Shown: in pieces, positions 1-64,000 of the stretch
How positions within the stretch are numbered: position 1 is the stretch's first letter
Layout: each line of letters starts with the position of its first letter
NCBI GenBank assembly: GCA_020851035.1
Contig: JADZDM010000021.1
Span: 434,001-498,000 of the forward strand
Source of the DNA: Gemmatimonadaceae bacterium
GTDB taxonomy: Bacteria; Gemmatimonadota; Gemmatimonadetes; Gemmatimonadales; Gemmatimonadaceae
DNA length: 64,000 nt
Reading direction: 5' to 3'
Program-made: the position numbers and the translations under genes
The notes under the pieces: model-generated
The model's input: only the letters and a program-made list of their open reading frames with translations
Database searches by the model: none
Told to the model about the DNA's origin: nothing

Positions 1-3000
1 AGAAGTTGTGCCAGCGTGACACGCCGCTGTTCACCACCGCCGCGTCCGTGATCTCCGGCACGTGCCAGGCGGCGATGTAGTCGTCCCCCAGGTGCTCCTG
101 CAACCACGAGTATCCACCACCCGGGCCGTGCGAGAGCACCTCGTCACCCAGCGACCGCAGCGCAAAGAGCTCCGGCGCATGGTTGGTGAGCTCGCGCACG
201 GTGTAGTAGATCTTGGCGCGCATGCCCGCCGCGTGCGCCGAGTCGATGAACGCCCGCATCCCGGCCGTCTCGATGAACGGGTAGTTGATCCACGGGTTGA
301 CGCGGTTGGCGTGGTGCACGTTCAGCGTGTTCGCCCCGCGCCGCTTCGCCGAATCCACCGGCACGAAGGCGTGGAAGAAGCGGGTGGACCACTGGCCGGC
401 GGTGTCCAGCGGCTTGAACGGCGTGATCATCAGCCGGAAGTCGAAGCGCAGCGAGTCGCCGGCCTCGATCACCTGCGCACCGCTGTGGCACGACGCCAGC
501 ACGCGATCGCCCGTGCGCACGATGTCGCAGCCCCCCTTGCCGTCGTTGGCCCACGAGCGTGGCGCGACCAGCGGCTTGGAGAGGTAGAAGTTGGTGTTGA
601 GCGGGCGGACGTAGTGTTCGTCCTTGAGCGTGAACTGGATGCCCGCGTTCACGTCACCGAGCCACGCGGCGTCCTGGTTCTGCTTCGCGACGTCCCAGGT
701 CCAGTGGAAATCCTCGGGGCGGTAGCCGCCCTTCTGGCCCAGGCCCATCATGTATCTCGCCGCGTCGGCGCGGAGCGGCAGCTCGAACGTCACCGTGCGC
801 AACGACGTCCGCGCACTCGCCTTCAGCGCCACCGTGTACTCGGCCGTGCCGTCGAACTCGAGCACGGCGTTCGTCTGCAGCCGCAGCGCTCCGGCCGACT
901 TCCGTGCTTCCCAGGCCACCGCACCGGGGGCGCGTTTCGTGATCACCGGGTCGGCGCCGGTCCAGGCCACCGCGCGGTCAGCCGAGTCGCGGACGACCAG
1001 CCGGATCGGTGCGCTGAGGATCTCGCGCGGGGTGGTGCCGATGCTGGTGTTGCCCGGCGAGAAGAACGACTGGATGCTCACGGGCATGCCATCGTTGCCG
1101 AAGGTGAGCGCGCGGCCGAGGAGCGAGATGGTCGTGCCGGACACGCGCATCGGCACGTATGGCGCCACCACGCTGTCATCCGCTGCCAGCTGCGAGTTGA
1201 GCCAGCGGAGGCGCGTGAGCTGCGCCGGGGTATCGTCGCCATGGTTCGCCACCAGCCCGCTGCCCACCCGGATGGTGACGCGCACCGGTGGCGCGCTGCC
1301 GGTTGCGGTCACGAGCCGGAGGTCACCCTCGTAGTCCCCCGGCGTGATGGCCGCGGGCAGGTCCACGCCGAACCAGAGCGCCTGCACCCGTGACGAGTCC
1401 ACGTGCAGCGCACGCGTGAAGCGACGCCCCGACCAGTCAGTCCCTTCGAGGTTGAAGGCCGTGATGGCGCGCGACGGGATCACCTGCGAACCGCCCTTCC
1501 GCCGCAGTGCGCTCATACGGTAGCGCAGTGAGTCGAGCGGCCCGCGGTGCGCCCAGACACCGACCTGGAAGGTGTAGAACTCCCCGCGTCGCGCAGTGCC
1601 GGTGAAGGGCGTGAATGCCCCGCGCTGCGCCCACGCCGCCGGGATGTCGCGCGTCATGCGGATGGACAGCGCACGGTCCTCGGCGAACGCCAGGAACGGC
1701 GCCGAGGGATGCGCGCCACGCAGCGCCGCCAGTTCCGACGCGGTGGCGATGTACTCCATCGGCGTGAAGCGCGAGAACTCGTTCACGGCATCGAAGCCGA
1801 CCATCGTCGCACGTGGCAGTTCGTTGAGCGCGCCCGATCGCACCGCACCCTCGTTCAGCCCATGGGCCGACAGCCACGTGGGCTCAGCCGTGGGCTCGAC
1901 CACACGGTACGTGATCTTCGGGTAGTTGGACTTGAACGTGCCAGTGTACGGCAGGTAGTACACGTGGTACTCGCCGGCCGCCGGCGCCTGGAAGGCGATA
2001 TCGCCGGCCTCGCGCGTGATGTCGAGGCGGGCGACGTTGCGGATGCGCTGCTGCGTGGCGGCCTGGATCACCACCAGGTTCACTGACTGCGGCGTGGCAT
2101 CGCGCCGGCGCCAGGGGATGTGTGCGACCACCGCGTCGGCGGCGTTCGCCACCCGCACGACGGCGCGGTGATTGCCGAGCGAGTCGGCGATCCAGGTGCC
2201 GACGCCATGGCGCAGGCTGTCGGACGGTGCACCGGCGCCGCCCGTGACCTGCGTACCCGGATGCAGCGCCGCCTGGACCATCGCCGGGGCGTCGCGGTTC
2301 ACGCGCCGTGCCTTCACGTGTGCCTGCAACGTGTCCTCGAGGCGCTCATCCACGTCGGCGGCGTATGGCTTGCCCGCGCCAAGGCGCTCCGGCCACTCGC
2401 GTGCGGCCGCAACCTGGCGCGAGGCGTCGCGCCACCGTCCCGCCGCAATCGCCTGCGCGGCAAGCATCAGCTTCGCCTCGCGATACAACAGGCGTCCATC
2501 TGCCGCTCCCTCATACGGCAGGATCGACAGCCGGCCGAGCAGCGCGTCGGCCGCGGCGTACTGCCCAGCCGCCACCAGCGCCTTGGCGTGGGTCAGGCCG
2601 AGGATGTAGCTGGCCGGGAATCTCGCGTGATACCGAGCCGCGACCTCCACCGCCGCGGCGGCGTTCCCGTTCGCGATGAGGTGATCGGCCAGCAGCTTAC
2701 CGTAGCGCCACTCGGCGGGCTCGAGCGCCGCGGCACGCTCCAGGTCACGCTGGCAATCAGCGGCGCTGCGCTCCGGCAGCGTGGCGCGCGCGGCGTAGAA
2801 CGGCGCGTAGTCCGGCTGGTCGGCGAGCGACGTGAGGATCCGCGCGGCGTCGCGCAGGTTCCCCTGTCCCCAGCGGGCGAGGGCCAGGTAGTAGCGCGGC
2901 TGCCAGTGCGGCGAGATGCGCGCGGCATGCTCCAGCGCCGGCACCACTTCGGCCCGGAACGGGAACACGTAGCCCGGCGACAGCCTGCCGGCGCGTTCGA

Positions 3001-5143
3001 TGAGGGCATTGCCTCCTGCGTCACCGGTCTCGCTGCGGAGCCACGCCCGCAGGTAGAGCGCCTCGGGGTGGTCACCGGCGGCCTCCAGCACGCGGCCCGC
3101 CACCGCCGCCTCCCCTGCCTGCGCGTACCACGACCCCAGCTCCAGCAGCACCTGCTCCGGCAGCTCGGCGCGGATACCGGCGGCGAGTCTCGACGCGAAC
3201 GCCGCATCGTTCGAGGCCAGCATCCGCTCCACGCGGGCCTGATGGCTGATCGGATCGGCCGCCTCGAGGGCCGCGATCCGCCGGTCGCGTGTTGCGGAAT
3301 CCCCACGCCGGCGTGCGGCGACGATGGCCATGCCGAGCGCGTCGAGGTTGGCCCCGTCGACCGCCAGCGCCTTGGCCACGTAGGACTCCGCTGCGACGGT
3401 GTTCGCCTCGGCCAGCGAGAGGCGTGCCAGCTCGGTCCACGCGGCACCGCGGAACTCGGGCGAGTTGGCCGCGATCTCGAGGCCGTCCCGCGCGTCGTCG
3501 GTGTTGCGGAGCCAGCGGTTCGCCAGGCCGTACCAGTAGTTGGCCGCGGGATCGTACGTGTCGACGCTGAGCGCGGTGCGGGCGAGGCGCAGCGCGTCGG
3601 CGTACTGGCCGGCACGGATCGCCAGCATGGCGCGGTCGGCCAGCGCCGGCACCAGGTGCGGGTCGCGGGCCAGGGCACTGTCCGCGTACGCGGTGGCCTT
3701 CAGGTACTCACGCTGCCGGATCCACTGGCGCCCCTGCGCGTGCAGCCCCACCGCCGAGCTCCAGTCCAGCGCCGCTGGCGCATCCAGCGGCCGCGCCAGT
3801 GCACCGGCACGCGGGTCCGCGCGCCAGTCCAGCAGCACGTCACCCAGCGTCACGCGCAGTGCGTTCGGCTGCACGTCGGCGGTGGCGATGGTGTCGGCCC
3901 AGAGCTGCAGCGGCTGTCGCGACACGAACCTGGTGCGCACCAGCCGCGCCCCGTCGTAGATGCGCAGGGTGTCGGCCACCGGCACCGTCGGCGAGAACGT
4001 CAGCACGATGGCCGCACCACGTGTCGTCACGTTCAGCGCGCCGGTGCGCCCTGCGGCCACCATGCCCTTCGTGCCGGACACCGGGTACCACCATTCCGTC
4101 CACCGGTCCGTGGTGTGCGGCGCGAAGCCGCGATGCCGGAACGGCGTGAAGGTGCTCTGTTCCGCGGCCTGGTTGAAGAGGCGCCCGGATTGGACCTCCG
4201 AATACTGTCCATCGGTGTCGGTGAGCAGGTCCTCCCAGATCATCCCCTGCCGCGACTGCCCCCAGATCCAGATCTTCTTCCCCGCCTTCTCGTCGCGCGG
4301 CGACCAGCGGACCATGCCGAAGTCCCGGTCGTGCCAGTACGCGCCGAAGAAGTCGGTGGCGGTGCCGAAGACATGGTACGACTTGTATCCGCCGAAGCTG
4401 TTGTTGTCGTACCACGACAGGTCGCGACCGGCGCTGTCGACCGGCCACGGTCCATGCTCGCCCCCGTGGCCGAGGTAGCTGGTGCCGGGGTAGATGTACT
4501 GGAGCTTCCCGTCCACCGGGATGCCGGCGTTCATCCACGAGTAGTACGGCTGCTCGAGTGGTGACGCGTTGTACCAGGACGACGACGTGCTGAACGCCGC
4601 GTCATCCGCGCCGAGCCGGACCTCCAGGCGCCAGGGGGTGCGCGTGAGGAGGTCGAGCGCGCCGATGATGCAGCTCACGCTGCCGTCGGCGTTGGTGCGC
4701 GTGACGTAGTCCACCGGTGTGGCGACGTTCGGCGTGTGCCCGATGATGCCGTAGTTCGCCTCGATGCCACCGCTGGTCCACGGGCCGCGCATGGCGATGT
4801 CGCGAAACTTCACGACACTGTTCGCATAGATGAACGAGCGCCCGCTGCGTTTGTCGATCGCGCTCCAGATCTTGCCACCCACCTGCGGCAGGATCATGAC
4901 CTTCAGGTAGTCGTTCTCCAGCTCCACCACCTTCCACGACTGCCGCACGGGCGTGTCGGTGAAGCCATCGAAGCGGAAGTACGGATAGATGCGCCCGACC
5001 ACGGGGATCGGGTTCGGGTCGCTGAAGGGGTAGGTCGTGAAGACCTTCTCGTACTCACGCACCACCGGCGGTGCGGCGTGCGCGACTGCGGGCGTGGTGG
5101 CACAGAGCGTCATCGCAAGCAGCGTCCGGAGCAACGCTCGCAT
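1..5143 (-). CDS. Giant secreted DUF5107-TPR-DUF6067 (GH123-like) protein, 3' end outside window
   Basis: One uninterrupted frame of at least 1,714 codons runs from ATG at 5143 off the left edge. It opens with a signal peptide (MRALLRTLLA...AVAHA). A DUF5107 domain follows at about residues 30-345, with the motif GQYSEVQSGRLF. Residues about 430-950 are alanine-rich helical TPR-like repeats. From about residue 980 comes a region I recognise as DUF6067 / GH123-like glycoside hydrolase, with IPWRRRD, GEYHVYYLPY and, near the edge, GGGYSWLQEHLGDDYIAAW. DUF5107-TPR proteins are usually about 1,100 residues, so this is a fusion. It is probably an exported enzyme acting on carbohydrate; the substrate is unknown. 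Family assignment is from memory of motifs. The open frame is directly visible; the C-terminus is not in the window. Confidence 0.85.
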   Translation of the reverse strand, partial: MRALLRTLLAMTLCATTPAVAHAAPPVVREYEKVFTTYPFSDPNPIPVVGRIYPYFRFDGFTDTPVRQSWKVVELENDYLKVMILPQVGGKIWSAIDKRSGRSFIYANSVVKFRDIAMRGPWTSGGIEANYGIIGHTPNVATPVDYVTRTNADGSVSCIIGALDLLTRTPWRLEVRLGADDAAFSTSSSWYNASPLEQPYYSWMNAGIPVDGKLQYIYPGTSYLGHGGEHGPWPVDSAGRDLSWYDNNSFGGYKSYHVFGTATDFFGAYWHDRDFGMVRWSPRDEKAGKKIWIWGQSRQGMIWEDLLTDTDGQYSEVQSGRLFNQAAEQSTFTPFRHRGFAPHTTDRWTEWWYPVSGTKGMVAAGRTGALNVTTRGAAIVLTFSPTVPVADTLRIYDGARLVRTRFVSRQPLQLWADTIATADVQPNALRVTLGDVLLDWRADPRAGALARPLDAPAALDWSSAVGLHAQGRQWIRQREYLKATAYADSALARDPHLVPALADRAMLAIRAGQYADALRLARTALSVDTYDPAANYWYGLANRWLRNTDDARDGLEIAANSPEFRGAAWTELARLSLAEANTVAAESYVAKALAVDGANLDALGMAIVAARRRGDSATRDRRIAALEAADPISHQARVERMLASNDAAFASRLAAGIRAELPEQVLLELGSWYAQAGEAAVAGRVLEAAGDHPEALYLRAWLRSETGDAGGNALIERAGRLSPGYVFPFRAEVVPALEHAARISPHWQPRYYLALARWGQGNLRDAARILTSLADQPDYAPFYAARATLPERSAADCQRDLERAAALEPAEWRYGKLLADHLIANGNAAAAVEVAARYHARFPASYILGLTHAKALVAAGQYAAADALLGRLSILPYEGAADGRLLYREAKLMLAAQAIAAGRWRDASRQVAAAREWPERLGAGKPYAADVDERLEDTLQAHVKARRVNRDAPAMVQAALHPGTQVTGGAGAPSDSLRHGVGTWIADSLGNHRAVVRVANAADAVVAHIPWRRRDATPQSVNLVVIQAATQQRIRNVARLDITREAGDIAFQAPAAGEYHVYYLPYTGTFKSNYPKITYRVVEPTAEPTWLSAHGLNEGAVRSGALNELPRATMVGFDAVNEFSRFTPMEYIATASELAALRGAHPSAPFLAFAEDRALSIRMTRDIPAAWAQRGAFTPFTGTARRGEFYTFQVGVWAHRGPLDSLRYRMSALRRKGGSQVIPSRAITAFNLEGTDWSGRRFTRALHVDSSRVQALWFGVDLPAAITPGDYEGDLRLVTATGSAPPVRVTIRVGSGLVANHGDDTPAQLTRLRWLNSQLAADDSVVAPYVPMRVSGTTISLLGRALTFGNDGMPVSIQSFFSPGNTSIGTTPREILSAPIRLVVRDSADRAVAWTGADPVITKRAPGAVAWEARKSAGALRLQTNAVLEFDGTAEYTVALKASARTSLRTVTFELPLRADAARYMMGLGQKGGYRPEDFHWTWDVAKQNQDAAWLGDVNAGIQFTLKDEHYVRPLNTNFYLSKPLVAPRSWANDGKGGCDIVRTGDRVLASCHSGAQVIEAGDSLRFDFRLMITPFKPLDTAGQWSTRFFHAFVPVDSAKRRGANTLNVHHANRVNPWINYPFIETAGMRAFIDSAHAAGMRAKIYYTVRELTNHAPELFALRSLGDEVLSHGPGGGYSWLQEHLGDDYIAAWHVPEITDAAVVNSGVSRWHNF

Positions 5144-5210
5144 GGCAACTCCGAGTGGGTTCGATTGATTCGCTGTGCGCGAATCCGGGTTTCGGCTATG
5201 GGTCGGCATC

Positions 5211-5794
5211 GTTAACAATGTTCACGCGGAAAACGCGGAAAACGCGGAAAAGTCCATCCCGCACGGTGGAGACATACATGCACGTGAATGACGTGACTGA
5301 CAATGTGCTTGGCGCTGCGGTTGCCGTACACAGCGAGCTTGGTCCTGGCCTGCTGGAATCGGTGTACGAGGCGGTCATGGCCTGCGTCCTCGAGAAGCGC
5401 GGGCTGCACGTGCGCCGGCAGCAGCCTATTCGCCTGCGATACCTCGGCATGAGTCTCGACGAGGCCTTTCGCCCCGACTTGATCATCGACGATCGCGTGA
5501 TCGTCGAGATCAAGGCCGCCGCCCGACTCGAACCCGTCTTCACCCGCCAGCTGCTCACGTACCTGCGCCTGACCGGCATCGAGGTCGGGCTCGTCATCAA
5601 TTTCGGAGCCTACTCCATCGCCGGCCAGACGAGGCGCGTCGTCAACGACTACAAGGGCGACGCGCCGGGGAAAGACCCCCTCAGGTCACCGCGACTGCTG
5701 TTCCCCGGAAAATCCGACTCCCACACTCCTGACCGCCGCCCAGCGTCGTGACCCTTTCCGCGTCTTCCGCGTTCTCCGCGTGAATCCTGTTGAC
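5211..5794. mobile_element. Inverted-repeat element A carrying a GxxExxY gene
   Basis: The arms are 5211-5252 and 5753-5794, about 42 bp each and inverted relative to each other with about six mismatches. Each arm starts GT(T/C)AACA and continues TTCACGCGGA followed by tandem 9-bp ACGCGGAAA-type units. The right arm begins one base after the stop codon of the enclosed gene. The same layout recurs at 12671-13263 around a paralogous gene. No target-site duplication or transposase was seen, so mobility is inferred. Confidence 0.7.
5278..5751 (+). CDS. GxxExxY protein (PD-(D/E)XK nuclease-like)
   Basis: This is a 157-residue protein starting at MHVNDVTD. The reading frame is open further upstream, but that part only translates the terminal repeat, so the internal ATG is chosen. 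The name-giving motif is GLLESVY, about residues 24-30. The nuclease-like core is FRPDLIIDDRVIVEIKA, which gives a PD...ExK arrangement. Family members are small PD-(D/E)XK-fold proteins often present as many paralogs per genome; their biochemical role is not established to my knowledge. It is the sole gene of element A, and 54% or so of its fold signature is shared by eye with the second copy at 12754-13200. It could be a nuclease acting on the element ends; that is inference. Confidence 0.88.
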   Translation: MHVNDVTDNVLGAAVAVHSELGPGLLESVYEAVMACVLEKRGLHVRRQQPIRLRYLGMSLDEAFRPDLIIDDRVIVEIKAAARLEPVFTRQLLTYLRLTGIEVGLVINFGAYSIAGQTRRVVNDYKGDAPGKDPLRSPRLLFPGKSDSHTPDRRPAS

Positions 5795-5816
5795 GATCCC
5801 CCGACGCGCGCCGACC

Positions 5817-6314
5817 TCACGGAGACAAGGCACCACGATCTCCCGCCTGCCGCACCGTGAGCACGAGCGGCGCGCCGACGAACACAAAGTGACCGGCCAG
5901 CTGGATCCACCAGCGCAGCGCCACCGTCGGCGGCCGGTGCGTGAAGAGCGGGATGACCAGCAGCGACATCGCGGCCCAGATCATCGGCCCATACACCGCC
6001 GCCACAGCCAGCGCGCCAGGGAGAGAGCGGATCGCCTGCTGCAGCGCCGGGAGCGCGCGGCACAGGAGCACGAACAGCGTCGTCCACGCCAAGGCCACGC
6101 AGAAATGCAGCGCGATGCCGGCAACCACCGTCGCCACGCCACCATCGCGTGCCGCCACACCGAGCGGCACGCTGGCCACGCCCTGCCACAGCTGCGCGAA
6201 CGTCGAACCGTAGACACCCACGCTGAGCGCGCAGGCCCAGAGGAAATCCGACACGCCGGTCACGACGCCCGCGCGTACGACAGTCGCCACCGGCGACCTT
6301 CCCACAACCGGCAT
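5817..6314 (-). CDS. Four-helix integral membrane protein, coupled to M20 gene
   Basis: 165 residues with four hydrophobic stretches (VSDFLWACALSVGVYG, VVAGIALHFCVALAWTTLFVLL, ALAVAAVYGPMIWAAMSLLVI, LAGHFVFVGAPLVLTV). Its ATG (6314-6312) overlaps the stop of the upstream M20 gene in a TGATG arrangement, so it is probably translated by re-initiation from the same mRNA. The pattern of a polar N-terminus and glycines and histidine in helix 2 resembles a widespread unnamed family of small bacterial membrane proteins. I do not recognise a function. The coupling suggests a job linked to the amidohydrolase, for instance uptake or anchoring, but nothing in the sequence shows this. Confidence 0.75.
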   Translation of the reverse strand: MPVVGRSPVATVVRAGVVTGVSDFLWACALSVGVYGSTFAQLWQGVASVPLGVAARDGGVATVVAGIALHFCVALAWTTLFVLLCRALPALQQAIRSLPGALAVAAVYGPMIWAAMSLLVIPLFTHRPPTVALRWWIQLAGHFVFVGAPLVLTVRQAGDRGALSP

Positions 6315-7924
6315 CAGGGAATCACGCCAGGAGCCACGGCCGGATACTTCACCCCAAGCTGCTCCAGGTAGCTGCTGAACCGCGCGGGGTCGTAGTAGAA
6401 CGGCCGCATCGCCTCCCGGTACCGCGCCATCTTCTCCGCGTTCAGCCACGTCGCCGGCTGGTCGGAGGGTGCCATCAGCGGGTGGTACTTGGTCGTCCGG
6501 GTCTGCACGTTCACGAAGTAGTCCTTCGCATCGCGGATCAACGTCGGCTGCATCATCAGGTCCAGGAGGGTCATCGCCTGCACCTTGGCGCCGGCCACCA
6601 CGCCCTTGTGTGCGATCGGGGTCGCCATCGCGATGCCATCCACCCAGTTGTGGCCCGGCGTCCCCGGAATGTTGCTGGGGTAGTAGAGCGTCACGCTCGG
6701 CACGGTCCAGGACACGTCGCCGATGTCGTCGCTGCCGGTGCCGCCGGATGGTGTCTCGGCGGGTGAGCGCAGCGGGGCCACCCGCGTCACCAGCCCGCTG
6801 TCTGGCTGCTGCATCAGGCGCTGCACCGACTTCGCCATCACCTGGTCGTCGGCACTCCACGCCGGCATGCCGACGCGCATGGCATTGGCGTGCATCGCCT
6901 GCGCGATGGGCTTGTTGAAGTGCGGGCGCCAGGCCGACCCGATCACCTGCACCGTGTCGAGCTGGGTGAAGGTGCCGGCCGCGGCGGCGCGGGCCATCAC
7001 CTTTGCCTCCTCGTACATGCGCGTCACCCGCTCCACGTCGCGCTCGCGGAAGAAGAACCAGATCGAGGCCGTGGCCGGCACCACGTTCGGCTGGTCGCCG
7101 CCGTCGGTGATCACGTAGTGGGAGCGTGTCGCCAGTTCCATGTGCTCGCGGCGGAACTCCCACATGTTCGCGAACGACATCACCGCATCCAGCGCGCTCC
7201 GGCCGCGCCACGGCGCACCTGCGGCGTGTGATGCCGTGCCGCTGAACCGGAACTGGGCCGAGATCAGCGCCAGCGCCGACTCGTCGCCCCACGCGACGCC
7301 GAACTCGTCGCCGACGTGTGCGAAGAGGTTGGCATCCACGCCGTTGAACACGCCGGCCCGCACGAGGTATGCCTTGCCCGCCAGCTGCTCCTCGGCCACG
7401 CCGGGCCAGAGCACGATGGTGCCGGACATCTTCTCGCGCACCATGATGTCCTTCACCGCCAGCGCCGCGATGATGTTCAGCGGCACGCCGCTGTTGTGTC
7501 CCTCGCCATGGCCCGGCGCACCGGCCACCAGCGGGATGCGGCCGGCGCTGCCCGGGCGCTGGTTCGCCTGCGGGATGCCGTCGATGTCCGAGCCGAGCGC
7601 GATCACCGGCGACCCGCTGCCCCACTTCGCCACCCAGGCCGTCGGCATGCCGGCCACCCCGCGCTCGACCGTGAAGCCGTTCTGCTCCAGCACGCCCGTC
7701 AGGTACTTCGAGGTCTCGAACTCCTGCATGCCGAGTTCGCCGAAGGAGAACACCTGGTCGACCATGCGCTGGGCGAGCTGCGCGCGGGCGTCGATCGTGC
7801 GGGCCAGCTCGGCCTTCAGCGCCTCGACCCGTGGGTTCGGCCGGGGGGCCTGCGCCGCGAGCGCGGCACCGGAAGTGAGGCCGGCGACCAGACTGGTCGC
7901 CAGGAGACGGCGGAGGGAGCGCAT
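6314..7924 (-). CDS. Exported M20 amidohydrolase, AbgB-like
   Basis: 536 residues. A signal peptide (MRSLRRLLATSLVAGLTSGA...ALAAQA) precedes an M20 peptidase fold. The catalytic domain shows GSDIDGIPQ, the metal-site segment GAPGHGEGHNSG and the general-base region GVAEEQ, followed by a dimerisation insert around FSGTASHAAGAPWRGRSALDA. This matches the p-aminobenzoyl-glutamate hydrolase subunit B / amidohydrolase branch of M20, which cleaves amide bonds of acylated amino acids; the true substrate is unknown. The C-terminal 60 residues (TKYHPLMAPSDQPATWLNAE) match a common extension in exported members. It heads a two-gene unit with the membrane protein at 5817-6314. Confidence 0.88.
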   Translation of the reverse strand: MRSLRRLLATSLVAGLTSGAALAAQAPRPNPRVEALKAELARTIDARAQLAQRMVDQVFSFGELGMQEFETSKYLTGVLEQNGFTVERGVAGMPTAWVAKWGSGSPVIALGSDIDGIPQANQRPGSAGRIPLVAGAPGHGEGHNSGVPLNIIAALAVKDIMVREKMSGTIVLWPGVAEEQLAGKAYLVRAGVFNGVDANLFAHVGDEFGVAWGDESALALISAQFRFSGTASHAAGAPWRGRSALDAVMSFANMWEFRREHMELATRSHYVITDGGDQPNVVPATASIWFFFRERDVERVTRMYEEAKVMARAAAAGTFTQLDTVQVIGSAWRPHFNKPIAQAMHANAMRVGMPAWSADDQVMAKSVQRLMQQPDSGLVTRVAPLRSPAETPSGGTGSDDIGDVSWTVPSVTLYYPSNIPGTPGHNWVDGIAMATPIAHKGVVAGAKVQAMTLLDLMMQPTLIRDAKDYFVNVQTRTTKYHPLMAPSDQPATWLNAEKMARYREAMRPFYYDPARFSSYLEQLGVKYPAVAPGVIP

Positions 7925-8067
7925 CGGGAGTCCGCGTTCGGGTGGTCGGGCCGTGCCGCGGCCGTCGACGGTCGAGGCAGGGTCACGCTACCCCGCGCGG
8001 AACAGTGCGGCAAGGCTGGCGGCGTCGGTGTGGCACGCGACGCCCGGGCACCGCCGCAGCACGGCGG

Positions 8068-8565
8068 TCACATCGTGAACGAGTAGATGTAGATCGTCCC
8101 GCTGGCGGCGTGCACGCCGATCCAGCCGGTGGTGCGCCCCGTGAGCGCCTCCGGCGCGAAGAAGTCCAGCGATGCGAACTCCGGCCCGCTCACCCACCAC
8201 GAGACCGGGGTGGAGGGTTCGACGAACGCGGGGGCATCGGTGCCGGTGGTGACGGGCGTGAGCCGGGTGCGCCACTCCGCCACGTGGCCCGGCGCCACGC
8301 GGATCACCTGGAAGCCGGCGAAGTCCGCCGGCCCCAGCCGCCCATCCCCCACCCGCTCCTCCATCGCCTGGGCATCGAGGATCGTTGCCGCGAGCGCCGG
8401 CGGCACCCGCAGCATCTTCTGCACCGCCGCGATGCGCTCGGCCGCGGTCCCCTTGATCTCGACCGAGGTGCGCGGCGGCGGGGCCGGTGCGTCGCGGCGG
8501 CAGCCCGGTTGGCTGGCCAGCAGCAGGATGGCGAGGAGGGTCCGGCAGCGCGTGACGAAAGGCAT
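8068..8565 (-). CDS. Small lipoprotein of unknown function
   Basis: 165 residues. It starts MPFVTRCRTLLAILLLASQPGC, a type II signal peptide with lipobox SQPGC, so it should be anchored in the membrane. The mature part has a predicted helical stretch (TAAERIAAVQKMLRVPPALAATILDAQAMEER) and a beta-rich C-terminus ending in GTIYIYSFTM. I do not recognise a family. It is divergent from the glycosidase at 8677, with a 111-bp shared upstream region, and lies 143 bp upstream of the M20 gene in the same direction, with no obvious operon. Coding status rests on the good signal peptide and on codon pattern. Confidence 0.7.
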   Translation of the reverse strand: MPFVTRCRTLLAILLLASQPGCRRDAPAPPPRTSVEIKGTAAERIAAVQKMLRVPPALAATILDAQAMEERVGDGRLGPADFAGFQVIRVAPGHVAEWRTRLTPVTTGTDAPAFVEPSTPVSWWVSGPEFASLDFFAPEALTGRTTGWIGVHAASGTIYIYSFTM

Positions 8566-8676
8566 GGACCAAATCTGCAGCGCGCATCGGTGGCGGCCAG
8601 ACGCAGCCGCCTTCCGCCGCACTGCGCCGTGGCACATTCTCCGGCCAGCCCGGTGCGCCCCAGCCTCCCGATTCCG

Positions 8677-11451
8677 ATGACACCGCTTCGATCGAATCAC
8701 CGCCGGCCTCCGGCACTCCCCTGTGCACTCGCCTGTGCACTCGCGCTCGCGACCTGCGTCCCGCACCACACCGCCGGCGCACAGGCCGCAGCGGCCACGA
8801 CGGCGGCGGAGCCGACCATTCCGTACTTCGCGATCGGTGCCGACCCGCTCACGGCGCTCACCGGCCCCGCCCGGCCCGGCACCTACCTCGCTGCCGTCGG
8901 GCGTCGCGCGATTGCGATGGGCACCGAGGACGGGCGCCTGGAGCTGTGGAGCTGGCCGGTGAAGTGGCTGCACGACTTCGAGCTCTCGTTCCGCGTGCCG
9001 AAGTACACCGCACCGATCGCCGGCCACACCATCGCCACCGCGGTCATCGAGCGGCCCGAAGGTGTGACCATCGAGTACACGTACGAGCAGTTCACGGTGA
9101 AGCAGCACATCTTCGTGCCGCTGGACAAGCCGGCGGTGATCATGCTGCTCGAGGTGGACGCGATCCGGCCCATGGACATCATCGCGTCGTTCACCCCCGA
9201 CGTGCACTACATGTGGCCGGCGGGACTCGGCGGCCAGTACCTCGTCTGGAACCAGGCGGCGAAGGCGTTCCTCTTCTCCGAGTCGAAGCGGACGGTCAAC
9301 GCCTTCCTCGGGTCCCCGGCGATCACGCAGGCCTCGGACGTGCCCGCACACATGCTGGCCGCGGCGCCACCGCAGTTCGTGCTGGGCGTGGGCGGCGAGG
9401 GCGCGCGCTACACCGCACCGCGCCTTGGCGAGCCGCCCGGGGGCAACATCAACACCCGCGTGGCGTACATCCCGGTCGTGCTGGCCGGCGGGGCCATGTC
9501 ACGCGACTCGGCGCTGGCGCTGTACCAGTCGCTGCTGGCCCCCGGTGCGGCCGAGCGCGAGTGGCGCGCACGACAGGACCACCAGTTCGAGATCGCCAAC
9601 ACGCAGCTCTCGGTGCACACGCCGGATGCACTGCTCAACCGCGCCGTCGAGTATGCGAAGGTCAACCTCGACGAGTCGATGGCCTGCAATCCCGACATGG
9701 GATGCGGCCTCATCGCCGGCTACGGCCTGAGTGGTGGCGCCAGCGACCGGCCGGGGTTCGGCTGGTTCTTCGGCGGTGATGCCGCGATCAACTCGTTCGC
9801 GATGAGCGGTGCCGGCCAGTCCGCGCTGGTGCGGGACGGTGTGCTGCGCTTCTTCGCGAAGTACCAGCGCGCCGACGGCAAGATCACGCACGAGATCTCG
9901 CAGAGTGCCGGCCGCGTGGACTGGTTCAGCTATCCCTACGCGTTCTACCATGGCGACACCAGCCCGTTCTGGATCCTCGCGTTCAGCGAGTACTGGCGCC
10001 AGACCGACGACACCGCGCTGCTGCGCGAGCTGTGGCCGAACCTGAAGCGGGCCTACCAGTGGTCGCTGGCCACGGACCGGAACGGCGATGGCCTGATGGA
10101 GAACCCCAGTGCCGGCGCCGGGGCGCTGGAGCTGGGTGACCTGCAGGTCGGCATCCTGTCGGACATCTACATGAGTGGTGTCTGGGCCGCGTCGCTGGAG
10201 CGCGTGGCACGGATGGCCGACGTGATGAAGGAGCCGGCCCTTGCCGCGCAGGCGCGCGCGACCCGCGCGAAGGCACTGGCCACGCTCGAGGCGAAGTTCT
10301 GGATGCCGCAGCTGGGCCAGTACGCCTTCGCGCTGCTCGAGGATGGCTCGCTCAACCCGAACGTCACGGCGTGGGCGGCCACCGCGATGGCGTTCGGCGT
10401 GCTGGACGAGGTGCGGGGCGCCGAGATGGCGACGAAGATCGCCTCGTCGAACGTGATGACCGACTGGGGGGCGCGCCCGCTGAGCGCGGCCAGCACGCTG
10501 TTCGACCCGCTCCACTACAACAACGGCGCGGTGTGGCCGTTCGTGACCGGGTTCACGGCGCTGGCCCAGTACACGTACCACAACGCGAGTGCGGGCCGGT
10601 TCGCGCTCGAGGCGATCGCACGCACGGGGTTCGACTTCGCCCGCGGGCGCAATCCGGAGGTGCTCTCGGGTCGCCTGTACAAGCCCCTCGACACCGCCGT
10701 GCCACAGCAGTTCTTCGCGACGTCGATGGTGCTGACGCCACTGATCCGCGGGCTGCTCGGCATCGACGTGGATGCGCCGCGGCGGCGGCTGCGCATCGCG
10801 CCGCACCTGCCGGCGGACTGGGACACGGTGCGCGTGGACAACATCCCGGTCGGGCCGGACCGGATCAGCCTCCTGATCGTGCGCGACGGCACCGGGCTGC
10901 GGCTGGTCTTGTCCGAGTCGCCGCGCCCACCCTGGGTGGCGTGGACGGGACCGCGCACGCTCGCGACGCCGCTCGATGTCGAGTTCTCGCCCGCCCTTCC
11001 CCTCGGTGCCGCCGTGTCGCTGCCCGCCGATGCCGTGGTGCAGACGCCAGGCGACGTGCATGCCACGGTGCGCAGGCGCTTCGACGCCGCGACGGCGGAG
11101 CTCCACGTGCCGTACACCGGCGGATGGCGACTGGTCGGCATCCGCCCCGCCGCCCCGCGGCCGGGGGCCCGTTCACAACATCAGCGCGTGATCAGCGAGC
11201 GCCTGGTGGACGGCCAGTACACCGTCACGGTCGAGGGTCTGGCCGGCAGCCGGGGCACGCTGGCCATCATGCCACCGGATCCCTCGGCCGGCATGGGAGT
11301 GCGGGCGCAGGGCGGCGGTGGCGGCACCGCACCGCCGGCGGCCGCGGGACGCGCCGGCCAACGCGACGCCACGTTCACCTTCCCAGCGTCCGGCGCCAAT
11401 GCCGACGGCTTCACGACGATGCAACTCACCTTCACGCAGGTGCCACTGTGA
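8677..11451 (+). CDS. Exported debranching-type glycosidase ((alpha/alpha)6 toroid)
   Basis: 924 residues. The open frame extends far upstream, but ATG 8677 begins a clear signal region (ALPCALACALALATCVPHH), so it is chosen. Residues about 50-330 form a beta-rich N-terminal domain. From about 330 comes an (alpha/alpha)6-type domain with FGWFFGGDAAINSF, QSAGRVDWFSYPYAFYHGD, ATDRNGDGLMENP and LHYNNGAVWPFVTGF. These resemble amylo-alpha-1,6-glucosidase / glycogen-debranching and GH15/GH63-like enzymes. The C-terminus is beta-rich with a Gly/Ala-rich linker. The stop overlaps the GTG start of galM, so the enzyme probably releases aldoses that the epimerase equilibrates. The exact glycosidic bond is unknown. 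Confidence 0.82.
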   Translation: MTPLRSNHRRPPALPCALACALALATCVPHHTAGAQAAAATTAAEPTIPYFAIGADPLTALTGPARPGTYLAAVGRRAIAMGTEDGRLELWSWPVKWLHDFELSFRVPKYTAPIAGHTIATAVIERPEGVTIEYTYEQFTVKQHIFVPLDKPAVIMLLEVDAIRPMDIIASFTPDVHYMWPAGLGGQYLVWNQAAKAFLFSESKRTVNAFLGSPAITQASDVPAHMLAAAPPQFVLGVGGEGARYTAPRLGEPPGGNINTRVAYIPVVLAGGAMSRDSALALYQSLLAPGAAEREWRARQDHQFEIANTQLSVHTPDALLNRAVEYAKVNLDESMACNPDMGCGLIAGYGLSGGASDRPGFGWFFGGDAAINSFAMSGAGQSALVRDGVLRFFAKYQRADGKITHEISQSAGRVDWFSYPYAFYHGDTSPFWILAFSEYWRQTDDTALLRELWPNLKRAYQWSLATDRNGDGLMENPSAGAGALELGDLQVGILSDIYMSGVWAASLERVARMADVMKEPALAAQARATRAKALATLEAKFWMPQLGQYAFALLEDGSLNPNVTAWAATAMAFGVLDEVRGAEMATKIASSNVMTDWGARPLSAASTLFDPLHYNNGAVWPFVTGFTALAQYTYHNASAGRFALEAIARTGFDFARGRNPEVLSGRLYKPLDTAVPQQFFATSMVLTPLIRGLLGIDVDAPRRRLRIAPHLPADWDTVRVDNIPVGPDRISLLIVRDGTGLRLVLSESPRPPWVAWTGPRTLATPLDVEFSPALPLGAAVSLPADAVVQTPGDVHATVRRRFDAATAELHVPYTGGWRLVGIRPAAPRPGARSQHQRVISERLVDGQYTVTVEGLAGSRGTLAIMPPDPSAGMGVRAQGGGGGTAPPAAAGRAGQRDATFTFPASGANADGFTTMQLTFTQVPL

Positions 11452-12641
11452 CGTTCCGGACCGCCCGACTGTGCGCGGCATCACTGCTCCTCACCCTGAC
11501 TGCCTGCCGCAACATGCCCGCCGACAAGGCACCATCCACCGACAACGCGGCCCCGGCAGCCAGCTCCACACCAACGCCCGCCGGCGTCCAGACAGCACCC
11601 TTCGGCACGCTGCCGTCCGGCCAGGCGGTGACGCAGTACACGCTGAAGAACGCCAACGGGATCGAGCTGCGCGCCATCACGTACGGCGGCATCATCACGT
11701 CGCTGAAGACACCCGACAAGACCGGCGCCTTCGCCGACATCGTGCTCGGCTACGACAACCTCGACGGATACCTCAAGACGACGCCGTACTTCGGCGCCAT
11801 CGTGGGCCGCTACGGCAATCGCATCGCCAAGGGAAAGTTCACGCTCGACGGCACCACACACACACTCGCCACCAACAACGGCCCCAATGCGCTGCACGGT
11901 GGCGTGGTGGGCTTCGACAAGGTGCTGTGGACCGGCAAGCCGGTGACCGTTGCAGGCGGCCAGGCGGTCGAGTTCAGCTACACATCGAAGGATGGCGAAG
12001 AAGGGTATCCCGGCACGCTGCAGGTCACGGTGCGCTACACGCTCACCGACAGCAACCAGCTGCAGATCGAATACCACGCCACGACCGACAAGGCGACGCC
12101 GGTGAACATCACGCAGCACAGCTACTTCAACCTGGCCGGCGACGGCAGCGGTGACGTGCTGAAGCACGAAGTGACGCTGAACGCCGACCGGTTCACGCCG
12201 GTGGACAGCACGCTGATTCCCACTGGCGCGTTGCAGTCGGTCGCCGGCACGCCATTCGACTTTCGCAAGCCAACCGCGATCGGTGCGCGCATCAACGACA
12301 CCGACACGCAACTGAAGAACGGTGGCGGCTACGACCACAACTGGGTGCTCACCCGCAACGGCGAGGGGCTCTCAGCGGCGGCGCACGTGTACGAGCCGAC
12401 CAGCGGACGCACGCTCCACGTCGAGACCACCGAGCCGGGCGTCCAGTTCTACACCGGCAACTTCCTCGACGGCACCATCACCGGGAAGTCAGGCCACGTC
12501 TACAAGTACCGGAACGGCTTCTGCCTCGAGACGCAGCACTTTCCCGACTCGCCGAACCAGGCGGCGTTCCCGAGCACGATCCTGAAGCCTGGGGCGGAGC
12601 ACGTGTCGCGGACCGTGTTCACGTTCGGGGTGGAGCGCTGA
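11448..12641 (+). CDS. galM: Aldose 1-epimerase, lipoprotein form
   Basis: 397 residues starting at GTG 11448, inside the GTGA overlap with the preceding glycosidase stop. This start is preferred to the internal ATG at 11514 because it supplies a lipoprotein signal (LCAASLLLTLTAC). Family landmarks are GRYGNRIAKGKF, NALHGG, NITQHSYFNLAG with the catalytic His, and FCLETQHFPDSPN with the catalytic Glu. The enzyme interconverts alpha and beta anomers of aldoses such as glucose and galactose. The lipid anchor places it in the periplasm or outer membrane, next to the coupled debranching-type glycosidase, which fits extracytoplasmic sugar release. Confidence 0.92.
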   Translation: MTFRTARLCAASLLLTLTACRNMPADKAPSTDNAAPAASSTPTPAGVQTAPFGTLPSGQAVTQYTLKNANGIELRAITYGGIITSLKTPDKTGAFADIVLGYDNLDGYLKTTPYFGAIVGRYGNRIAKGKFTLDGTTHTLATNNGPNALHGGVVGFDKVLWTGKPVTVAGGQAVEFSYTSKDGEEGYPGTLQVTVRYTLTDSNQLQIEYHATTDKATPVNITQHSYFNLAGDGSGDVLKHEVTLNADRFTPVDSTLIPTGALQSVAGTPFDFRKPTAIGARINDTDTQLKNGGGYDHNWVLTRNGEGLSAAAHVYEPTSGRTLHVETTEPGVQFYTGNFLDGTITGKSGHVYKYRNGFCLETQHFPDSPNQAAFPSTILKPGAEHVSRTVFTFGVER

Positions 12642-12670
12642 TTCGTCGGGTCGGTGCGGTTTGAGGGTGG

Positions 12671-13263
12671 GTCAACAGTGTTCACGCGGAGGGGCGGAGG
12701 GGCGGAGGGTTTCGAGTTGCTCGAGTTGTCGGTGCGCGATCACGAGAACTCAGCTACCGTTCCGCCTCTCTTCTTTGGTTGATTCTGAGACGCGAATCTG
12801 GTGAGGGGACGAGGTTGTTCACGACACGACGGAGGCCGTGGATCAGCGAGCTGCCACCGAAGTTGAGGACCAGGCCGACGGAGAGGCCGGTCAGCTTGAG
12901 ACAGGTGCGCAGTTGCCGGGCGAAGACGGGATCGAGTTTCGTGACCGACTTCGCCTCCACGATGACGGCATCCTCCACGATCAAGTCGGCGCGGAAGGCC
13001 TCGTCGAAGAGCTTACCGGCGAACTCGAATCGCACCGCCGCCTGCCGTCGCGACCTGAGCCTGCGGCGCTCGAGATACAACGCGAGCGCCGCCTCGTAGA
13101 ACGACTCGAGCAACCCCGGACCCGCATCCCGGTGCAGCTCGATCGCCGCGCCGATGACGTGATCAGTGACATCGTCAATCAACATCGTCTCTTTCGACAT
13201 CGACGACCCCGAACGTTCACGGCACCCTCCGCCTCTCCGCCCCTCCGCGTGAACAATGTTGAC
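12671..13263. mobile_element. Inverted-repeat element B carrying a GxxExxY gene
   Basis: The arms 12671-12710 and 13224-13263 are inverted copies matching at 38 of 40 positions. Each reads GTCAACANTGTTCACGCGGA followed by GCGGAGGG-type tandem units. The element fills the gap between the convergent genes galM and the GH-like gene at 13321. Same outer motif and design as element A, but different tandem units, so the two are related and not recent copies of each other. Confidence 0.75.
12754..13200 (-). CDS. GxxExxY protein, second copy
   Basis: 148 residues from MSKETMLIDDVTDHV; an ATG five codons later is possible. The frame stays open to 13314, but that extension reads through the terminal repeat (EGRRGGGCRE) and is rejected. 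Motifs are GLLESFY and FRADLIVEDAVIVEAKS, where the usual PD is AD while the E-x-K pair is kept. The C-terminus (LKLTGLSVGLVLNFGGSSL...GLRRVVNN) parallels the copy at 5278-5751. It is the only gene in element B. Function unproven; a PD-(D/E)XK-like nuclease fold is expected from the family. Confidence 0.87.
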   Translation of the reverse strand: MSKETMLIDDVTDHVIGAAIELHRDAGPGLLESFYEAALALYLERRRLRSRRQAAVRFEFAGKLFDEAFRADLIVEDAVIVEAKSVTKLDPVFARQLRTCLKLTGLSVGLVLNFGGSSLIHGLRRVVNNLVPSPDSRLRINQRREAER

Positions 13264-13320
13264 GATGCCGGCCAAACGCAGACAACCGAACCACTGCGCG
13301 AGCAAGCGATTCAACGCTGA

Positions 13321-15963
13321 TCACGGTTGCGGCGCGACGTTCTCGAGGTAGACCCCGAGCAACTGCCCCCGCCTGAGCGGCGGTAGAGTGAGGTCGATGC
13401 GGTGAGGCTGGTCCGGCGCGAGCCGCGAAAGGTCAGCCCAGAAACCGATGAACGTGCTCTTCTCAGGCTGGATGGACGTGTAGGCACGCCGGAACTCGAC
13501 CCGCTGCCCGTCGATCAGCAGCTCGGCACTCGATGCGTCATCACCACCGACGATCGGTGCCCAGAGCAGCAGCCGCTCCGGCACCAGCCACGGCACCAGC
13601 GAGTCGGTTGCCGTCCACGGCAGCGGCCATTCCCGGCGGATCGCGGCCTGCCGGTCCAGCGTCGCCTGCGGAATGCGGAGGGTGGCGGTCAGCCGGCCAC
13701 CGGTGAACGTCGAGTCCCACGGCACGACCGGGTGCATGGGGCCGCGCATGTCATCACCGTCGCTCCCCGAACTGGGAACGACCCGCCCAGCGCGACGCAA
13801 CGGCGCGTTCACAACGCCGGTGCCGCGGCGGCGCACCTCGAGCACGATCGCCGAGCCGCCCGGCACATCCATCGAGAGCGTGTCACCACGGAGGATGCGC
13901 GGCGCGACGCTGCGGGCGACACGCGGGTGGACCTCCGTGATCGCATACTCTCCCGCCCGAAGCAGGCCGATCGACGCATCCAGCGGCACCCGCGCACCCA
14001 GCGCTCGCGGATCGGGATTGAACAGGAAGATGAAGCCGTGATCCCTGTCGATCATCGCGCTGCCATCCACCTTCCCCAGCGCCGGCTGCCCGAGGATCTG
14101 CCGCGTATGCCGCAGAAGGTCCTTGTTCGTCGCCGTCCACTCCAGCCACCCGCGCAGCCACCCGCGATCGCGCTCACCGAAGTGCGCGAACTCCGCCGAG
14201 TCACGGCCCGGCAGCAGGTTGATCACGTTGTTCCAGCCACCCACCGCGATGCTGCTGAGCACCGAGTACTTCCACCCCAGGTAGTCCCAGTCACGCGCCC
14301 GGAACGGCAGGATCACCTTGCCGCGGTCGGCCGTCATGACCTGCGGCATGTCGTCCGTCTCGTCCAGCCGCGGCGTCTGGTGCGTCATGAAGCCGGGCAC
14401 CATCTCGTTCGGCGTGAACTCGTAGTTGCGATAGCGATACGCGGTGTAACGCTCCCGGTTGGCGGACACACGATCGAAGTGCAGGTCGGGGTACGGCGTG
14501 AAGCTCTCGGGCTGCTCGTCGTGGAACGTCGGATGCGGATAGCTGCCGGCCAGGTAGCTCCACGGCCCATACAGGTGATGCGCCTGCCGCCCGTCCAGCA
14601 CGATGCCCGGCACGCGACGGCGCAACTCCTCCATCACTCGCCGCCATCCGTACCACTGCGCATAGCGACTCGTGCCTTCGTAGGTGAGGAACGTGTGATC
14701 GAACGAGTAGCCCGCGATACCGGTGCGATCGTGAAACGCGACCAGCTCCTCGATCAGCCAGTCCTGCAGCGCACGATTGCCGAGGCTTGCCGCCTTGCGC
14801 TTCGCATCACCGCGCGCCGGCACCAGCCACTGCGAGTCCTGCGAGAACGGCATGACGGGATAGACGTACGCGAGCAATCCAAGCTTCCGCTGCTTCGCCG
14901 CATCGAGCATCTGCTGCACGCTTGGCGGGATCTGGCTGCTGCGCGTCTTCCATTCGCCGCTGCGGATCTTCTGCCCCAACCCGAGCCAGAGCACATGCTC
15001 CCAGCTCCAGTCGTCCATGCTCTGCTCACGCCGCGAGATGGCGGAGTTCGATGGTGCGTACAGCACATACTGCGCACCCACCGCGGCGGCCTGGTCGAAG
15101 AGCCGCAGGTACTCCGTCCGCCCCGCCTGGGTGCCGACGTCGATCTGGTAGTCATTCGCACACCAGCCCACGAACACATTGAGCGGCGCCTGCGGCTCGT
15201 AGATGAAGCTCGATCGCACCATGCCGGTGAACGCCGCCACCTCGGCCTCATCCAGCCCCGGCGTCCCCTGCTCCAGCGGCTTCCACTCCGCCGTCATCTC
15301 GGCGGCGATCCGGCGGCCGCTGAGCGCGACGGGCGCGATCAGCGCGCGGTCGGACGTGAACGTGCCGTACTGCACGCGCCATTCCAGCTGCGGTGCGTAC
15401 CGCATCGTCACGTCGCTGCCGCTGGTCGTGACGCGGAGGAACGGGTTCTGCGCGACGACGAGCAGCGATCGCCGCGCGCCGGATCGCAGCGCCGCGCCGT
15501 ACTCCAGCGTGCCGAGCGATGGCTTCGGGCTCATCGGACGGAAGACGCTGACGGGTGGCGCGGCCAGCGACAGGTCGAGGAGCGTGACGCTGTCGACGCT
15601 GAAGGTGCGTGCCGCGAGCGCCGTGATGCGCAGCTGCTTCGAGACGAAGCGCCACCCGGGCCGCAGCGCGTAGGTGACGTGCACCTGCCAGGCGTTGCCA
15701 CGGAAGTGATAGACCATCCCGTCGGCCGTGCGCTCGCGCTCCGGTGCCGGCAGGGTGCGGCTGTCGAGCGTGGTGCCGCCGATGGTGATCGCGAAGCCGT
15801 CACGCCCGAGGTGATCGGTGTGCGATGCCACGACGTCCGTGATCGACGTCAACCCGCGCGGGCCGAAGCGGGCGCGCAGGTGCTCGTTGGTCAGTTGCTG
15901 TCCCCGGACCGCCGTGGCGCCTGCCGCCAGCAGGACGAGGATCCGGCAGGCGTGGATCGCCAT
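13321..15963 (-). CDS. Exported glycoside-hydrolase-like protein, family unclear
   Basis: 880 residues with signal peptide MAIHACRILVLLAAGATAVRGQ. The N-terminal 230 residues look like a beta-sandwich. The middle (about 270-600) alternates strands and helices like a TIM barrel, with FVGWCANDYQIDVGTQAGR, LGLLAYVYPVMPF, GIAGYSFDHTFLTYEG and PGIVLDGRQAHHLYGPW. The C-terminus is again beta-rich. The layout resembles GH36/clan-D alpha-galactosidase relatives, and Asp in GYSFDH or VLDGRQ could be catalytic, but I cannot name the family. It is the last gene of a likely operon with the TIM-barrel isomerase (67 bp upstream) and the MFS transporter, so it probably acts on a sugar or sugar-derived compound. 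Confidence 0.75.
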   Translation of the reverse strand: MAIHACRILVLLAAGATAVRGQQLTNEHLRARFGPRGLTSITDVVASHTDHLGRDGFAITIGGTTLDSRTLPAPERERTADGMVYHFRGNAWQVHVTYALRPGWRFVSKQLRITALAARTFSVDSVTLLDLSLAAPPVSVFRPMSPKPSLGTLEYGAALRSGARRSLLVVAQNPFLRVTTSGSDVTMRYAPQLEWRVQYGTFTSDRALIAPVALSGRRIAAEMTAEWKPLEQGTPGLDEAEVAAFTGMVRSSFIYEPQAPLNVFVGWCANDYQIDVGTQAGRTEYLRLFDQAAAVGAQYVLYAPSNSAISRREQSMDDWSWEHVLWLGLGQKIRSGEWKTRSSQIPPSVQQMLDAAKQRKLGLLAYVYPVMPFSQDSQWLVPARGDAKRKAASLGNRALQDWLIEELVAFHDRTGIAGYSFDHTFLTYEGTSRYAQWYGWRRVMEELRRRVPGIVLDGRQAHHLYGPWSYLAGSYPHPTFHDEQPESFTPYPDLHFDRVSANRERYTAYRYRNYEFTPNEMVPGFMTHQTPRLDETDDMPQVMTADRGKVILPFRARDWDYLGWKYSVLSSIAVGGWNNVINLLPGRDSAEFAHFGERDRGWLRGWLEWTATNKDLLRHTRQILGQPALGKVDGSAMIDRDHGFIFLFNPDPRALGARVPLDASIGLLRAGEYAITEVHPRVARSVAPRILRGDTLSMDVPGGSAIVLEVRRRGTGVVNAPLRRAGRVVPSSGSDGDDMRGPMHPVVPWDSTFTGGRLTATLRIPQATLDRQAAIRREWPLPWTATDSLVPWLVPERLLLWAPIVGGDDASSAELLIDGQRVEFRRAYTSIQPEKSTFIGFWADLSRLAPDQPHRIDLTLPPLRRGQLLGVYLENVAPQP

Positions 15964-16030
15964 GTCGTTCCCAGGTCAGGTGTGCACACCCGCGTGGCGT
16001 GGCGCTGCCACGCGGGACGCCGCGCGGCTG

Positions 16031-16978
16031 TCAGCGATTGCCGCGGAGCTGCTTCCAGGAGGCCAGGCAGCGACGCGCCGTCTCGAACTCGTCGAACCGG
16101 CTGCCTTCCTGCTCCATCAGGTAGAACTCCACGCCACCGACCGACTCGAGCGCGGCGATGATCGCCGGCCAGGGCGAGATGCCCTCGCCGAAGAGCACGC
16201 GATACGACTTCTCCTGTGCCTCGGTCCCCGGCGCCCAGTCCTTGAGGTGTACGCTGCGGATGCGGCCCGGGTTGGCGCGGATCCACGCCACCGGGTCGGC
16301 ACCGGCCTTCATCGTCGTGCCGACGTCCAGCTGCAGCACGAAATCCGAGGGCGTGTTGGCCGCGATCAGCTCCATCGGGCGCCCCCCGCCCTCCAGCGCC
16401 ACCCACTCGGCGTCATGGTTGTGCAGGCCGGCGAAGAGGCCGTGCGGGCGCAGGATGTCGGCCGCGGCGGTGAGCTGTCCCGCGAACTGCATCCACCCGT
16501 CACGCGTGGCCGACGGGAACGGCGGCGACGCAAGCACGACGTACTTCGCCCCGAGGATCTGGTTGATCTCGATGGCCTTCGACATCGTCTCGCCGGGCGT
16601 GAGCGATGCCATGCCGTTGTGCGTGGAGAAGCACTTGAGGCCGATGTCGTCGATCATCGTCCGCATCTCCTTCGCCTGCGGCAGCGTCCACGACGTGTAC
16701 GGCGCGAAGAACTCGACGGCCTGGTAGCCGATCTGCTTCACGGTGCGCAGGGTGTTCGGCATGTCGCGGAACATCTCCTTCCGCACCGCGAACATCTCGA
16801 TCCCGATCGGGAACTGCCGCGCACCACCGGCGATCACCGGCCTGCCCGCGGCCTGTGCGGTGCCGGCCAGCAGCCCCTCGGCCAGCGTCCCGGTGGTGGC
16901 AAGGAGGGCCGCGCCAGCGCCCGTCCGGGCAAGGAAGTCACGGCGTGTGAGCGGGACGTCGGGCGACGGCTTCGGCAT
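16031..16978 (-). CDS. Tat-exported sugar phosphate isomerase/epimerase-like TIM barrel
   Basis: 315 residues from MPKPSPDVPLTRRDFLARTG, a twin-arginine signal; a longer upstream frame is arginine-rich and non-coding in character. The body is an AP-endonuclease-2/xylose-isomerase-like barrel. Likely metal ligands lie in AVEFF, AGLHNHDAEW, LQLDVGTTMKAG, VHLKDWAPG and YLMEQEG. Members isomerise or dehydrate sugars and inososes, and exported copies are common beside Gfo/Idh/MocA and DUF1080 genes in keto-sugar pathways. It sits between an MFS transporter (91 bp upstream) and the GH-like gene. Two further relatives occur at 45258 and 50639. Confidence 0.86.
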   Translation of the reverse strand: MPKPSPDVPLTRRDFLARTGAGAALLATTGTLAEGLLAGTAQAAGRPVIAGGARQFPIGIEMFAVRKEMFRDMPNTLRTVKQIGYQAVEFFAPYTSWTLPQAKEMRTMIDDIGLKCFSTHNGMASLTPGETMSKAIEINQILGAKYVVLASPPFPSATRDGWMQFAGQLTAAADILRPHGLFAGLHNHDAEWVALEGGGRPMELIAANTPSDFVLQLDVGTTMKAGADPVAWIRANPGRIRSVHLKDWAPGTEAQEKSYRVLFGEGISPWPAIIAALESVGGVEFYLMEQEGSRFDEFETARRCLASWKQLRGNR

Positions 16979-17069
16979 GGCAGCGGAGATGCGGGAGTGA
17001 GACAGCCTCGCCAGCGCGCGACGGGCACGGATGGCGCGTCGTGAAAGGTGGCGACGGGACCGGAGGGCG

Positions 17070-18428
17070 CTACGGGCCCGGCGACCGGGCACCCGCACGC
17101 GGCGGCGGCGCCGTCTCCCGGGCAGCCGCCCGCGCAGCGAGGACCAGCACGGCCACCAGCACGGCGCAGAACCAGGGTATCACGACCATCGCATCGTGCA
17201 ACCCGGTGGCGCTCCCTTCCGCGGCGGTGGCACCGGCCGCCAGCGCCCGCGCGGCCATCGCATCGCTGAGCCGCCCGAACAGGAGAAGCCCGATGGCGGT
17301 GAAGAGATAGAAGACGAAGAAGTAGACCGACATGGCGGTGCCGCGCATCCGCGCCGGCACGAGGTCGTGGATGGCGGCGTAGGTGGTGCTGTAGTACGGG
17401 TAGATCGCCACCACGCCGCCGAACAGCAGGAGCCCGTACCCCGCGGCGGCCCCTCGGGGCTGCGACACGGCGAACCAGAAGAGGGGCGTCGCGATGGCGG
17501 CCCCGGCGGCGACAAGCCGGAGACGCCCCGCCGGACCGTGTCGACCGGCACGGTCACCCAGCCACCCGCCGAGCAGCATCCCGAGCCCGCCTCCGCCGCC
17601 GAAGACGAGGGCGTTCCAGCGGTTGGCGTGCTCGATGTCGAGCCCGTGATAGCGGATGTAGAGTGACGTGGAGAACGCGCTGACGGCGTACAGCACGAGG
17701 TTGAGCAGCGCGCCCGACAGGATGATCCATCGCAGCGACGGGATCCGCAGCAGCGTCTGCACCACCTGCCAGGTGCCTTCGCCAGGCGCGACCACTCCTG
17801 GGCCCGCCTCGACGTGCCCGGGTGCGGCTTCGCGGATGCACAACGCCAGCACGGCGAGCACGAAGCCAGGCACGGCGGCGACGTACAGCGCGGGACGCCA
17901 GCCGCCGGTGGCCTGCGCGACCATCCCGCTGACGAGGTAGCTCGCGCCCAGCCCGAGCGGCAGCCCGAGCATGAAGATGCTGATCGCGCGGGCTCGCCGG
18001 TGTGCGGGGACGAGGTCTGCGATCAGTGCGTTCGCCGCCGGCGCCAGGCTGGCCTCGCCGACACCCACACCCATGCGACAGCAGAAATGCGCGACGAAGC
18101 TTCCCGCCGCACCGGACAGCGCCGTGAACAAGCTCCACACGGCGACGCCACCGGCGAGGATCACCCGACGCCGGCCGGTGTCCGCCAGCCGGCCAAACGG
18201 GATGCCGACCAGCGCGTAGAGCAGCACGAAGGCCGTGGTGAGGCTGGCGAGCTGGCTGTCGGTGAGTGACCACTCCTGCCTGATCTTCTCCCCAACGGCG
18301 CCGATCACCTGGCGGTCGTAGAAGTTCATGAAGTTGAGGCCGAACAGCACGGCGAGCGTGAATCCGGTGCGCGCACTCGACCCGGGTGACGAGGCGGCGC
18401 CAGCGGTGGCCTCGGGGCTCGCGCTCAC
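17070..18428 (-). CDS. MFS transporter (spinster/sugar-type)
   Basis: 452 residues with about twelve hydrophobic segments. MFS signatures are FNFMNFYDRQVIGAVGEKI in TM1, GIPFGRLADTGRRRVI in the TM2-3 loop, and GVGEASLAPAANALIADLVP in TM4-5, a pattern typical of spinster-like and hexuronate-type carriers. It opens the minus-strand unit MFS, TIM-barrel isomerase, GH-like protein. It probably imports the sugar or organic acid handled by the neighbours. The direction and substrate are inferred, not seen. The C-terminus is short and basic/proline-rich. Confidence 0.85.
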   Translation of the reverse strand: MSASPEATAGAASSPGSSARTGFTLAVLFGLNFMNFYDRQVIGAVGEKIRQEWSLTDSQLASLTTAFVLLYALVGIPFGRLADTGRRRVILAGGVAVWSLFTALSGAAGSFVAHFCCRMGVGVGEASLAPAANALIADLVPAHRRARAISIFMLGLPLGLGASYLVSGMVAQATGGWRPALYVAAVPGFVLAVLALCIREAAPGHVEAGPGVVAPGEGTWQVVQTLLRIPSLRWIILSGALLNLVLYAVSAFSTSLYIRYHGLDIEHANRWNALVFGGGGGLGMLLGGWLGDRAGRHGPAGRLRLVAAGAAIATPLFWFAVSQPRGAAAGYGLLLFGGVVAIYPYYSTTYAAIHDLVPARMRGTAMSVYFFVFYLFTAIGLLLFGRLSDAMAARALAAGATAAEGSATGLHDAMVVIPWFCAVLVAVLVLAARAAARETAPPPRAGARSPGP

Positions 18429-18617
18429 CGGCAGCGGCGGTCGTGGCCAGGCGCCGGGACCGGGGCGACGCGGCGGTCAATCCGCGGCCGGCCCGGCGGG
18501 TAGATTGCCGCCGCAGGCGCCTCGCGTGGAACCCGCATCGCCGTGCCCACACCCACACGCATGCCCCTGCCGCTTGCCTCACCGCCCCGCATGTCACCTC
18601 TTCGTCTGGGTCCAGCC

Positions 18618-19367
18618 ATGAAACTAGCCACGACGTTCGCCGCCATCGCGCTCTGCAGCGCGTCACTCACCGCGCAGTCGAAGCTGAGCGAGTGGCCGCA
18701 GCAATCGGAGGACCGTCCGCGTCCCCGCGTGGTGGAGCCAGGCGCGCCGTACACGATCGCGCCGCCGGCCGACGCGGTGGTGCTGTTCAACGGCACGTCA
18801 CTCGACCGCTGGATGTCGGCGAACGGCGCGCCGGCCCGCTGGCGCGTGGAGAACGGCGCCTTCGTCGCCGTGCCGGGATCGGGGACGCTCACCACGCGCG
18901 ACAGCTTCGGGGACGTGCAGCTGCACATCGAGTGGTCGTCACCGAACCCGCCGGTGGGCAAGGGGCAAGACCGCGGCAACAGCGGTGTGTTCTTCGGCGG
19001 CGACCGGTATGAGATCCAGGTGCTCGACAGCCGCGACAACGTCACGTATGCCGACGGGCAGGCAGGCTCGATCTACGGCCAGTTCCCGCCGCTGGTGAAC
19101 GCCACGCGCGCACCGGGGGAGTGGCAGGTCTACGACATCGTCTATCACCGCCCCCGCTTCACCGCGGACGGCACGCTGCAGTCGGCGGCGCGCTTCACGG
19201 TGTTCCTGAACGGGGTGCTGATCCAGGACAACATGGAGGCGGTCGGCCCGACGACCTACATGAAGCGCACCCCCTACAGCGCGCATCCGGACCGGCTGCC
19301 GATCACGCTGCAGGACCACGGACACCCGGTGCGTTTCCGGAACGTCTGGCTGCGCAACCTCGAATAG
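18618..19367 (+). CDS. Exported DUF1080 protein (3-keto-disaccharide hydrolase/lyase family)
   Basis: 249 residues. The ATG at 18618 starts a signal peptide (MKLATTFAAIALCSASLTAQ); the open frame upstream is proline-rich and unlikely to be translated. DUF1080 hallmarks are VVLFNGTSLDRWM, FGDVQLHIEW, GNSGVFFGGDRYEIQVLDS, YDIVYHRPRF and the closing ITLQDHGHPVRFRNVWLRNL. The fold is a concanavalin-like beta-sandwich. Family members act on 3-keto-glycosides. It is divergent from the MFS / isomerase operon (189 bp between starts), consistent with co-regulated keto-sugar use. The oxidising partner could be the Gfo/Idh/MocA protein at 49394 or lie outside. Confidence 0.88.
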   Translation: MKLATTFAAIALCSASLTAQSKLSEWPQQSEDRPRPRVVEPGAPYTIAPPADAVVLFNGTSLDRWMSANGAPARWRVENGAFVAVPGSGTLTTRDSFGDVQLHIEWSSPNPPVGKGQDRGNSGVFFGGDRYEIQVLDSRDNVTYADGQAGSIYGQFPPLVNATRAPGEWQVYDIVYHRPRFTADGTLQSAARFTVFLNGVLIQDNMEAVGPTTYMKRTPYSAHPDRLPITLQDHGHPVRFRNVWLRNLE

Positions 19368-19396
19368 GCGGTCCGCACTGGCGTCCGAAACGGCAA

Positions 19397-19606
19397 CTGC
19401 AAGGGCTTTGACGCGAAGGACGCAAGGTGATCGCGGCGCGTGGCAGTCCTCCGTGCGCACTGCAGCATCGTACTCTTGCCGGAATTGCAGCCGCCACCGC
19501 AGTTCCACTGGCGACGATGCTCCTGGTGCGTGTGGAGCTGGCCAGGACCGCCGACCACTCTGCGTTCTTCGCGTACCTTGGCGTCCTTGCGTCGAAGCAG
19601 ATGCAG
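19397..19606. repeat. CGCAAAG-type nested palindromic element C5
   Basis: The left arm begins CTGCAAGGGCTTTGACGCGAAGGACGCAAGG; the right arm is its imperfect inverse ending at 19606. The centre has GGAATTGC (19481-19488) facing GCAGTTCC (19499-19506), a degenerate form of the hairpin of this repeat family. It fills the junction of the convergent DUF1080 and VOC genes. No gene is present inside. Confidence 0.65.
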
Positions 19607-19621
19607 TTTGAGCCGTGGCAG

Positions 19622-20557
19622 CTAGCGCGGAAGGAGTCGAAGGCCGGTGCCCCAGGGGTCGCGGGTGGTGACGTGGGTGCCGTCGGTGTCCGCGGCATAG
19701 CCGGCGGACCTCAGGCTGGCGGCGGCCGCTGAGACGTCCTCGGCGGACGGCAGTTCGAGTCGCCATTCGAGGAGTTGCGGGGCATCGGGTGCCGCCGGGC
19801 GGGCGGCGGGGCCGGCCCAGGTGTTGGTGCCGAGGTGGTGGTGGTAGCCGCCGGCGGCGAGGAAGAGGGCGCTGGGGTAGCTCCAGACCATGCGATCGAA
19901 GCCGAGGGCATCGCTGTAGAAGCGGGCGGCTTCGTCGAGGTGGCCGACGTGGAGATGGACGTGCCCGATCGTCGTGCCGGCGGGCATGCCGGTCCAGCGG
20001 GTTCCGGTGGCGGCGGTGAGGAGTGCGGGGACGTCGACGGGGTCGGTGGCCATGACGAGCTCGCGGTTCCGCCGTTGCCATGTGTCGCGGGGCCGGTCGG
20101 CGTAGACCTCGATGCCCAGGTCGTCCGGGTCCTGGAGGTAGAAGGCTTCGGAGACGAGGTGATCGCCGGCTCCGGCTCGCACGCCCATCTCGCCGAGGTG
20201 TCGGACGAATGCACCGAGCGCCTCCCGGGTGGGAAGGAGGATGGCGAAATGGTACAGGCCGAGTGATTTCGGTGCGCTCGTGGTACGCCTCCGTTCGACG
20301 AGGGTGACGAGCGGATCGGAGTCCGGGGCGGCAGTGCCCAGGGTGACGCGGTTGGCGGACTGGGCGAGTGCGCGGAATCCGAGCACCGTTTCGTAGTAGG
20401 CGCGGGAGCGGGCGAGGTCGGTGACCTGGAGCGTGACGCCGGCGATGCGGGTCTGGTCCGGGAGCCGGTAGCTGGGCGGCTGGATGCCGTAGGAGCCGGC
20501 GGAGGCAGGCGCGCTGGCGTTCCCGTTGCCGAAGCGTTCGTCGAGGCTGGCGCCCAT
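19622..20557 (-). CDS. VOC-family dioxygenase/glyoxalase-like protein (two tandem modules)
   Basis: 311 residues. Two VOC modules follow a short N-terminal tail. Module 1 has VTLQVTDLARSRAYYETVLGF, LYHFAILLP and DDLGIEVYADRP. Module 2 has IGHVHLHVGHLDEAARFYSDALGF, GGYHHHLGTNTW and ends DPWGTGLRLL. This matches catechol-2,3-dioxygenase / CatE-like proteins, which bind a divalent metal through His/Glu. It lies 66 bp downstream of the MarR gene on the same strand. MarR-VOC pairs commonly answer to quinones, catechols or other electrophiles, so a detoxification role is likely; the substrate is unknown. Confidence 0.87.
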   Translation of the reverse strand: MGASLDERFGNGNASAPASAGSYGIQPPSYRLPDQTRIAGVTLQVTDLARSRAYYETVLGFRALAQSANRVTLGTAAPDSDPLVTLVERRRTTSAPKSLGLYHFAILLPTREALGAFVRHLGEMGVRAGAGDHLVSEAFYLQDPDDLGIEVYADRPRDTWQRRNRELVMATDPVDVPALLTAATGTRWTGMPAGTTIGHVHLHVGHLDEAARFYSDALGFDRMVWSYPSALFLAAGGYHHHLGTNTWAGPAARPAAPDAPQLLEWRLELPSAEDVSAAAASLRSAGYAADTDGTHVTTRDPWGTGLRLLPR

Positions 20558-20623
20558 GTGGTGGATCCGGTGGGAGGTGGGTTTTCGAGTCGGCCCGTGG
20601 CGCTGGCCAAAGGCGAGTCGCTT

Positions 20624-21097
20624 TTATGTGACCGCTGCTTTTCTTGCGAGCGTGGTCAGATCGATGAGCGAACGGAGCTGGTCCGGGGTGAGTGCGGCGA
20701 GTTGCCGGGCGTGTTCCGCCTCGACAGGGCCGGTCGCATTCCGAAGCACCTTCGAGCCAGCATCGGTGATGTATGTGGACACCTGGCGTCGATCTGTGGC
20801 CGATCGCACGCGAGTGACCAACCCTGCGGCTTGCATCCGGTCCAGCAGGCGTGTGACGTCTGGCATGCGAGACACCAGGCGATCGCGGATCTCGTTGCGG
20901 CAGAGCCCGTCCGCGCCCGCACCGCGGAGGATGCGCAGCACGTTGTATTGCACGCTGCTCAGTCCGTAGGTGCGCAGCACCCGGTCGAGCGCGTCCTCGA
21001 GGATCGCGGCCGAGCGAACGAGGTTGAGGAAGGCTTCCTGCTGGAGGCTGTCGAAGGCTCGGTCCTGCCGGATCTCGTGGCGCAAGTCGGGGGTCAT
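20624..21097 (-). CDS. MarR-family transcriptional regulator
   Basis: 157 residues from MTPDLRHEIRQD. The frame is open upstream to 21244, but that region contains the promoter and tandem repeats. The winged-helix core reads LSSVQYNVLRILRGAGADG, CRNEIRDRLVSRMPDVTRLLDRM and the wing RSATDRRQVSTYITDAG. The wing DRR is typical. It is a dimeric ligand- or redox-responsive repressor. No cysteine lies near the N-terminus, so thiol sensing of the OhrR type is unlikely; one Cys lies before the recognition helix (DGLCRNEI). It is transcribed ahead of the VOC gene, and a perfect palindrome overlaps its own promoter, implying autorepression of both. Confidence 0.9.
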   Translation of the reverse strand: MTPDLRHEIRQDRAFDSLQQEAFLNLVRSAAILEDALDRVLRTYGLSSVQYNVLRILRGAGADGLCRNEIRDRLVSRMPDVTRLLDRMQAAGLVTRVRSATDRRQVSTYITDAGSKVLRNATGPVEAEHARQLAALTPDQLRSLIDLTTLARKAAVT

Positions 21098-21142
21098 ATG
21101 TGCATATATGGGTGTTATAACACCGAGTGTCAAGACACGCAT
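21098..21142 (-). promoter_or_regulatory. MarR promoter with perfect 14-bp operator palindrome
   Basis: GGTGTTATAACACC at 21111-21124 is a perfect palindrome. On the minus strand it contains an extended -10 (TGTTATAAC). Alternatively TTGACA (21133-21128) with a 17-19-nt spacer ends at CATATA/TATATG. In both readings the palindrome lies in the polymerase footprint and the mRNA leader is ten bases or less, possibly absent. MarR proteins bind such palindromes. The overlap suggests autoregulation. Confidence 0.6.
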
Positions 21143-21229
21143 ATCAGGAGTGGCGGCCGGCTGGCTGTCGTCCCGACGTGCTGCGGCAACGTGCGGCGCC
21201 GCGTGACTCCGGCCGCCGCGTGACTCTGT

Positions 21230-21329
21230 GTCAGGCCGGCCCAAAGGACTCCGAGTCAGGCGGCCACATCGGACTCGGAGTCAGGCCGGCCCAAAGGACT
21301 CTGAGTCAGGCCGGCCCAAAGGACTCTGA
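21230..21329. repeat. Four tandem 25-bp repeats with GACTCNGAGTC palindromes
   Basis: Copies are 21230-21254, 21255-21279, 21280-21304 and 21305-21329; consensus GTCAGGCCGGCCCAAAGGACTCTGA. Copy 2 differs most in its middle. Each unit holds GGCCGGCC, and each junction forms GACTC-N-GAGTC. The array lies between the MarR promoter and the small membrane protein gene. No spacers vary between units, so it is not CRISPR. Role unknown. Confidence 0.85.
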
Positions 21330-21440
21330 GTCGTTCCCCAGCGCCACTCGCCCCCACCCGGATTCCCCCGCGCGAAACTCCCCGCGACACCGCACGTATG
21401 GTTCTCCAGGCACCACTCGCCCGTTTCACAGGAGCTCACG

Positions 21441-21722
21441 ATGTTCGGACTGTTGGCCATTGCCGCCAGCCTGGCGGTCACCTGGGCCGGCTACACCGCC
21501 GCCCGCAATTTCGTCCGCCAGCGGCTGCGTTTCGTCGACGCAGCGCAGTCGGGCTGGGCCCCGATCCTCGCCGGACTCGGCGCCGCCATCATCGCCACCC
21601 CGCTGGCCGCCCTGCTGCCGCTGATCGGCTCCGGGACCGCCATCGCCTTCGGTGTGAGCGTCGGCATCGGCGTCGCCAACGGCCAGCGCGACATCAAGCG
21701 GTCACTCCCCAGCGGGTACTGA
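21441..21722 (+). CDS. Small two-helix membrane protein
   Basis: 93 residues, preceded by AGGAGCTCACG, a good ribosome binding site. Helix 1 is MFGLLAIAASLAVTWAGYTAA; after a basic stretch (RNFVRQRLRFVD) comes a longer hydrophobic region APILAGLGAAIIATPLAALL and then IAFGVSVGIGVANG. It ends polar. Similar short proteins are seen in many genomes without a known role. It stands alone, with tandem repeats upstream and a strong hairpin downstream, so it is probably monocistronic. Confidence 0.75.
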   Translation: MFGLLAIAASLAVTWAGYTAARNFVRQRLRFVDAAQSGWAPILAGLGAAIIATPLAALLPLIGSGTAIAFGVSVGIGVANGQRDIKRSLPSGY

Positions 21723-21779
21723 CCGCACCAGTGACCACGGGCCGGCCCCATCGGTCCGCGTCCGCCCAGCGCTGGACAC

Positions 21780-21817
21780 CACACGCCACGATCCGCCAAC
21801 CCGGATCGTGGCGTGTG
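21780..21817. terminator. 16-bp perfect stem-loop, likely bidirectional terminator
   Basis: CACACGCCACGATCCG (21780-21795), six-base loop, CGGATCGTGGCGTGTG (21802-21817). It lies 58 bp after the small membrane protein gene and 66 bp before the aminotransferase gene. No T-tract follows on either strand, so it may work as a non-canonical terminator. Confidence 0.65.
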
Positions 21818-21882
21818 TCGTATCACCCGCCGGATCCCGGCCGGCGCGCTGTGCCGGCCATCGCGGCGGGATAGCTTCGGGC

Positions 21883-23160
21883 ATGGATCGACGCGCCTTC
21901 GTGGCCGCTCTCGGCGGCATGCCGCTCACCCTCGATGCTGCCGCCCGCACCATCGTGACCGAGGCGAACCGGCACGTCGCCGGACTGGCACCCGATCTCG
22001 TCGCCGAGGACGAGACGTACTGGCTCAGGGTCCGCGCCGCATTCTCGCTGGATGCCAACCACGTCAACCTGAACTCCGGCAGCGTCAGCCCCGCGCCCCG
22101 TGTCGTCTCCGACGCCATGCAGCGCTACTGGACGCTGACCAACATGAGCCCCTCGTACTACGTGGACGAGCTGCTCTACCCCGAGGTGGAACTGGTGCGC
22201 CGGCGGCTGGCGGCGCTGTTCGGGTGCGACCCCGGCGAGCTCGCGCTCACGCGCAACACCAGCGAATCGCTGCAGATCGTGCAGATGGGGCTCCCGCTGT
22301 CGCGCGGTGACGAGATCGTGAGCACCACGCAGGACTACCCGCGCATGCTCACCGCATGGCGGCAGCGCGAACGGCGCGACGGCGTGGTGCTGAAGCTGGT
22401 GTCGTTCCCCGTGCCCCCGCCGTCGATGGATGACCTGGTCGCGCGGATCTTCGCCGCCGTCACGCCGCGCACGAAGGTCATCCACATCTGCCACATGACG
22501 TACACCACCGGGCAGATCTTCCCGGTGCGGCGCATCTGTGACGAGGCGCGGCGGCGCGGCATCACCAGCATCGTGGATGGCGGGCACACCTTCGCGCACT
22601 TCCCCTTCACGCGCGACGACCTGGGGTGCGACGTGTACGGCTCGTCGCTGCACAAGTGGCTGTGCGCGCCGGTGGGCAACGGCCTGCTGTACGTGCGCAC
22701 GCCACTCATCCCGACGATCTGGCCGCTGCTGGCGGCCGAGCCCTCCCAGGACGGCGACATCCGGAAGTTCGAGGCCATTGGCACCTACCCGATCGCGCTG
22801 CGCACGGCAGTGAGCGATGCCGTCGGGTTCCACGAGGAGATCGGCGGCGAGCGGAAGGCGGCACGGCTGCGCTTCCTGCGCGAGCGGTGGATGCGCGCGG
22901 TGGAGACGCTGCCCGGCGTGCACCTGCTCACCAGCCACGACCCGCAGCAGGCGTGTGCACTGGGCGCGATGCGCCTCGACGGCATCGGCGCGCAGCAGCT
23001 CACCGACACGCTGCAGCAGCGCTGGGGCATCCACGTGCGGCCGCGCTTCGTGGCCGGTGAGTTCGAGTGCATCCGCGTGACCCCGAACGTCTTCACCCGG
23101 CTCGACGAGGTGGACCTCTTCGTCGAGGCCATCCGCACACTGGCCACCGCACGCCGCTGA
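21883..23160 (+). CDS. Class V aminotransferase-like PLP enzyme (isopenicillin-N epimerase type)
   Basis: 425 residues from MDRRAFVAALGG, which resembles a short Tat-like start. PLP fold type I landmarks are LNLNSGSVSP-type N-terminus (HVNLNSGSVSPAP), LALTRNTSES, THE cofactor Asp in TSIVDGGHTFAHF and the Schiff-base Lys in YGSSLHKWLCAPVGNG. This is the epimerase/cysteine-desulfurase-like branch found exported or membrane-associated in several phyla. The reaction is unknown; racemisation, elimination or transamination of an amino acid is possible. The next gene, an alpha-L-fucosidase, starts 7 bp after its stop, so the two are co-transcribed. Confidence 0.85.
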   Translation: MDRRAFVAALGGMPLTLDAAARTIVTEANRHVAGLAPDLVAEDETYWLRVRAAFSLDANHVNLNSGSVSPAPRVVSDAMQRYWTLTNMSPSYYVDELLYPEVELVRRRLAALFGCDPGELALTRNTSESLQIVQMGLPLSRGDEIVSTTQDYPRMLTAWRQRERRDGVVLKLVSFPVPPPSMDDLVARIFAAVTPRTKVIHICHMTYTTGQIFPVRRICDEARRRGITSIVDGGHTFAHFPFTRDDLGCDVYGSSLHKWLCAPVGNGLLYVRTPLIPTIWPLLAAEPSQDGDIRKFEAIGTYPIALRTAVSDAVGFHEEIGGERKAARLRFLRERWMRAVETLPGVHLLTSHDPQQACALGAMRLDGIGAQQLTDTLQQRWGIHVRPRFVAGEFECIRVTPNVFTRLDEVDLFVEAIRTLATARR

Positions 23161-23167
23161 CCGAGCC

Positions 23168-24538
23168 ATGCCCATCCCCCGTCGCGACTTCCTCCGCACC
23201 ACCGCCGCCGGCCTCGCGCTGCTCGGCACCGGTACCGTGCCCCGCCTCGGCGGGGGCATCGACCGCCCGCGCCCGTCGCGCGCGCAGCTCGCGTGGCAGC
23301 GCGACGAACTGGCGATGTTCGTCCACTTCGGGGTCAACACCTTCACCGATCGGGAGTGGGGTGACGGCAGCGAGCACCCGTCGATCTTCCAGCCCACGGC
23401 GCTCGATGCGCGACAGTGGGCGCGCACGGCGAAGATGGCCGGCTTCAAGGCGATGATCCTCACCGCCAAGCACCACGACGGATTCTGCCTCTGGCCGACG
23501 AAGACCACCACGCACAGCGTGGCATCCAGTCCGTGGCGGGGCGGGCGCGGTGACGTGGTGCGCGAGTTCGTGGACGCCTGCCGCGCGGAGGGGCTCCGGC
23601 CCGGACTGTACCTGTCACCGTGGGACCGGCACGAACCGCGCTATGGCGACTCACCGGCGTACAACGACGTCTACGTCGCGCAGCTCACCGAGCTGCTCAC
23701 GCAGTACGGGCGGATCCACGAGGTCTGGTTCGATGGCGCGAACGCCGAGGGGCCGAACGGCCGGCGACAGGTCTACGACTGGCCGCGCACCTGGGCGACG
23801 GTGCGGACACTCCAGCCCGACGCGGTGATGTTCTCCGACGCCGGGCCCGACGTGCGCTGGATCGGCAACGAGCGCGGCGCGGCGGGCACCACCAACTGGT
23901 CCACGGTGGATCCGCGGATCGTGACGGTGCCCGGGATGAGCGGCGACGAGGTCATGCGCTCGCTCCAGGACGGCGACCGTGACGGCACGGTGTGGCGCCC
24001 GGGTGAGACCGACGTCTCGATCCGGCCGGGGTGGTTCCACCATCCGGCCGAGGACGCGAAGGTGCGCACGGCCGACGACCTGGTGCAGCTCTACTTCACG
24101 TCGGTGGGGCGCAATTCCAAGTTGCTGCTGAACGTGCCGCCGGGTCGCGACGGGCGGTTCCACGCCACCGACGTGGCGAACCTGCTCGCGATGCGGGCGC
24201 AGCTCGATGCGATGTTCGCGCGCGATCTCACGCGCGGCGGCCTGCGCAGGTGGCGCAGCGACATCGCGGGTCGCGGCACGGCCGAGGTGACGCTGCCGGT
24301 GCCGGCCCGCGTGGGGATCATCGACCTGCGCGAGGACATCGCGCAGGGCCAGCGGGTGGCGCAGTACACGCTCGACGTGCACGATGGCTCGGCATGGCGC
24401 GAGCTGCAGCGCGGGACGACCATCGGCTACCGTCGCCTGGCGAGGGTGGAGGCCGGCGTGGTGCACCGCGTCCGCGTCCGCGTGGACGATGCACTGGAGC
24501 CGCCGCTGCCCGTGACGATCGGCTGCTACGCGGGCTGA
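23168..24538 (+). CDS. Tat-exported alpha-L-fucosidase (GH29)
   Basis: 456 residues. A twin-arginine signal (MPIPRRDFLRTTAAGLALLG) precedes a GH29 barrel: LAMFVHFGVNTFTDREWGDG, TAKHHDGFCLWPTKTT, GLYLSPWDRHEPRYG and the nucleophile segment EVWFDGANAEG. The C-terminal 100 residues are a beta-sandwich. GH29 enzymes remove alpha-linked fucose from glycans with retention. It directly follows the class V aminotransferase-like gene. A combined role in breaking down fucosylated amino-sugar or glycoprotein material is a guess. Confidence 0.9.
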   Translation: MPIPRRDFLRTTAAGLALLGTGTVPRLGGGIDRPRPSRAQLAWQRDELAMFVHFGVNTFTDREWGDGSEHPSIFQPTALDARQWARTAKMAGFKAMILTAKHHDGFCLWPTKTTTHSVASSPWRGGRGDVVREFVDACRAEGLRPGLYLSPWDRHEPRYGDSPAYNDVYVAQLTELLTQYGRIHEVWFDGANAEGPNGRRQVYDWPRTWATVRTLQPDAVMFSDAGPDVRWIGNERGAAGTTNWSTVDPRIVTVPGMSGDEVMRSLQDGDRDGTVWRPGETDVSIRPGWFHHPAEDAKVRTADDLVQLYFTSVGRNSKLLLNVPPGRDGRFHATDVANLLAMRAQLDAMFARDLTRGGLRRWRSDIAGRGTAEVTLPVPARVGIIDLREDIAQGQRVAQYTLDVHDGSAWRELQRGTTIGYRRLARVEAGVVHRVRVRVDDALEPPLPVTIGCYAG

Positions 24539-24749
24539 GTGCGGCAGCCGTGCCCGGGTATCCGGCGCACGACACGCGCGCAAATCCCCGCCATCGGTAA
24601 CAATGGTTTGACCGGAACGGTCGCGACCGTACCGCGTACTTACCTTCTCGCCTTCACGCTCCCGGTGCGGTCGTGTCGTCGCCCCGCCGCGTTTCGCGAC
24701 TGCATGCTGCGGTCCCGCTGCACCGACACTCGCCATCGTCCTCCCGCAC
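24539..24749. promoter_or_regulatory. Leader region of SulP-carbonic anhydrase operon with palindrome
   Basis: No gene is visible. ACGGTCGCGACCGT (24617-24630) is a perfect 14-bp palindrome 120 bp upstream of the SulP start, preceded by TTGACC (24608-24613). A matching -10 is poor. The palindrome may be an operator. Confidence 0.35.
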
Positions 24750-26318
24750 ATGACCGCTCGTCATCACGACGCCCCGTCCCTGCGCGACAGCTGGCGGGCG
24801 GACCTCCCGGCCTCGCTCGTCGTCGTGCTCGTCGCGCTGCCACTCTGCCTCGGCATCGCGCTCGCGTCGGGCGCCCCGCTCGCCTCGGGACTCGTGGCCG
24901 GCGTGATCGGCGGCATCGTGGTCGGGGCACTGTCGAACTCGCAGCTGATGGTGAGCGGGCCCGCCGCCGGCCTCACGGCGATCGTGTTCGCCGGCATCGG
25001 CACCCTGGGCTCGTTCGAGAACTTCCTGGTGGCCGTGGTCATCGGCGGCGTGCTACAGGTGGGACTGAGCGTCGCCCGCGCCGGCGTGATCGGCTACTAC
25101 TTCCCGAGTGCGGTGATCAAGGGAATGCTGGCGGCGATCGGCATCATCCTGATCCTCAAGCAGCTGCCGCACGCGGTGGGCTTCGATGCCGACTTCGTGG
25201 GTGACGAGTCGTTCGCGCAGCCGAACGCGGAGAACACCTTCACGGCGCTGGCGCACATGTTCCAGCAGACGCAGCTCGGCGCGGTGCTCATTGCCGCCGT
25301 GTCGCTGGCGGTGCTCATCGCGTGGAGCCGGCCGGCACTGAAAGTGCTGCGCGTCGTGCCGGCGCCGCTGGTGGTGGTGGTGCTGGGCGTGGCGCTGAAC
25401 CAGCTCTTCGAGGCGTCCTGGCCCGCGCTCGCCGTGCGGTCGACCCACCTGGTGCAGCTGCCGGTGGCATCGTCTCCCGCCGGGTGGGCGGAGTTCCTCA
25501 CCACGCCGTCCTGGGGCGCGCTGACCGCGGCCGCCACGTGGAAGCTCGGGGTGACGCTGGCGATCGTCGCCAGTCTCGAGACGCTCCTGAGCCTCGAGGC
25601 CACGGACAAGATGGATCCGTACAAGCGGGAATCGGACACGAACCGGGAGCTGATGGCGCAGGGCGTCGGCAACACGCTGTCCGGGCTGGTGGGCGGGCTC
25701 CCGCTGACGGGCGTCATCGTGCGGAGCGCGGCGAACATCGACGCCGGCGCGCGGACACGGTGGTCGGCCATCCTGCACGGCGTGCTGCTGCTGGTGGCGG
25801 TGCTCTCGATTCCCGCGGTGCTGAACCTGATCCCGCTGGCCGCCCTGGCGGCGATGCTCATTCACACCGGGTTCAAGCTTGCGGCGCCGGCGCTGTTCCG
25901 CACGGCCTGGCGCCAGGGGCGCGCGCAGTTCATCCCGTTCACCGTGACGGTGGTGGCGATCGTGCTGACCGACCTCCTGATCGGGATCGCGATCGGGCTG
26001 TCGGTGGCGGCGGCGTTCATCCTGGCGCAGTACCTGCGGCAGCCGGCCCTGCGCCTGATCAGTCCGCAGGGCACCGTGCTGAAGCGCTATGCCCTTCCGG
26101 ACCAGGCGACATTCCTGTCGAAGGCAAACCTCGAAAGGACCCTGAGCGCGTTGCCGGAGGGGAGCCGGATCGAGATCGACGGCAGTCACACCACACGGTT
26201 CGACCATGACGTCCTGGAACTGCTGCACGGCTTCACCGCCACTGCCGCGCTCCGTGACATCGACTACCGGCTCGTGAACGTCCCGGCCGCCCTGACGACG
26301 CCCACCCACAGGCACTGA
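24750..26318 (+). CDS. SulP-family anion transporter, likely bicarbonate
   Basis: 522 residues. The transmembrane core starts SWRADLPASLVVVLVALPLCLGIALASGAP and has the SulP motifs NSQLMVSGPAAGLTAIVF, GYYFPSAVIKGMLAAIGIILILKQ and ESLLSLE-type TM8-9 region (SLETLLSLEATDKMDPYKR, ELMAQGVGNTLSGLVGGLP). A STAS-like domain follows from about 430 (LPEGSRIEIDGSHTTRFDHDVLELL). The carbonic anhydrase gene begins 2 bp after its stop. In SulP-CA pairs the carrier is normally a bicarbonate transporter, so inorganic carbon uptake is the best guess; sulfate remains possible. Confidence 0.9.
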   Translation: MTARHHDAPSLRDSWRADLPASLVVVLVALPLCLGIALASGAPLASGLVAGVIGGIVVGALSNSQLMVSGPAAGLTAIVFAGIGTLGSFENFLVAVVIGGVLQVGLSVARAGVIGYYFPSAVIKGMLAAIGIILILKQLPHAVGFDADFVGDESFAQPNAENTFTALAHMFQQTQLGAVLIAAVSLAVLIAWSRPALKVLRVVPAPLVVVVLGVALNQLFEASWPALAVRSTHLVQLPVASSPAGWAEFLTTPSWGALTAAATWKLGVTLAIVASLETLLSLEATDKMDPYKRESDTNRELMAQGVGNTLSGLVGGLPLTGVIVRSAANIDAGARTRWSAILHGVLLLVAVLSIPAVLNLIPLAALAAMLIHTGFKLAAPALFRTAWRQGRAQFIPFTVTVVAIVLTDLLIGIAIGLSVAAAFILAQYLRQPALRLISPQGTVLKRYALPDQATFLSKANLERTLSALPEGSRIEIDGSHTTRFDHDVLELLHGFTATAALRDIDYRLVNVPAALTTPTHRH

Positions 26319-26320
26319 GC

Positions 26321-26983
26321 ATGAAGCACTACGAAGAGCTGTTCGCGAACAATCGGAAGTGGGCCACCAACGCCGTCGCCACCGACCCGATGTACTTCGA
26401 GCGCCGGGCCGCCGGCCAGGAGCCGCACTTCTTCCTCATCGGCTGCTGCGACTCGCGGGTGCCCACCGAGGTGCTCACGGGAGCCAAGCCGGGTGAGATC
26501 TTCACGCACCGCAACATCGCGAACCAGGCGCACCCGAATGACCTGAGCATGCTGGCGGCGCTGGAGTACGCGGTGGAGTTCCTCGACGTGACGCACGTGC
26601 TGGTGTGCGGCCACTACGGCTGTGGTGGCGTGAAGGCAGCCACGGGGGCGCAGGGCCACGGCGTGGTGGACCACTGGCTGCACGTGATCCGCGACGTCTA
26701 CCGCTGGCACCTGCCGGAGCTGGACGCGCTGCCCGACGAGACGGCGCGGGTGAACCGCCTGGTGGAGCTGAACGTCGTGGAACAGGTCTACCAGCTCTCG
26801 CGCACCCCGGTGGTGCAGCGCGCGTGGGCCAAGGGGAAGCGCCCGATCCTGCACGGCCTGGTGTACGACATCCACGACGGGCTGCTGAAGGACCTCGTGA
26901 CGGGGCTCGACAGCGAGGAGAAGGTGCATGCGCTGCGGAGTGCGGTGACGGGGCCGACGTCGGTGCACACCGACCGGGCCTGA
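26321..26983 (+). CDS. can: Beta-class carbonic anhydrase
   Basis: 220 residues. The zinc site is complete: Cys42, Asp44 and Arg46 in GCCDSRVP, and His98 and Cys101 in CGHYGCGG. Length and sequence match the Can type that hydrates CO2 to bicarbonate in the cytoplasm. It is coupled to the SulP gene with two bases between stop and start. The pair would supply bicarbonate to carboxylases or help hold pH. The 3' end meets the convergent Lnt-like gene with one base between. Confidence 0.93.
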   Translation: MKHYEELFANNRKWATNAVATDPMYFERRAAGQEPHFFLIGCCDSRVPTEVLTGAKPGEIFTHRNIANQAHPNDLSMLAALEYAVEFLDVTHVLVCGHYGCGGVKAATGAQGHGVVDHWLHVIRDVYRWHLPELDALPDETARVNRLVELNVVEQVYQLSRTPVVQRAWAKGKRPILHGLVYDIHDGLLKDLVTGLDSEEKVHALRSAVTGPTSVHTDRA

Positions 26984-26984
26984 C

Positions 26985-28445
26985 TCAGCCGGTCAGGGCA
27001 CGCAGACGACGGCGGCCGGCGACGAGGAGCACGGCCGCACCGGCCACGCAGAGCCACCCGAACCAGTCACCGAAGCGCGTGTAGACGGTGCGGATTGGCG
27101 GGGGGACGACGGTGGTGACCAGCAGGCCAGCGCCGGGCATCCCGGCACTCGGGCGTTCCGCGATCACCCGCCCGTACGCGCTCGACACCGTCAGCAGCCC
27201 ATCGCGCGACGATCGGATCACCATGAAGCCGTTCTCGACGCCGCGCACCATCGTCATGCGCGCGGCGAGCGTGCGGTCGACGGTGAAATCCCATGCCGGC
27301 ACCAGCACCACGGCCACGTCGCGCGCACCGTACTCACGGGCAAACGAGGCGAAGTGCATGTCCTTGCAGATCGCCAGTCCGGCCCGGAATCCGCTCACGT
27401 CGCGGACGGCGAAGTTCGTGCCTGCCCGATAGGCGCGTTCCGGAGGGGCGAGATGGTGCTTCAGGTAGGCATCGTCCAGCCTGCCGTCCGCACCGAACAG
27501 CCACGCGAAGTTCTCCGGCGGGCCACCACCATCGATGGTAATCGAGGCCAGCAGGCCGACGCGCTGCGCTGCGGCCAGGTCGCTGAAGTACCGCTGCCAC
27601 TCGCCGGCACCGGCCGGTGTCGTGACTGCGATCTTCTCCGGCAGCACCACCAGCCGTGCTCCCTGCGCCGCAAGTTCCGCCACCCTGGCCGCGTACGCCG
27701 ACCGGATCGCCCCGATGTAGGGAGCCCTGGCCTGCAGGCCGATCGCGTCGTCGATCGCCACGAGGCCGATCGTGACCGAGGGGCCGGCCTGACGCTGACG
27801 GAGGCGCGCGGCGCCGAACGCCATTGTCACGGCGAGCGTGAGCATCACGGCGATGCACGCCCTGACGGTGCCCCGTGGCCGACGACCGTGCAGCAGCACG
27901 AACGCAATGGCCGACGGGACGAGCGTGAGCACGAACAGCAGGCCCGGCACTCCGAGTATCGACGTGACCTGCAGCAGCGGCAGCATCCCGACCTGCGTGT
28001 AGGCGTAGCTGTTCCAGTTGCCGTCTGGCAGCGCGTGGGCCATCACGGTGTCGACCGCCGTCCAGAGCAACGGCAACGCGAGCATGCCCGGCACCACGGA
28101 CGCGTGCCGCAGGTGTCGCTGCGCCGCGTTCAGGATCCCGGCCAGCACCAGTGCCAGCGCCCCGCTGACCCCGATCGCCAGGCCCGCTGGCATTATCCGC
28201 GTCAAGGCGGACAGGTTCCCCGACTGCGCGACCAACGCAGCAAGGACCATGAGCCAGCGGGTGCGCGCGTGTGGCGAACGACTTGCCAGCACCAGTGCAG
28301 GCACCGGTGCGACCCAGGCCAGCCAGGCCACCGGCTCGAGCTGCACCACCAGCCGAAGGAGCACCCCGCACCCAAGCGCGAGCGCGACGCTGGTGCCGAG
28401 CGAGAGCGACGGCGCGGGCGCAGACACAGCCTGACGTGACACCAT
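26985..28445 (-). CDS. Apolipoprotein N-acyltransferase-like protein (membrane + nitrilase domain)
   Basis: 486 residues from ATG 28445; a GTG at 28601 would add 52 residues with no membrane character and reach the divergent gene, so the ATG is preferred. The first half has six or seven hydrophobic segments. The second half is a nitrilase fold with Glu in RLVVLPEKIA, Lys in DAYLKHHLAPPE and Cys in GLAICKDMHF. A last hydrophobic segment ends the protein. This is the Lnt layout: transfer of the third acyl chain to lipoproteins. The sequence is divergent, so it may be an Lnt paralog or another membrane nitrilase. Many lipoproteins in this window would be clients. Confidence 0.78.
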   Translation of the reverse strand: MVSRQAVSAPAPSLSLGTSVALALGCGVLLRLVVQLEPVAWLAWVAPVPALVLASRSPHARTRWLMVLAALVAQSGNLSALTRIMPAGLAIGVSGALALVLAGILNAAQRHLRHASVVPGMLALPLLWTAVDTVMAHALPDGNWNSYAYTQVGMLPLLQVTSILGVPGLLFVLTLVPSAIAFVLLHGRRPRGTVRACIAVMLTLAVTMAFGAARLRQRQAGPSVTIGLVAIDDAIGLQARAPYIGAIRSAYAARVAELAAQGARLVVLPEKIAVTTPAGAGEWQRYFSDLAAAQRVGLLASITIDGGGPPENFAWLFGADGRLDDAYLKHHLAPPERAYRAGTNFAVRDVSGFRAGLAICKDMHFASFAREYGARDVAVVLVPAWDFTVDRTLAARMTMVRGVENGFMVIRSSRDGLLTVSSAYGRVIAERPSAGMPGAGLLVTTVVPPPIRTVYTRFGDWFGWLCVAGAAVLLVAGRRRLRALTG

Positions 28446-28601
28446 GATCACGGGAGCAAAAGAGGGATCGGCGACCAGAGCACCGGCATCGCCACCTACG
28501 GATAGATTTGGCACGAGTGTCACCGAGACCGCCAGCAGGCCAGGCCGGCGCCACAGGCGGGCGACGTCCTGAGACAGCTGCCTCACCGATGGAGCCGTCA
28601 C

Positions 28602-30068
28602 ATGCGCACGTTCCTGTCCGGATACTCGGTGGCGAGCGTCGCTGCGGCGCTGGTCGTCGGCTGCACGCTGTCCGCCCAGCCGACCCCCTTCGACATCGTC
28701 ATCCGCGGCGGCCGCGTGCTCGACCCCGAGTCGGGGCTCGACGCCATCCGGGCCATCGGCATCCGCGGCGGGCGCATCGCGGCGATCAGCACCGGGGCGC
28801 TCACGGGGCGGCGCGTGATCGACGCCCGCGGGCTCGTCGTCTCACCCGGCTTCATCGACCTCCACTCGCACGGCCAGGACGACGAGAACTACCGCGTGAT
28901 GGCGATGGATGGCGTCACCACCGCGCTGGAGCTCGAGGCCGGCACCGCCGACGTGGCGAAGTTCTATGCCGACCGCGCGGGACGGGCGCTGATCAACTTC
29001 GGTGCCGCCGCCAGCCACATCAAGGCGCGCATGACGGTGCTGCACGACGCCGGCATCGCGAGCAACACGCTCCTCCCGCTCGACTCGGCCGGCTACGTCG
29101 TCGCCACGGCGGCGCAGGTGGCGGAGATGCGCCGCTTCATCGAGCGGGGACTCGACGCCGGCGGGCTGGGCGTGGGCATGGGACTGCAGTACACGCCGGC
29201 CGCCACGCGGCAGGAGGTGCTCGAGGCGTTCCGCAGTGCCGCCAGCCGCGCGGCGCCGGTGTTCGTGCACACACGCTCGTGGGGGGATGCGGAACCGGGC
29301 AGCTCGGTGGAGAGCTACCTCGAGGTGATCGGCGCCAGCGCGATCACCGGCGCACCGCTGCATATCGTGCACCTGAACAGCACCAGCCTGTCCAACACCC
29401 CACACACGCTCGCGATGGTGGCCGAGGCACGGCAGCGCGGCCTGGACGTGACGACGGAGGCGTACCCGTACGTGGCCGGTGCGACGGAGCTCTCGTCGCC
29501 GCTGCTCGACCGGTACATGAACGCGCCCGACAGCGTCTTCGGCTCGCTGATGCTGGTGCGCACCGGCGAGCGCCTGACCCGGGAGACCTTCCTGCGCAAC
29601 CGGAAGAATCCCGGTGAGAAGGTCATCCTGTTCGTGAACACGCCGGCGATGGAGGCGATGGCGATCACGAGTCCCCTGACCGCGATTGCCAGCGACGGGC
29701 GGATCGAGGACGGCAAGGGACATCCGCGCACCGCGGGCACCTTCGCACGGGTGCTCGGCCACTATGTGCGTGAGACGCAGCAACTCACGCTGATGCAGGC
29801 CGTGACGAAGATGACGCTCCTGCCGGCGCGGCGGCTCGAGCGGCGGGCGCCCGTGTTCCGTGGCAAGGGACGGCTCCGGGTGGGGGCCGATGCCGACATC
29901 GCCGTGTTCGATCCCGCCACGGTGATCGACCGCGCGACGTACGCGCAGCCGGCGCTGCCCTCTGCCGGGTTCCGGTTCGTGCTGGTCCACGGTGTGCCCG
30001 TCGTGTCCGACGGGGCACTGGTCTCCGGTGTGTTTCCCGGTCGCGGGGCGCGCGCGCCGGAGCGCTGA
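28602..30068 (+). CDS. Exported N-acyl-D-amino-acid deacylase-like amidohydrolase
   Basis: 488 residues with an N-terminal signal that contains a lipobox-like VVGC, so a lipoprotein is possible. The amidohydrolase fold shows IVIRGGRVLDPESGLD, the metal motif PGFIDLHSHGQD, PVFVHTRSWG, HIVHLNS and TTEAYPYVAG, and it ends with the beta-domain KGRLRVGADADIAVFDP. This matches D-aminoacylase / dihydroorotase-like enzymes that free D-amino acids from N-acyl forms. It is divergent from the Lnt-like gene and is followed 21 bp later by a DHA2 exporter, so the two may share a transcript. Confidence 0.86.
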   Translation: MRTFLSGYSVASVAAALVVGCTLSAQPTPFDIVIRGGRVLDPESGLDAIRAIGIRGGRIAAISTGALTGRRVIDARGLVVSPGFIDLHSHGQDDENYRVMAMDGVTTALELEAGTADVAKFYADRAGRALINFGAAASHIKARMTVLHDAGIASNTLLPLDSAGYVVATAAQVAEMRRFIERGLDAGGLGVGMGLQYTPAATRQEVLEAFRSAASRAAPVFVHTRSWGDAEPGSSVESYLEVIGASAITGAPLHIVHLNSTSLSNTPHTLAMVAEARQRGLDVTTEAYPYVAGATELSSPLLDRYMNAPDSVFGSLMLVRTGERLTRETFLRNRKNPGEKVILFVNTPAMEAMAITSPLTAIASDGRIEDGKGHPRTAGTFARVLGHYVRETQQLTLMQAVTKMTLLPARRLERRAPVFRGKGRLRVGADADIAVFDPATVIDRATYAQPALPSAGFRFVLVHGVPVVSDGALVSGVFPGRGARAPER

Positions 30069-30089
30069 CGGACGCGGGTACATTCCGGC

Positions 30090-31730
30090 ATGCCCGGACG
30101 GACCCGCACCCCGCACGCGACCGCGACCATCAGCACGCCCGAGTCCCGCGCGGCCGACGCCGCGGCGTTCGTGCGCAGGTATCGCTGGCTGATCCTGCTC
30201 GGCCTGATCACGGCGGCGATCATGGAGGTGCTGGACACCACCATCGTCAACGTCGCGCTGCCGCAGATGGCCGGCAACCTGAGTGCGACGCAGCAGGAGA
30301 TCGGCTGGGTCAGCACCGGCTACATCCTCGCGAACGTGATCTTCCTGCCGATGACGGCGTTCTTCGCGTCCCGGTTCGGGCGGCGGCGCTACCTGACGGC
30401 ATCGATCCTGCTGTTCATCGTCGCCTCGGTGGCGTGCGGCTTCTCGACCTCGCTGATCCAGCTGGTGTTCTGGCGCATCGTGCAGGGCGCCGGCGGCGCC
30501 GCGCTGCTCTCCACCGCACAGGCCACGCTGCGCCAGATCTTCCCGAAGGAGGAGCAGGGCCTGGTGCAGGCGGTGTTCATGCTCGGCGTGATCGTGGCCC
30601 CGACGCTTGGCCCCACCCTTGGCGGGTGGATCACCGACAACTACACCTGGAACTGGTGTTTCTTCATCAACCTGCCCATCGGCATCGTGTCGATGTTTCT
30701 GGTGAGCAGCTTCCTGCGCGACCCACCGGACCAGCAGGCGCACACCGGTGACGTGGACTGGCTTGGCATCGCGCTGCTGTCCGTCGGCGTGGGCTGCCTG
30801 CAGTACGTGCTGGAGGAGGGCAACGCGAAGGACTGGTTCGAGGATGGCCTCATCGTGCGCCTCTCGGTCGTGGCGGCGGTGTCGATCGGCACGATGCTCT
30901 GGTGGGAGCTGCACCCGCGCAACACGCACCCGGTGGTGAACTTCCGGGTGCTGAAGAACCGGCAGCTGTCATCGTCGCTGTTCCTGTTCATCGCACTCGG
31001 GTTCGGGCTCTACGGCGGCGTGTTCCTGTTCCCGCTGTTCGCGCAGGGCATCCTGCACTTCACGCCGACCGAGACCGGTCTGGTGATGCTGCCAGGCGGC
31101 CTGGCCACGATGGCCAGTGCGCTGCTGTGCGGTGCCCTGCTCAACGGCGCGAAGCCCAAGGCCGACCCGCGGGTGCTGATCGCCCTCGGCGTGCTGCTCT
31201 TCGCGATCTCGATGTGGCAGATGGGGTCACTCACGACCGCCGCCGGCGCCGATGACGTACAGACGGCGCTGCTGATCCGCGGCTTCGGCCTGGGCCTGCT
31301 GTTCGTGCCGATCAACAGCGTCGCCTACGCCAGTATCAAGCCGAGCGAGGCACAGCAGGCGGCGGGGCTGATCAACCTCTCGCGCCAGCTTGGCGGCGCC
31401 TTCGGCATCGCGGTGCTGGCCAACCAGGTGGCCAAGCACACCGCCATCCATCGCGGCGACCTGATCGCCTCGGTCACCGCCGGTGGCCTGCTGGCCGAGG
31501 AACGGGTGCGGATGATGGCGCAGGCATTCCTCTCGCGCGGCATGGATGCGCAGGCCGCGCACCAGGCGGCGCTCTCGGCGCTCAACGGGCAGGTGCAGCG
31601 CCAGGCGATGATGCTCAGCTTCAACGACGCGTGGTTCTTCGTGCTGCTGGTGTTCCTGCTGGTGTCGCCGTCGATCCTGCTGCTGCGGAAGCCGGGCGCA
31701 GGACCGAAGCCGGTCGTCGAGGCGCACTGA
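30090..31730 (+). CDS. DHA2 (EmrB/QacA) family multidrug exporter
   Basis: 546 residues with about fourteen membrane segments. DHA2 signatures: motif C-like MEVLDTTIVNVALPQMAG in TM1, SATQQEIGWVSTGYILANVIFLP, FGRRRYL in the TM2-3 loop, and GVIVAPTLGPTLGGWITDNYTWNWCFFIN in TM5-6. It is an inner-membrane proton-driven drug or metabolite efflux pump, in Gram-negatives usually paired with an HlyD-type adaptor. No adaptor is in this window. The stop codon lies inside the first copy of a 52-bp tandem repeat that leads into element C1. Confidence 0.9.
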   Translation: MPGRTRTPHATATISTPESRAADAAAFVRRYRWLILLGLITAAIMEVLDTTIVNVALPQMAGNLSATQQEIGWVSTGYILANVIFLPMTAFFASRFGRRRYLTASILLFIVASVACGFSTSLIQLVFWRIVQGAGGAALLSTAQATLRQIFPKEEQGLVQAVFMLGVIVAPTLGPTLGGWITDNYTWNWCFFINLPIGIVSMFLVSSFLRDPPDQQAHTGDVDWLGIALLSVGVGCLQYVLEEGNAKDWFEDGLIVRLSVVAAVSIGTMLWWELHPRNTHPVVNFRVLKNRQLSSSLFLFIALGFGLYGGVFLFPLFAQGILHFTPTETGLVMLPGGLATMASALLCGALLNGAKPKADPRVLIALGVLLFAISMWQMGSLTTAAGADDVQTALLIRGFGLGLLFVPINSVAYASIKPSEAQQAAGLINLSRQLGGAFGIAVLANQVAKHTAIHRGDLIASVTAGGLLAEERVRMMAQAFLSRGMDAQAAHQAALSALNGQVQRQAMMLSFNDAWFFVLLVFLLVSPSILLLRKPGAGPKPVVEAH

Positions 31731-31874
31731 CCCGACGGCTCGAGCGCAGTCTGGCATCGTGAACGGCTCTGAGGCGCACTGACCCGACGGCTCGAGCGCA
31801 GTCTGGCATCGTGAACGGCTCTGAGGCGCACTGACCCGACGGCTCGAGCGCAGTCTGGCATCGTGAACGGCTCT
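31719..31874. repeat. Three perfect tandem 52-bp repeats
   Basis: Copies 31719-31770, 31771-31822 and 31823-31874, identical by eye. The unit begins with the last codons and stop of the DHA2 exporter gene and ends with the first bases of element C1 (GAACGGCTCT). The gene end and element border are thus triplicated, which suggests replication slippage or repair at an insertion junction. Confidence 0.92.
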
Positions 31875-32102
31875 GACGCAAAGACGCAAAGGGCGCGAAG
31901 GACGCAAAGAGGTTTGCGCCACGTGCCACGTCTTGCGTGCCACGCCATGAAGAAGGCTGTGGGAACTGCGGTTGCGGTTGCAGTTCCCACAGCCTTCTTG
32001 GGCTCCTCGTTTCGCCGACAGATGCCGTGCGACAGGACTCTTTGCGTGCTTTGCGCTTCTTCGCGTCTTTGCGTCTTTGCGTCTTTGCGTCAAAGCTGTT
32101 CA
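31864..32102. repeat. CGCAAAG-type nested palindromic element C1
   Basis: The left arm TGAACGGCTCTGACGCAAAG continues with GACGCAAAG/GGCGCGAAG units; the right arm is its inverse with extra units. The central hairpin is perfect over 19 bp: 31951-31969 pairs with 31980-31998 around a ten-base loop, including the family core GGGAACTGC/GCAGTTCCC. It lies between convergent genes. Short open frames inside only translate the repeat. Confidence 0.85.
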
Positions 32103-32125
32103 AAGATGCCCGCCGATCACGAACG

Positions 32126-32725
32126 TCAGGACGACGCAAGCAGACCGTGACACCACGCGACGAGGCGCGAAAGCATGCCCTTCGCGCTCGCGAAGAAGTC
32201 GGGCGCGAAGTAGTCGTGCATGGCGTCAGCGGGCGTGATGATGGCCACCTCGGGGCCGGTGCCACGGTGCAATGCCTTCACGAGGAACTCGCGCTCGGCG
32301 GCGATGCGGCCGAAGAGCGACAGGCGCAGCTGCACGGTGCCCGGCGCGGTGTCGAACGACTGGCGCACCAGCACCAGCAGGTGCGTGCCACCACGTGCGG
32401 CGAGCGGATCACCCTCGTCGATCGCGACGGACGGGAGCAGCAGGTCGCGCCGCCCCGCCGTGCCATCCGACCGGATGGTGATGCCGGCATCGAGTTCGAC
32501 CAGGATCTCGGCACGCCGCGCGTCGAGCTCGGATGGCGACATGCGGCCGTCACCGTCCGCGTCCCAGCGATGGAGCGCCGAGACGGGGACCGAAAGGGCG
32601 GCGAACACCGCGTTGTCGCGCACGTTGAGCGTGCCCTGCTGCGCCGGCATGAGGTGCGCATGCGCCGGTGTCGCACGAAGCAGCAGGGCGACTGCGAGCG
32701 CCACCAGCCGATCTACGTTGCGCAT
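32126..32725 (-). CDS. Exported EF-hand protein
   Basis: 199 residues from [24 protein letters not shown], a signal peptide. The mature protein begins HLMPAQQGTLNVRDNAVF and carries one canonical EF-hand loop, DADGDGRMSPSE at residues 55-66. Then come two beta-rich segments (GGTHLLVLVRQSFDTAPG, VQLRLSLFGRIAAEREF). The N-terminal region recalls that of HupE/UreJ-related exported proteins, but no membrane helices follow. Its ATG overlaps the stop of the YHYH gene (TGATG), so the two are translated together. Calcium binding is likely; the role is unknown. Confidence 0.78.
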   Translation of the reverse strand: MRNVDRLVALAVALLLRATPAHAHLMPAQQGTLNVRDNAVFAALSVPVSALHRWDADGDGRMSPSELDARRAEILVELDAGITIRSDGTAGRRDLLLPSVAIDEGDPLAARGGTHLLVLVRQSFDTAPGTVQLRLSLFGRIAAEREFLVKALHRGTGPEVAIITPADAMHDYFAPDFFASAKGMLSRLVAWCHGLLASS

Positions 32726-33654
32726 CACCCGGCCCCGACGGCGCCCTTCACGCAGCGCTGGATGTACGGGAACGTGTCGGTGATGTAGTAGTGGTAGGTG
32801 CCGTTCGGGAACTCCGGCGTCACGCCCGTGCGCCCGTTGCACTCGTCCAGGTCACCACTGCCCGCCGCGTACTCGTAGTCGGCCGTGAAGGTGCCCATCG
32901 GAAAGATCGACACCGCCGGGCGGCCCGCCTCCGGCGTCGCCTTGAGGCGCCAGCTCGGCACCATCGCGCGCACCGCGGACGTCGCGCTGGTGGCGGTCGC
33001 ATATCCGTAGCGGGCATACACGGGGAAGCCATCGACGCTGAAGCCGACGAGCGTCATCGCGACGCCCTTGTTCAGCTTCGTGAGGTACGCCTCCGGCATG
33101 CCATGGTAGTGGTACTGCCCGTTCGGCTGCGTGTGGGCATTGCTCTCGTCGGTGCCGAAGACGAAGGCGCCGCCGATCGCCTCGAGCCGCCACGGATCCG
33201 TGGTGCCACCGATCGCGTTGCAGCCCGCTCCCGGTGCGGTGGAGGTGGCCGTCGGCGCACACGAGCCGGCGGTGGCGGGATCGAGCTTCACGCCGTTCAG
33301 CGCGTAGCCCGGCACGAACGTCAGGCCGGTCGTGATGCTGGACTGGAGCACCGGCGCGAGGCGCATGGACACGTGAACCGACTGCACCGACATGGCAGTT
33401 GCGAACGAGCCGGAGGTCACCGGGTGGTTCGGGATGCCGTTCGCGGTGAGGGTGCGTGTGATGCCGGCGCAGGTCCACTGCGAGGTGCTGGGGGCGTTGA
33501 CCCGCGTGCTGCCGTTGAACTCCGAGATGCTGAGGCCGCAGGCGACACCGAGTGAGGTGCCGGGATCGGTGGGCGTGGTGGTGGGGTCGTCGGACGAACC
33601 GCACGCCTGCATGGCGGTGAGCCCGCAGAGGGCGATGAGGGACGTGGTGCGCAT
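32725..33654 (-). CDS. YHYH-domain lipoprotein
   Basis: 309 residues. The signal [18 protein letters not shown] ends at a lipobox-like MQAC, and a low-complexity linker ([13 protein letters not shown]) follows. The YHYH domain includes [30 protein letters not shown] and the naming motif [10 protein letters not shown]; a second segment [18 protein letters not shown] closes the domain. The family is found in exported bacterial proteins, and metal binding by the His-rich motif is presumed. It is coupled by a stop/start overlap to the EF-hand protein, hinting at a shared metal-related task outside the cell. Confidence 0.88.
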
Positions 33655-33831
33655 GGAAGCCTCTGGGGTGGAGTGTGCCGGTCACGGCAGGGCGACGGTT
33701 GGACACCGGCAGCCAGTCGGTCATTCCCCGACATCGGGCGTTCCCCCGACTGTCCAGCGCCCGGGCACCGGCGCACGTTTGGCGATCGGGGACCGTCGTC
33801 CCCGCCCATCCACCGTGCCGGAGCCCACCCG

Positions 33832-35802
33832 ATGACCCGATCCACCCTCCGCAGGCTGCTCCTCACCGCCGGGCTCGCGCTCGGCGCCGTCCCCACCCCG
33901 GCCATCGCCCAAGGCGGCGGCCCGCTCCCCGACAGCATCAAGGCCAGGCGCTGGGCCACCGAGAACGAGCTCCAGTCGCTGGCGGTCGTCAACCGCAAGG
34001 TGATGATCCGCATGCGCGACGGCATCCGCATCCCGGCCGACATCTACGTGCCCAGGGACTCGACGAAGAAGTACCCGGCGATCTGGTCGCGCACGCCGTA
34101 CAACTTCAACTACTGGGACGTGCAGAACGGCGTGCCGCGCGACATGAGTGCGGCGCTCTACGCCATCAAGCGCGGGTACGCCTGGGTGGACATGCAGGAG
34201 CGCGGGCACTTCTTCGCCGAGGGGAACTACGACATCCTCGGCGCACCGCTGTCCGATGGCGATGACGAGCTGAAGTACCTCACCAGCCAGCGCTGGTCGA
34301 ACGGCAAGGTCGGCGCGACCGGCTGTTCCTCCACCGCCGAGTGGCAGCCGGCCGTCGCCTCGCTCGGCAACCCCGGCTTCGCCGCCATGAACGTGCAGGG
34401 GTTCGGCGCCGGCGTGGGCAAGATCGGGCCCTACTGGGAGATGGGGAACTGGTACCGCGGCGGGGCGGTGCAGATGCTCTTCATCGACTGGCTGATGGGT
34501 GAGCAGAACCAGGTGCGTCCGATGTTCCCGGCCAGCACCACGCAGGAAGAGCTGATCCGCGTGTCGAAGTCGTTCGACCTCGCACAGCGGCTGCCCCCCG
34601 TGGACTGGGCCAAGGCCTTCTGGCACCTGCCCACCATGGACCTGATCAAGAACCTGGACGGCCCGCACGGCATCTTCGCCGACTCGATGCCCGTGGCCAC
34701 CGGCGGGGCGATGATCCGGCGCGCGCCGAACGATCCCGCCTGGCGCCGTGGCGGGCTGTGGCACGAGGACATGCCGATCAACATCCCCGGCCTCTGGTTC
34801 ATGTCGTGGTACGACGTGTCGACAGGCCCGAACATCGCGATGTACAACCACGTCGTGCAGACGGCGAAGGGCACCGGTGCCGGCAACCAGTGGATGATCA
34901 TCGCCCCGGTCGCCCACTGCTCGTACACGCGCGCCACCGAGCACACCGTGGTCGGCGAGCGGGACATGGGTGACGCCCGCCTCGGCTACCAGAACATCGT
35001 CTACACCTTCTTCGACCAGTTCCTGAAGGACAACGGCAGCCGCGGCATGGACACCATCCCGAAGGTGCACTACTACGTGATGGGGAAGAACGAGTGGCGG
35101 ACCTCCGACCGGTGGCCGGTGAAGGACGCGTCACCGTTGACCTTCCACCTAGGCAGCGGCGGCAATGCCAACACGCTCGATGGCGACGGGCGCCTGGCGC
35201 TCGCCCCGCAGCGCAGCGACAAGCCGGACCGGTTCGCCTACGACCCGATGAAGCCCGTGATGTCGCTCGGTGGAAACGTCTGCTGCCAGGGCAACGCGGT
35301 GCGCGCCGGTGCCATGGACCAGCGCCCGACCGAGGCCCGTCCCGACGTGCTGGTGTACACCTCCGAGCCCTTCGCCGAGGGCATGGAGCTGAGTGGGCCG
35401 ATCATCCCGACGCTCTACGTGTCCTCGGACGCGAAGGACACGGACTTCACGGTGAAGGTGATCGACGTCTACCCCGACGGCCGCGCCTACAACCTGGACG
35501 AGTCCATCCAGCGCATGCGCTACCGCGAGGGATACGACAAGCCGCCGGTGATGATGGAGAACGGCAAGGTGTACAAGGTCACGTTCCAGCCGCTGAACAC
35601 CAGCAACTGGTTCGCCCCGGGCCATCGCCTGCGCATCGAGGTGTCGAGCAGCAACTTCCCGCGCTTCGACCGCAACCTGAACACCGGGGGCGACAACTTC
35701 AGCGAGACGCAGGGCGTGGTCGCCAACAACGTGGTGCACCACTCGGCGCGGTACCCGTCCACGATCACGGTGACCGTCGTGAAGCCGACGGTCGTTCCGT
35801 GA
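33832..35802 (+). CDS. Exported CocE/NonD-type hydrolase (S15-like)
   Basis: 656 residues. A signal peptide ([27 protein letters not shown]) precedes an alpha/beta-hydrolase fold. Likely triad members: Ser in [13 protein letters not shown], Asp in [10 protein letters not shown] and His in [10 protein letters not shown]. The C-terminal part is a jelly-roll domain, as in X-Pro dipeptidyl-peptidase and cocaine esterase ([40 protein letters not shown]). Such enzymes cleave acyl esters, glutaryl-amides or X-Pro peptides. Substrate unknown. Element C2 begins 13 bp after the stop. Confidence 0.88.
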
Positions 35803-35815
35803 CCGTGCGGAGATC

Positions 35816-36033
35816 GTAAACGGCTTTGACGCAAAGGCGCAAAGGGCGCGAAGGACGCAAAGAGTCCCGGCGCGCTGCAGCTGTCGGCGAAGCGCGTGGC
35901 GTGAACGTGCTGGGGGAACTGCAACGGCAACTGCAGTTCCCCCAATGCCCTTCTTTCGCATGCCGCAGACACGGACCGTCTGCGCAGACCGCTTTGCGTC
36001 CTTCGCGCCCTTTGCGCCTTTGCGTCAACGCGG
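35816..36033. repeat. CGCAAAG-type nested palindromic element C2
   Basis: A perfect 37-bp inverted repeat: 35826-35862 against 35992-36028, made of GACGCAAAG, GCGCAAAG, GGCGCGAAG and GACGCAAAG units. The central hairpin pairs TGGGGGAACTGCA (35911-35923) with its complement at 35932-35944. It lies between the CocE-like and M19-like genes, both on the plus strand. This is the cleanest copy in the window. Confidence 0.9.
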
Positions 36034-36151
36034 TTCGAGATGCCATCGCGACGCAGACGCCTGAGAGTGTTGCCAATGTGGTGTCAGGGGGCATTTTGGA
36101 TCCGGCGGGGCACGCGGGATGCCCCGACTTCACCCTTGCCCTGGGGTATAC

Positions 36152-37330
36152 ATGTCGACCGATGCACCGCGCGAGGGCACGGCACCGCCTCGCGACGCCC
36201 TCACCCGCCGTGAGTTCTCGAAGGTGGCCGCGGGCCTCGCGCTCGCGCCCGGGCTGATCGAGTCACACCTCGCGACACCGGCGCCGCACGCCGCCAGCAC
36301 GGCGGCGTGGCCCGGGTACGACGGGGCCATGGTGATCGACTTCCTGGCCAGCGCCGGGCCGTTCAACACCCCAGTCTCCGTGGATGCGCTCACACCGGAG
36401 ATGCTGCGCAATGTGCAGGAGTCCGGCATCACGGCGATCAACCTCACCATCGGCGGCCGCAATCCGGAGGAGGTGTTCACCACCATCGCGCGCTGGGAGC
36501 GTGACCTCGAGCGTCATCCCGGCGTGCTGATGAAGATCCGCACCAGCAGCGACCTGCAGGTGGCGAAGCGCGAGCGGAAGCTCGGCCTGATCTACGGCTT
36601 CCAGGATGGCGTGGCGATCGACCGTGACCTGTCCCGTGTCGCACTGTACCACGCCTTCGGGCTGCGCATCGTGCAGCTCACCTACAACGTGCGCAACCTG
36701 TTCGGCGACGGCTGCCTGCAGCCGGAGAACGGTGGCCTCACGCCCCTCGGCCGCGAGCTGGTCGAGCGGCTCAATGCGCAGGGCGTGATCGTGGATCTCG
36801 GCCACTGCGGCCAGCGCACGACCGCCGAGGCCATCGCGCACTCGGGGAGGCCGGTGGCGATCAGCCATTCCGCGTGCCGGGCCATCGCCGACCGGCCGCG
36901 CAGCAAGCGGGATGCCGAGTTGAAGGCGATGGCCGACAAGGGCGGCGTGATCGGCCTCTACCTCATGCCCTTCCTCTCGATGCAGGGCCAGCCCACGTCC
37001 GACGACCTGTTGCGCCACATCGAGCATGCCGTGAACGTGTGCGGCGAGGACCATGTCGGTATCGGGAGCGACCTCTCGATCACGCCGCACGTGGTGGACG
37101 ACGCGTACATGCGCACGCACCGCACCTTCGTCGAGGGCCGGCTCAAGGCCGGCATCGCCGCGCCGGGTGAGGACCCCGACGTGCCGATGTTCGTCTCGGA
37201 CCTCAACACCCCGCGGCGCATGGAGCGCATCGCCGAGAAGCTGCAGCAGCGCGGGCACGGGGCGGCGCGGATCGAGAAGATCCTCGGGGGCAACTTCGCC
37301 CGCCTCATCCGGGACACCTGGCTTCGCTAG
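36152..37330 (+). CDS. Tat-exported M19 membrane-dipeptidase-like protein with altered metal ligands
   Basis: 392 residues from MSTDAPREGTAPPRDALTRREFSK, carrying a Tat motif. An in-frame start at 36119 is possible. The M19 (renal dipeptidase) fold is clear: GLRIVQLTYNVRNLFGDGC, VIVDLGHCGQRT, PVAISHSACRAI, DHVGIGSDLS and KILGGNFARLI. The first metal site looks changed: the usual HxD is IDF (Asp63 with no His two residues before), and the usual bridging Glu falls at Gln151 in YGFQDG. It may bind one metal only, act on a different substrate, or be inactive. It stands alone between elements C2 and C3. Confidence 0.84.
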   Translation: MSTDAPREGTAPPRDALTRREFSKVAAGLALAPGLIESHLATPAPHAASTAAWPGYDGAMVIDFLASAGPFNTPVSVDALTPEMLRNVQESGITAINLTIGGRNPEEVFTTIARWERDLERHPGVLMKIRTSSDLQVAKRERKLGLIYGFQDGVAIDRDLSRVALYHAFGLRIVQLTYNVRNLFGDGCLQPENGGLTPLGRELVERLNAQGVIVDLGHCGQRTTAEAIAHSGRPVAISHSACRAIADRPRSKRDAELKAMADKGGVIGLYLMPFLSMQGQPTSDDLLRHIEHAVNVCGEDHVGIGSDLSITPHVVDDAYMRTHRTFVEGRLKAGIAAPGEDPDVPMFVSDLNTPRRMERIAEKLQQRGHGAARIEKILGGNFARLIRDTWLR

Positions 37331-37343
37331 TGTCGGGCATCGC

Positions 37344-37563
37344 TGAACAGCGTTGACGCAAAGACGCACAGGGCGCGAAGGACGCAATGAGGTCCGCGCA
37401 ACAGGTCGGTTTCTGCGAGGCACACCACAAGACGGGCTGGGGGAACTGCAGTTGCCGTTGCAGTTCCCCCAGCCCTTCATACCCATCGCTTCACCAACAT
37501 GTGGAGCGCGACAGAACCATTGCGTCCTTCGCGCCCTTAGCGCCTTTGCGTCAAAGCCGTTCA
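37344..37563. repeat. CGCAAAG-type nested palindromic element C3
   Basis: The arms start TGAACAGCGTTGACGCAAAG on the left and the inverse (ending GCGTCAAAGCCGTTCA) on the right. The central hairpin is perfect over 17 bp: 37434-37450 with 37459-37475, core GGGGGAACTGCA. It fills the junction of the convergent M19-like and OmpW genes. Confidence 0.88.
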
Positions 37564-37585
37564 GGATGCCCGCAGAACGCGCGAG

Positions 37586-38221
37586 CTAGAACCGGAAGCC
37601 GTAGCCGACGCTGAGCAGCCAGGGATCGACCTTCACCTTCGAGACCGTCGTGCCGGCCGACTTCACGTCGCTGCCGATCGTCACCTTCTTCACGTCGAAG
37701 TTGATGAACTGGCCCGGGCGCACCTGCACATCCGCACCCACCTGGCCAGCCACGCCGAGCGAGAAGTCGTCGAGCGTCAGCGCACCGACACCCGGCACGG
37801 CGATCTTGTCCTTCATGATCAGCGTCGCGTTCACGCCGACGCCCACGTATGGGCGCACCACGCCGGCCGGCAGGAAGTGGTACTGCGCCAGCAGCGACGG
37901 CGGGAGGTGGTAGAACGTGCCGATCTTGTTGCCATTGAGCTTCACGTCCTGCTTCTGCGGATACGTCAGCACCAGCTCGGCGGCAAAGTGCGGCGCGAAG
38001 AAGTACGAGATGTCGACTTCGGGGAAGATCTTGCTGTTGATCGTGATCTTGTCGGCGGCGACGCCGAGCGACGGGATCGCATCCGACTGGTTGGCCGGCG
38101 TCAGCGACAACGCGCGCAGGCGGATCATCCAAGGGCCTTCCGCGGCCTTGGTCTGCGCGGCGGCCGGGAGGGTGATGGTGAGAAGGGCACCCAGGACGAG
38201 GGAGGAACGAAGGAAGCGCAT
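37586..38221 (-). CDS. OmpW-family outer membrane protein
   Basis: 211 residues with signal peptide MRFLRSSLVLGALLTITLPAAAQ. The mature part alternates amphipathic strands typical of the eight-stranded OmpW barrel: WMIRLRALSLTPANQSD, VDISYFFAPHFAAELVLTYPQ, LPPSLLAQYHFLP, RPYVGVGVNATLI, and it ends with the C-terminal Phe signature GYGFRF for BAM insertion. OmpW proteins pass small hydrophobic compounds or answer to stress. This directly supports a Gram-negative envelope. The terminal aromatic residue is intact. Confidence 0.92.
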   Translation of the reverse strand: MRFLRSSLVLGALLTITLPAAAQTKAAEGPWMIRLRALSLTPANQSDAIPSLGVAADKITINSKIFPEVDISYFFAPHFAAELVLTYPQKQDVKLNGNKIGTFYHLPPSLLAQYHFLPAGVVRPYVGVGVNATLIMKDKIAVPGVGALTLDDFSLGVAGQVGADVQVRPGQFINFDVKKVTIGSDVKSAGTTVSKVKVDPWLLSVGYGFRF

Positions 38222-38333
38222 TCAGGACTCCATGTGACGGTTGAACTTCGTACCGTCACTCTACCGCACCTGTCCCTCACCGACAGTCAGGCAGCGCACG
38301 TAACCGGTGTAGGGGTTGCACCCTGCATGGGGG

Positions 38334-39392
38334 TTACCTGACGCGCGCGTGTCGCCTCGCTTTCCGTGGCGCCACCGGCGCCTGCAGCAGCGCACCATCG
38401 AGCGTCAGTGCCCCGCTGAAATAGTCGGTGGCCCACGCCGGACGCACGCGGTCCAGCAGCATCGCGTACGCCGCGCCCACGGGATAGAACGCCACCCGCC
38501 GTGCCACCGCCATCGGCAGCACGGTCGCCGCGGTGCGGATCTCGTGCTCGAGCGCATCGGCTTCGTCGGCATAGCTCGTGAAATCCGGGAGCGCGCGCAT
38601 GGCAGCGGAGGGTTCGGCCAGCCGGCTGGCGAGTCGGGCCACGCGCAGCTCGATGTAGCGGGCCACCCCTTCCTGCCACATCTGGAAGCCCAGGTAGCGG
38701 TAGTCGGCTGGCGTGAGTGCGGCTTTCAGCGCGGTGCGGGTGGCGATCACCTGACCCAGCGCGGCCGCCGGCACCGGCGACGCCGTGCCCGTGGGTGGTG
38801 GCGCGAACGCGGCGGCCAGGAGCGCGGCGGTGAACGCCGCGAACCGCGTGCGCACCTGCGGCGCCTGATATGGAAACGGGAACGACAGCATCCACTGACC
38901 CGTCTCGTCCCCCCGCGCGAGGTCGATCGCCCTGAGTGCAGGCTGGTAGGACGGGTGCGACATTTGCAGCTGGTGGAAATGCTCGTGCATCACGGTGAGC
39001 ACCCATTGCGTGGAGCGCCGCCCGGTGGGCCCTGCCCCGCCCACGACCACCGTGTTCACGCCCCCGACGGCGGGGAAGGTGGCCAGCAGCGTTGGTGGCA
39101 GGGTGGGCGCGCGCCGGTACACCTCCGTACCGAGCACGGAATCGAATCCGGCGCGCACGAAGTCCGGCGTCGGTGCGGGGTGGTGGAGCAGGAACTCCGC
39201 GTCGGGGGTGAGCAGCAGCACCGCGAACGGCGCGGTGCCCCAGCCGCGCCAGGCGCTGTCGCCGATCGACCGCACGAGGCGGAACGCCTCGGCCAGCCTG
39301 ACTCGGTCGCCCGCAGGCAGCGTGATGTCCTGCGCGCAGAGTGGCGCGCCCGGAACGACCGCGAGCAGCGCGGCCAGCAGCAGTGATCGCAT
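38334..39392 (-). CDS. Exported HEHFH metallopeptidase-like protein
   Basis: 352 residues from ATG 39392 with signal peptide MRSLLLAALLAVVPGAPLCAQ; the frame upstream runs into the divergent promoter region. The sequence VLTVMHEHFHQLQMSH gives an HExxH zinc motif. A Glu in MWQEGVARYIELRVARLA, about 130 residues later, could be the third ligand of a gluzincin site. A short hydrophobic segment near FAAFTAALLAAAFAPPP follows the motif. I recognise no named family. It is divergent from the BNR-repeat gene and 112 bp upstream of ompW on the same strand. Confidence 0.75.
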   Translation of the reverse strand: MRSLLLAALLAVVPGAPLCAQDITLPAGDRVRLAEAFRLVRSIGDSAWRGWGTAPFAVLLLTPDAEFLLHHPAPTPDFVRAGFDSVLGTEVYRRAPTLPPTLLATFPAVGGVNTVVVGGAGPTGRRSTQWVLTVMHEHFHQLQMSHPSYQPALRAIDLARGDETGQWMLSFPFPYQAPQVRTRFAAFTAALLAAAFAPPPTGTASPVPAAALGQVIATRTALKAALTPADYRYLGFQMWQEGVARYIELRVARLASRLAEPSAAMRALPDFTSYADEADALEHEIRTAATVLPMAVARRVAFYPVGAAYAMLLDRVRPAWATDYFSGALTLDGALLQAPVAPRKARRHARVR

Positions 39393-39556
39393 GAAGCACC
39401 CAGGAGAAGTCGGTCCCGCCACAAGATGGACCAGGCTGCGACGCAGTGCGACGTCCTGGGGGTTGCCGTGCACGGCGACACGTCGATTGCCGCCGTCCGC
39501 GCGCGCGGGCAAGTTCCGCGTGGCCCAGGCCGGAACCGCCCTGCCACCACACCCGG

Positions 39557-42500
39557 ATGCCTCGCATGTCCCCTTCCCCGTTCCATCGTGTGGCCTGCCG
39601 GCTCACGACGCTGACGCTCGGCGCCGTGCTGTTCGGCGGCTTCGCTGACGCCCATGCGCAGGCACCGCGCGCCACCGTGGATCCGCGCCTCACCGCGTCA
39701 CTGCCCTGGCGGAACCTCGGACCCTTCCGCGCCGGACGCGTCAGCGCGGTGACCGGCGTGATCGGACAGGCCGGCACGTTCTACGCCGGCTTCCCCGGCG
39801 GCGGCCTGTGGAAGACGACCAGCGCCGGCACCACCTGGGTCCCCGTGTTCGACGCGGTGCGCGCCACGTCGTCCATCGGTGCCGTCGAGGTCGCGCCGTC
39901 AAACCCCGACGTGGTCTACGTCGGCACCGGGGACATGATCACCGGCGGCACGCTCGACCTGGGGAACGGGATGTACAGGTCCACCGACGCCGGCCGGACC
40001 TGGACGTCCATCGGCCTCGAGGCGACGAAGCACATCCAGACCATCCTGGTGGACCCGCGCGCGGCCGACGTGGTGCTGGTGGGCGCGCTGGGCGACCACA
40101 TCACGGCCAATGACATGCGCGGGGTGTTCCGCAGCACCGATGGCGGGCGCTCATGGACGAAGACGCTGTACCTGGACGACCAGACCGGCATCGCCAAGCT
40201 GGCGCGCGCGCACGACATGCCCGACGTGATCTTCGCCACCACCGTGCGCCACTGGACCCCGCCCGGCTACACCGTCGGCAAGTACCGCTCGTGGCAGTTC
40301 GGCACCGCCCGCATGGCCGGTGACACCAGCGCCACGCGCACGACCCTCTGGAAGTCGCTCGATGGCGGCGTCACGTGGAGGAAGCTCCCGGGCACCGGGC
40401 TCCCGGCCCTCGAGGGGCGCACCTCGCTGGCGGTGGCCATCGGCACCGACGCGCAGCGCGTGTACCTCATCACCAACACCGCCCTGCATCGCTCCGATGA
40501 CGGCGGCGCGACGTGGCGCCAGGTGGCGGCCGACGACGCGCGCATCCGCAACGGACAGGGTGGCTACTCGTGCGGCGTCTACGTGGACCCGAAGGACCCC
40601 GACGTCGTCTACACCATCAACACCGCCGCCTACCGCAGCACCGACGGCGGCCTGACCTTCACCGGCATCAAGGGCGCGCCCGGCGGCGATGATCCGCAGC
40701 AGCTGTGGATCGATCCCACCAACGGCTCGCGCATCCTGATGGGCCTGGACCAGGGCGCGACGGTGTCGCTCGACGGCGGTGCGACGTGGAGCCCATGGTA
40801 CAACCAGTCCACCGAACAGCTGTACCACCTCGCCGCCGACAACACCTACCCGTACTGGGTCTACGCCACCCAGCAGGACGCCGGCGCAATCCGGACGCGC
40901 AGCCGCGGCAACTACGGCGCCGTCACGATCTTCGACTGGAACTCAGTGAACGGCTGGGAATGGGGAAGCATCGTGCCCGACCCGCTGGACCCGCAGGTGG
41001 TGTACTCCACCGGCACCGGCGTGGTGAAGGTGACGTACCCCAGCGAGCAGCACATCAACGTCAGCCCCGGCATCGATCCGTCCGCGCAGGCGCGCTCGTC
41101 GGGCTCCCTGCCGCTTGCCTGGGCCCCGTGGAACCAGCGCCTGCTGCTGGCCGGCCTGAACTTCGTGACCGGCACCACCGACGCCGGAGCGCACTGGACG
41201 CGCATGAGCCCCGAGCTTGGCATTCCCGCCGGCATGGACTCGGCGACCGCAGCGCGCACCCACGGTGGCCGCGGCGCGATCGAGTCGATCTCCGCATCGG
41301 CGAGGAGCGCGGGCGAGATCTGGGTCGGCACCACCAACGGCATGATCCATGTCACGCGCAACGCGGGGTCGCACCTGGGCCGACGTGAGCATCGCCGCGC
41401 TGCCCGACCCGCGTCGTGCCAACATCTCGTCGATCGAGGCCTCACCGCACGTGGCCGGCACGGCCTACGCCGCGGTGGAGTACGCGTTCAGCGGCGATCA
41501 CACGCCGTACCTCTTCCGCACCCGCGACTTCGGGCGTACCTGGACGAAGATCATCACCGGCCTGCCGGTCGATGAGCCGAGCGGCAGCCTGGCACGTGTG
41601 GTGCGCCCCGATCCGGTCAGGCGCGGGCTGCTCTACGCCGGCACCGAGAGCAGCGTCTACGTCTCGTTCGATGATGGGGACACCTGGCAGTCGCTGGCGA
41701 ACAACCTGCCGAACACCTCGGTCCGCGACCTGCTGGTGAAGGGCAACGACCTGCTGGTGGCCACGCACGGGCGCGGCATCTGGGTGATGGACGACATCTC
41801 GCGGCTGCGGCAGGTCACGCCCGCCATCGCCGCATCGCCCGTGCATCTCTTCACACCCGGTCTGGCCACACGCGTGCGCCGCAACGTGAACGACGACACG
41901 CCGCTCCCGCCGGAAGTGCCGCATGCCGACAACCCGCTCGATGGTGTGATCATCGACTACTGGCTGGAGTCCGCGGCCAGCGCGGTGACGCTGGATGTGC
42001 TCGATGCCTCCGGCACGATCATCCGGCACTACTCGAGCGACGCGATCACGCCGGTGCCGGAGGCGGCGCGGCCTCCGCATCCGAACTTCTGGGTCGAGGT
42101 CCTGCACCCGCTTCCCACCACTGCCGGTCCGCATCGCGTGAACTGGAACCTGCGGCACGATGCACCGCCCGCGTTCTCGCACGGGTTCGAGATCAACGCC
42201 ACTCCGGGGCGCACTCCCGCGACGCCGGAAGGCCCGCTCGCCCTGCCCGGCACGTACACGCTGCGTCTCCCGGCGAACGGCGTCACCAGCACCGCGCGCG
42301 CGGCGGTGCGCAACGATCCACGTTCGCGAGCCACCGCGGCGGCGCTGACGGCACAACACGCACTGCAGGTTCAGATCACCGACCGCATGCGTGCCGCGTA
42401 CACGGCGCAGGCGCAGGTGACTGCGCTCCGCGCCTCGCTGATGCAGGCGTCAACGGGCACCAACGGTGACGTCACGGCAGCGATCACCTCGTTCCGCGCC

Positions 42501-42752
42501 ACGCTCGACTCCGCCGTCGGCACCGAGCGCCGTGCGACGTTCCACGGCATCAACGAGAGCCTTGCCAGTCAACTCGGGGGCCAGGAACACGCCGACCACG
42601 CCCCCAACGCCCCCATGCTCGCCGCGTTCGCCGCTGCGTCCCGCCAGCTCACCACCGCGCAAGCCGCCTGGGCGCGCGTGCTCCAGCGCGACCTCCCCGC
42701 GCTCAACACCAGGCTCGCGCGCCTTGGGGTCGGTGCGGTTCGTGCACCATGA
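39557..42752 (+). pseudogene. BNR/sortilin-type repeat protein split by a +1 frameshift at about 41366-41369
   Basis: Signal peptide near MSPSPFHRVACRLTTLTLGAVLFGG, then a long series of BNR repeats (S-x-D-x-G-x-T-W: STDAGRTWTSIG, STDGGRSWTKTL, SLDGGVTWRKLP, SDDGGATWRQVA). The frame that starts at 39557 reads NAGSHLGRRE after 41360 and loses homology. Shifting by one base gives RTWADVSIAALPDPR and continues in good coding sequence to 42752, with RDFGRTWTKII, FDDGDTWQSLA and a C-terminal FN3-like and helical region. Removing one base in GGGGT restores a protein of about 1,064 residues, the usual size of these exported propeller proteins. It may be a real mutation or a sequencing error. Confidence 0.85.
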
Positions 42753-42970
42753 ACAGCTTTGACGCAAAGGCGCAAAGGGCGCGAAGGACGCAAAGGACTC
42801 TGTGCGTGCGGCAACGGCCTGCGTGACCCAATGCTGAAAATACTGCAGGAACTGCATGAGCTGGCTCGCAGTTCCAACAGCGTTTCCCCGAACGACGAGG
42901 AACTCTGCTGCGCGCGCAGATCGCTTTGCGTCCTTCGCGCCCCTTTGCGCCTTTGCGTTGAAGCAGTTGC
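42750..42970. repeat. CGCAAAG-type nested palindromic element C4
   Basis: The left arm TGAACAGCTTTGACGCAAAGGCGCAAAGGGCGCGAAGG starts on the stop codon TGA of the BNR gene. The right arm is the inverse, ending near GAAGCAGTTG. The central hairpin is degenerate: GGAACTGC (42848-42855) with GCAGTTCC (42868-42875). It fills the convergent junction with the ThuA-dehydrogenase gene. Confidence 0.85.
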
Positions 42971-43008
42971 AGTTGCCTTATCGTTGTCGTTGCTGTCGCA
43001 GCAGGAAC

Positions 43009-45150
43009 TCAGCGCTTGCCGCGATACTCGATCATCGACAAGCCGGCGTCGGCGTTCTTGGCGAACCACGCCTTGCCGTACTCCAGCACGTAGATCCGCC
43101 CGTCCGGCCCCATCTCCATGTCGATCGGCGCCGAGAACGAGTCGCGCGGCGCGAACGGCTCCATGGCCTCGTAGTCACCGTTGGGACGCAGCGTCACGGC
43201 CATGATCCAGTGCCGGATCCAGTCGTAGATGAAGAACTTGCCGTCGTAGTACTGTGGGAGGGCGGTGCCGCGTGCGCCCGTGAACAGGTCGAAGTGATAG
43301 ACCGGGCCGGCCATCGCCGTACGGCCCCCCTTGCCCACCTGCGGGAAGTCATGGCTGTCGCCGTACGGGTACCAGATGAACGCCGGCTGCGCCGGCGGCA
43401 GGTCGCGGATGCCAGTGTTGTTGAGCGACTCGTTCTTCGGCGCGGCCGCGTCGTACACGGGCCCGCTCTCGCCGGTGGCGTAGTTCCACTTGTGGTAGGC
43501 GTAGTTGTTGCCCACGAACAGCGGCCAGCCGAAGTTGCCCGCCACACGCGCCTGGTTCACCTCGTCGTAGCCGCGCGGACCGCGCGTCGCGAGGGTGTCG
43601 TCGGCAGCGTCCGGTCCCACCTCGCCCCAGTACAGGAACCCCGACTTCTGGTCCACCGAAATCCGGTACGGATTGCGGTTGCCCATCACGAAGATCTCGG
43701 GCTTCGTGTTCGGCGTGCCCGGTGCGAACAGGTTGCCAGGCGGAATCTCGTAGGTGCCATCGGGCTTGATGCGGATGCGCAGGATCTTGCCGCGCAGGTC
43801 ATTCGAGTTGGCCGAGGAACGGCGCGCATCGAATGGCTCGTGCCCGGGACGATCATCGGTCGGTGAGAATCCATGGCTCGCGAACTTCACGTCCTTCTCG
43901 TCGAACGGCGTCGAGTTGTCGCCGGCCGAGATGTACAGCAGGTTGCCCGGGCCGAACGCCAGCGAGCCCCCGGTATGGCAGCAGATCTCGCGCTGCGAGT
44001 AGAACTGCAGCACCACCTTCTCACTGCCGATCTTCAGCGAGTCCCCGTCGAACTCGAACCGTGACAGGCGATTGACGCTGGTGTCGGCCGGGCTGAAGAA
44101 CATGTACACGTAGTGATTGGTCGCGAAGCCCGGGTCGATCGTCAGGCCCAGCAGCCCTTCCTCGACATTCGATCCGTTCTTGCTCTTGCTGTACACCGCG
44201 ACCTTGCCGGCCGGCTTCACCGACTTGTCCTTCGCGCGGAACAGCACCACCTCGCCGCCACGCTGTGCGATCAGCACGTCGCCGCTCGGCAGCACGGCCA
44301 TCTCGGTGGGCTCGGCCAGCGTGCCCATCGTGAGCGCGACCTTCCGGAACAGTGAGTCGGAGGGCGGGTGCTCGGCAGTGGCCTTCGCATAGTCCAGCGC
44401 GCGATGCTCACCGATCGCGTACTTGATGCCGCCGAGCACGTGCTTCAGGAACAGCGAGTCGGCGTACGACTCCCTGGTGTGACCCAGCTCGGTGTACCAG
44501 GCGCGCCCGCCGTCGAACGCGTGGTACCATGCCATCGGGTGCGTCGCGCCGTTCTCGCCGCCCGTGTAGCTGGTCTCGTCGATCGTGAGCAGCACGTGCA
44601 GGTCTGGCACCAGCGACTTGAAGTTGTACCACTCGTCGGTGCGCTTCCATTCCGCCGGAAGGTGCGCGGTGGACGCGTCCTTTGCGTCCATCACGCGCAG
44701 TGTCGCCTCCTGGATCTGCGGGTGACTGATGAAGTAGCCACCCACCAGGCGCCCGTACCAGCGCCAGTCGTACTCCGCATCCGACGCCGCGTGGATGCCG
44801 ACGTAGCCGCCACCCGCCTGGATGAAGCGCTGCAGGTCGATCTCCTGCGCACGATTCAGGATGTTGCCGGTCGGGCTGAGGAAGATCACCGCCGAGTAGT
44901 GCTTCAGCGAATCCTCGGTGATGAGCGCGGCGTCCTCGGTGGTGTCCACCGCGATGCCGTTCGCCGCGCCGAGCTGCATCAGGACGATCTTGCCAGTGTC
45001 GATCGACTCGTGGCGGTACCCCGCCGTCCTCGAGAAGACGAGCACCCGCGGCTGGCCCGGCAGCACGGCCGGTGGAGGCGTGTCGGCCGGCGTGCAGGCG
45101 GCCACGACGGCGAGGCACAGGACGGCGAGGTACGTGCGGGACACGCGCAT
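43009..45150 (-). CDS. Lipoprotein fusion of ThuA-like domain and PQQ-type sugar dehydrogenase (GSDH)
   Basis: 713 residues from MRVSRTYLAVLCLAVVAAC, a lipobox signal. Residues about 30-250 are a ThuA-like (glutamine-amidotransferase-fold) domain: VLVFSRTAGYRHESIDTG, GGGYVGIHAASDAEYDW, HPMAWYHAFDGGRAWYTELGHT. From about 280 to the end is a soluble aldose dehydrogenase-like six-bladed propeller: GLLGLTIDPGFATNHYVYMFF, EICCHTGGSLAFGPGNLLYISAGDN, NDLRGKILRI and MGNRNPYRISVD. Known relatives oxidise sugars with PQQ, and ThuA domains occur in keto-sugar pathways, so periplasmic sugar oxidation is likely. A TIM-barrel isomerase lies just upstream on the same strand (107 bp). Confidence 0.9.
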   Translation of the reverse strand: MRVSRTYLAVLCLAVVAACTPADTPPPAVLPGQPRVLVFSRTAGYRHESIDTGKIVLMQLGAANGIAVDTTEDAALITEDSLKHYSAVIFLSPTGNILNRAQEIDLQRFIQAGGGYVGIHAASDAEYDWRWYGRLVGGYFISHPQIQEATLRVMDAKDASTAHLPAEWKRTDEWYNFKSLVPDLHVLLTIDETSYTGGENGATHPMAWYHAFDGGRAWYTELGHTRESYADSLFLKHVLGGIKYAIGEHRALDYAKATAEHPPSDSLFRKVALTMGTLAEPTEMAVLPSGDVLIAQRGGEVVLFRAKDKSVKPAGKVAVYSKSKNGSNVEEGLLGLTIDPGFATNHYVYMFFSPADTSVNRLSRFEFDGDSLKIGSEKVVLQFYSQREICCHTGGSLAFGPGNLLYISAGDNSTPFDEKDVKFASHGFSPTDDRPGHEPFDARRSSANSNDLRGKILRIRIKPDGTYEIPPGNLFAPGTPNTKPEIFVMGNRNPYRISVDQKSGFLYWGEVGPDAADDTLATRGPRGYDEVNQARVAGNFGWPLFVGNNYAYHKWNYATGESGPVYDAAAPKNESLNNTGIRDLPPAQPAFIWYPYGDSHDFPQVGKGGRTAMAGPVYHFDLFTGARGTALPQYYDGKFFIYDWIRHWIMAVTLRPNGDYEAMEPFAPRDSFSAPIDMEMGPDGRIYVLEYGKAWFAKNADAGLSMIEYRGKR

Positions 45151-45257
45151 CTGATGGGGAGCGGAGTGGGTGTGGACCGACGGGCGGTGGAACGGCATCG
45201 ATGGGCGGACAGGCGACGTCGGGTCGCGGCGCGCACGCGGGGTGCGCGTCCGCGCCG

Positions 45258-46253
45258 CTAGGCGGTGGGAGACCCCACGCGCACCAGCTTGTTCGAGGTG
45301 AGGTACCTGTAACTCTGGTCGAGCGCGGAGAACACGTCGCCGCTGACCTTGTCCATCTCGACCACCATCCACTTCGTGTTGCCTGCGGCCGCCTTCACGA
45401 TCGCGGGAAAGTCCTGCGTGCCGCTGCCCACCGGCGACATCGGGTCGGGATTGTCGGCGGCGAGGTTGTCATGATAGACCGCCGGACCGTCCTTGATGTG
45501 CAGGAACTGCGCGCGCGCGCCAAGCTTGGCCACGACCGCAGCGGGCACGTGGCCGGCCACCTTCACCCAGTAGGTGTCCACCTCGAAGAACACATCCGGT
45601 GAGAGCTCCTCGAGCAGCACCTCGTACGGGTGCCGTCCGCCGACCGTGTTGCGGTACTCCCACCAGTGGTTGTGCACGCCGAACGTGAGGCCGTTGTCCT
45701 TCGCGATCACGCTCGACTCGTTGTAGATCCGTGCGAGTTCCTTCGTCCCCTCGAGCGTGGAGTAGCGCCTGTCCTCGGGCCAGCCGTGCCAGATCATGTG
45801 CGTGCTGCCATAGGCCTTCGCGGTGTCGAGCATGGCCTGCCGGTTGGCGCCCTGCGGGATCTCGATGTGCGACGCGACGGCGGTGAGGCCGGCGTCCCGC
45901 AGCGCCTGCGCGGCCTGCGTGAGCGTCACGCCCTCGGGCCAGAACGCGGTCTCCACGTGGTCGAAGCCGATCGACTTGACACGTCGCAGCGTGCCGGCAA
46001 GGTCTGCCTTGATGGCGTCGCGCACCGTGTAGAGCTGCAGTGCGATGCCGGCGGCTGGCACGGCGGCGGTGGCTCCGGGACGCGGTGGCTCCGGGTCAGC
46101 AGCACTGTCCGCACCACGTGCCGGCGCGGGCTTCGCGCACGACACCAGCGGCAGCGCACCCGCGCCGAGCAGCCCGAGCGCGGCAGCCTGGATGAATTCG
46201 CGGCGCGGCAGCGTTGCAGAGGATTCGTCACGAGCGGGACGCTGGATCGTCAT
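45258..46253 (-). CDS. Exported sugar phosphate isomerase/epimerase-like TIM barrel (lipoprotein)
   Basis: 331 residues from MTIQRPARDESSATLPRREF; an in-frame start at 46295 is less likely. The signal has a Tat motif (PRREFIQAAALGLLG) and then a lipobox-like LVSC. Barrel motifs: IALQLYTVRDAIKADL, DHVETAFWPEG, FGVHNHWWEY, FFEVDTYWVKVAG, FLHIKDGP and WMVVEMD, with Glu/Asp/His positions fitting a divalent metal site. It lies upstream of the ThuA-dehydrogenase gene and is probably co-transcribed. An isomerase or dehydratase acting on the oxidised sugar fits this setting. Confidence 0.87.
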   Translation of the reverse strand: MTIQRPARDESSATLPRREFIQAAALGLLGAGALPLVSCAKPAPARGADSAADPEPPRPGATAAVPAAGIALQLYTVRDAIKADLAGTLRRVKSIGFDHVETAFWPEGVTLTQAAQALRDAGLTAVASHIEIPQGANRQAMLDTAKAYGSTHMIWHGWPEDRRYSTLEGTKELARIYNESSVIAKDNGLTFGVHNHWWEYRNTVGGRHPYEVLLEELSPDVFFEVDTYWVKVAGHVPAAVVAKLGARAQFLHIKDGPAVYHDNLAADNPDPMSPVGSGTQDFPAIVKAAAGNTKWMVVEMDKVSGDVFSALDQSYRYLTSNKLVRVGSPTA

Positions 46254-46316
46254 CAGTCCATCCGGGCGCAGTGGGGGGAACGACTGACCTGCCACGCCCT
46301 GCGATGTAATCGATGG

Positions 46317-46922
46317 TCAGGGCACAGGCGAGCCAGCCCCCGTCCCCTGCCCGAACCACCCCGCGGCCTCGGCCTCGGCCAGCCGGCCCTCGATGTAGGC
46401 CCACATCGACGGGCACCCGGCGATGATCGACGGCGCCACCCGCGCACGCACCCGATCGACGGTGATCCCGTTCTCCCGCCAGCTCTGGCCGTTGTTGGCG
46501 AGGTTCAGCAGCACCGGCATCACGCGGTCGGCGGCATTGGCGAAGCGTGCCTCGGCGGTCTCCCCCGCCTCGAACTCCTCCCACAGCGCGAGGAATCGCG
46601 CCCCCTGCCCCGCTGGCAGCAGGCCGAAGATCCGTTCCACCGCCACCCGCTCGGCCGCCTTCCGCTCGGCCAGCCCGCTCTCGGCGTAGAAGATCGTGTC
46701 CCCGGTGTCGATCTCGCCGATGTCATGCACCAGCAGCATCGCGATCACGTGGTCCACCTGCACCGGCTCGGCCGCATGCGGCGCCAGCGTCGCGGCGAGC
46801 ATCGCGATCTGCCAGCTGTGCTCAGCCGAGTTCTCCTGGCGATCCAGTCCCAGCGGCCGCGTCCTTCGCGTCACGCCCTTGAGCTTGTCCAGCTCCAGGA
46901 TGAAGTCCACGATCTTCTGCAT
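46317..46922 (-). CDS. HD-domain hydrolase (YfbR/HDDC2-like nucleotidase)
   Basis: 201 residues. The metal-binding HD set is visible: His35 in NSAEHSWQIA, His66-Asp67 in LLVHDIGEIDTGD, and Asp in NAADRVMPVLLNL. The start MQKIVDFILELDKLKGVTRR matches family members that dephosphorylate deoxynucleoside 5'-monophosphates in the cytoplasm. Nothing in the context changes this reading. Element C6 sits upstream of its start codon, so the promoter must lie within or across that repeat. Confidence 0.88.
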   Translation of the reverse strand: MQKIVDFILELDKLKGVTRRTRPLGLDRQENSAEHSWQIAMLAATLAPHAAEPVQVDHVIAMLLVHDIGEIDTGDTIFYAESGLAERKAAERVAVERIFGLLPAGQGARFLALWEEFEAGETAEARFANAADRVMPVLLNLANNGQSWRENGITVDRVRARVAPSIIAGCPSMWAYIEGRLAEAEAAGWFGQGTGAGSPVP

Positions 46923-46950
46923 CGCAGGATACTACCCTTGCCGACATCGC

Positions 46951-47085
46951 TGGAACAGCGTCAACGCACAGCGGCAAACTGCGCAAATGACGCAAGGAGG
47001 TCGGTGCGAGTGGAGCCTGCCACACACACACGAACCTCTTCGCGTCCTCTCCGCCCTGTGCGACTTCGCGTCACAGCCGTTCGCC
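46951..47085. repeat. Short degenerate CGCAAAG-type element C6 without central hairpin
   Basis: The left arm TGGAACAGCGTCAACGCACAG and the right arm (inverse of GAACGGCTGTGACGCGAAG) face each other over about 135 bp. The tandem units are weak and the GGGAACTGC hairpin is missing. It is probably an old, deleted copy. It lies between two minus-strand genes, upstream of the HD hydrolase. Confidence 0.55.
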
Positions 47086-47099
47086 GCGCCAGGACCAGG

Positions 47100-47681
47100 T
47101 CAGCGGGCGACGACGTTCAGGACCAGCGTGCACGTCTCGTAGACCGGAATTGTGCTGAGGTCGGGCTGGAAGGTCACGCCGTCGAGCTGCTGGTTGATCC
47201 ACTCGAAGCGGATCGGCGTGGTGCCGACGGGGAGCGTGCCGGCGGACTCGGTCTGCGTGTAGCTCGGCGCGGCGTAGGGATAGCCGGCCGCGTGGCCGTA
47301 GAGCAGCGCGCCGCTGGCGTCGTTCCTCATCGTGAACGTCGTGTACCCGCCGATGGATGTGCCGCGCAGCGTGCCCGGCGCGATTGCGGGGCCGGTGGGG
47401 ACGGGGGACGCGCTCGCGGTCGTCACCAGTTCGGCGCGCTTCTGGAAGCCCTTCCGCACCGTGATGGCGTACCGCGAACCCTTGTCGCAGGTGGCAATGC
47501 CACTCACAGCCTGGATCTGTCCGACGGACGCACCGCCCCCGCCACTGCCGGACCCGCCCTTCAGCAGGGGGGCGGCGTCGGCAGCCGGCGCGGTGGCATC
47601 GGCACAGGCCACGAGCGTGAACGAGATGAGCGTGAACGAGATGAGCGTGGCCGCGAGGCCGGACGTCGTGCGGACGGACAT
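47100..47681 (-). CDS. Small secreted lipoprotein of unknown function
   Basis: 193 residues from MSVRTTSGLAATLISFTLISFTLVAC, a lipobox signal. The hydrophobic core contains a perfect 15-bp tandem duplication (ISFTL twice). A Gly/Ser linker (GGSGSGGGGAS) leads to a beta-rich domain with two cysteines far apart (GIATCDKG near the start, VYETCTLVLNV near the end) that could form a disulfide. No family recognised. It resembles many one-off surface lipoproteins of this type of organism. Upstream lies a 9-bp stem-loop. Confidence 0.72.
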   Translation of the reverse strand: MSVRTTSGLAATLISFTLISFTLVACADATAPAADAAPLLKGGSGSGGGGASVGQIQAVSGIATCDKGSRYAITVRKGFQKRAELVTTASASPVPTGPAIAPGTLRGTSIGGYTTFTMRNDASGALLYGHAAGYPYAAPSYTQTESAGTLPVGTTPIRFEWINQQLDGVTFQPDLSTIPVYETCTLVLNVVAR

Positions 47682-47914
47682 GGGGGTTCTCCTGGCGCGG
47701 TGGATTGGCGGGGATCGGGCCCCGGTGCACGCCTCCTTCGCACCACGTGTTCCACCGTCATGACGAATGCGAAGTCCCTGTGGGGCAGGGACTTGCACAT
47801 GCCGGGCGGGAATAGTCCGGTCGACGGCTGGCACGAATCAATACACGACCGCATCGTCCTGATTCACGCGACTGCCCCCTGCGCCACCGGGCTCCCTTCC
47901 GCCACGCCTGATTC
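47682..47914. promoter_or_regulatory. Divergent intergenic region with stem-loop 47772-47794
   Basis: AAGTCCCTG (47772-47780), loop TGGGG, CAGGGACTT (47786-47794). It separates the minus-strand lipoprotein and the plus-strand amidohydrolase. It could be an operator or a leader hairpin for the lipoprotein. No convincing -10/-35 pair was seen. Confidence 0.4.
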
Positions 47915-49345
47915 ATGCGACGTCCCGCGCGTCATCTCGAACGTCCCGTCCTGGCCGGGCTTGCCGCGCTCGCCCTCGGTGCCAGCGCGGCCACCGGCGC
48001 CGGTGCACAGCCGCGGCCCCCCGACCTGCTCGTCTCCAACGTGAGCCTGGTGGACGTGGTCACGGGGCGGGTGCGTGCCGGCCAGTCGATCGCCACCCGC
48101 GGTGACACGATCCTGCGCATCGGCCCGGCGCGCAGCATGCGCGGGCTGCGTGCCGCGCGCAGGATCGACGGCACGGGGAAGTTCGTGATCCCGGCGCTCT
48201 GGGACATGCACGTGCACTTCGGTGGCGGGCCTTCGCTGGTGGCGGAGAACCGCGCCCTGCTGCCGCTCTACACGGCACACGGGATCGTGGCGGTGCGCGA
48301 TGCCGCGGGCGACCTGTCCGCGCAGGTGCTCGCGTGGCGCGACTCGATCGCGGCCGGCACGCTCGCGGGCCCGAGACTCTTCACCTCCGGACCGAAGATC
48401 GAGGGCATCAACTCGGTGTGGCCCGGTGACATCGAGATCGACACCCGCGCCGGCGTGGACAGCGCGCTGGACCGCCTGCAGGCCATGCGGGTGGATTTCG
48501 TGAAGCTCACCGACAACACACTCCAGCCCGCGCTGTTCCGCTACGCACTCGGTGCGATCCGCACCCGCGGCCTTCGCAGCAGCGCGCACATCCCCGCCAC
48601 CGTGTCCGTGCGCGAGGCCGTCACGCTCGGCCTCGGCTCCATCGAGCACCTGGCGTATGCCGTGCGCGCCGGCGCCGAGCGTGAGGGGCGCCCCACGCCG
48701 GCCGACGTGATCGCCGCGTTCGACTCCGCCACGGCGATGGGCACGTACCGCCTGATGGCCGAGCGCGGCACCGCCATCACGCCGACGCTCAACATCAGCC
48801 GGACGCTGGCGTTCCTGGACATGGACACCCACGCGAACGATCCCTACCTGCGGTACATCGGGCCGGGGCTGCAGGCCACCTATCAGGGCCGTGTCACGCG
48901 CGCGGCACAGGCTGACGCAGCGGCCATCGAGCGGCGCCACCGCAGCTACGCGTTCACCAGTGCCCGCCTGCCGATGCTGCAGCGTGCCGGCGTGCTGATC
49001 CTCGCCGGCACCGACGCCGGGTTCCTCAACTCGTTCGACTACCCCGGCATTGGCCTGCACGACGAGCTGCAGTTGATGGTGGAGAGCGGCCTCACCCCGC
49101 TGCAGGCGCTGCGCGCCGCGACGATCAACGGAGCGACCTTCCTCGGCAGCACAGCACGCCATGGCACGATCGCGACCGGCAAGGCGGCCGACCTCCTCCT
49201 CCTCGACCGCAATCCGCTCACCGACATCACCGCCACGCGCGCCATCCACGCGCTGGTGCAGCGCGGCACCTACCTCGATCGCGCGGCGCTGGACGCACTC
49301 CTCGCTGCGACCGCTGCGGCCGTCGCGGCGATGCCCAGGCCCTGA
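47915..49345 (+). CDS. Exported metal-dependent amidohydrolase
   Basis: 476 residues. Signal peptide MRRPARHLERPVLAGLAALALGASAATGAGAQ. The amidohydrolase barrel shows LVSNVSLVDVVTGRV, the HxH metal pair in IPALWDMHVHFGG, a likely bridging Lys in RVDFVKLTD, His in RSSAHIPATV and IEHLAYAV, and the catalytic Asp in LILAGTDAGF. It ends with IATGKAADLLLLDRNPL. These exported members often hydrolyse dipeptides (Xaa-Pro type) or cyclic amides. It stands alone, convergent with the Gfo/Idh/MocA operon. Confidence 0.87.
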   Translation: MRRPARHLERPVLAGLAALALGASAATGAGAQPRPPDLLVSNVSLVDVVTGRVRAGQSIATRGDTILRIGPARSMRGLRAARRIDGTGKFVIPALWDMHVHFGGGPSLVAENRALLPLYTAHGIVAVRDAAGDLSAQVLAWRDSIAAGTLAGPRLFTSGPKIEGINSVWPGDIEIDTRAGVDSALDRLQAMRVDFVKLTDNTLQPALFRYALGAIRTRGLRSSAHIPATVSVREAVTLGLGSIEHLAYAVRAGAEREGRPTPADVIAAFDSATAMGTYRLMAERGTAITPTLNISRTLAFLDMDTHANDPYLRYIGPGLQATYQGRVTRAAQADAAAIERRHRSYAFTSARLPMLQRAGVLILAGTDAGFLNSFDYPGIGLHDELQLMVESGLTPLQALRAATINGATFLGSTARHGTIATGKAADLLLLDRNPLTDITATRAIHALVQRGTYLDRAALDALLAATAAAVAAMPRP

Positions 49346-49393
49346 CGGGGCAACCGCTTCGACACAGCTGCCTTGCGTCGAGGCTGTGGCTCC

Positions 49394-50581
49394 CTAGAGC
49401 GGAGGCACACTCACCCAGCTGCCACCCGCAGCAGCAGACGCGACGACGGATTCGACGAAGACGACCCCCTGCACCCCATCGACGACCGTGGGGAACTGCA
49501 CCGCCGGGTCGGGCGGCGCGCCGGTGCGACGTGCGCGGATGGCGGCGGCGATCTCGGTGTAGGTGGTTGCAAACGCCTCGAGGTAGCCCTCGGGATGCCC
49601 GCTCGGAATGCGCGTCACCCGTGCCGCCGCCGCGCCGGCTGCCCCGGTGCCACGGGAGATCACCTGGGTCGCCTGGCCGAACGGCGACCAGTGCAGCTGG
49701 TTCGGGTGCTCCTGCCGCCACTCCAGGCCGCCCTTCGAGCCGTAGACGCGCAGGCGGAGGTTGTTCTCGTTGCCCGGCGCCACCTGGCTCGCCCAGAGCG
49801 CACCGCGGGCGCCGCCATCGAAGCGCAGCAGCACCTGTGCGTTGTCGTCCAGCCGGCGGCCCTCCACGAAGGCACTCAGCTCGGCCAGCAGCTCGCGCAC
49901 CGTGAGGCCCGTCACGAAATGCGCGAGCTGGTAGGCGTGCGTCCCGATGTCGCCGATGCAGCCGCCCGCGCCCGCGCGCGACGGGTCGGTGCGCCAGTCG
50001 GCCTGCTTCTGCCCCGACGTCTCGACCGACTCCGTGAGCCAGTCCTGCGGATACTCCACCTGCACCACGCGGAGGTCACCCAGCAGCCCCTCGTGCACCA
50101 TCTGCCGCGCCTGCCGCACCATGGGGTAGCCGGTGTAGTTGTACGTCACGGCGAACAGCAGGCCAGCCTGCGTCGCCAGCGCGTGCAGCCGCCGTGCATC
50201 ACCCGACGTCGTGGCCAGCGGCTTGTCGCAGATGACGTGGATGCCCGCCGCCAGGAAAGCCTCGGCCACCGGCGCGTGCATGTGGTTCGGCGTCACGATC
50301 GACACCGCCTCGATGCCATCGACGCGGGCCGACTCGGCCTGCGCCATGGCGGCGTAGTCGCTGTAGATGCGATCGTCGGCCAGGCCGAGGGCACGACCCG
50401 ACCGCTGCGCCTTGTCGGGCGTGGAGGCCAGCGCGCCCGCCACCAGCTCGAACTGGCCGTCCAGCCGCGCCGCGAAGCGGTGCACGCCGCCGATGAACGC
50501 ACCCTCGCCACCACCCACCATGCCCAGCCGGATGCGCCGCGCCTCCGCTGGAGTCGCGCCGTCCTTCGCCTCGATTGCCAC
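49394..50581 (-). CDS. Gfo/Idh/MocA-family oxidoreductase
   Basis: 395 residues from GTG 50581, which has a GAGGGCGGG ribosome-binding region; a GTG at 50632 is also open but lacks one. The N-terminal Rossmann domain reads IRLGMVGGGEGAFIGGVH, and the catalytic Lys is in VICDKPLATT. The C-terminal beta-sheet domain includes GGCIGDIGTHAYQLAHFVTG. The enzyme oxidises or reduces sugars or cyclitols with NAD(P). It is the last gene of the operon xylulokinase, TIM-barrel isomerase, oxidoreductase. There is no export signal, so it acts in the cytoplasm. Confidence 0.92.
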   Translation of the reverse strand: MAIEAKDGATPAEARRIRLGMVGGGEGAFIGGVHRFAARLDGQFELVAGALASTPDKAQRSGRALGLADDRIYSDYAAMAQAESARVDGIEAVSIVTPNHMHAPVAEAFLAAGIHVICDKPLATTSGDARRLHALATQAGLLFAVTYNYTGYPMVRQARQMVHEGLLGDLRVVQVEYPQDWLTESVETSGQKQADWRTDPSRAGAGGCIGDIGTHAYQLAHFVTGLTVRELLAELSAFVEGRRLDDNAQVLLRFDGGARGALWASQVAPGNENNLRLRVYGSKGGLEWRQEHPNQLHWSPFGQATQVISRGTGAAGAAAARVTRIPSGHPEGYLEAFATTYTEIAAAIRARRTGAPPDPAVQFPTVVDGVQGVVFVESVVASAAAGGSWVSVPPL

Positions 50582-50638
50582 GCCCGCCCTCGCTTGTGAT
50601 TCGTGAAGTCTCGCGGATGCCGCCGGCGCCACGCCGGC

Positions 50639-51694
50639 TCAGAGGCCGAGCATGCGCCGGATCTGCTTCCTGTCGGTCGCCGAGCCGGCGAAGTCGTCGA
50701 AGGCCTTCTCCGTCACGCGGATGATCTGGCTCGCGATGAACGGTGCCCCCTCGGCCGCGCCCTGTTCCGGGTGCTTCAGGCAGCACTCCCATTCCAGCAC
50801 CGCCCAGCTGTCGTAGCCGTACTGTGCCAGCCTGGAAAAGACCGCCTTGAAGTCCACCTGCCCGTCACCGAGTGACCGGAACCGGCCGGCGCGCTGCAGC
50901 CAGGGCTGGAACCCGCCGTACACACCCTGCCGTCCGCTGGGCCGGAACTCGGCGTCCTTCACGTGGAAGGCCTTGATCCGTTCGTGGTAGATGTCGATGA
51001 ACGCGAGGTAGTCGAGCTGCTGCAGCACGAAGTGCGACGGATCGTAGTTGATGTGGCAGCGACGATGGTGCCCCACGCGCTCCAGGAACATCTCGAACGT
51101 CACGCCGTCGTGCAGGTCCTCGCCCGGGTGCAGCTCGAAGGCCACGTTGCATCCCGCCTCGTCATAGGCATCGAGGATCGGGCGCCAGCGCTTCGCGAGC
51201 TCGTCGAACGCCGCCTCCACCAACCCGTCGGGCCGCTGCGGCCAGGGATACAGGTACGGCCACGCCAGGGCGCCGGGAAAGCTCACGCTGGTGCCGAGCC
51301 CCAGATGGCGTGAGGCCTTCGCCGCCCAGAGCATCTGCTGCACCGCCCACTTCTGGCGTGCCTTCGGGTTCTTCTTCGCGCTGGCCGGCGCGAAGGCATC
51401 GAACGCCTCGTCGTACGCCGGGTGCACGGCCACCAGCTGGCCCTGCAGGTGGGTGGCGAGCTCGGTGATCTCGACGCCGTTTCGCCGCGCGATCCCGGCC
51501 AGCTCGTCGCAGTAGGTCTTCGACGACGCCGCCTTCTTCAGGTCGACGAATCGCGCGTCCCAGGTGGGAAGCTGCACCCCCGTGTACCCCAGCCCCGCCG
51601 CCCACTGCGTGATGGCATCCCAGGAGTTGAACGGTGCCGCGTCGCCGGCGAACTGGGCGAGGAAGATGGCGGGACCCTTGACGGTGGCAGGCAT
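50639..51694 (-). CDS. Cytoplasmic sugar phosphate isomerase/epimerase-like TIM barrel
   Basis: 351 residues from MPATVKGPAIFLAQFAGD; the longer upstream frame is arginine-rich and non-coding. Barrel motifs: GYTGVQLPTWDARF, GVEITELATHLQGQL, NVAFELHPGEDLHDG, CHINYDPSHF, KAFHVKDAEFRP and WAVLEWECC. The Glu, Asp, His and Glu of these segments form the expected metal site. No signal peptide, unlike the relatives at 16031 and 45258. It lies 49 bp after the xylulokinase gene and 57 bp before the dehydrogenase. The partners suggest isomerisation of a ketose or keto-sugar that feeds the pentose route. Confidence 0.9.
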   Translation of the reverse strand: MPATVKGPAIFLAQFAGDAAPFNSWDAITQWAAGLGYTGVQLPTWDARFVDLKKAASSKTYCDELAGIARRNGVEITELATHLQGQLVAVHPAYDEAFDAFAPASAKKNPKARQKWAVQQMLWAAKASRHLGLGTSVSFPGALAWPYLYPWPQRPDGLVEAAFDELAKRWRPILDAYDEAGCNVAFELHPGEDLHDGVTFEMFLERVGHHRRCHINYDPSHFVLQQLDYLAFIDIYHERIKAFHVKDAEFRPSGRQGVYGGFQPWLQRAGRFRSLGDGQVDFKAVFSRLAQYGYDSWAVLEWECCLKHPEQGAAEGAPFIASQIIRVTEKAFDDFAGSATDRKQIRRMLGL

Positions 51695-51743
51695 GGTGAT
51701 GGTCGGTGGAAGGAGGGGCGCTGCAGCGCACCGCAATCTGCGG

Positions 51744-53228
51744 TCAGGGCAGGTGGCGCTGGTAGTCGTGCGCATGCCGGTAGAGTGCGGCCCACGCGGC
51801 ATGGCGCGCATCGTGGTGCGCGACGGCGTCCGGGCGCGGCAGGTAGGTGGCAGTCCGCGCCGGCCGCGTGGCAACCTGCGCCACGGCCGACGCGCCCCCG
51901 CCCAGCAACGCCATCGCCGCCAGCCGTGCCGCGCCAACGGCGCAGCCGATCTCGCTTTGCGTCACCGCGTGCAGCGGGATGCCCAGCACGTCGGCCATCA
52001 CCTGGCACCAGCGGGGTGACCGGGCCCCACCGCCCAGCAGGTCGGCCTCGGTGAGGTGCGTGCCGGCCGCGGCCAGTGCGTCGCGCGCATCCCGCATCGC
52101 ATGGGCCACCCCCTCGAGCACCGCCAGCGTCATGTCGGCCCGGTCGTGTGCGGCGTCGAGCGCCGCGAACCCGCCGCGCACCCGCGCATCGTCGTGCGGC
52201 GTGCGTTCCCCGCTCAGGTACGGGATGAACGCGGCCGTCGTCCGCTCGCGGCCCTCCAGCTCGGCCAGCAGTTCCTCCTCGGTGCGACCCGTGATCCCCG
52301 CCCACCAGCCCAGGCAGGATGCCGCGCTGAGCAGCACGCCCATCTGGTGCCAGGTGCCCGGCACCGCGTGGCAGAAGGCGTGCACGGCACCATCGGTGTT
52401 CGGTGCGAATCCGTCGGTGGTGCACCAGAGCACGCCGGACGTGCCAAGTGAGACGAAGGCGTCACCCGCCTGCACGGCGCCCACGGCCACCGCGCCAGCC
52501 GCGTTGTCGCCGGCGCCACCGGCGATCAGCGGTGGCACGATCATCCCCCATCGCGCCGCCAGCGCCGCACGCAACCGACCCGCCGGCTCCGTCCCCTCGA
52601 CCAGCCGCGGCATCTGCGACTCCGTCAGGCTCGTCGCGGCCAGCGCGTCAGCGCTCCAGCGGCGCTGCCCCACATCGAGCCAGAGCGTGCCGGAGGCATC
52701 GGACATCTCCTCGATCGCCTCGCCGCAGAGCTGCAGCCGCACGTACGCCTTGGGCAGCAGCACGGTGGCGATGCGCGCGAACAGCGCCGGCTCATGCTCG
52801 CGCACCCAGAGCAGCTTCGGCGCGGTGAAGCCGGGCATCGCGAGGTTCCCCGTCACGGCGCGAGACTGCGGCCACGCCGCCTCGAAGGCGGCACAGGCGT
52901 CGCTGCTGCGTCCGTCGTTCCAGAGGATGCAGGGACGCAGCACCGCACCGGCGCCATCCAGCAGGGTGGCGCCGTGCATCTGCCCCGACAACCCGATCGC
53001 GCCACAGGCGGCGGTGGCGGCGGGATGCAGCGCGCGCAGCGCGTCCACACACTCCAGCGTGGCCTGCCACCACTCGGCGGGATCCTGTTCGCTCCAGCCA
53101 GGCTGCGGGCGCTGCACCGTGAGCGGCGCGCTGGCGCTGCCCAGCACGACATCGCCGGCAGCGGTGGCATGCTCCACGAGCGCCACCTTGACCCCGGATG
53201 TGCCGATGTCGATGCCGAGGGTGATCAT
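51744..53228 (-). CDS. xylB: Xylulokinase
   Basis: 494 residues from MITLGIDIGTSGVKVALVEH, the phosphate-1 motif of FGGY kinases. GQMHG at 82-86 is the xylulokinase hallmark, and the catalytic base is Asp241 in IAGGAGDNAAGA. The second domain has FVSLGTSGVLWCTTDGF and LLGGGARSPRWCQVMADVLG. It phosphorylates D-xylulose to xylulose 5-phosphate for the pentose phosphate pathway. It opens an operon with a TIM-barrel isomerase and a Gfo/Idh/MocA enzyme. A classical XylA xylose isomerase is not in the window; the linked barrel could supply the ketose. Confidence 0.93.
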   Translation of the reverse strand: MITLGIDIGTSGVKVALVEHATAAGDVVLGSASAPLTVQRPQPGWSEQDPAEWWQATLECVDALRALHPAATAACGAIGLSGQMHGATLLDGAGAVLRPCILWNDGRSSDACAAFEAAWPQSRAVTGNLAMPGFTAPKLLWVREHEPALFARIATVLLPKAYVRLQLCGEAIEEMSDASGTLWLDVGQRRWSADALAATSLTESQMPRLVEGTEPAGRLRAALAARWGMIVPPLIAGGAGDNAAGAVAVGAVQAGDAFVSLGTSGVLWCTTDGFAPNTDGAVHAFCHAVPGTWHQMGVLLSAASCLGWWAGITGRTEEELLAELEGRERTTAAFIPYLSGERTPHDDARVRGGFAALDAAHDRADMTLAVLEGVAHAMRDARDALAAAGTHLTEADLLGGGARSPRWCQVMADVLGIPLHAVTQSEIGCAVGAARLAAMALLGGGASAVAQVATRPARTATYLPRPDAVAHHDARHAAWAALYRHAHDYQRHLP

Positions 53229-53315
53229 ACCGGGTGCGGTGCGGGCGGGAGGGGCGACGGGCGGAAGGTTAACCACCCGCCGCGCCACCCCGAAGCGCCA
53301 CGCCGCCCGCGAGCG

Positions 53316-53753
53316 TCAGTCGTCGAACTTCGTGATCGTGAGCGCGCCCGAGGTCGCGTCGAGCCAGCGGATCATCGTCGGGCGGAGGCGGAACATCTCG
53401 TAGTCCTCCGCATCCTCCACGTAGTAGCGGCTGGGGTTCTTCGACTTGAAGTACGCGAACCACTCGCGCCGCTCCTCCGCCTCGAGCAGTTCCGCGGTGC
53501 CGCGGATGTCCACCGCCATCAGCGGGTCGAGCACCTCCTCGATGACCGACAGCGACATGTTCCGGTTCGCCATGATCTGCTCGAACTTCCGGAACGCGCG
53601 GCGGGTGCCGAAGTACACGTTGAACGCATCGTCCACGGCGTACAGCATCAGCGAGGTGTGCGGGTGCCCGTCATCGTCGACGGTGGCGAACACCGCCTTG
53701 CGGTGACCGTTCAGGAACTGGGCGACTTCGTCCTTCAGCGCGGCAGGCTCCAT
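53316..53753 (-). CDS. Pyridoxamine 5'-phosphate oxidase-family flavin-binding protein
   Basis: 145 residues from ATG 53753, chosen over 53771 because GAGGAG lies six bases before it. The split-barrel fold is seen in RKAVFATVDDDGHPHTSLMLYAVDD, FNVYFGTRRAFRKFEQIMANRNMSL and MAVDIRGTAELLEAEERREW. Such proteins bind FMN, F420 or heme as dimers and have varied redox roles. The substrate is unknown. It lies 87 bp upstream of the xylulokinase gene on the same strand and may or may not be in that operon. Confidence 0.85.
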   Translation of the reverse strand: MEPAALKDEVAQFLNGHRKAVFATVDDDGHPHTSLMLYAVDDAFNVYFGTRRAFRKFEQIMANRNMSLSVIEEVLDPLMAVDIRGTAELLEAEERREWFAYFKSKNPSRYYVEDAEDYEMFRLRPTMIRWLDATSGALTITKFDD

Positions 53754-54112
53754 CGTGCTCCTCGGGGGCATGGGGTGACGCGCGGGAGTGAACTCGCGGC
53801 GTGGTCCACGGCAGGCGTGGCGGGAGCCAATGCATATCGCGCCCGGTCGGCATGTCAGTCAGGTGACACCTGACGAGTGTGACGCGGCGCGACATGGGCG
53901 TGCGCGCCCCGGCGCGCCCGCAGCACGGGGATCCGTCGGCACCGCATGGCGGATCCCGGACCACGGCACCGTCATGACACGCACACGCGCGCGGATCATG
54001 ATGGCGCTGCGTCCCCCACAGGCGGAAAACAGCACGGGGCCCCTGTCGGAGCCCCGTGCCGCATTACCTCAGTCAATCACGTTCATCCATCCGTGCACCC
54101 ATCGGGCCACAC
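53754..54112. other. Gene-free stretch upstream of the flavin-binding protein
   Basis: I see no coding frame with a ribosome binding site. The right part holds the terminator of the PEP-CTERM gene (54027-54059). The left part is the upstream region of the minus-strand flavin-binding protein gene; no clear -35/-10 pair was found. Confidence 0.5.
54027..54059 (-). terminator. Rho-independent terminator of the PEP-CTERM gene
   Basis: On the minus strand the 9-bp stem GCACGGGGC/GCCCCGTGC (54059-54051 with 54040-54032, ten-base loop) is followed by TGTTTT. It lies 54 bp after the stop codon of the PEP-CTERM gene. Confidence 0.8.
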
Positions 54113-54775
54113 TCACGCCGTGGCGGCGCGGCGGCGGCGGGCGGCAGCACCCAGGCCGATCAGGCCCGTGCCCATCAGCGCGTACGTCGACGGCTCAGGC
54201 ACCACGTTCGTCGGCGCCTCGGCCAGCACCAGGTCGTCCATCGTCGGCCAGGCGAACGCGCCGGTCGGCTGCACGGCGGCGACGGTCATGGTGAGGATGT
54301 TCGACGTGGTCGTGAAGCCGAGGAAGGTGCCGAGCGTCGTGTTGGTGAGCGTCTGCGTCAGGCTCCCGGCGGCGGTGTTCAGCGTGACGACGATGCTCGT
54401 GTTGGCCAGGAAGTTGCCGCTGAGGTCCGAGCCGAAGAAGTTCGCGCCGATCCCGCGGATGTTCGTGCCGAAACCGCTGAACGTGATGGTCTCGGTGGCG
54501 GTGTTGGAGGAGAGCCAGTGGTCCGCGGACGTACCGGCGCCGAAGAAGTTGTTCACCACGGCGGCGGTGTAGGTGTGCGGGCCGGCCGTGCGCGTGATCG
54601 GCGTCGGCGTGCTTCCGGTGATGGAGAGCGACTCGAAGTCGTCGGTGCCGGCGTTGCTGGTCGCGCCAAGCAGCGAGGCGAGCGACGAGTGTGTCGTGAT
54701 CTGCGCCTGGCTGACCGAGGGGAGGGCGACGAGGGCAGCGGCGGCGACAACGCGTGTCAGGGACGAAAGGCGCAT
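54113..54775 (-). CDS. PEP-CTERM sorting-domain exported protein
   Basis: 220 residues. Signal peptide MRLSSLTRVVAAAALVALPSVSQAQ, a beta-rich middle (ITFSGFGTNIRGIGANFFGSDL) and a full C-terminal sorting signal: VPEPSTYALMGTGLIGLGA followed by a hydrophobic helix and ARRRRA. PEP-CTERM proteins are cut and processed by exosortase (EpsH) and often end in exopolysaccharide or biofilm matrix. No exosortase lies in this window. It is monocistronic, with its own terminator. Confidence 0.93.
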   Translation of the reverse strand: MRLSSLTRVVAAAALVALPSVSQAQITTHSSLASLLGATSNAGTDDFESLSITGSTPTPITRTAGPHTYTAAVVNNFFGAGTSADHWLSSNTATETITFSGFGTNIRGIGANFFGSDLSGNFLANTSIVVTLNTAAGSLTQTLTNTTLGTFLGFTTTSNILTMTVAAVQPTGAFAWPTMDDLVLAEAPTNVVPEPSTYALMGTGLIGLGAAARRRRAATA

Positions 54776-54994
54776 GCAGGGCTCCGGGGGCAGGGCGATC
54801 GGGCAATCCTTCGGGGATGCCTGAACCGGATGCCACGATCATACCAACGGACTCTTCAATATCACTGGCGTAGCCAAGCCGTTCTCCAGCAACGACTTAC
54901 GGGCCGTGAAACGCAAATTGTTGCGTCCGCTTAGTCGACGAACTCATCCATTGTGTGGCGGCGAACCCACAGCAGTCTCAACCAGTGGTGCGAT

Positions 54995-55011
54995 GGTGCC
55001 GCGGCGGCACC
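54995..55011. terminator. Hairpin just after the fibre operon
   Basis: GGTGCCG, loop CGG, CGGCACC: a 7-bp stem starting five bases beyond the stop of the last operon gene (55017). No T-tract follows on the minus strand. Likely 3' end signal or mRNA-stabilising hairpin. Confidence 0.5.
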
Positions 55012-55016
55012 ACACC

Positions 55017-55523
55017 TCAGGGCAGGGCGACGACCCGGAACTCCAGGCTGGCGGAGAGCTGGGCGGCACTCGGGACCACGCCGCCGGTGCGCGACGCGCG
55101 GTTGGCGGCGTGGAACGTCAGCGACAGCGGCGTGCTGGGAGACGGCAGCAGGCCGGTGGCGATCGTGGTGAACTGGGGGCCGAGTGCCAGCGGCTGCCGC
55201 TGGGACGGCGACAGCCACGCAGCCGTGAACGTGCCCGGGGCGGTCGGGCGAAGCCGCACCTGCACCTGCCAGCGCTGGTTGGCCCGCACGATCACGCCGC
55301 CGGTGTAGCAGGCTCCCGGCGTGCAGAGCAGTCCCTGCTGCGGCGTCTGCACCAGCACCGGCGCCTCGGGCGAGATCACGAACATTCCGGCCACGACGAC
55401 GCTCGCCTCGTGCGGCACCGCCGGCACGGGCACGGCGCTCCCCGCCGCCTGCGCCCCGAGGCGCGGGAGGCCCAGCGCCGACACGATGGCAACACACACC
55501 ACCCGGACGGCGAGCCCGCTCAC
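55017..55523 (-). CDS. Small exported beta-protein, last gene of the chaperone-usher-like operon
   Basis: 168 residues from GTG 55523, whose GTGA overlaps the stop of the preceding gene. Signal region VSGLAVRVVCVAIVSALGLPRLGAQAAG. The mature part is all beta in character: ASVVVAGMFVISPEAPVLVQ, QRWQVQVRLRP, PLSLTFHAANRASRTGGVV and a final strand LEFRVVAL. Two cysteines in LLCTPGACYTGG could form a disulfide. I recognise no family. Position and size suggest a minor or tip subunit of the fibre. Confidence 0.72.
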   Translation of the reverse strand: MSGLAVRVVCVAIVSALGLPRLGAQAAGSAVPVPAVPHEASVVVAGMFVISPEAPVLVQTPQQGLLCTPGACYTGGVIVRANQRWQVQVRLRPTAPGTFTAAWLSPSQRQPLALGPQFTTIATGLLPSPSTPLSLTFHAANRASRTGGVVPSAAQLSASLEFRVVALP

Positions 55524-56077
55524 AGCGCCTGCACGGTGAAGGCCATACCCAGCGAGCAGAGGCCGACGGGATCGGTGGTCCACCCCAGGCTCGACATCCG
55601 GAAGTACAGCACCTGCGACCGGCCGGCGGTGCGCGCGTTCGACGTGGCGGTGAACACCCCGGCCGGCGTGACCGACATGGGCGTCGTCCGCACCGTGGTG
55701 CTCCGGCCCCAGAGCAGGTGCGCCGCAGGCTTGGTGGCACACGGCGCGGCAAACGACGGCGTGGCGGCAGCGATGGTGGCGTTCCAGGTCGCATTCGCAC
55801 GCACCGTGACCGTGATTGCCGTGGCCACGTCGTAGGCGCCGGCCTCGTAGTCCGCGACCGTCAGCACGCCGCTGGCCGGCAGCAGGTTGAACGTGGTGGC
55901 GGACGACGTCTGCAGCAGCGTCGTCTTGCCGATGACCATCGGGACGGTGACAGTCGTGTTGCAGGTGGCCGACGCCGTGGCGGCAGTGGTGCAGCTGCCC
56001 TGCGCCTGCAGCGCGGTGCCCGCGCCGGAAGCGAGGAGCACGGCAACGACGACGGCGACGCGACGGGTCAGGCTCAT
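55520..56077 (-). CDS. Exported fibre-subunit-like beta-protein
   Basis: 185 residues from MSLTRRVAVVVAVLLASGAGTALQAQGSC. Its ATG lies in an ATGA overlap with the usher-like gene stop. Short beta-strand-forming stretches rich in Thr/Val/Ala (CNTTVTVPMVIGKTTLL, TAITVTVRANATWN) and several cysteines resemble spore-coat-U / DUF4402-like secreted subunits. It ends with LGMAFTVQAL, a strand with alternating hydrophobic residues that could serve for donor-strand exchange or chaperone docking. That is inferred from position in the operon. Confidence 0.75.
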   Translation of the reverse strand: MSLTRRVAVVVAVLLASGAGTALQAQGSCTTAATASATCNTTVTVPMVIGKTTLLQTSSATTFNLLPASGVLTVADYEAGAYDVATAITVTVRANATWNATIAAATPSFAAPCATKPAAHLLWGRSTTVRTTPMSVTPAGVFTATSNARTAGRSQVLYFRMSSLGWTTDPVGLCSLGMAFTVQAL

Positions 56078-59000
56078 TGACGCTGCCTCGTGTGGTTTTC
56101 CTGGGTCACCGCCGGCGTGCCGACCATCACCCCGTCGCCGCGCGCCGGCAAGCCGGGCGCCGGCAGGCGGCGCGTCCCGAGCTGCCGCACCCGCACGCTC
56201 CGCGTGCGCATCTCGATCTCCATCGTGGCCGGCATCTCGTCCGGCCGCACCAGCAGCACCGGACGCGCCGTCGCCGGGCGCAGCGGCTCGGCCACCGCGC
56301 TCGCGTCGATCTCGATCTCGAACCGGCCGACCGGCAGCGCATCGAAGGAGAACACCCCGTTCCCCACGGAGCGCGCCACCCAGGTGGCGCCCGACGAATC
56401 GTGCGCCGTCACGACGATCGCCTCGAGGTCGCTGCTGCGAACCTGCAGCGAATCCCCGGCGGCCAGCACGAGGCGCACCACGCGGCTGGCGAGCGGGCGG
56501 AGGGCGAAGTCCGTACTGCTGCGCGCGCGCGGACCGCTGGCGGATGGCGCGACCACACCGGCCGGCAGCGTCCGCACATCCAGCACGGCGTCGCGGCCCG
56601 ACTGGCACGAGAAGCGTCCGTCGGCATCGGTGACCACCACCATGTCACCGCACTTGAGCGCGATGCCGGCGGCCCCCCGCTCGCCACCGTCCCGCGCCCC
56701 GTTGCCGTTGGCATCGACGAACACGCGGTGCGTCTGCGTGGCAGTCATGCGCGGCATCGCGAATCCGCGGCTCAGCCGCAGCGTGTACAGCAGCCCGTTG
56801 CGCCCGCCGACGCTCGACAGCAGGTAGGGGTTGTACTCCGCCTGCAGCGAGGCCTGGCCCAGCCGCCCCGGCAGCGAGGCCGACACGCCGCCGCGCGCGG
56901 ACCAGTTGGCACCCGTGGTGGCGCCGAGCACGAGGCGCTGCACGTCGGCATTCGCCGTGACGGCCGCGGCGGCGAGGCGTGGCACGCGCAGGCCATCCAC
57001 CCGGGCGCCGACGGACTGCTGGCGCGGATAGAAGCGCGCGCCGCCACTGAACTGCTGCGAGACCCAGGTGGCCTCGAACCGGCCGCCATCCGAGGTGACA
57101 CCGAGGGCGGCGCGCAGGTCGGCACGCATGCCGGAGACGGCCGGGACGGTGGTCCCCGTGAAGTCGATCGAGCGCGTCAGCCGCGCCACGCCGCTGCGCA
57201 CGGTCAGGTAGCCTGCCCGGTACCGCGAGTCGAACATCGCCGTGGCCTGCTGCTCGCCATTCGCGAAGCGGCCCGCCTGCGACACCGACGCGAACCGGCT
57301 GCCACGCAACTCGACGCCGACCGTGCTGTTGATCCGCGGCACGTCCATCGTCGGCATCACGAACCAGCCATCACCCGCGAACCGGCCGAGGGCGGCGTTG
57401 CGATCGCGCTGGTGCCAGGCGCCGGTGGAGAGCAGCACCGTGCTCCCGATCCGCTGGGAGAACATCGCGGAGAGATCGTCGGTCGCCCGCGCGTAGGCGA
57501 GGCTGCCGCCGGGCGCATGCACCGCGCGCAGGTCGAGCAGCGAGCCGCCGACGACACGCTGGAAGGCCACGGCAGCACCGGCGCCGGCACCATCCGCGTG
57601 CGCACGATAGCCGACCTCGCTGGTGAGCTCCCCGCCGCCGATCGACGCGATGCGCGACTCGAGCGTCAGCGCGGAGAGTTGCCGCGTTCCCACCTCGTCC
57701 CGCAACGCAACGCCCTGCAGGCTCAGGTCGCCGAGACGGCCGCCGTTGCGGGCCAGGCTCAGGCCCGCCAGCCGACCCGCCCCGGCGCTGAAGATCGACT
57801 GCTGGTTGAAGCCGAACGGGCGTCCGCCAAAGGCGGCCACGGTCGTGCGTCCCACCTTCACGTCGGCGGCAGCGCCAAGCCCGTTCACGAAGTAGCCGCT
57901 GAGCTCCGAGCGCTGCACGCCGATGGCGCCGGCCATCGCACCGGCACGCGGCGAGCGGAGGGCCAGCGAGGGCGGGCCGTCGGCGACGCCGGCGCGCGCC
58001 AGGCCGTAGCCTGCGGCACCGACACCACTGCTGCTGAACGTCGCGCGGGCGCTGATCGACACCGAGTCGGCGATCGATCCGTCCACGGTCATGGCGTACC
58101 CCGTCGCCCGCGACCCGTCGGCGCCGGAGGCCGTGGCCACCGTGAGGCCGACCGACGGTCCGGGCCGCGCCTGCCCGCGCGCATCATCCACCGAGACGTG
58201 CAGGTCGCGGCTGTCGACCACCTGCGCGCCGCGGCGCAGCACCACGCGCACGCGCGCCTGTCCCGGCGCGTACTGCGACGGGATCCACACCCGCACCAGT
58301 CCACGCACCGTGGCCCCCGCCTCGATCTCGCGCTGCAGCGGCATGCCGGACACCACGCTCCGCCATCCGAGCGGCACTTCCACGTGCAGGCCCAGCGCAT
58401 CGGGGGCATTGCCACCGTTCTGCACCAGGAAACCGACGCCGGTCCAGCCGCCGCGCACGGCCGAGATGTACTCGTCGTCCAGTGCGAGTGTCGCACGCTG
58501 CTCCGCCAGCACGTTCAGTTCCACCGGCACCAGGTAGCGGCGGCCGCGCGTGTCGCGGAACTCCACCGTGGCCGCCTTGTTGCGCCCGGCGGTGGCGCTG
58601 CGGCGCACGCTGATCGTGGCGCGCACGACACTGCCGCCGGGAGCGACCATGCCACGCATCCGCCCGACCACGCGTGCCGCACCATCGGAGGCGATCCGGT
58701 AGGCCACCGCCGCGCGCCCCTCGGCGGAGTCCGCGCGCAGCGCCTCAGGCACAGGCACGTTCACGATGAGCACGCTCGCCCGCTCCGCCGGCAAACGGTA
58801 CGCCGAGAGTCGCACCAGGGCCTCGGCCGGCGCGTCGTTCGCGAAGATGGCGTCGGCCTGCTGTTCGGCGGTCGTTGCAACCGGCGCGATGGCGGTGGCG
58901 TCGGGCAGCACGGTCGGCACCGGCTGCGCGACGATGGCCGGTTCCGGTGCCACGGCCGGGCCGCTGGCGTTCTCACGGCCACGTGACGTGCGTGACGCAG

Positions 59001-59334
59001 CGCGCCGGACGCGCAGCGCCCGTGGCGCACGGGCGATCGGCAGGAGCAGCGGTGCCGCGCTCGCGACCGCACCGGCGCGCGACCGTGCCGGCGTGGACGG
59101 CGCCGTCACCAGCGGGACCGCGGCACGCGGCGCAGCGGTGGTCGTCGAGGCAGTGGTCCGCGACGCAGTGCCCGGCGCGGTGACCGGCGCGGTGGTCGTC
59201 GTCGCGGAGCTGGTCGTCGCCGCCGCACCCGTTGCCACGGGCGCCGGTAGCTCGCGCAGCCCGCGGCCGAGCGTGGCCGTGGCGGCCGCGAGCAGTGCGA
59301 GCAGCAGCCCGATGACGATGACCCAGCGTGCCAT
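56074..59334 (-). CDS. Large beta-rich outer-membrane candidate in the usher position
   Basis: 1,086 residues. N-terminal hydrophobic segment MARWVIVIGLLLALLAAATA, then a Thr/Ala/Pro-rich stretch (about 28-110) and a basic/low-complexity part. Residues about 160-400 hold two or more beta-sandwich-like domains. About 400-860 is a long series of alternating strands rich in Gly and aromatics (YFVNGLGAAADVKVGRTTV, LYTLRLSRGFAMP) typical of a beta-barrel. At about 870-912 comes an SdrB/carboxypeptidase-regulatory-like module, FVDANGNGARDGGERG...VTDADGRFSC. I see no PapC/FimD signature, but its place between chaperone and subunits fits an usher. Function inferred from context. Confidence 0.7.
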   Translation of the reverse strand: MARWVIVIGLLLALLAAATATLGRGLRELPAPVATGAAATTSSATTTTAPVTAPGTASRTTASTTTAAPRAAVPLVTAPSTPARSRAGAVASAAPLLLPIARAPRALRVRRAASRTSRGRENASGPAVAPEPAIVAQPVPTVLPDATAIAPVATTAEQQADAIFANDAPAEALVRLSAYRLPAERASVLIVNVPVPEALRADSAEGRAAVAYRIASDGAARVVGRMRGMVAPGGSVVRATISVRRSATAGRNKAATVEFRDTRGRRYLVPVELNVLAEQRATLALDDEYISAVRGGWTGVGFLVQNGGNAPDALGLHVEVPLGWRSVVSGMPLQREIEAGATVRGLVRVWIPSQYAPGQARVRVVLRRGAQVVDSRDLHVSVDDARGQARPGPSVGLTVATASGADGSRATGYAMTVDGSIADSVSISARATFSSSGVGAAGYGLARAGVADGPPSLALRSPRAGAMAGAIGVQRSELSGYFVNGLGAAADVKVGRTTVAAFGGRPFGFNQQSIFSAGAGRLAGLSLARNGGRLGDLSLQGVALRDEVGTRQLSALTLESRIASIGGGELTSEVGYRAHADGAGAGAAVAFQRVVGGSLLDLRAVHAPGGSLAYARATDDLSAMFSQRIGSTVLLSTGAWHQRDRNAALGRFAGDGWFVMPTMDVPRINSTVGVELRGSRFASVSQAGRFANGEQQATAMFDSRYRAGYLTVRSGVARLTRSIDFTGTTVPAVSGMRADLRAALGVTSDGGRFEATWVSQQFSGGARFYPRQQSVGARVDGLRVPRLAAAAVTANADVQRLVLGATTGANWSARGGVSASLPGRLGQASLQAEYNPYLLSSVGGRNGLLYTLRLSRGFAMPRMTATQTHRVFVDANGNGARDGGERGAAGIALKCGDMVVVTDADGRFSCQSGRDAVLDVRTLPAGVVAPSASGPRARSSTDFALRPLASRVVRLVLAAGDSLQVRSSDLEAIVVTAHDSSGATWVARSVGNGVFSFDALPVGRFEIEIDASAVAEPLRPATARPVLLVRPDEMPATMEIEMRTRSVRVRQLGTRRLPAPGLPARGDGVMVGTPAVTQENHTRQRQ

Positions 59335-59335
59335 G

Positions 59336-59794
59336 TCAGAGCCCGTTCCGCAGTTGGAACGTGACGACCGGGGCGTACGACGCCGGTGGTGAGGCCGTCC
59401 AGCTCAGGTTGTAGCAGAAGTAGACGCGCGCCGTGGCCGTGGCGCCGGCGGGCACCGAGAGCACGGTGGTGCCGGCAGCGGCCGTGGTGACGGTGCTCGC
59501 ACACGACGCCAGTGCCGGCGTGGCGGCCGACACCACGTACCGCAGTGCGGTGCTGCCGGTCGAGGCGGTCACGCGCATGCGCACCTGGCAGGTGCCGCGG
59601 CCGCAGACGCCGACCGTGATCGTCGCGAACCCGGCCACCACGCGGCCGGCGACGAAGTCGGCGCCGGTCGGGTTGCCGACGAGCAGCGGCGTGTACGCCA
59701 CCGCCACGGTGCTGGCCTGCGCACGCGCCTGCGGCGCTGCCATCAGCAGCGCCGGCAGGAGCACGGCAGCGGAGCGCACCAGGCGGGCGATCAT
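59336..59794 (-). CDS. Small exported cysteine-containing beta-protein of the fibre operon
   Basis: 152 residues from ATG 59794, in a TGATG overlap with the chaperone stop; a GTG one codon earlier is possible. Signal peptide MIARLVRSAAVLLPALLMAAPQARAQ. The mature part has beta strands STVAVAYTPLLVG, ATITVGVCGRGTCQVRMRVTAS and PVVTFQLRNGL, with four cysteines (VCGRGTC, ASCAST, VYFCYN). The usher-like gene starts one base after its stop. Probably a minor subunit or adaptor; no named family recognised. Confidence 0.75.
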   Translation of the reverse strand: MIARLVRSAAVLLPALLMAAPQARAQASTVAVAYTPLLVGNPTGADFVAGRVVAGFATITVGVCGRGTCQVRMRVTASTGSTALRYVVSAATPALASCASTVTTAAAGTTVLSVPAGATATARVYFCYNLSWTASPPASYAPVVTFQLRNGL

Positions 59795-60633
59795 CACGGG
59801 ATCTCGTGTTCCAGCTCACCGGCGGCCAGCTCGGCACCGCCGTAGTCCACGATCGCCACGACCGTGTAGCGGCCGGGCGGGCAGGCCGGCAGGCGCACCG
59901 TCACCACGGCCTCCGCGCCGGGCAGCGCATGCATCGCCGGCAGCGCTGCCACCGCCACCAGCGAATTGTCCTCGCGCCGGATCTCGAGGCGCCCCTGGGC
60001 CGCGACGTGCAGGGCGCCGGTGTTGCGGAAGGTGACACGGGCCTTCGGCGCCGCACCCGTGTCACCTCGTGCGGCCGCCTCGATCTGCAGGTCCGTCACC
60101 TCGCCCTCGGCCGTGAGGCCGTCAGGGGTGACGTAGACCTTCATCCCGGTGCGCAGCGTGTAGAGCAGCGTGCGCCCGCCCGCCTGCTTCACCGGCTGCT
60201 GCGCCTGGACGATGACCACGTTCCAGCACTCGGCGCGGATGCGGCCGGCGCTGGCGGAGTCGATGTCGACGCGGATCGCCTGCGACTCGCCCGGGGCGAG
60301 CGAGAGTGTGGAGGGGAAGACGCGCAGGGCGCTCGCGCAGCTTCCGGGCTGCGTGCCGGCGGCGAAGAAGCGATTGGTGCCGTCGGTGGCACGATCCCAG
60401 TCCTCGACCTTCACCACGGCCTGCGAGCGTTCACTGCCTTCGTTCCGCACCATCAGCAGGCCGCTGCGGCCGTCCGGTGCGGTGGGGCGCAGGAAGAGCT
60501 CGAGCCGGTCCACGGCGATCTGGGCGCGGGCCGGTGCGGCGACGATCACGGTCGCGAGCGCCACCAGCACGGCGGCGACACACCGGCGCGTGCGGCACCG
60601 GTGCGCATGGCGCGCGACGTGGCGTGTGGTCAT
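59794..60633 (-). CDS. PapD-like periplasmic pilus-assembly chaperone
   Basis: 279 residues from MTTRHVARHAHR, with signal region VAAVLVALATVIVAAPARAQ. Two immunoglobulin-like domains are seen. Domain 1: IAVDRLELFLRPTAPDG, SGLLMVRNEGSERSQAVVKVEDW, then FPSTLSLAPGESQAIRVDI, which matches the PapD-type P-x-x-x-L-x-P-G-E-S-Q strand. Domain 2: GEVTDLQIEAAARGD, ARVTFRNTGALHVAAQGRLEI. Such chaperones lend a strand to fibre subunits and hand them to the usher. The start overlaps the preceding pilin-like gene by four bases (ATGA). Confidence 0.85.
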   Translation of the reverse strand: MTTRHVARHAHRCRTRRCVAAVLVALATVIVAAPARAQIAVDRLELFLRPTAPDGRSGLLMVRNEGSERSQAVVKVEDWDRATDGTNRFFAAGTQPGSCASALRVFPSTLSLAPGESQAIRVDIDSASAGRIRAECWNVVIVQAQQPVKQAGGRTLLYTLRTGMKVYVTPDGLTAEGEVTDLQIEAAARGDTGAAPKARVTFRNTGALHVAAQGRLEIRREDNSLVAVAALPAMHALPGAEAVVTVRLPACPPGRYTVVAIVDYGGAELAAGELEHEIP

Positions 60634-61160
60634 GGGGCGGTGAGCGTGTAGGTGACGGCCAGCGAGTACGTGCCCGGCGTGTCCTGCACGAAGGCGTAGG
60701 TCGTGTTGTAGCCGATGGTGTGCGTAGTGCCGGCGGTGGGTGCGGCGGCGGTCACCAGCGAGGAGCCGGTGCCGCTCACGCCCTTGAGCGTGGCGAAGCC
60801 GTCGGTGCTGTAGCGCAGGGAGCTGGCAGGCTTGATGCCCGAGCCGCCGCTGAAGGTGGGGGCAGCCGCGGCCACCGTGATGGTGTGCGCGGCATTGCTC
60901 TTGACCGCCAGCGTGACGGCGGCAGGCGTGTTCACGCCGGCGGGTGCGCCGAAGCTGCTGGCGCCCGGTGCGGCGAGGGTCGTGGTCGCCGACGAGAGCA
61001 CGAGCTTCGCGACGTACGCCTTGCTGAGCGCCGCGGAGATCGAGACGGTGCACCCGGGCACACCGGTGCACGTGACCTGCGCCGCGCAGGTGGCGGTGGG
61101 CAGGACGGCCGCGAGCAGCGCGGCGAGCAGGGCGGGGAGGCGTGGGACGCGGGTGGGCAT
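60630..61160 (-). CDS. Pilin-like fibre subunit 2
   Basis: 176 residues with signal peptide MPTRVPRLPALLAALLAAVLPTATCAAQ. The mature sequence is beta-rich and small-residue-rich: VSISAALSKAYVAKLVLSSATTTL, TLAVKSNAAHTITVAA, GYNTTYAFVQDTPGTYSLAVTYTLTAP. It is clearly paralogous to the next gene upstream, sharing the YTLTAP ending and the GSGxKxASSL and DTPGxYxL segments. The last strand with alternating hydrophobics fits a chaperone- or donor-strand site. It follows an intergenic hairpin and overlaps the chaperone start by four bases. Confidence 0.82.
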   Translation of the reverse strand: MPTRVPRLPALLAALLAAVLPTATCAAQVTCTGVPGCTVSISAALSKAYVAKLVLSSATTTLAAPGASSFGAPAGVNTPAAVTLAVKSNAAHTITVAAAAPTFSGGSGIKPASSLRYSTDGFATLKGVSGTGSSLVTAAAPTAGTTHTIGYNTTYAFVQDTPGTYSLAVTYTLTAP

Positions 61161-61208
61161 CGCGGAGCCAGAGAGGAGACGGGGGGTGCGGCCGGCGCCG
61201 CCGCCCCC

Positions 61209-61237
61209 GCAGCACGCCGCATGGTGCGACGTGCTGC
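61209..61237. promoter_or_regulatory. Hairpin between the two pilin-like genes
   Basis: GCAGCACG (61209-61216) and CGTGCTGC (61230-61237) form an 8-bp stem in the 88-bp gap after subunit 1. In pap-type operons a hairpin here raises the yield of the major subunit relative to downstream genes. The same use is likely but not shown. Confidence 0.5.
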
Positions 61238-61248
61238 GGAGCGCGGAC

Positions 61249-61782
61249 TTACGGTGCGGTCAGCGTGTAGTTGATGCCCAGCGTGTAGGCACCGGGCGTG
61301 TCGATCACCCAGTCGTAGAGCGTCTTGTAGCCGATCGTGTAGACGGTCGATGCCGTCGCGGCGACACCCGTGCCGAGCACCGAGCCGGTGCCGGCGACCG
61401 GCTTGTAGATGCTGCCGTCGGTCGTGAACGTGAGCGAGCTGGCGAGCTTGTTGCCCGAGCCGCCCGTGAAGTTCGCGGCGGCCGCAGCGGCCGTGACCGT
61501 GTACTGCGAGTTCGAGCGGACCTCGAGCGTGATCGCGGCGGCGGTGTTCACGCCCCCGAGGGTGCCGAAGTCGGCGGCCACCGGCGCGGTGAGCGACGTG
61601 GCGGCGTTGGAGAGGATCAGGCGCGCGATGTAGGGCACCGTGCTGGTGACGGTGTTGGTGACCGCGCAGCCGGCGCCGATGCCGACGGCGGTGCCGTTGC
61701 AGTTCTGCGTGACCTGCGCCTGGACGGTGCCGGCGCTGGCCAGCAGTGCTGCACCTGCAGCGATGAGGCGTGCGAACTTCAT
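61249..61782 (-). CDS. Pilin-like fibre subunit 1 (likely major subunit)
   Basis: 177 residues with a strong ribosome binding site (AGGAGG, six bases before ATG). Signal peptide MKFARLIAAGAALLASAGTVQAQ. Mature part: CNGTAVGIGAGCAVTNTVTS (two cysteines), YIARLILSNAATSLTAPVAADFG, ITLEVRSNSQYTVTAAAAAANF, GYKTLYDWVIDTPGAYTLGINYTLTAP. It is a paralog of subunit 2. The best RBS and the first position in the operon point to the most abundant product. I see only loose likeness to SCPU / DUF4402 proteins, so family assignment is open. Confidence 0.84.
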   Translation of the reverse strand: MKFARLIAAGAALLASAGTVQAQVTQNCNGTAVGIGAGCAVTNTVTSTVPYIARLILSNAATSLTAPVAADFGTLGGVNTAAAITLEVRSNSQYTVTAAAAAANFTGGSGNKLASSLTFTTDGSIYKPVAGTGSVLGTGVAATASTVYTIGYKTLYDWVIDTPGAYTLGINYTLTAP

Positions 61783-62165
61783 GGGACCTCCTGAGGGGTG
61801 ACTGAACAGCGGGGATGCTTCGGTCTTCAGCACTTCAGCGTGCCAACGTCGGTGGGACCTGCACGGGCCGGCACCAGCCGTCGACGTGCTCACCCATCCG
61901 GAGCCGCGGTCTATCCTCTTGTCCCTCAAGCGTTTAGCTCTCGTACTCAGAGGTCGTGCCGCCAGCCGTGTCTTCGCCTGCACCCCCCGCCCGGGGTCCG
62001 GGATGCCACCATGCAGCGGCACACCAGCCCGCTCGGAAGGCCTGGGCAATGGTTTGACGATTCACAGGTGGCCGGGGCACAACCTGCCGCCCGCCCAGGG
62101 CAACCCCTTCCGCCACCCGGGCCTTTCTGCCGGTCCCTGTCCAGTCGCTCGACAGCGACGAGCAT
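61783..62165. other. Gene-free leader and promoter region of the fibre operon
   Basis: No gene. On the minus strand a potential stem CCTCT...AGAGG spans about 61915-61952 with a small inner CTCT/AGAG hairpin. No riboswitch class was recognised and no clear -35/-10 pair was found. The upstream end borders element C7. Confidence 0.4.
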
Positions 62166-62363
62166 CAGCGCAACCGCAAAGACGCAAAAGGGCCTGAGAG
62201 GACGCACAGGAGACGCACAGGAACGGCTCGAGGGGAACTGCGGCACCCCCGCAGTTCCCCTCGATGCTGTCTGACCCCGCGCACAACGATCACCACGCGC
62301 ACGGACGTCTCCGCGTCCTTCGCGCGCGCCTTTGCGCCTTTGCGTCTTTGCGTTCAAGCTGTT
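62166..62363. repeat. CGCAAAG-type nested palindromic element C7
   Basis: The left arm GCGCAACCGCAAAGACGCAAAAGGG and the right arm (inverse of TGAACGCAAAGACGCAAAGGCGCAAAGG) enclose a perfect 13-bp hairpin: CGAGGGGAACTGC (62229-62241) and GCAGTTCCCCTCG (62251-62263). It separates glgA from the fibre operon. Confidence 0.82.
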
Positions 62364-62426
62364 CGTGCTGTTCGAGCTGTTCGTGCGTCCAAGCCGTCCT
62401 GGATCGTCGCGCGTGCGGAACGAAGC

Positions 62427-63875
62427 TCAGGCAGAACGCCCGCGGAGCTGCAGAGCCCAGCGGTAGACCCCGACATAGCGCTCGGCGGCGTTCGTCCACG
62501 AGTTGTCCTCGCGCATGCCGCGCGTGCGCAGCATCGTCCAGCTCTTCGCATCGGCGTAGGCGGCCAGTGCGCGGTCGATCGCGTCCATGAAGTGGCGCGC
62601 CTCGTACTGGTGGAACACGAAGCCATTCCCTTCCCACCCCTCGCGCACCGTGTCGTTCAGCCCCCCCGTCGCGCGCACGATCGGCACGCTGCCGTAGCGA
62701 AGCGCGATCATCTGGCCGAGGCCGCACGGCTCGAAGCGGGACGGCATCAGGAACATGTCGCTGCCGGCGTAGATCCGCTGGGCCAGCGCGGCGTCGAAGC
62801 CAAGCCGCACGGCAACGCGCCCGGGATTGGCCGCCGCGTGCCCCCGCATCGCATCCTGAAGGTACGGCGCACCGGAGCCAAGGAGCACCAGCTGGGCATC
62901 GGTGCGCGCCATCAGGGTGGGGATGATCGCGTGCAGCAGGTCGAGGCCCTTCTGCTCCACCAGGCGCGAGACGATGCCGAGCAGCGGGGCGCGCGGCGCG
63001 ACCGCCAGGCCCACCTCGCGCTGCAGCGCCGCCTTGCAGGTGGCCTTCGCCGACGGCGAGTCGGCGTCGTAGGTGGCGGCGAGTGCGCGGTCGGTGGCCG
63101 GGTCGAAGGCGACACCGTCGATGCCGTTGAGGATGCCCGTGACGCGGTCGCGGCGGCTGCGCATCACGGCATCGAGGCGCTCGCCGTACTCGGGGGTCAT
63201 GATCTCCTGCGCATACGTCGGGCTCACGGTCGTCACCACGTCGCTGTAGACCAGCCCCCGTCCCATGAAGTTGAAGGTGTTCGCGATGCCGGGGCCCATC
63301 GCGTTCTCCACCAGGCCGCGCTCGGAGAGGCCGGCCATGTTGATCGCCTCCGGCCGCACCTGACCCTGGTAGGCCAGGTTGTGGATGGTGAACACGGTGG
63401 CGATGTGGCCGAAAGTGTACTCGTGCGTGGTGCGGATGTAGTTCGGCACCAGTGCCGCGTGCCAGTCGTGCGCGTGGACCACGTCGGGCTGCCACCCCGC
63501 CACCTCACGGAGGTGCTGCATCAGGGCCAGCACGCCACGCGCGAAGAGGATGAAGCGGCGGTCGTCGTCCCCGTCGCCGTAGATGCTCCCGCGCTCGAAG
63601 GCGGCGGGAATGTCCAGCAGGTAGATGGGCACGGCACTGTCACGGATCGTCCAGACGCGCAGTTCCTCGTTCCGCTCCAGCACCGTGAGGAAACTGGCGG
63701 CCACCGGGCCATCCACCGGCAGCCCCTGCTCGCGGAGCTGCCGGTAGTACGGCATCACGACGCGCACGTCGTGGCCGGCATCGCGGAGGGCGGCCGGGAG
63801 TGCGCCGGCCACGTCGGCCAGTCCACCGGTCTTGATGTGCGGCGCGACTTCCGCGGCAACGAAAAGGACGTTCAT
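62427..63875 (-). CDS. glgA: Glycogen (starch) synthase
   Basis: 482 residues. N-terminus MNVLFVAAEVAPHIKTGGLADV has the ADP-glucose-binding KTGGL (15-19). The GT5 fold continues with DVVHAHDWHAAL, TIHNLAYQG, GILNGIDGVAFDP, SRLVEQKGLDLL and the C-terminal site SRFEPCGLGQMIALRYGSVPIVRATGGLNDTV. It extends alpha-1,4-glucan chains from ADP-glucose in the cytoplasm. Full length. No other glg gene lies in this window. Upstream on the minus strand TACTAT (63963-63958) could be a -10, without a convincing -35. Confidence 0.96.
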   Translation of the reverse strand: MNVLFVAAEVAPHIKTGGLADVAGALPAALRDAGHDVRVVMPYYRQLREQGLPVDGPVAASFLTVLERNEELRVWTIRDSAVPIYLLDIPAAFERGSIYGDGDDDRRFILFARGVLALMQHLREVAGWQPDVVHAHDWHAALVPNYIRTTHEYTFGHIATVFTIHNLAYQGQVRPEAINMAGLSERGLVENAMGPGIANTFNFMGRGLVYSDVVTTVSPTYAQEIMTPEYGERLDAVMRSRRDRVTGILNGIDGVAFDPATDRALAATYDADSPSAKATCKAALQREVGLAVAPRAPLLGIVSRLVEQKGLDLLHAIIPTLMARTDAQLVLLGSGAPYLQDAMRGHAAANPGRVAVRLGFDAALAQRIYAGSDMFLMPSRFEPCGLGQMIALRYGSVPIVRATGGLNDTVREGWEGNGFVFHQYEARHFMDAIDRALAAYADAKSWTMLRTRGMREDNSWTNAAERYVGVYRWALQLRGRSA

Positions 63876-64000
63876 GGCGCGTCAGGGAAGGGCGGGTGGT
63901 GGCCGGCGCGGGAGCCGGAGGCGCCGGTGCCTGACGGCGGCGGGGGCCTGCGGCACAATAGTACCCGCGGAACGGCCATCGCCAGCGCATGCAATGCGGC

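Follow-up and report, generated by a model that had tools for sequence, protein, structure and literature searches.

Chaperone-usher pili are divided into classical, alternative and archaic types, and to our knowledge all of these have PF00577 ushers. A seven-gene operon in a 64,000-nucleotide stretch of DNA from a Gemmatimonadaceae bacterium (the whole stretch is called the window here) raises the question of whether a chaperone-usher-type system can be built around a large protein, here named BIG, that annotation does not recognise as an usher.

Gene order and its conservation

The initial annotation described an operon of seven genes linked, except after the first, by overlaps of one to four bases. 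We found seven ORFs on the minus strand that span 55,017-61,782 exactly, but the junction of genes 4 and 5 is a 1-base gap (TGA c ATG) and not an overlap. The genes and the one RNA feature are as follows.

61249..61782, minus strand: gene 1, secreted single-domain subunit (177 aa), probable major subunit
61209..61237, minus strand: predicted RNA hairpin with a 13-bp stem, in the gap 3' of gene 1
60630..61160, minus strand: gene 2, subunit (176 aa), paralogue of gene 1
59794..60633, minus strand: gene 3, PapD-like periplasmic chaperone (279 aa)
59336..59797, minus strand: gene 4, small Cys-containing subunit (152-153 aa), between the chaperone and BIG
56074..59334, minus strand: gene 5, BIG, putative usher (1,086 aa)
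55520..56077, minus strand: gene 6, subunit of the family of genes 1 and 2 (185 aa)
55017..55523, minus strand: gene 7, distant subunit-family member (168 aa; E = 2e-9 with an iterated profile) and last gene of the operon

The remaining junctions read ATGA (genes 2/3), GTGA or TGATG (3/4), ATGA (5/6) and GTGA (6/7). Genes 1 and 2 lie 88 bp apart, and this gap has a predicted RNA fold of -56.5 kcal/mol (z = -3.65); judging from the predicted fold of one sequence, its hairpin is a candidate processing or attenuation site. A sigma-70-like promoter match sits downstream of the operon.

Relatives in other genomes were located with the chaperone as query rather than with the single BIG sequence, and they share a conserved order of subunit(s), chaperone, small subunit, BIG (~1,000 aa) and subunit(s). 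In 32 BIG loci the upstream sequence is long enough to judge, and all 32 keep the order subunit-chaperone-subunit-BIG-subunit, with the chaperone one small gene upstream of BIG; a subunit-family gene between the two was detected in 30. Moreover, the chaperone is present in 29/29 genomes with BIG. Because the order is kept in all 32 loci and the chaperone in all BIG genomes, the arrangement is beyond chance.

The chaperone and the subunits

The assignment of gene 3 as a PapD-like chaperone is supported, since both domains aligned in profile-profile comparison (98.8%, E = 7e-17; reversed control 0.1%). Twelve of the 14 matches in a PDB profile search are PapD-type chaperones, each of them weak, and the Pfam PapD_N match lies just under the cut-off (22.1 against 23 bits); phmmer against the PDB with the chaperone sequence alone gave nothing relevant. 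The protein is related to the archaic chaperone set (98.5%) and to the chaperones of the loci with type C ushers described below (98.5%, E = 2.5e-15). Its conserved residues are K165, P107, C99, C136 and R219. P107 corresponds to the proline that is invariant across the chaperone-usher superfamily (PMC4654587) and is present in 26/26 chaperones, as is K165, the equivalent of the classical Lys112. The Arg8 position is occupied by Glu (20 chaperones), Asp (3) or Ile (3), and hence the classical Arg8 and Lys112 carboxylate anchor does not occur as a pair: the lysine is kept and the arginine is replaced. Archaic and alternative chaperones have Arg89 in strand F of domain 1 (PMC4654587), whereas none of the 26 chaperones has it and the aligned position is V, L, I, A, G or M.

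These residues bear on the possibility that annotation simply overlooked an ordinary archaic operon of the kind that assembles Csu pili with CsuC and CsuD (PMC4654587, PMC9452303). The chaperone match to the archaic set is what such an operon would give, being homologous over both domains, and the order subunit-chaperone-usher-subunit and the single-domain subunits with a similar C-terminal strand are also alike. However, the operon has neither a PF00577 usher nor SCPU subunits, its chaperone has a conserved Cys pair and the classical Lys112 and lacks the Arg89 and Tyr196 anchor positions, and the genes for chaperone and putative usher are separated by that of a small subunit. A real archaic chaperone-usher operon of the same phylum (L089) also looks different from the BIG operon. 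This explanation is therefore refuted on the features tested, and we regard it as extremely improbable.

Likeness to type 1 and P pili (FimC-FimD, PapD-PapC) is likewise partial. A PapD-like chaperone with the Lys112 equivalent and a large, putatively outer-membrane protein with two C-terminal domains are shared, but the Arg8 position is Glu or Asp in 23 of the 26 chaperones, no two-domain tip adhesin is apparent, and in BIG the usher NTD is replaced by NEW3/Ig domains, a plug is undetected and the barrel is not alignable.

Genes 1 and 2 encode paralogous subunits, as first noted, with 52% identity. The family that includes gene 1 comprises 62 rows, and the C-terminus of gene 1 is a conserved strand, PGxYxLxVxxTLTAP. 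The subunits have neither a Pfam match nor a significant one in the PDB; TLP-1 and TLP-2 (16-chain assemblies), the top PDB hits of the subunit profile, were dropped (E = 0.07-1.6), and the literature search gave no paper on either.

It could be argued that the subunits never assemble into donor-strand fibres and that the chaperone serves surface-coat or monomeric proteins instead. No pilin domain was detected in them by Pfam, NCBIfam or PDB profile, a full-domain match to SCPU subunits is absent (C-terminal strand only, 7-68%), and likeness to SCPU/DUF4402 pilins is confined to that strand (57-68%). Moreover, their first cysteine comes so soon after the signal peptide that a classical N-terminal extension would scarcely fit. 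Still, each operon has several paralogous subunits whose C-terminal strand is conserved and of pilin type, and the chaperone retains the groove-strand region together with Lys112, so that a non-fibre role appears improbable to us.

BIG and the known ushers

The domains of BIG were placed as follows.

58179..58839, minus strand: BIG residues ~166-386, two periplasmic Ig-like domains, the second NEW3/NPCBM_assoc
56731..58173, minus strand: BIG residues ~388-868, barrel-like region with ~25 predicted strands
56186..56728, minus strand: BIG residues ~869-1050, two C-terminal prealbumin-like domains (SdrD_B, CarboxypepD_reg), equivalent to usher CTDs

The absence of a FimD/PapC signature holds, as BIG has no PF00577 match at E up to 1. 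None of the libraries used recognised it as an usher, and phmmer against the PDB with the BIG sequence alone gave nothing relevant. The initial annotation also placed an SdrB-like module at the end of the protein after a barrel-like region; the C-terminal position stands, but the SdrD_B match is below the cut-off. In the N-terminal region a PF10633 (NPCBM_assoc/NEW3) match covers residues 304-367 above the cut-off. This region shows no classical NTD in comparison with ushers (0.1%) or type C ushers (2.7%), being NEW3/Ig-like instead.

A link to ushers was found at the C-terminus. The phylum, including the window's own genome (L107), also has DUF4402 pilin operons with type C ushers. These resemble the BIG operon in gene order, in their related chaperone and in a large protein whose C-terminal domains are homologous to those of BIG. 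Profile comparison over the full length identifies type C proteins as ushers (99.1%, E = 1.5e-18), and the type C C-terminus matches the archaic usher CTD region (91%, E = 1e-6). They differ from BIG in matching archaic ushers over their full length and in having a plug-like stretch, and the subunits of their operons are DUF4402/SCPU-related. The C-terminus of BIG is homologous to that of the plug-bearing type C proteins (profile-profile 99.3%, E = 8e-21), while in direct comparison it matches archaic CTDs weakly (36%). By way of the type C ushers, the two C-terminal domains of BIG thus count as CTD1 and CTD2 at the level of sequence profiles.

The barrel is less readily placed. Its region is ~480 residues long in BIG and 460-508 aa in 28 homologues, and the predicted strands are long and more amphipathic than shuffles (4/1,000 shuffles as high). 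No plug domain was detected in it, but the plug-only profile also misses the plug of archaic ushers and is therefore too weak to prove that a plug is absent. The scan of genome contigs yielded only four relatives, so the AlphaFold2 alignments were shallow; the model of BIG has a mean pLDDT of 56 (66-86 over much of the Ig-like N-terminal domains), and the barrel modelled alone is worse (49). In comparison with known structures, FimD appears at ranks 2 and 9 together with BtuB and other outer-membrane barrels, at TM-scores of ~0.25 or less by query length. Since both models are of low confidence, we take these matches as suggestive. The predicted strands may form a closed barrel of ~24 strands.

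As judged by its profiles, the barrel is without detectable relation to usher barrels (barrel-only profile, no match, 1-43%), and it could have another origin. An unrelated outer-membrane barrel may have been joined to usher-type C-terminal and NEW3 domains, replacing the PF00577 barrel rather than diverging from it; as to function, this is a sub-case of the explanation we prefer. The missed usher barrels, the NEW3 domains at the N-terminus with no plug or classical NTD seen, and the easily shuffled kind of the C-terminal domains would agree with replacement. However, the barrel also shows a weak, co-linear match to archaic ushers (E = 0.0065; elsewhere up to 43%, E = 2.5e-4) and close to 24 predicted strands, which extreme divergence would explain just as well. 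We consider replacement possible but rather unlikely.

Distribution and proposed function

The operon also occurs in other Gemmatimonadota-like genomes and on Deinococcus plasmids. The Deinococcus loci (L120-L123) have the same four-gene core and match well (BIG 99.9%, E = 2e-33; chaperone 99.8%, E = 1e-29; middle subunit 92%, E = 8e-7), and their genes carry no assigned function; annotation lists the products as hypothetical proteins or under the name of a generic domain. They differ in a longer first subunit (~290 aa), an additional C-terminal beta domain on BIG and no subunit gene annotated directly downstream. An undescribed branch for this phylum had been suggested: BIG is indeed not PF00577 and shares C-terminal domains with divergent ushers, but the operon is not phylum-specific, because it is found on Deinococcus plasmids.

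Another full-length usher is absent in 29/30 genomes with the operon, and BIG is therefore their only candidate pore. The sole exception is the window's own genome, where no PF00577 was found but two additional loci have a plug-bearing, archaic-related full-length usher. These loci, together with the common occurrence of SdrD_B and NEW3 domains in surface proteins, would suit the view that BIG serves as an anchor, scaffold or adhesin in the outer membrane and that the subunits exit via another usher or route. Against this, 29 of the 30 operon genomes lack a full-length type C usher, PF00577 occurs in 2/298 sampled genomes of the phylum (one of the two above the cut-off), neither with the operon, and the usher position is always occupied by BIG. 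We find it doubtful that BIG is not the pore; its locus position, the shared C-terminal domains and the near-absence of other ushers point to an usher as its most likely role.

We consider it likely that the operon encodes an export and assembly system of chaperone-usher type that forms a branch of its own within the superfamily and has a rebuilt usher, and for which we infer barrel closure, donor-strand exchange and a surface fibre. Signal peptides would direct the subunits (genes 1, 2, 4, 6 and 7) to the periplasm, where the PapD-like chaperone probably grips the C-terminal strand of each, and its Lys165 may anchor the subunit carboxylate. The NEW3/Ig domains of BIG would take up the chaperone-subunit complexes, the barrel of ~24 strands would be the pore, and the two prealbumin-like C-terminal domains would hold the growing fibre, like CTD1/CTD2 in ushers. 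Tentatively, and with less likelihood on our estimate, the operon may even represent a fourth kind of chaperone-usher system, common to Gemmatimonadota and Deinococcota, with a barrel not derived from PF00577 ushers, no classical plug or NTD, NEW3/Ig docking and a carboxylate anchor that is neither classical nor archaic.

If the operon does the job of a chaperone-usher system with an unrecognised usher, current annotation misses this branch entirely. It would also be a test of what an usher cannot do without, as here the C-terminal domains are kept, the NTD is replaced and the plug is seemingly absent. There are cultured species among the Deinococcus carriers, which makes the question open to bench testing.

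Gene order and the subunit family

The seven genes of the operon fill positions 55,017-61,782 of the minus strand in the window, on contig C21 of a 5.0 Mb genome in 34 contigs. The initial annotation described these genes as overlapping except after the first; this holds for genes 2 to 7, which are joined by short overlaps, with the sole exception of gene 4/5, where a 1-base gap was found. Genes 1 and 2 are separated by 88 bp, and one candidate feature lies in this gap:

Window 61,209-61,237: strong predicted RNA hairpin with a 13-bp stem, in the gap between genes 1 and 2 (folding z -3.65)

Differential expression of the gene 1 product, the probable major subunit, would fit a hairpin 3' of its gene, which possibly raises the level of this first subunit. 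The gene directly downstream of the operon (window 54,113-54,775, minus strand) encodes a protein whose end, VPEPSTYALMGTGLIGLGAAARRRR, resembles a PEP-CTERM sorting signal.

The products of genes 1, 2, 4, 6 and 7 are members of one subunit family. They are single-domain, secreted proteins, most of them with a Cys pair near the N-terminus, and end in the strand PGxYxLxVxxTLTAP; the C-terminal strand is the part of subunits bound by chaperones in known systems. The subunits have no Pfam match and no significant PDB match, and their likeness to the pilin-related families SCPU and DUF4402 is confined to this strand. Nearly all frames of the family (111/115) are located on the same strand and < 5 kb from a chaperone or large-protein gene, which speaks against profile drift.

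A PapD-like chaperone with a distinct anchor

The gene 3 product scores slightly under the cut-off of Pfam PapD_N, and its proposed PapD-like nature is borne out over both domains by profile-profile alignment with a set of twelve chaperones, nine of them archaic and three from E. coli (98.8%, E 7e-17; reversed profile 0.1%). Among 26 homologues, the superfamily-wide proline (P107), Lys165 at the position of PapD Lys112, and Cys99 and Cys136 are invariant, and the two cysteines may form a disulfide pair. The PapD Arg8 position is acidic in 23 of these homologues, and none has Arg at the archaic Arg89 position (CsuC residues from PMC4654587). With Lys165 kept, mostly an acidic residue for Arg8 and no Arg89, the predicted carboxylate anchor matches neither the classical nor the archaic residue set.

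The large protein as usher candidate

BIG, the gene 5 product, has two Ig-like domains at residues about 166-386, the second being NEW3, followed by a barrel-like region (388-868). In the structure prediction suggested by the initial annotation, AlphaFold2 with five sequences placed about 25 strands in all, including a run of long strands at about 620 to 780 (many blocks pLDDT 70-84), at an overall pLDDT of 56. A Foldseek search of the PDB listed FimD second and ninth; the other hits were from several barrel families and from beta proteins unrelated to them, and TM-scores were low. Modelling the barrel alone was poorer than the first model. The amphipathicity of the predicted strands exceeds shuffles (4 of 1,000). 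A large outer-membrane barrel in BIG is likely.

In this phylum, the large proteins encoded after PapD-like chaperones are of three kinds, compared here by profiles lacking predicted secondary structure (reversed controls mostly 0.1-1%; one, in the Deinococcus comparison, 12.7%). Type A is the BIG kind. Type B, in which a pair of NEW3-like domains is combined with a barrel-like region and with CarboxypepD_reg domains, matches type A over the full length (99.9%, E 4e-32). Type C (850-960 aa, with a plug-like stretch) matches archaic ushers over the full length (99.1%, E 1.5e-18), and its subunits are DUF4402, homologous to SCPU (98.1%). Types A and C have two C-terminal domains in common (99.3%, E 8e-21). 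In archaic ushers, the region of the C-terminal domains is matched by the C-terminus of type C (91%, E 1e-6). The barrel and N-terminus of type A have no match to ushers in profile-profile comparison. Ushers are defined by five domains (PMC8410936).

Type B loci are L101, L102, L103, L026, L027, L028 and L031, where related chaperones adjoin a large protein that has a pair of NEW3-like domains. The neighbouring small secreted proteins at L027 and L101 are not clearly like DUF4402 or the window subunits. One genome, G095, holds a true archaic operon with SCPU subunits and a PF00577 usher (L089:4667-9283), and thus both kinds occur in the phylum.

The known usher family PF00577 is present in only 2/298 phylum genomes, neither carrying the operon. 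A type C usher profile was run against 30 operon genomes, in a search that starts with a quick first look and could miss a very divergent usher. Full-length matches were confined to the genome of the window, at two loci scoring 994 and 251 bits; the other 29 yielded C-terminal stretches only, mostly of BIG itself. BIG is thus the only pore candidate in these 29 genomes. The window's genome has two more chaperone-usher loci with type C ushers, at G000:C5 about 263,000-268,300 (L107), where DUF4402 pilins also occur, and at G000:C6:87,657-91,140.

Distribution and standing of the system

As a query, the chaperone found a match in 13/60 relatives. The proposed profile search for BIG beside PapD-like genes in other Gemmatimonadota was successful: near-full-length or clearly related BIG (>= 89 bits) is present in 29/298 genomes of the phylum, spread over four families, all 29 with the chaperone, which lies a short way upstream in 32/35 loci, a contig end intervening in the remaining three. 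These 35 loci are partly non-independent (L023 and L033 are one contig, and some others are closely related); a small subunit gene is detected between chaperone and BIG in 30, and further subunit genes are detected on the upstream side in 29 loci and on the downstream side in 30. Strong chaperone matches without BIG were observed in two genomes (G143 and G201). Two complete window-type operons stand in tandem in G074 (L079:4993-19000). A second window-type chaperone, 49% identical, is encoded on the window's own contig (L017:5781-6551; G000:C21:173,780-174,550), with a transposase-like frame after it; neither BIG nor a subunit gene adjoins this copy.

The operon was initially suggested to be a branch for this phylum; it does belong to Gemmatimonadota but is not confined there, as four Deinococcus plasmids match the chaperone. 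Each of them carries a subunit gene, the chaperone gene, a small gene and BIG in this order, under the annotations 'hypothetical' or 'carboxypeptidase-like regulatory domain-containing'. Their BIG (99.9%, E 2e-33; reversed control 12.7%), chaperone (99.8%, E 1e-29) and small gene (92%, E 8e-7) match the window-type BIG, the window-type chaperone and the subunit family, respectively. Archaic systems are known from Proteobacteria, Cyanobacteria and Deinococcus-Thermus (PMC4654587).

In the full-text literature, with subscription journals mostly outside the search and an earlier report thus possible, we came across neither an account of a NEW3-bearing usher nor one of the present operon. By strict membership the operon lies outside the classical, alternative and archaic types, because it lacks tested features that define them. 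Conserved across two phyla, it is of a divergent chaperone-usher type and contains an usher candidate that has gone unrecognised; there is a good probability that the operon works like a chaperone-usher system.
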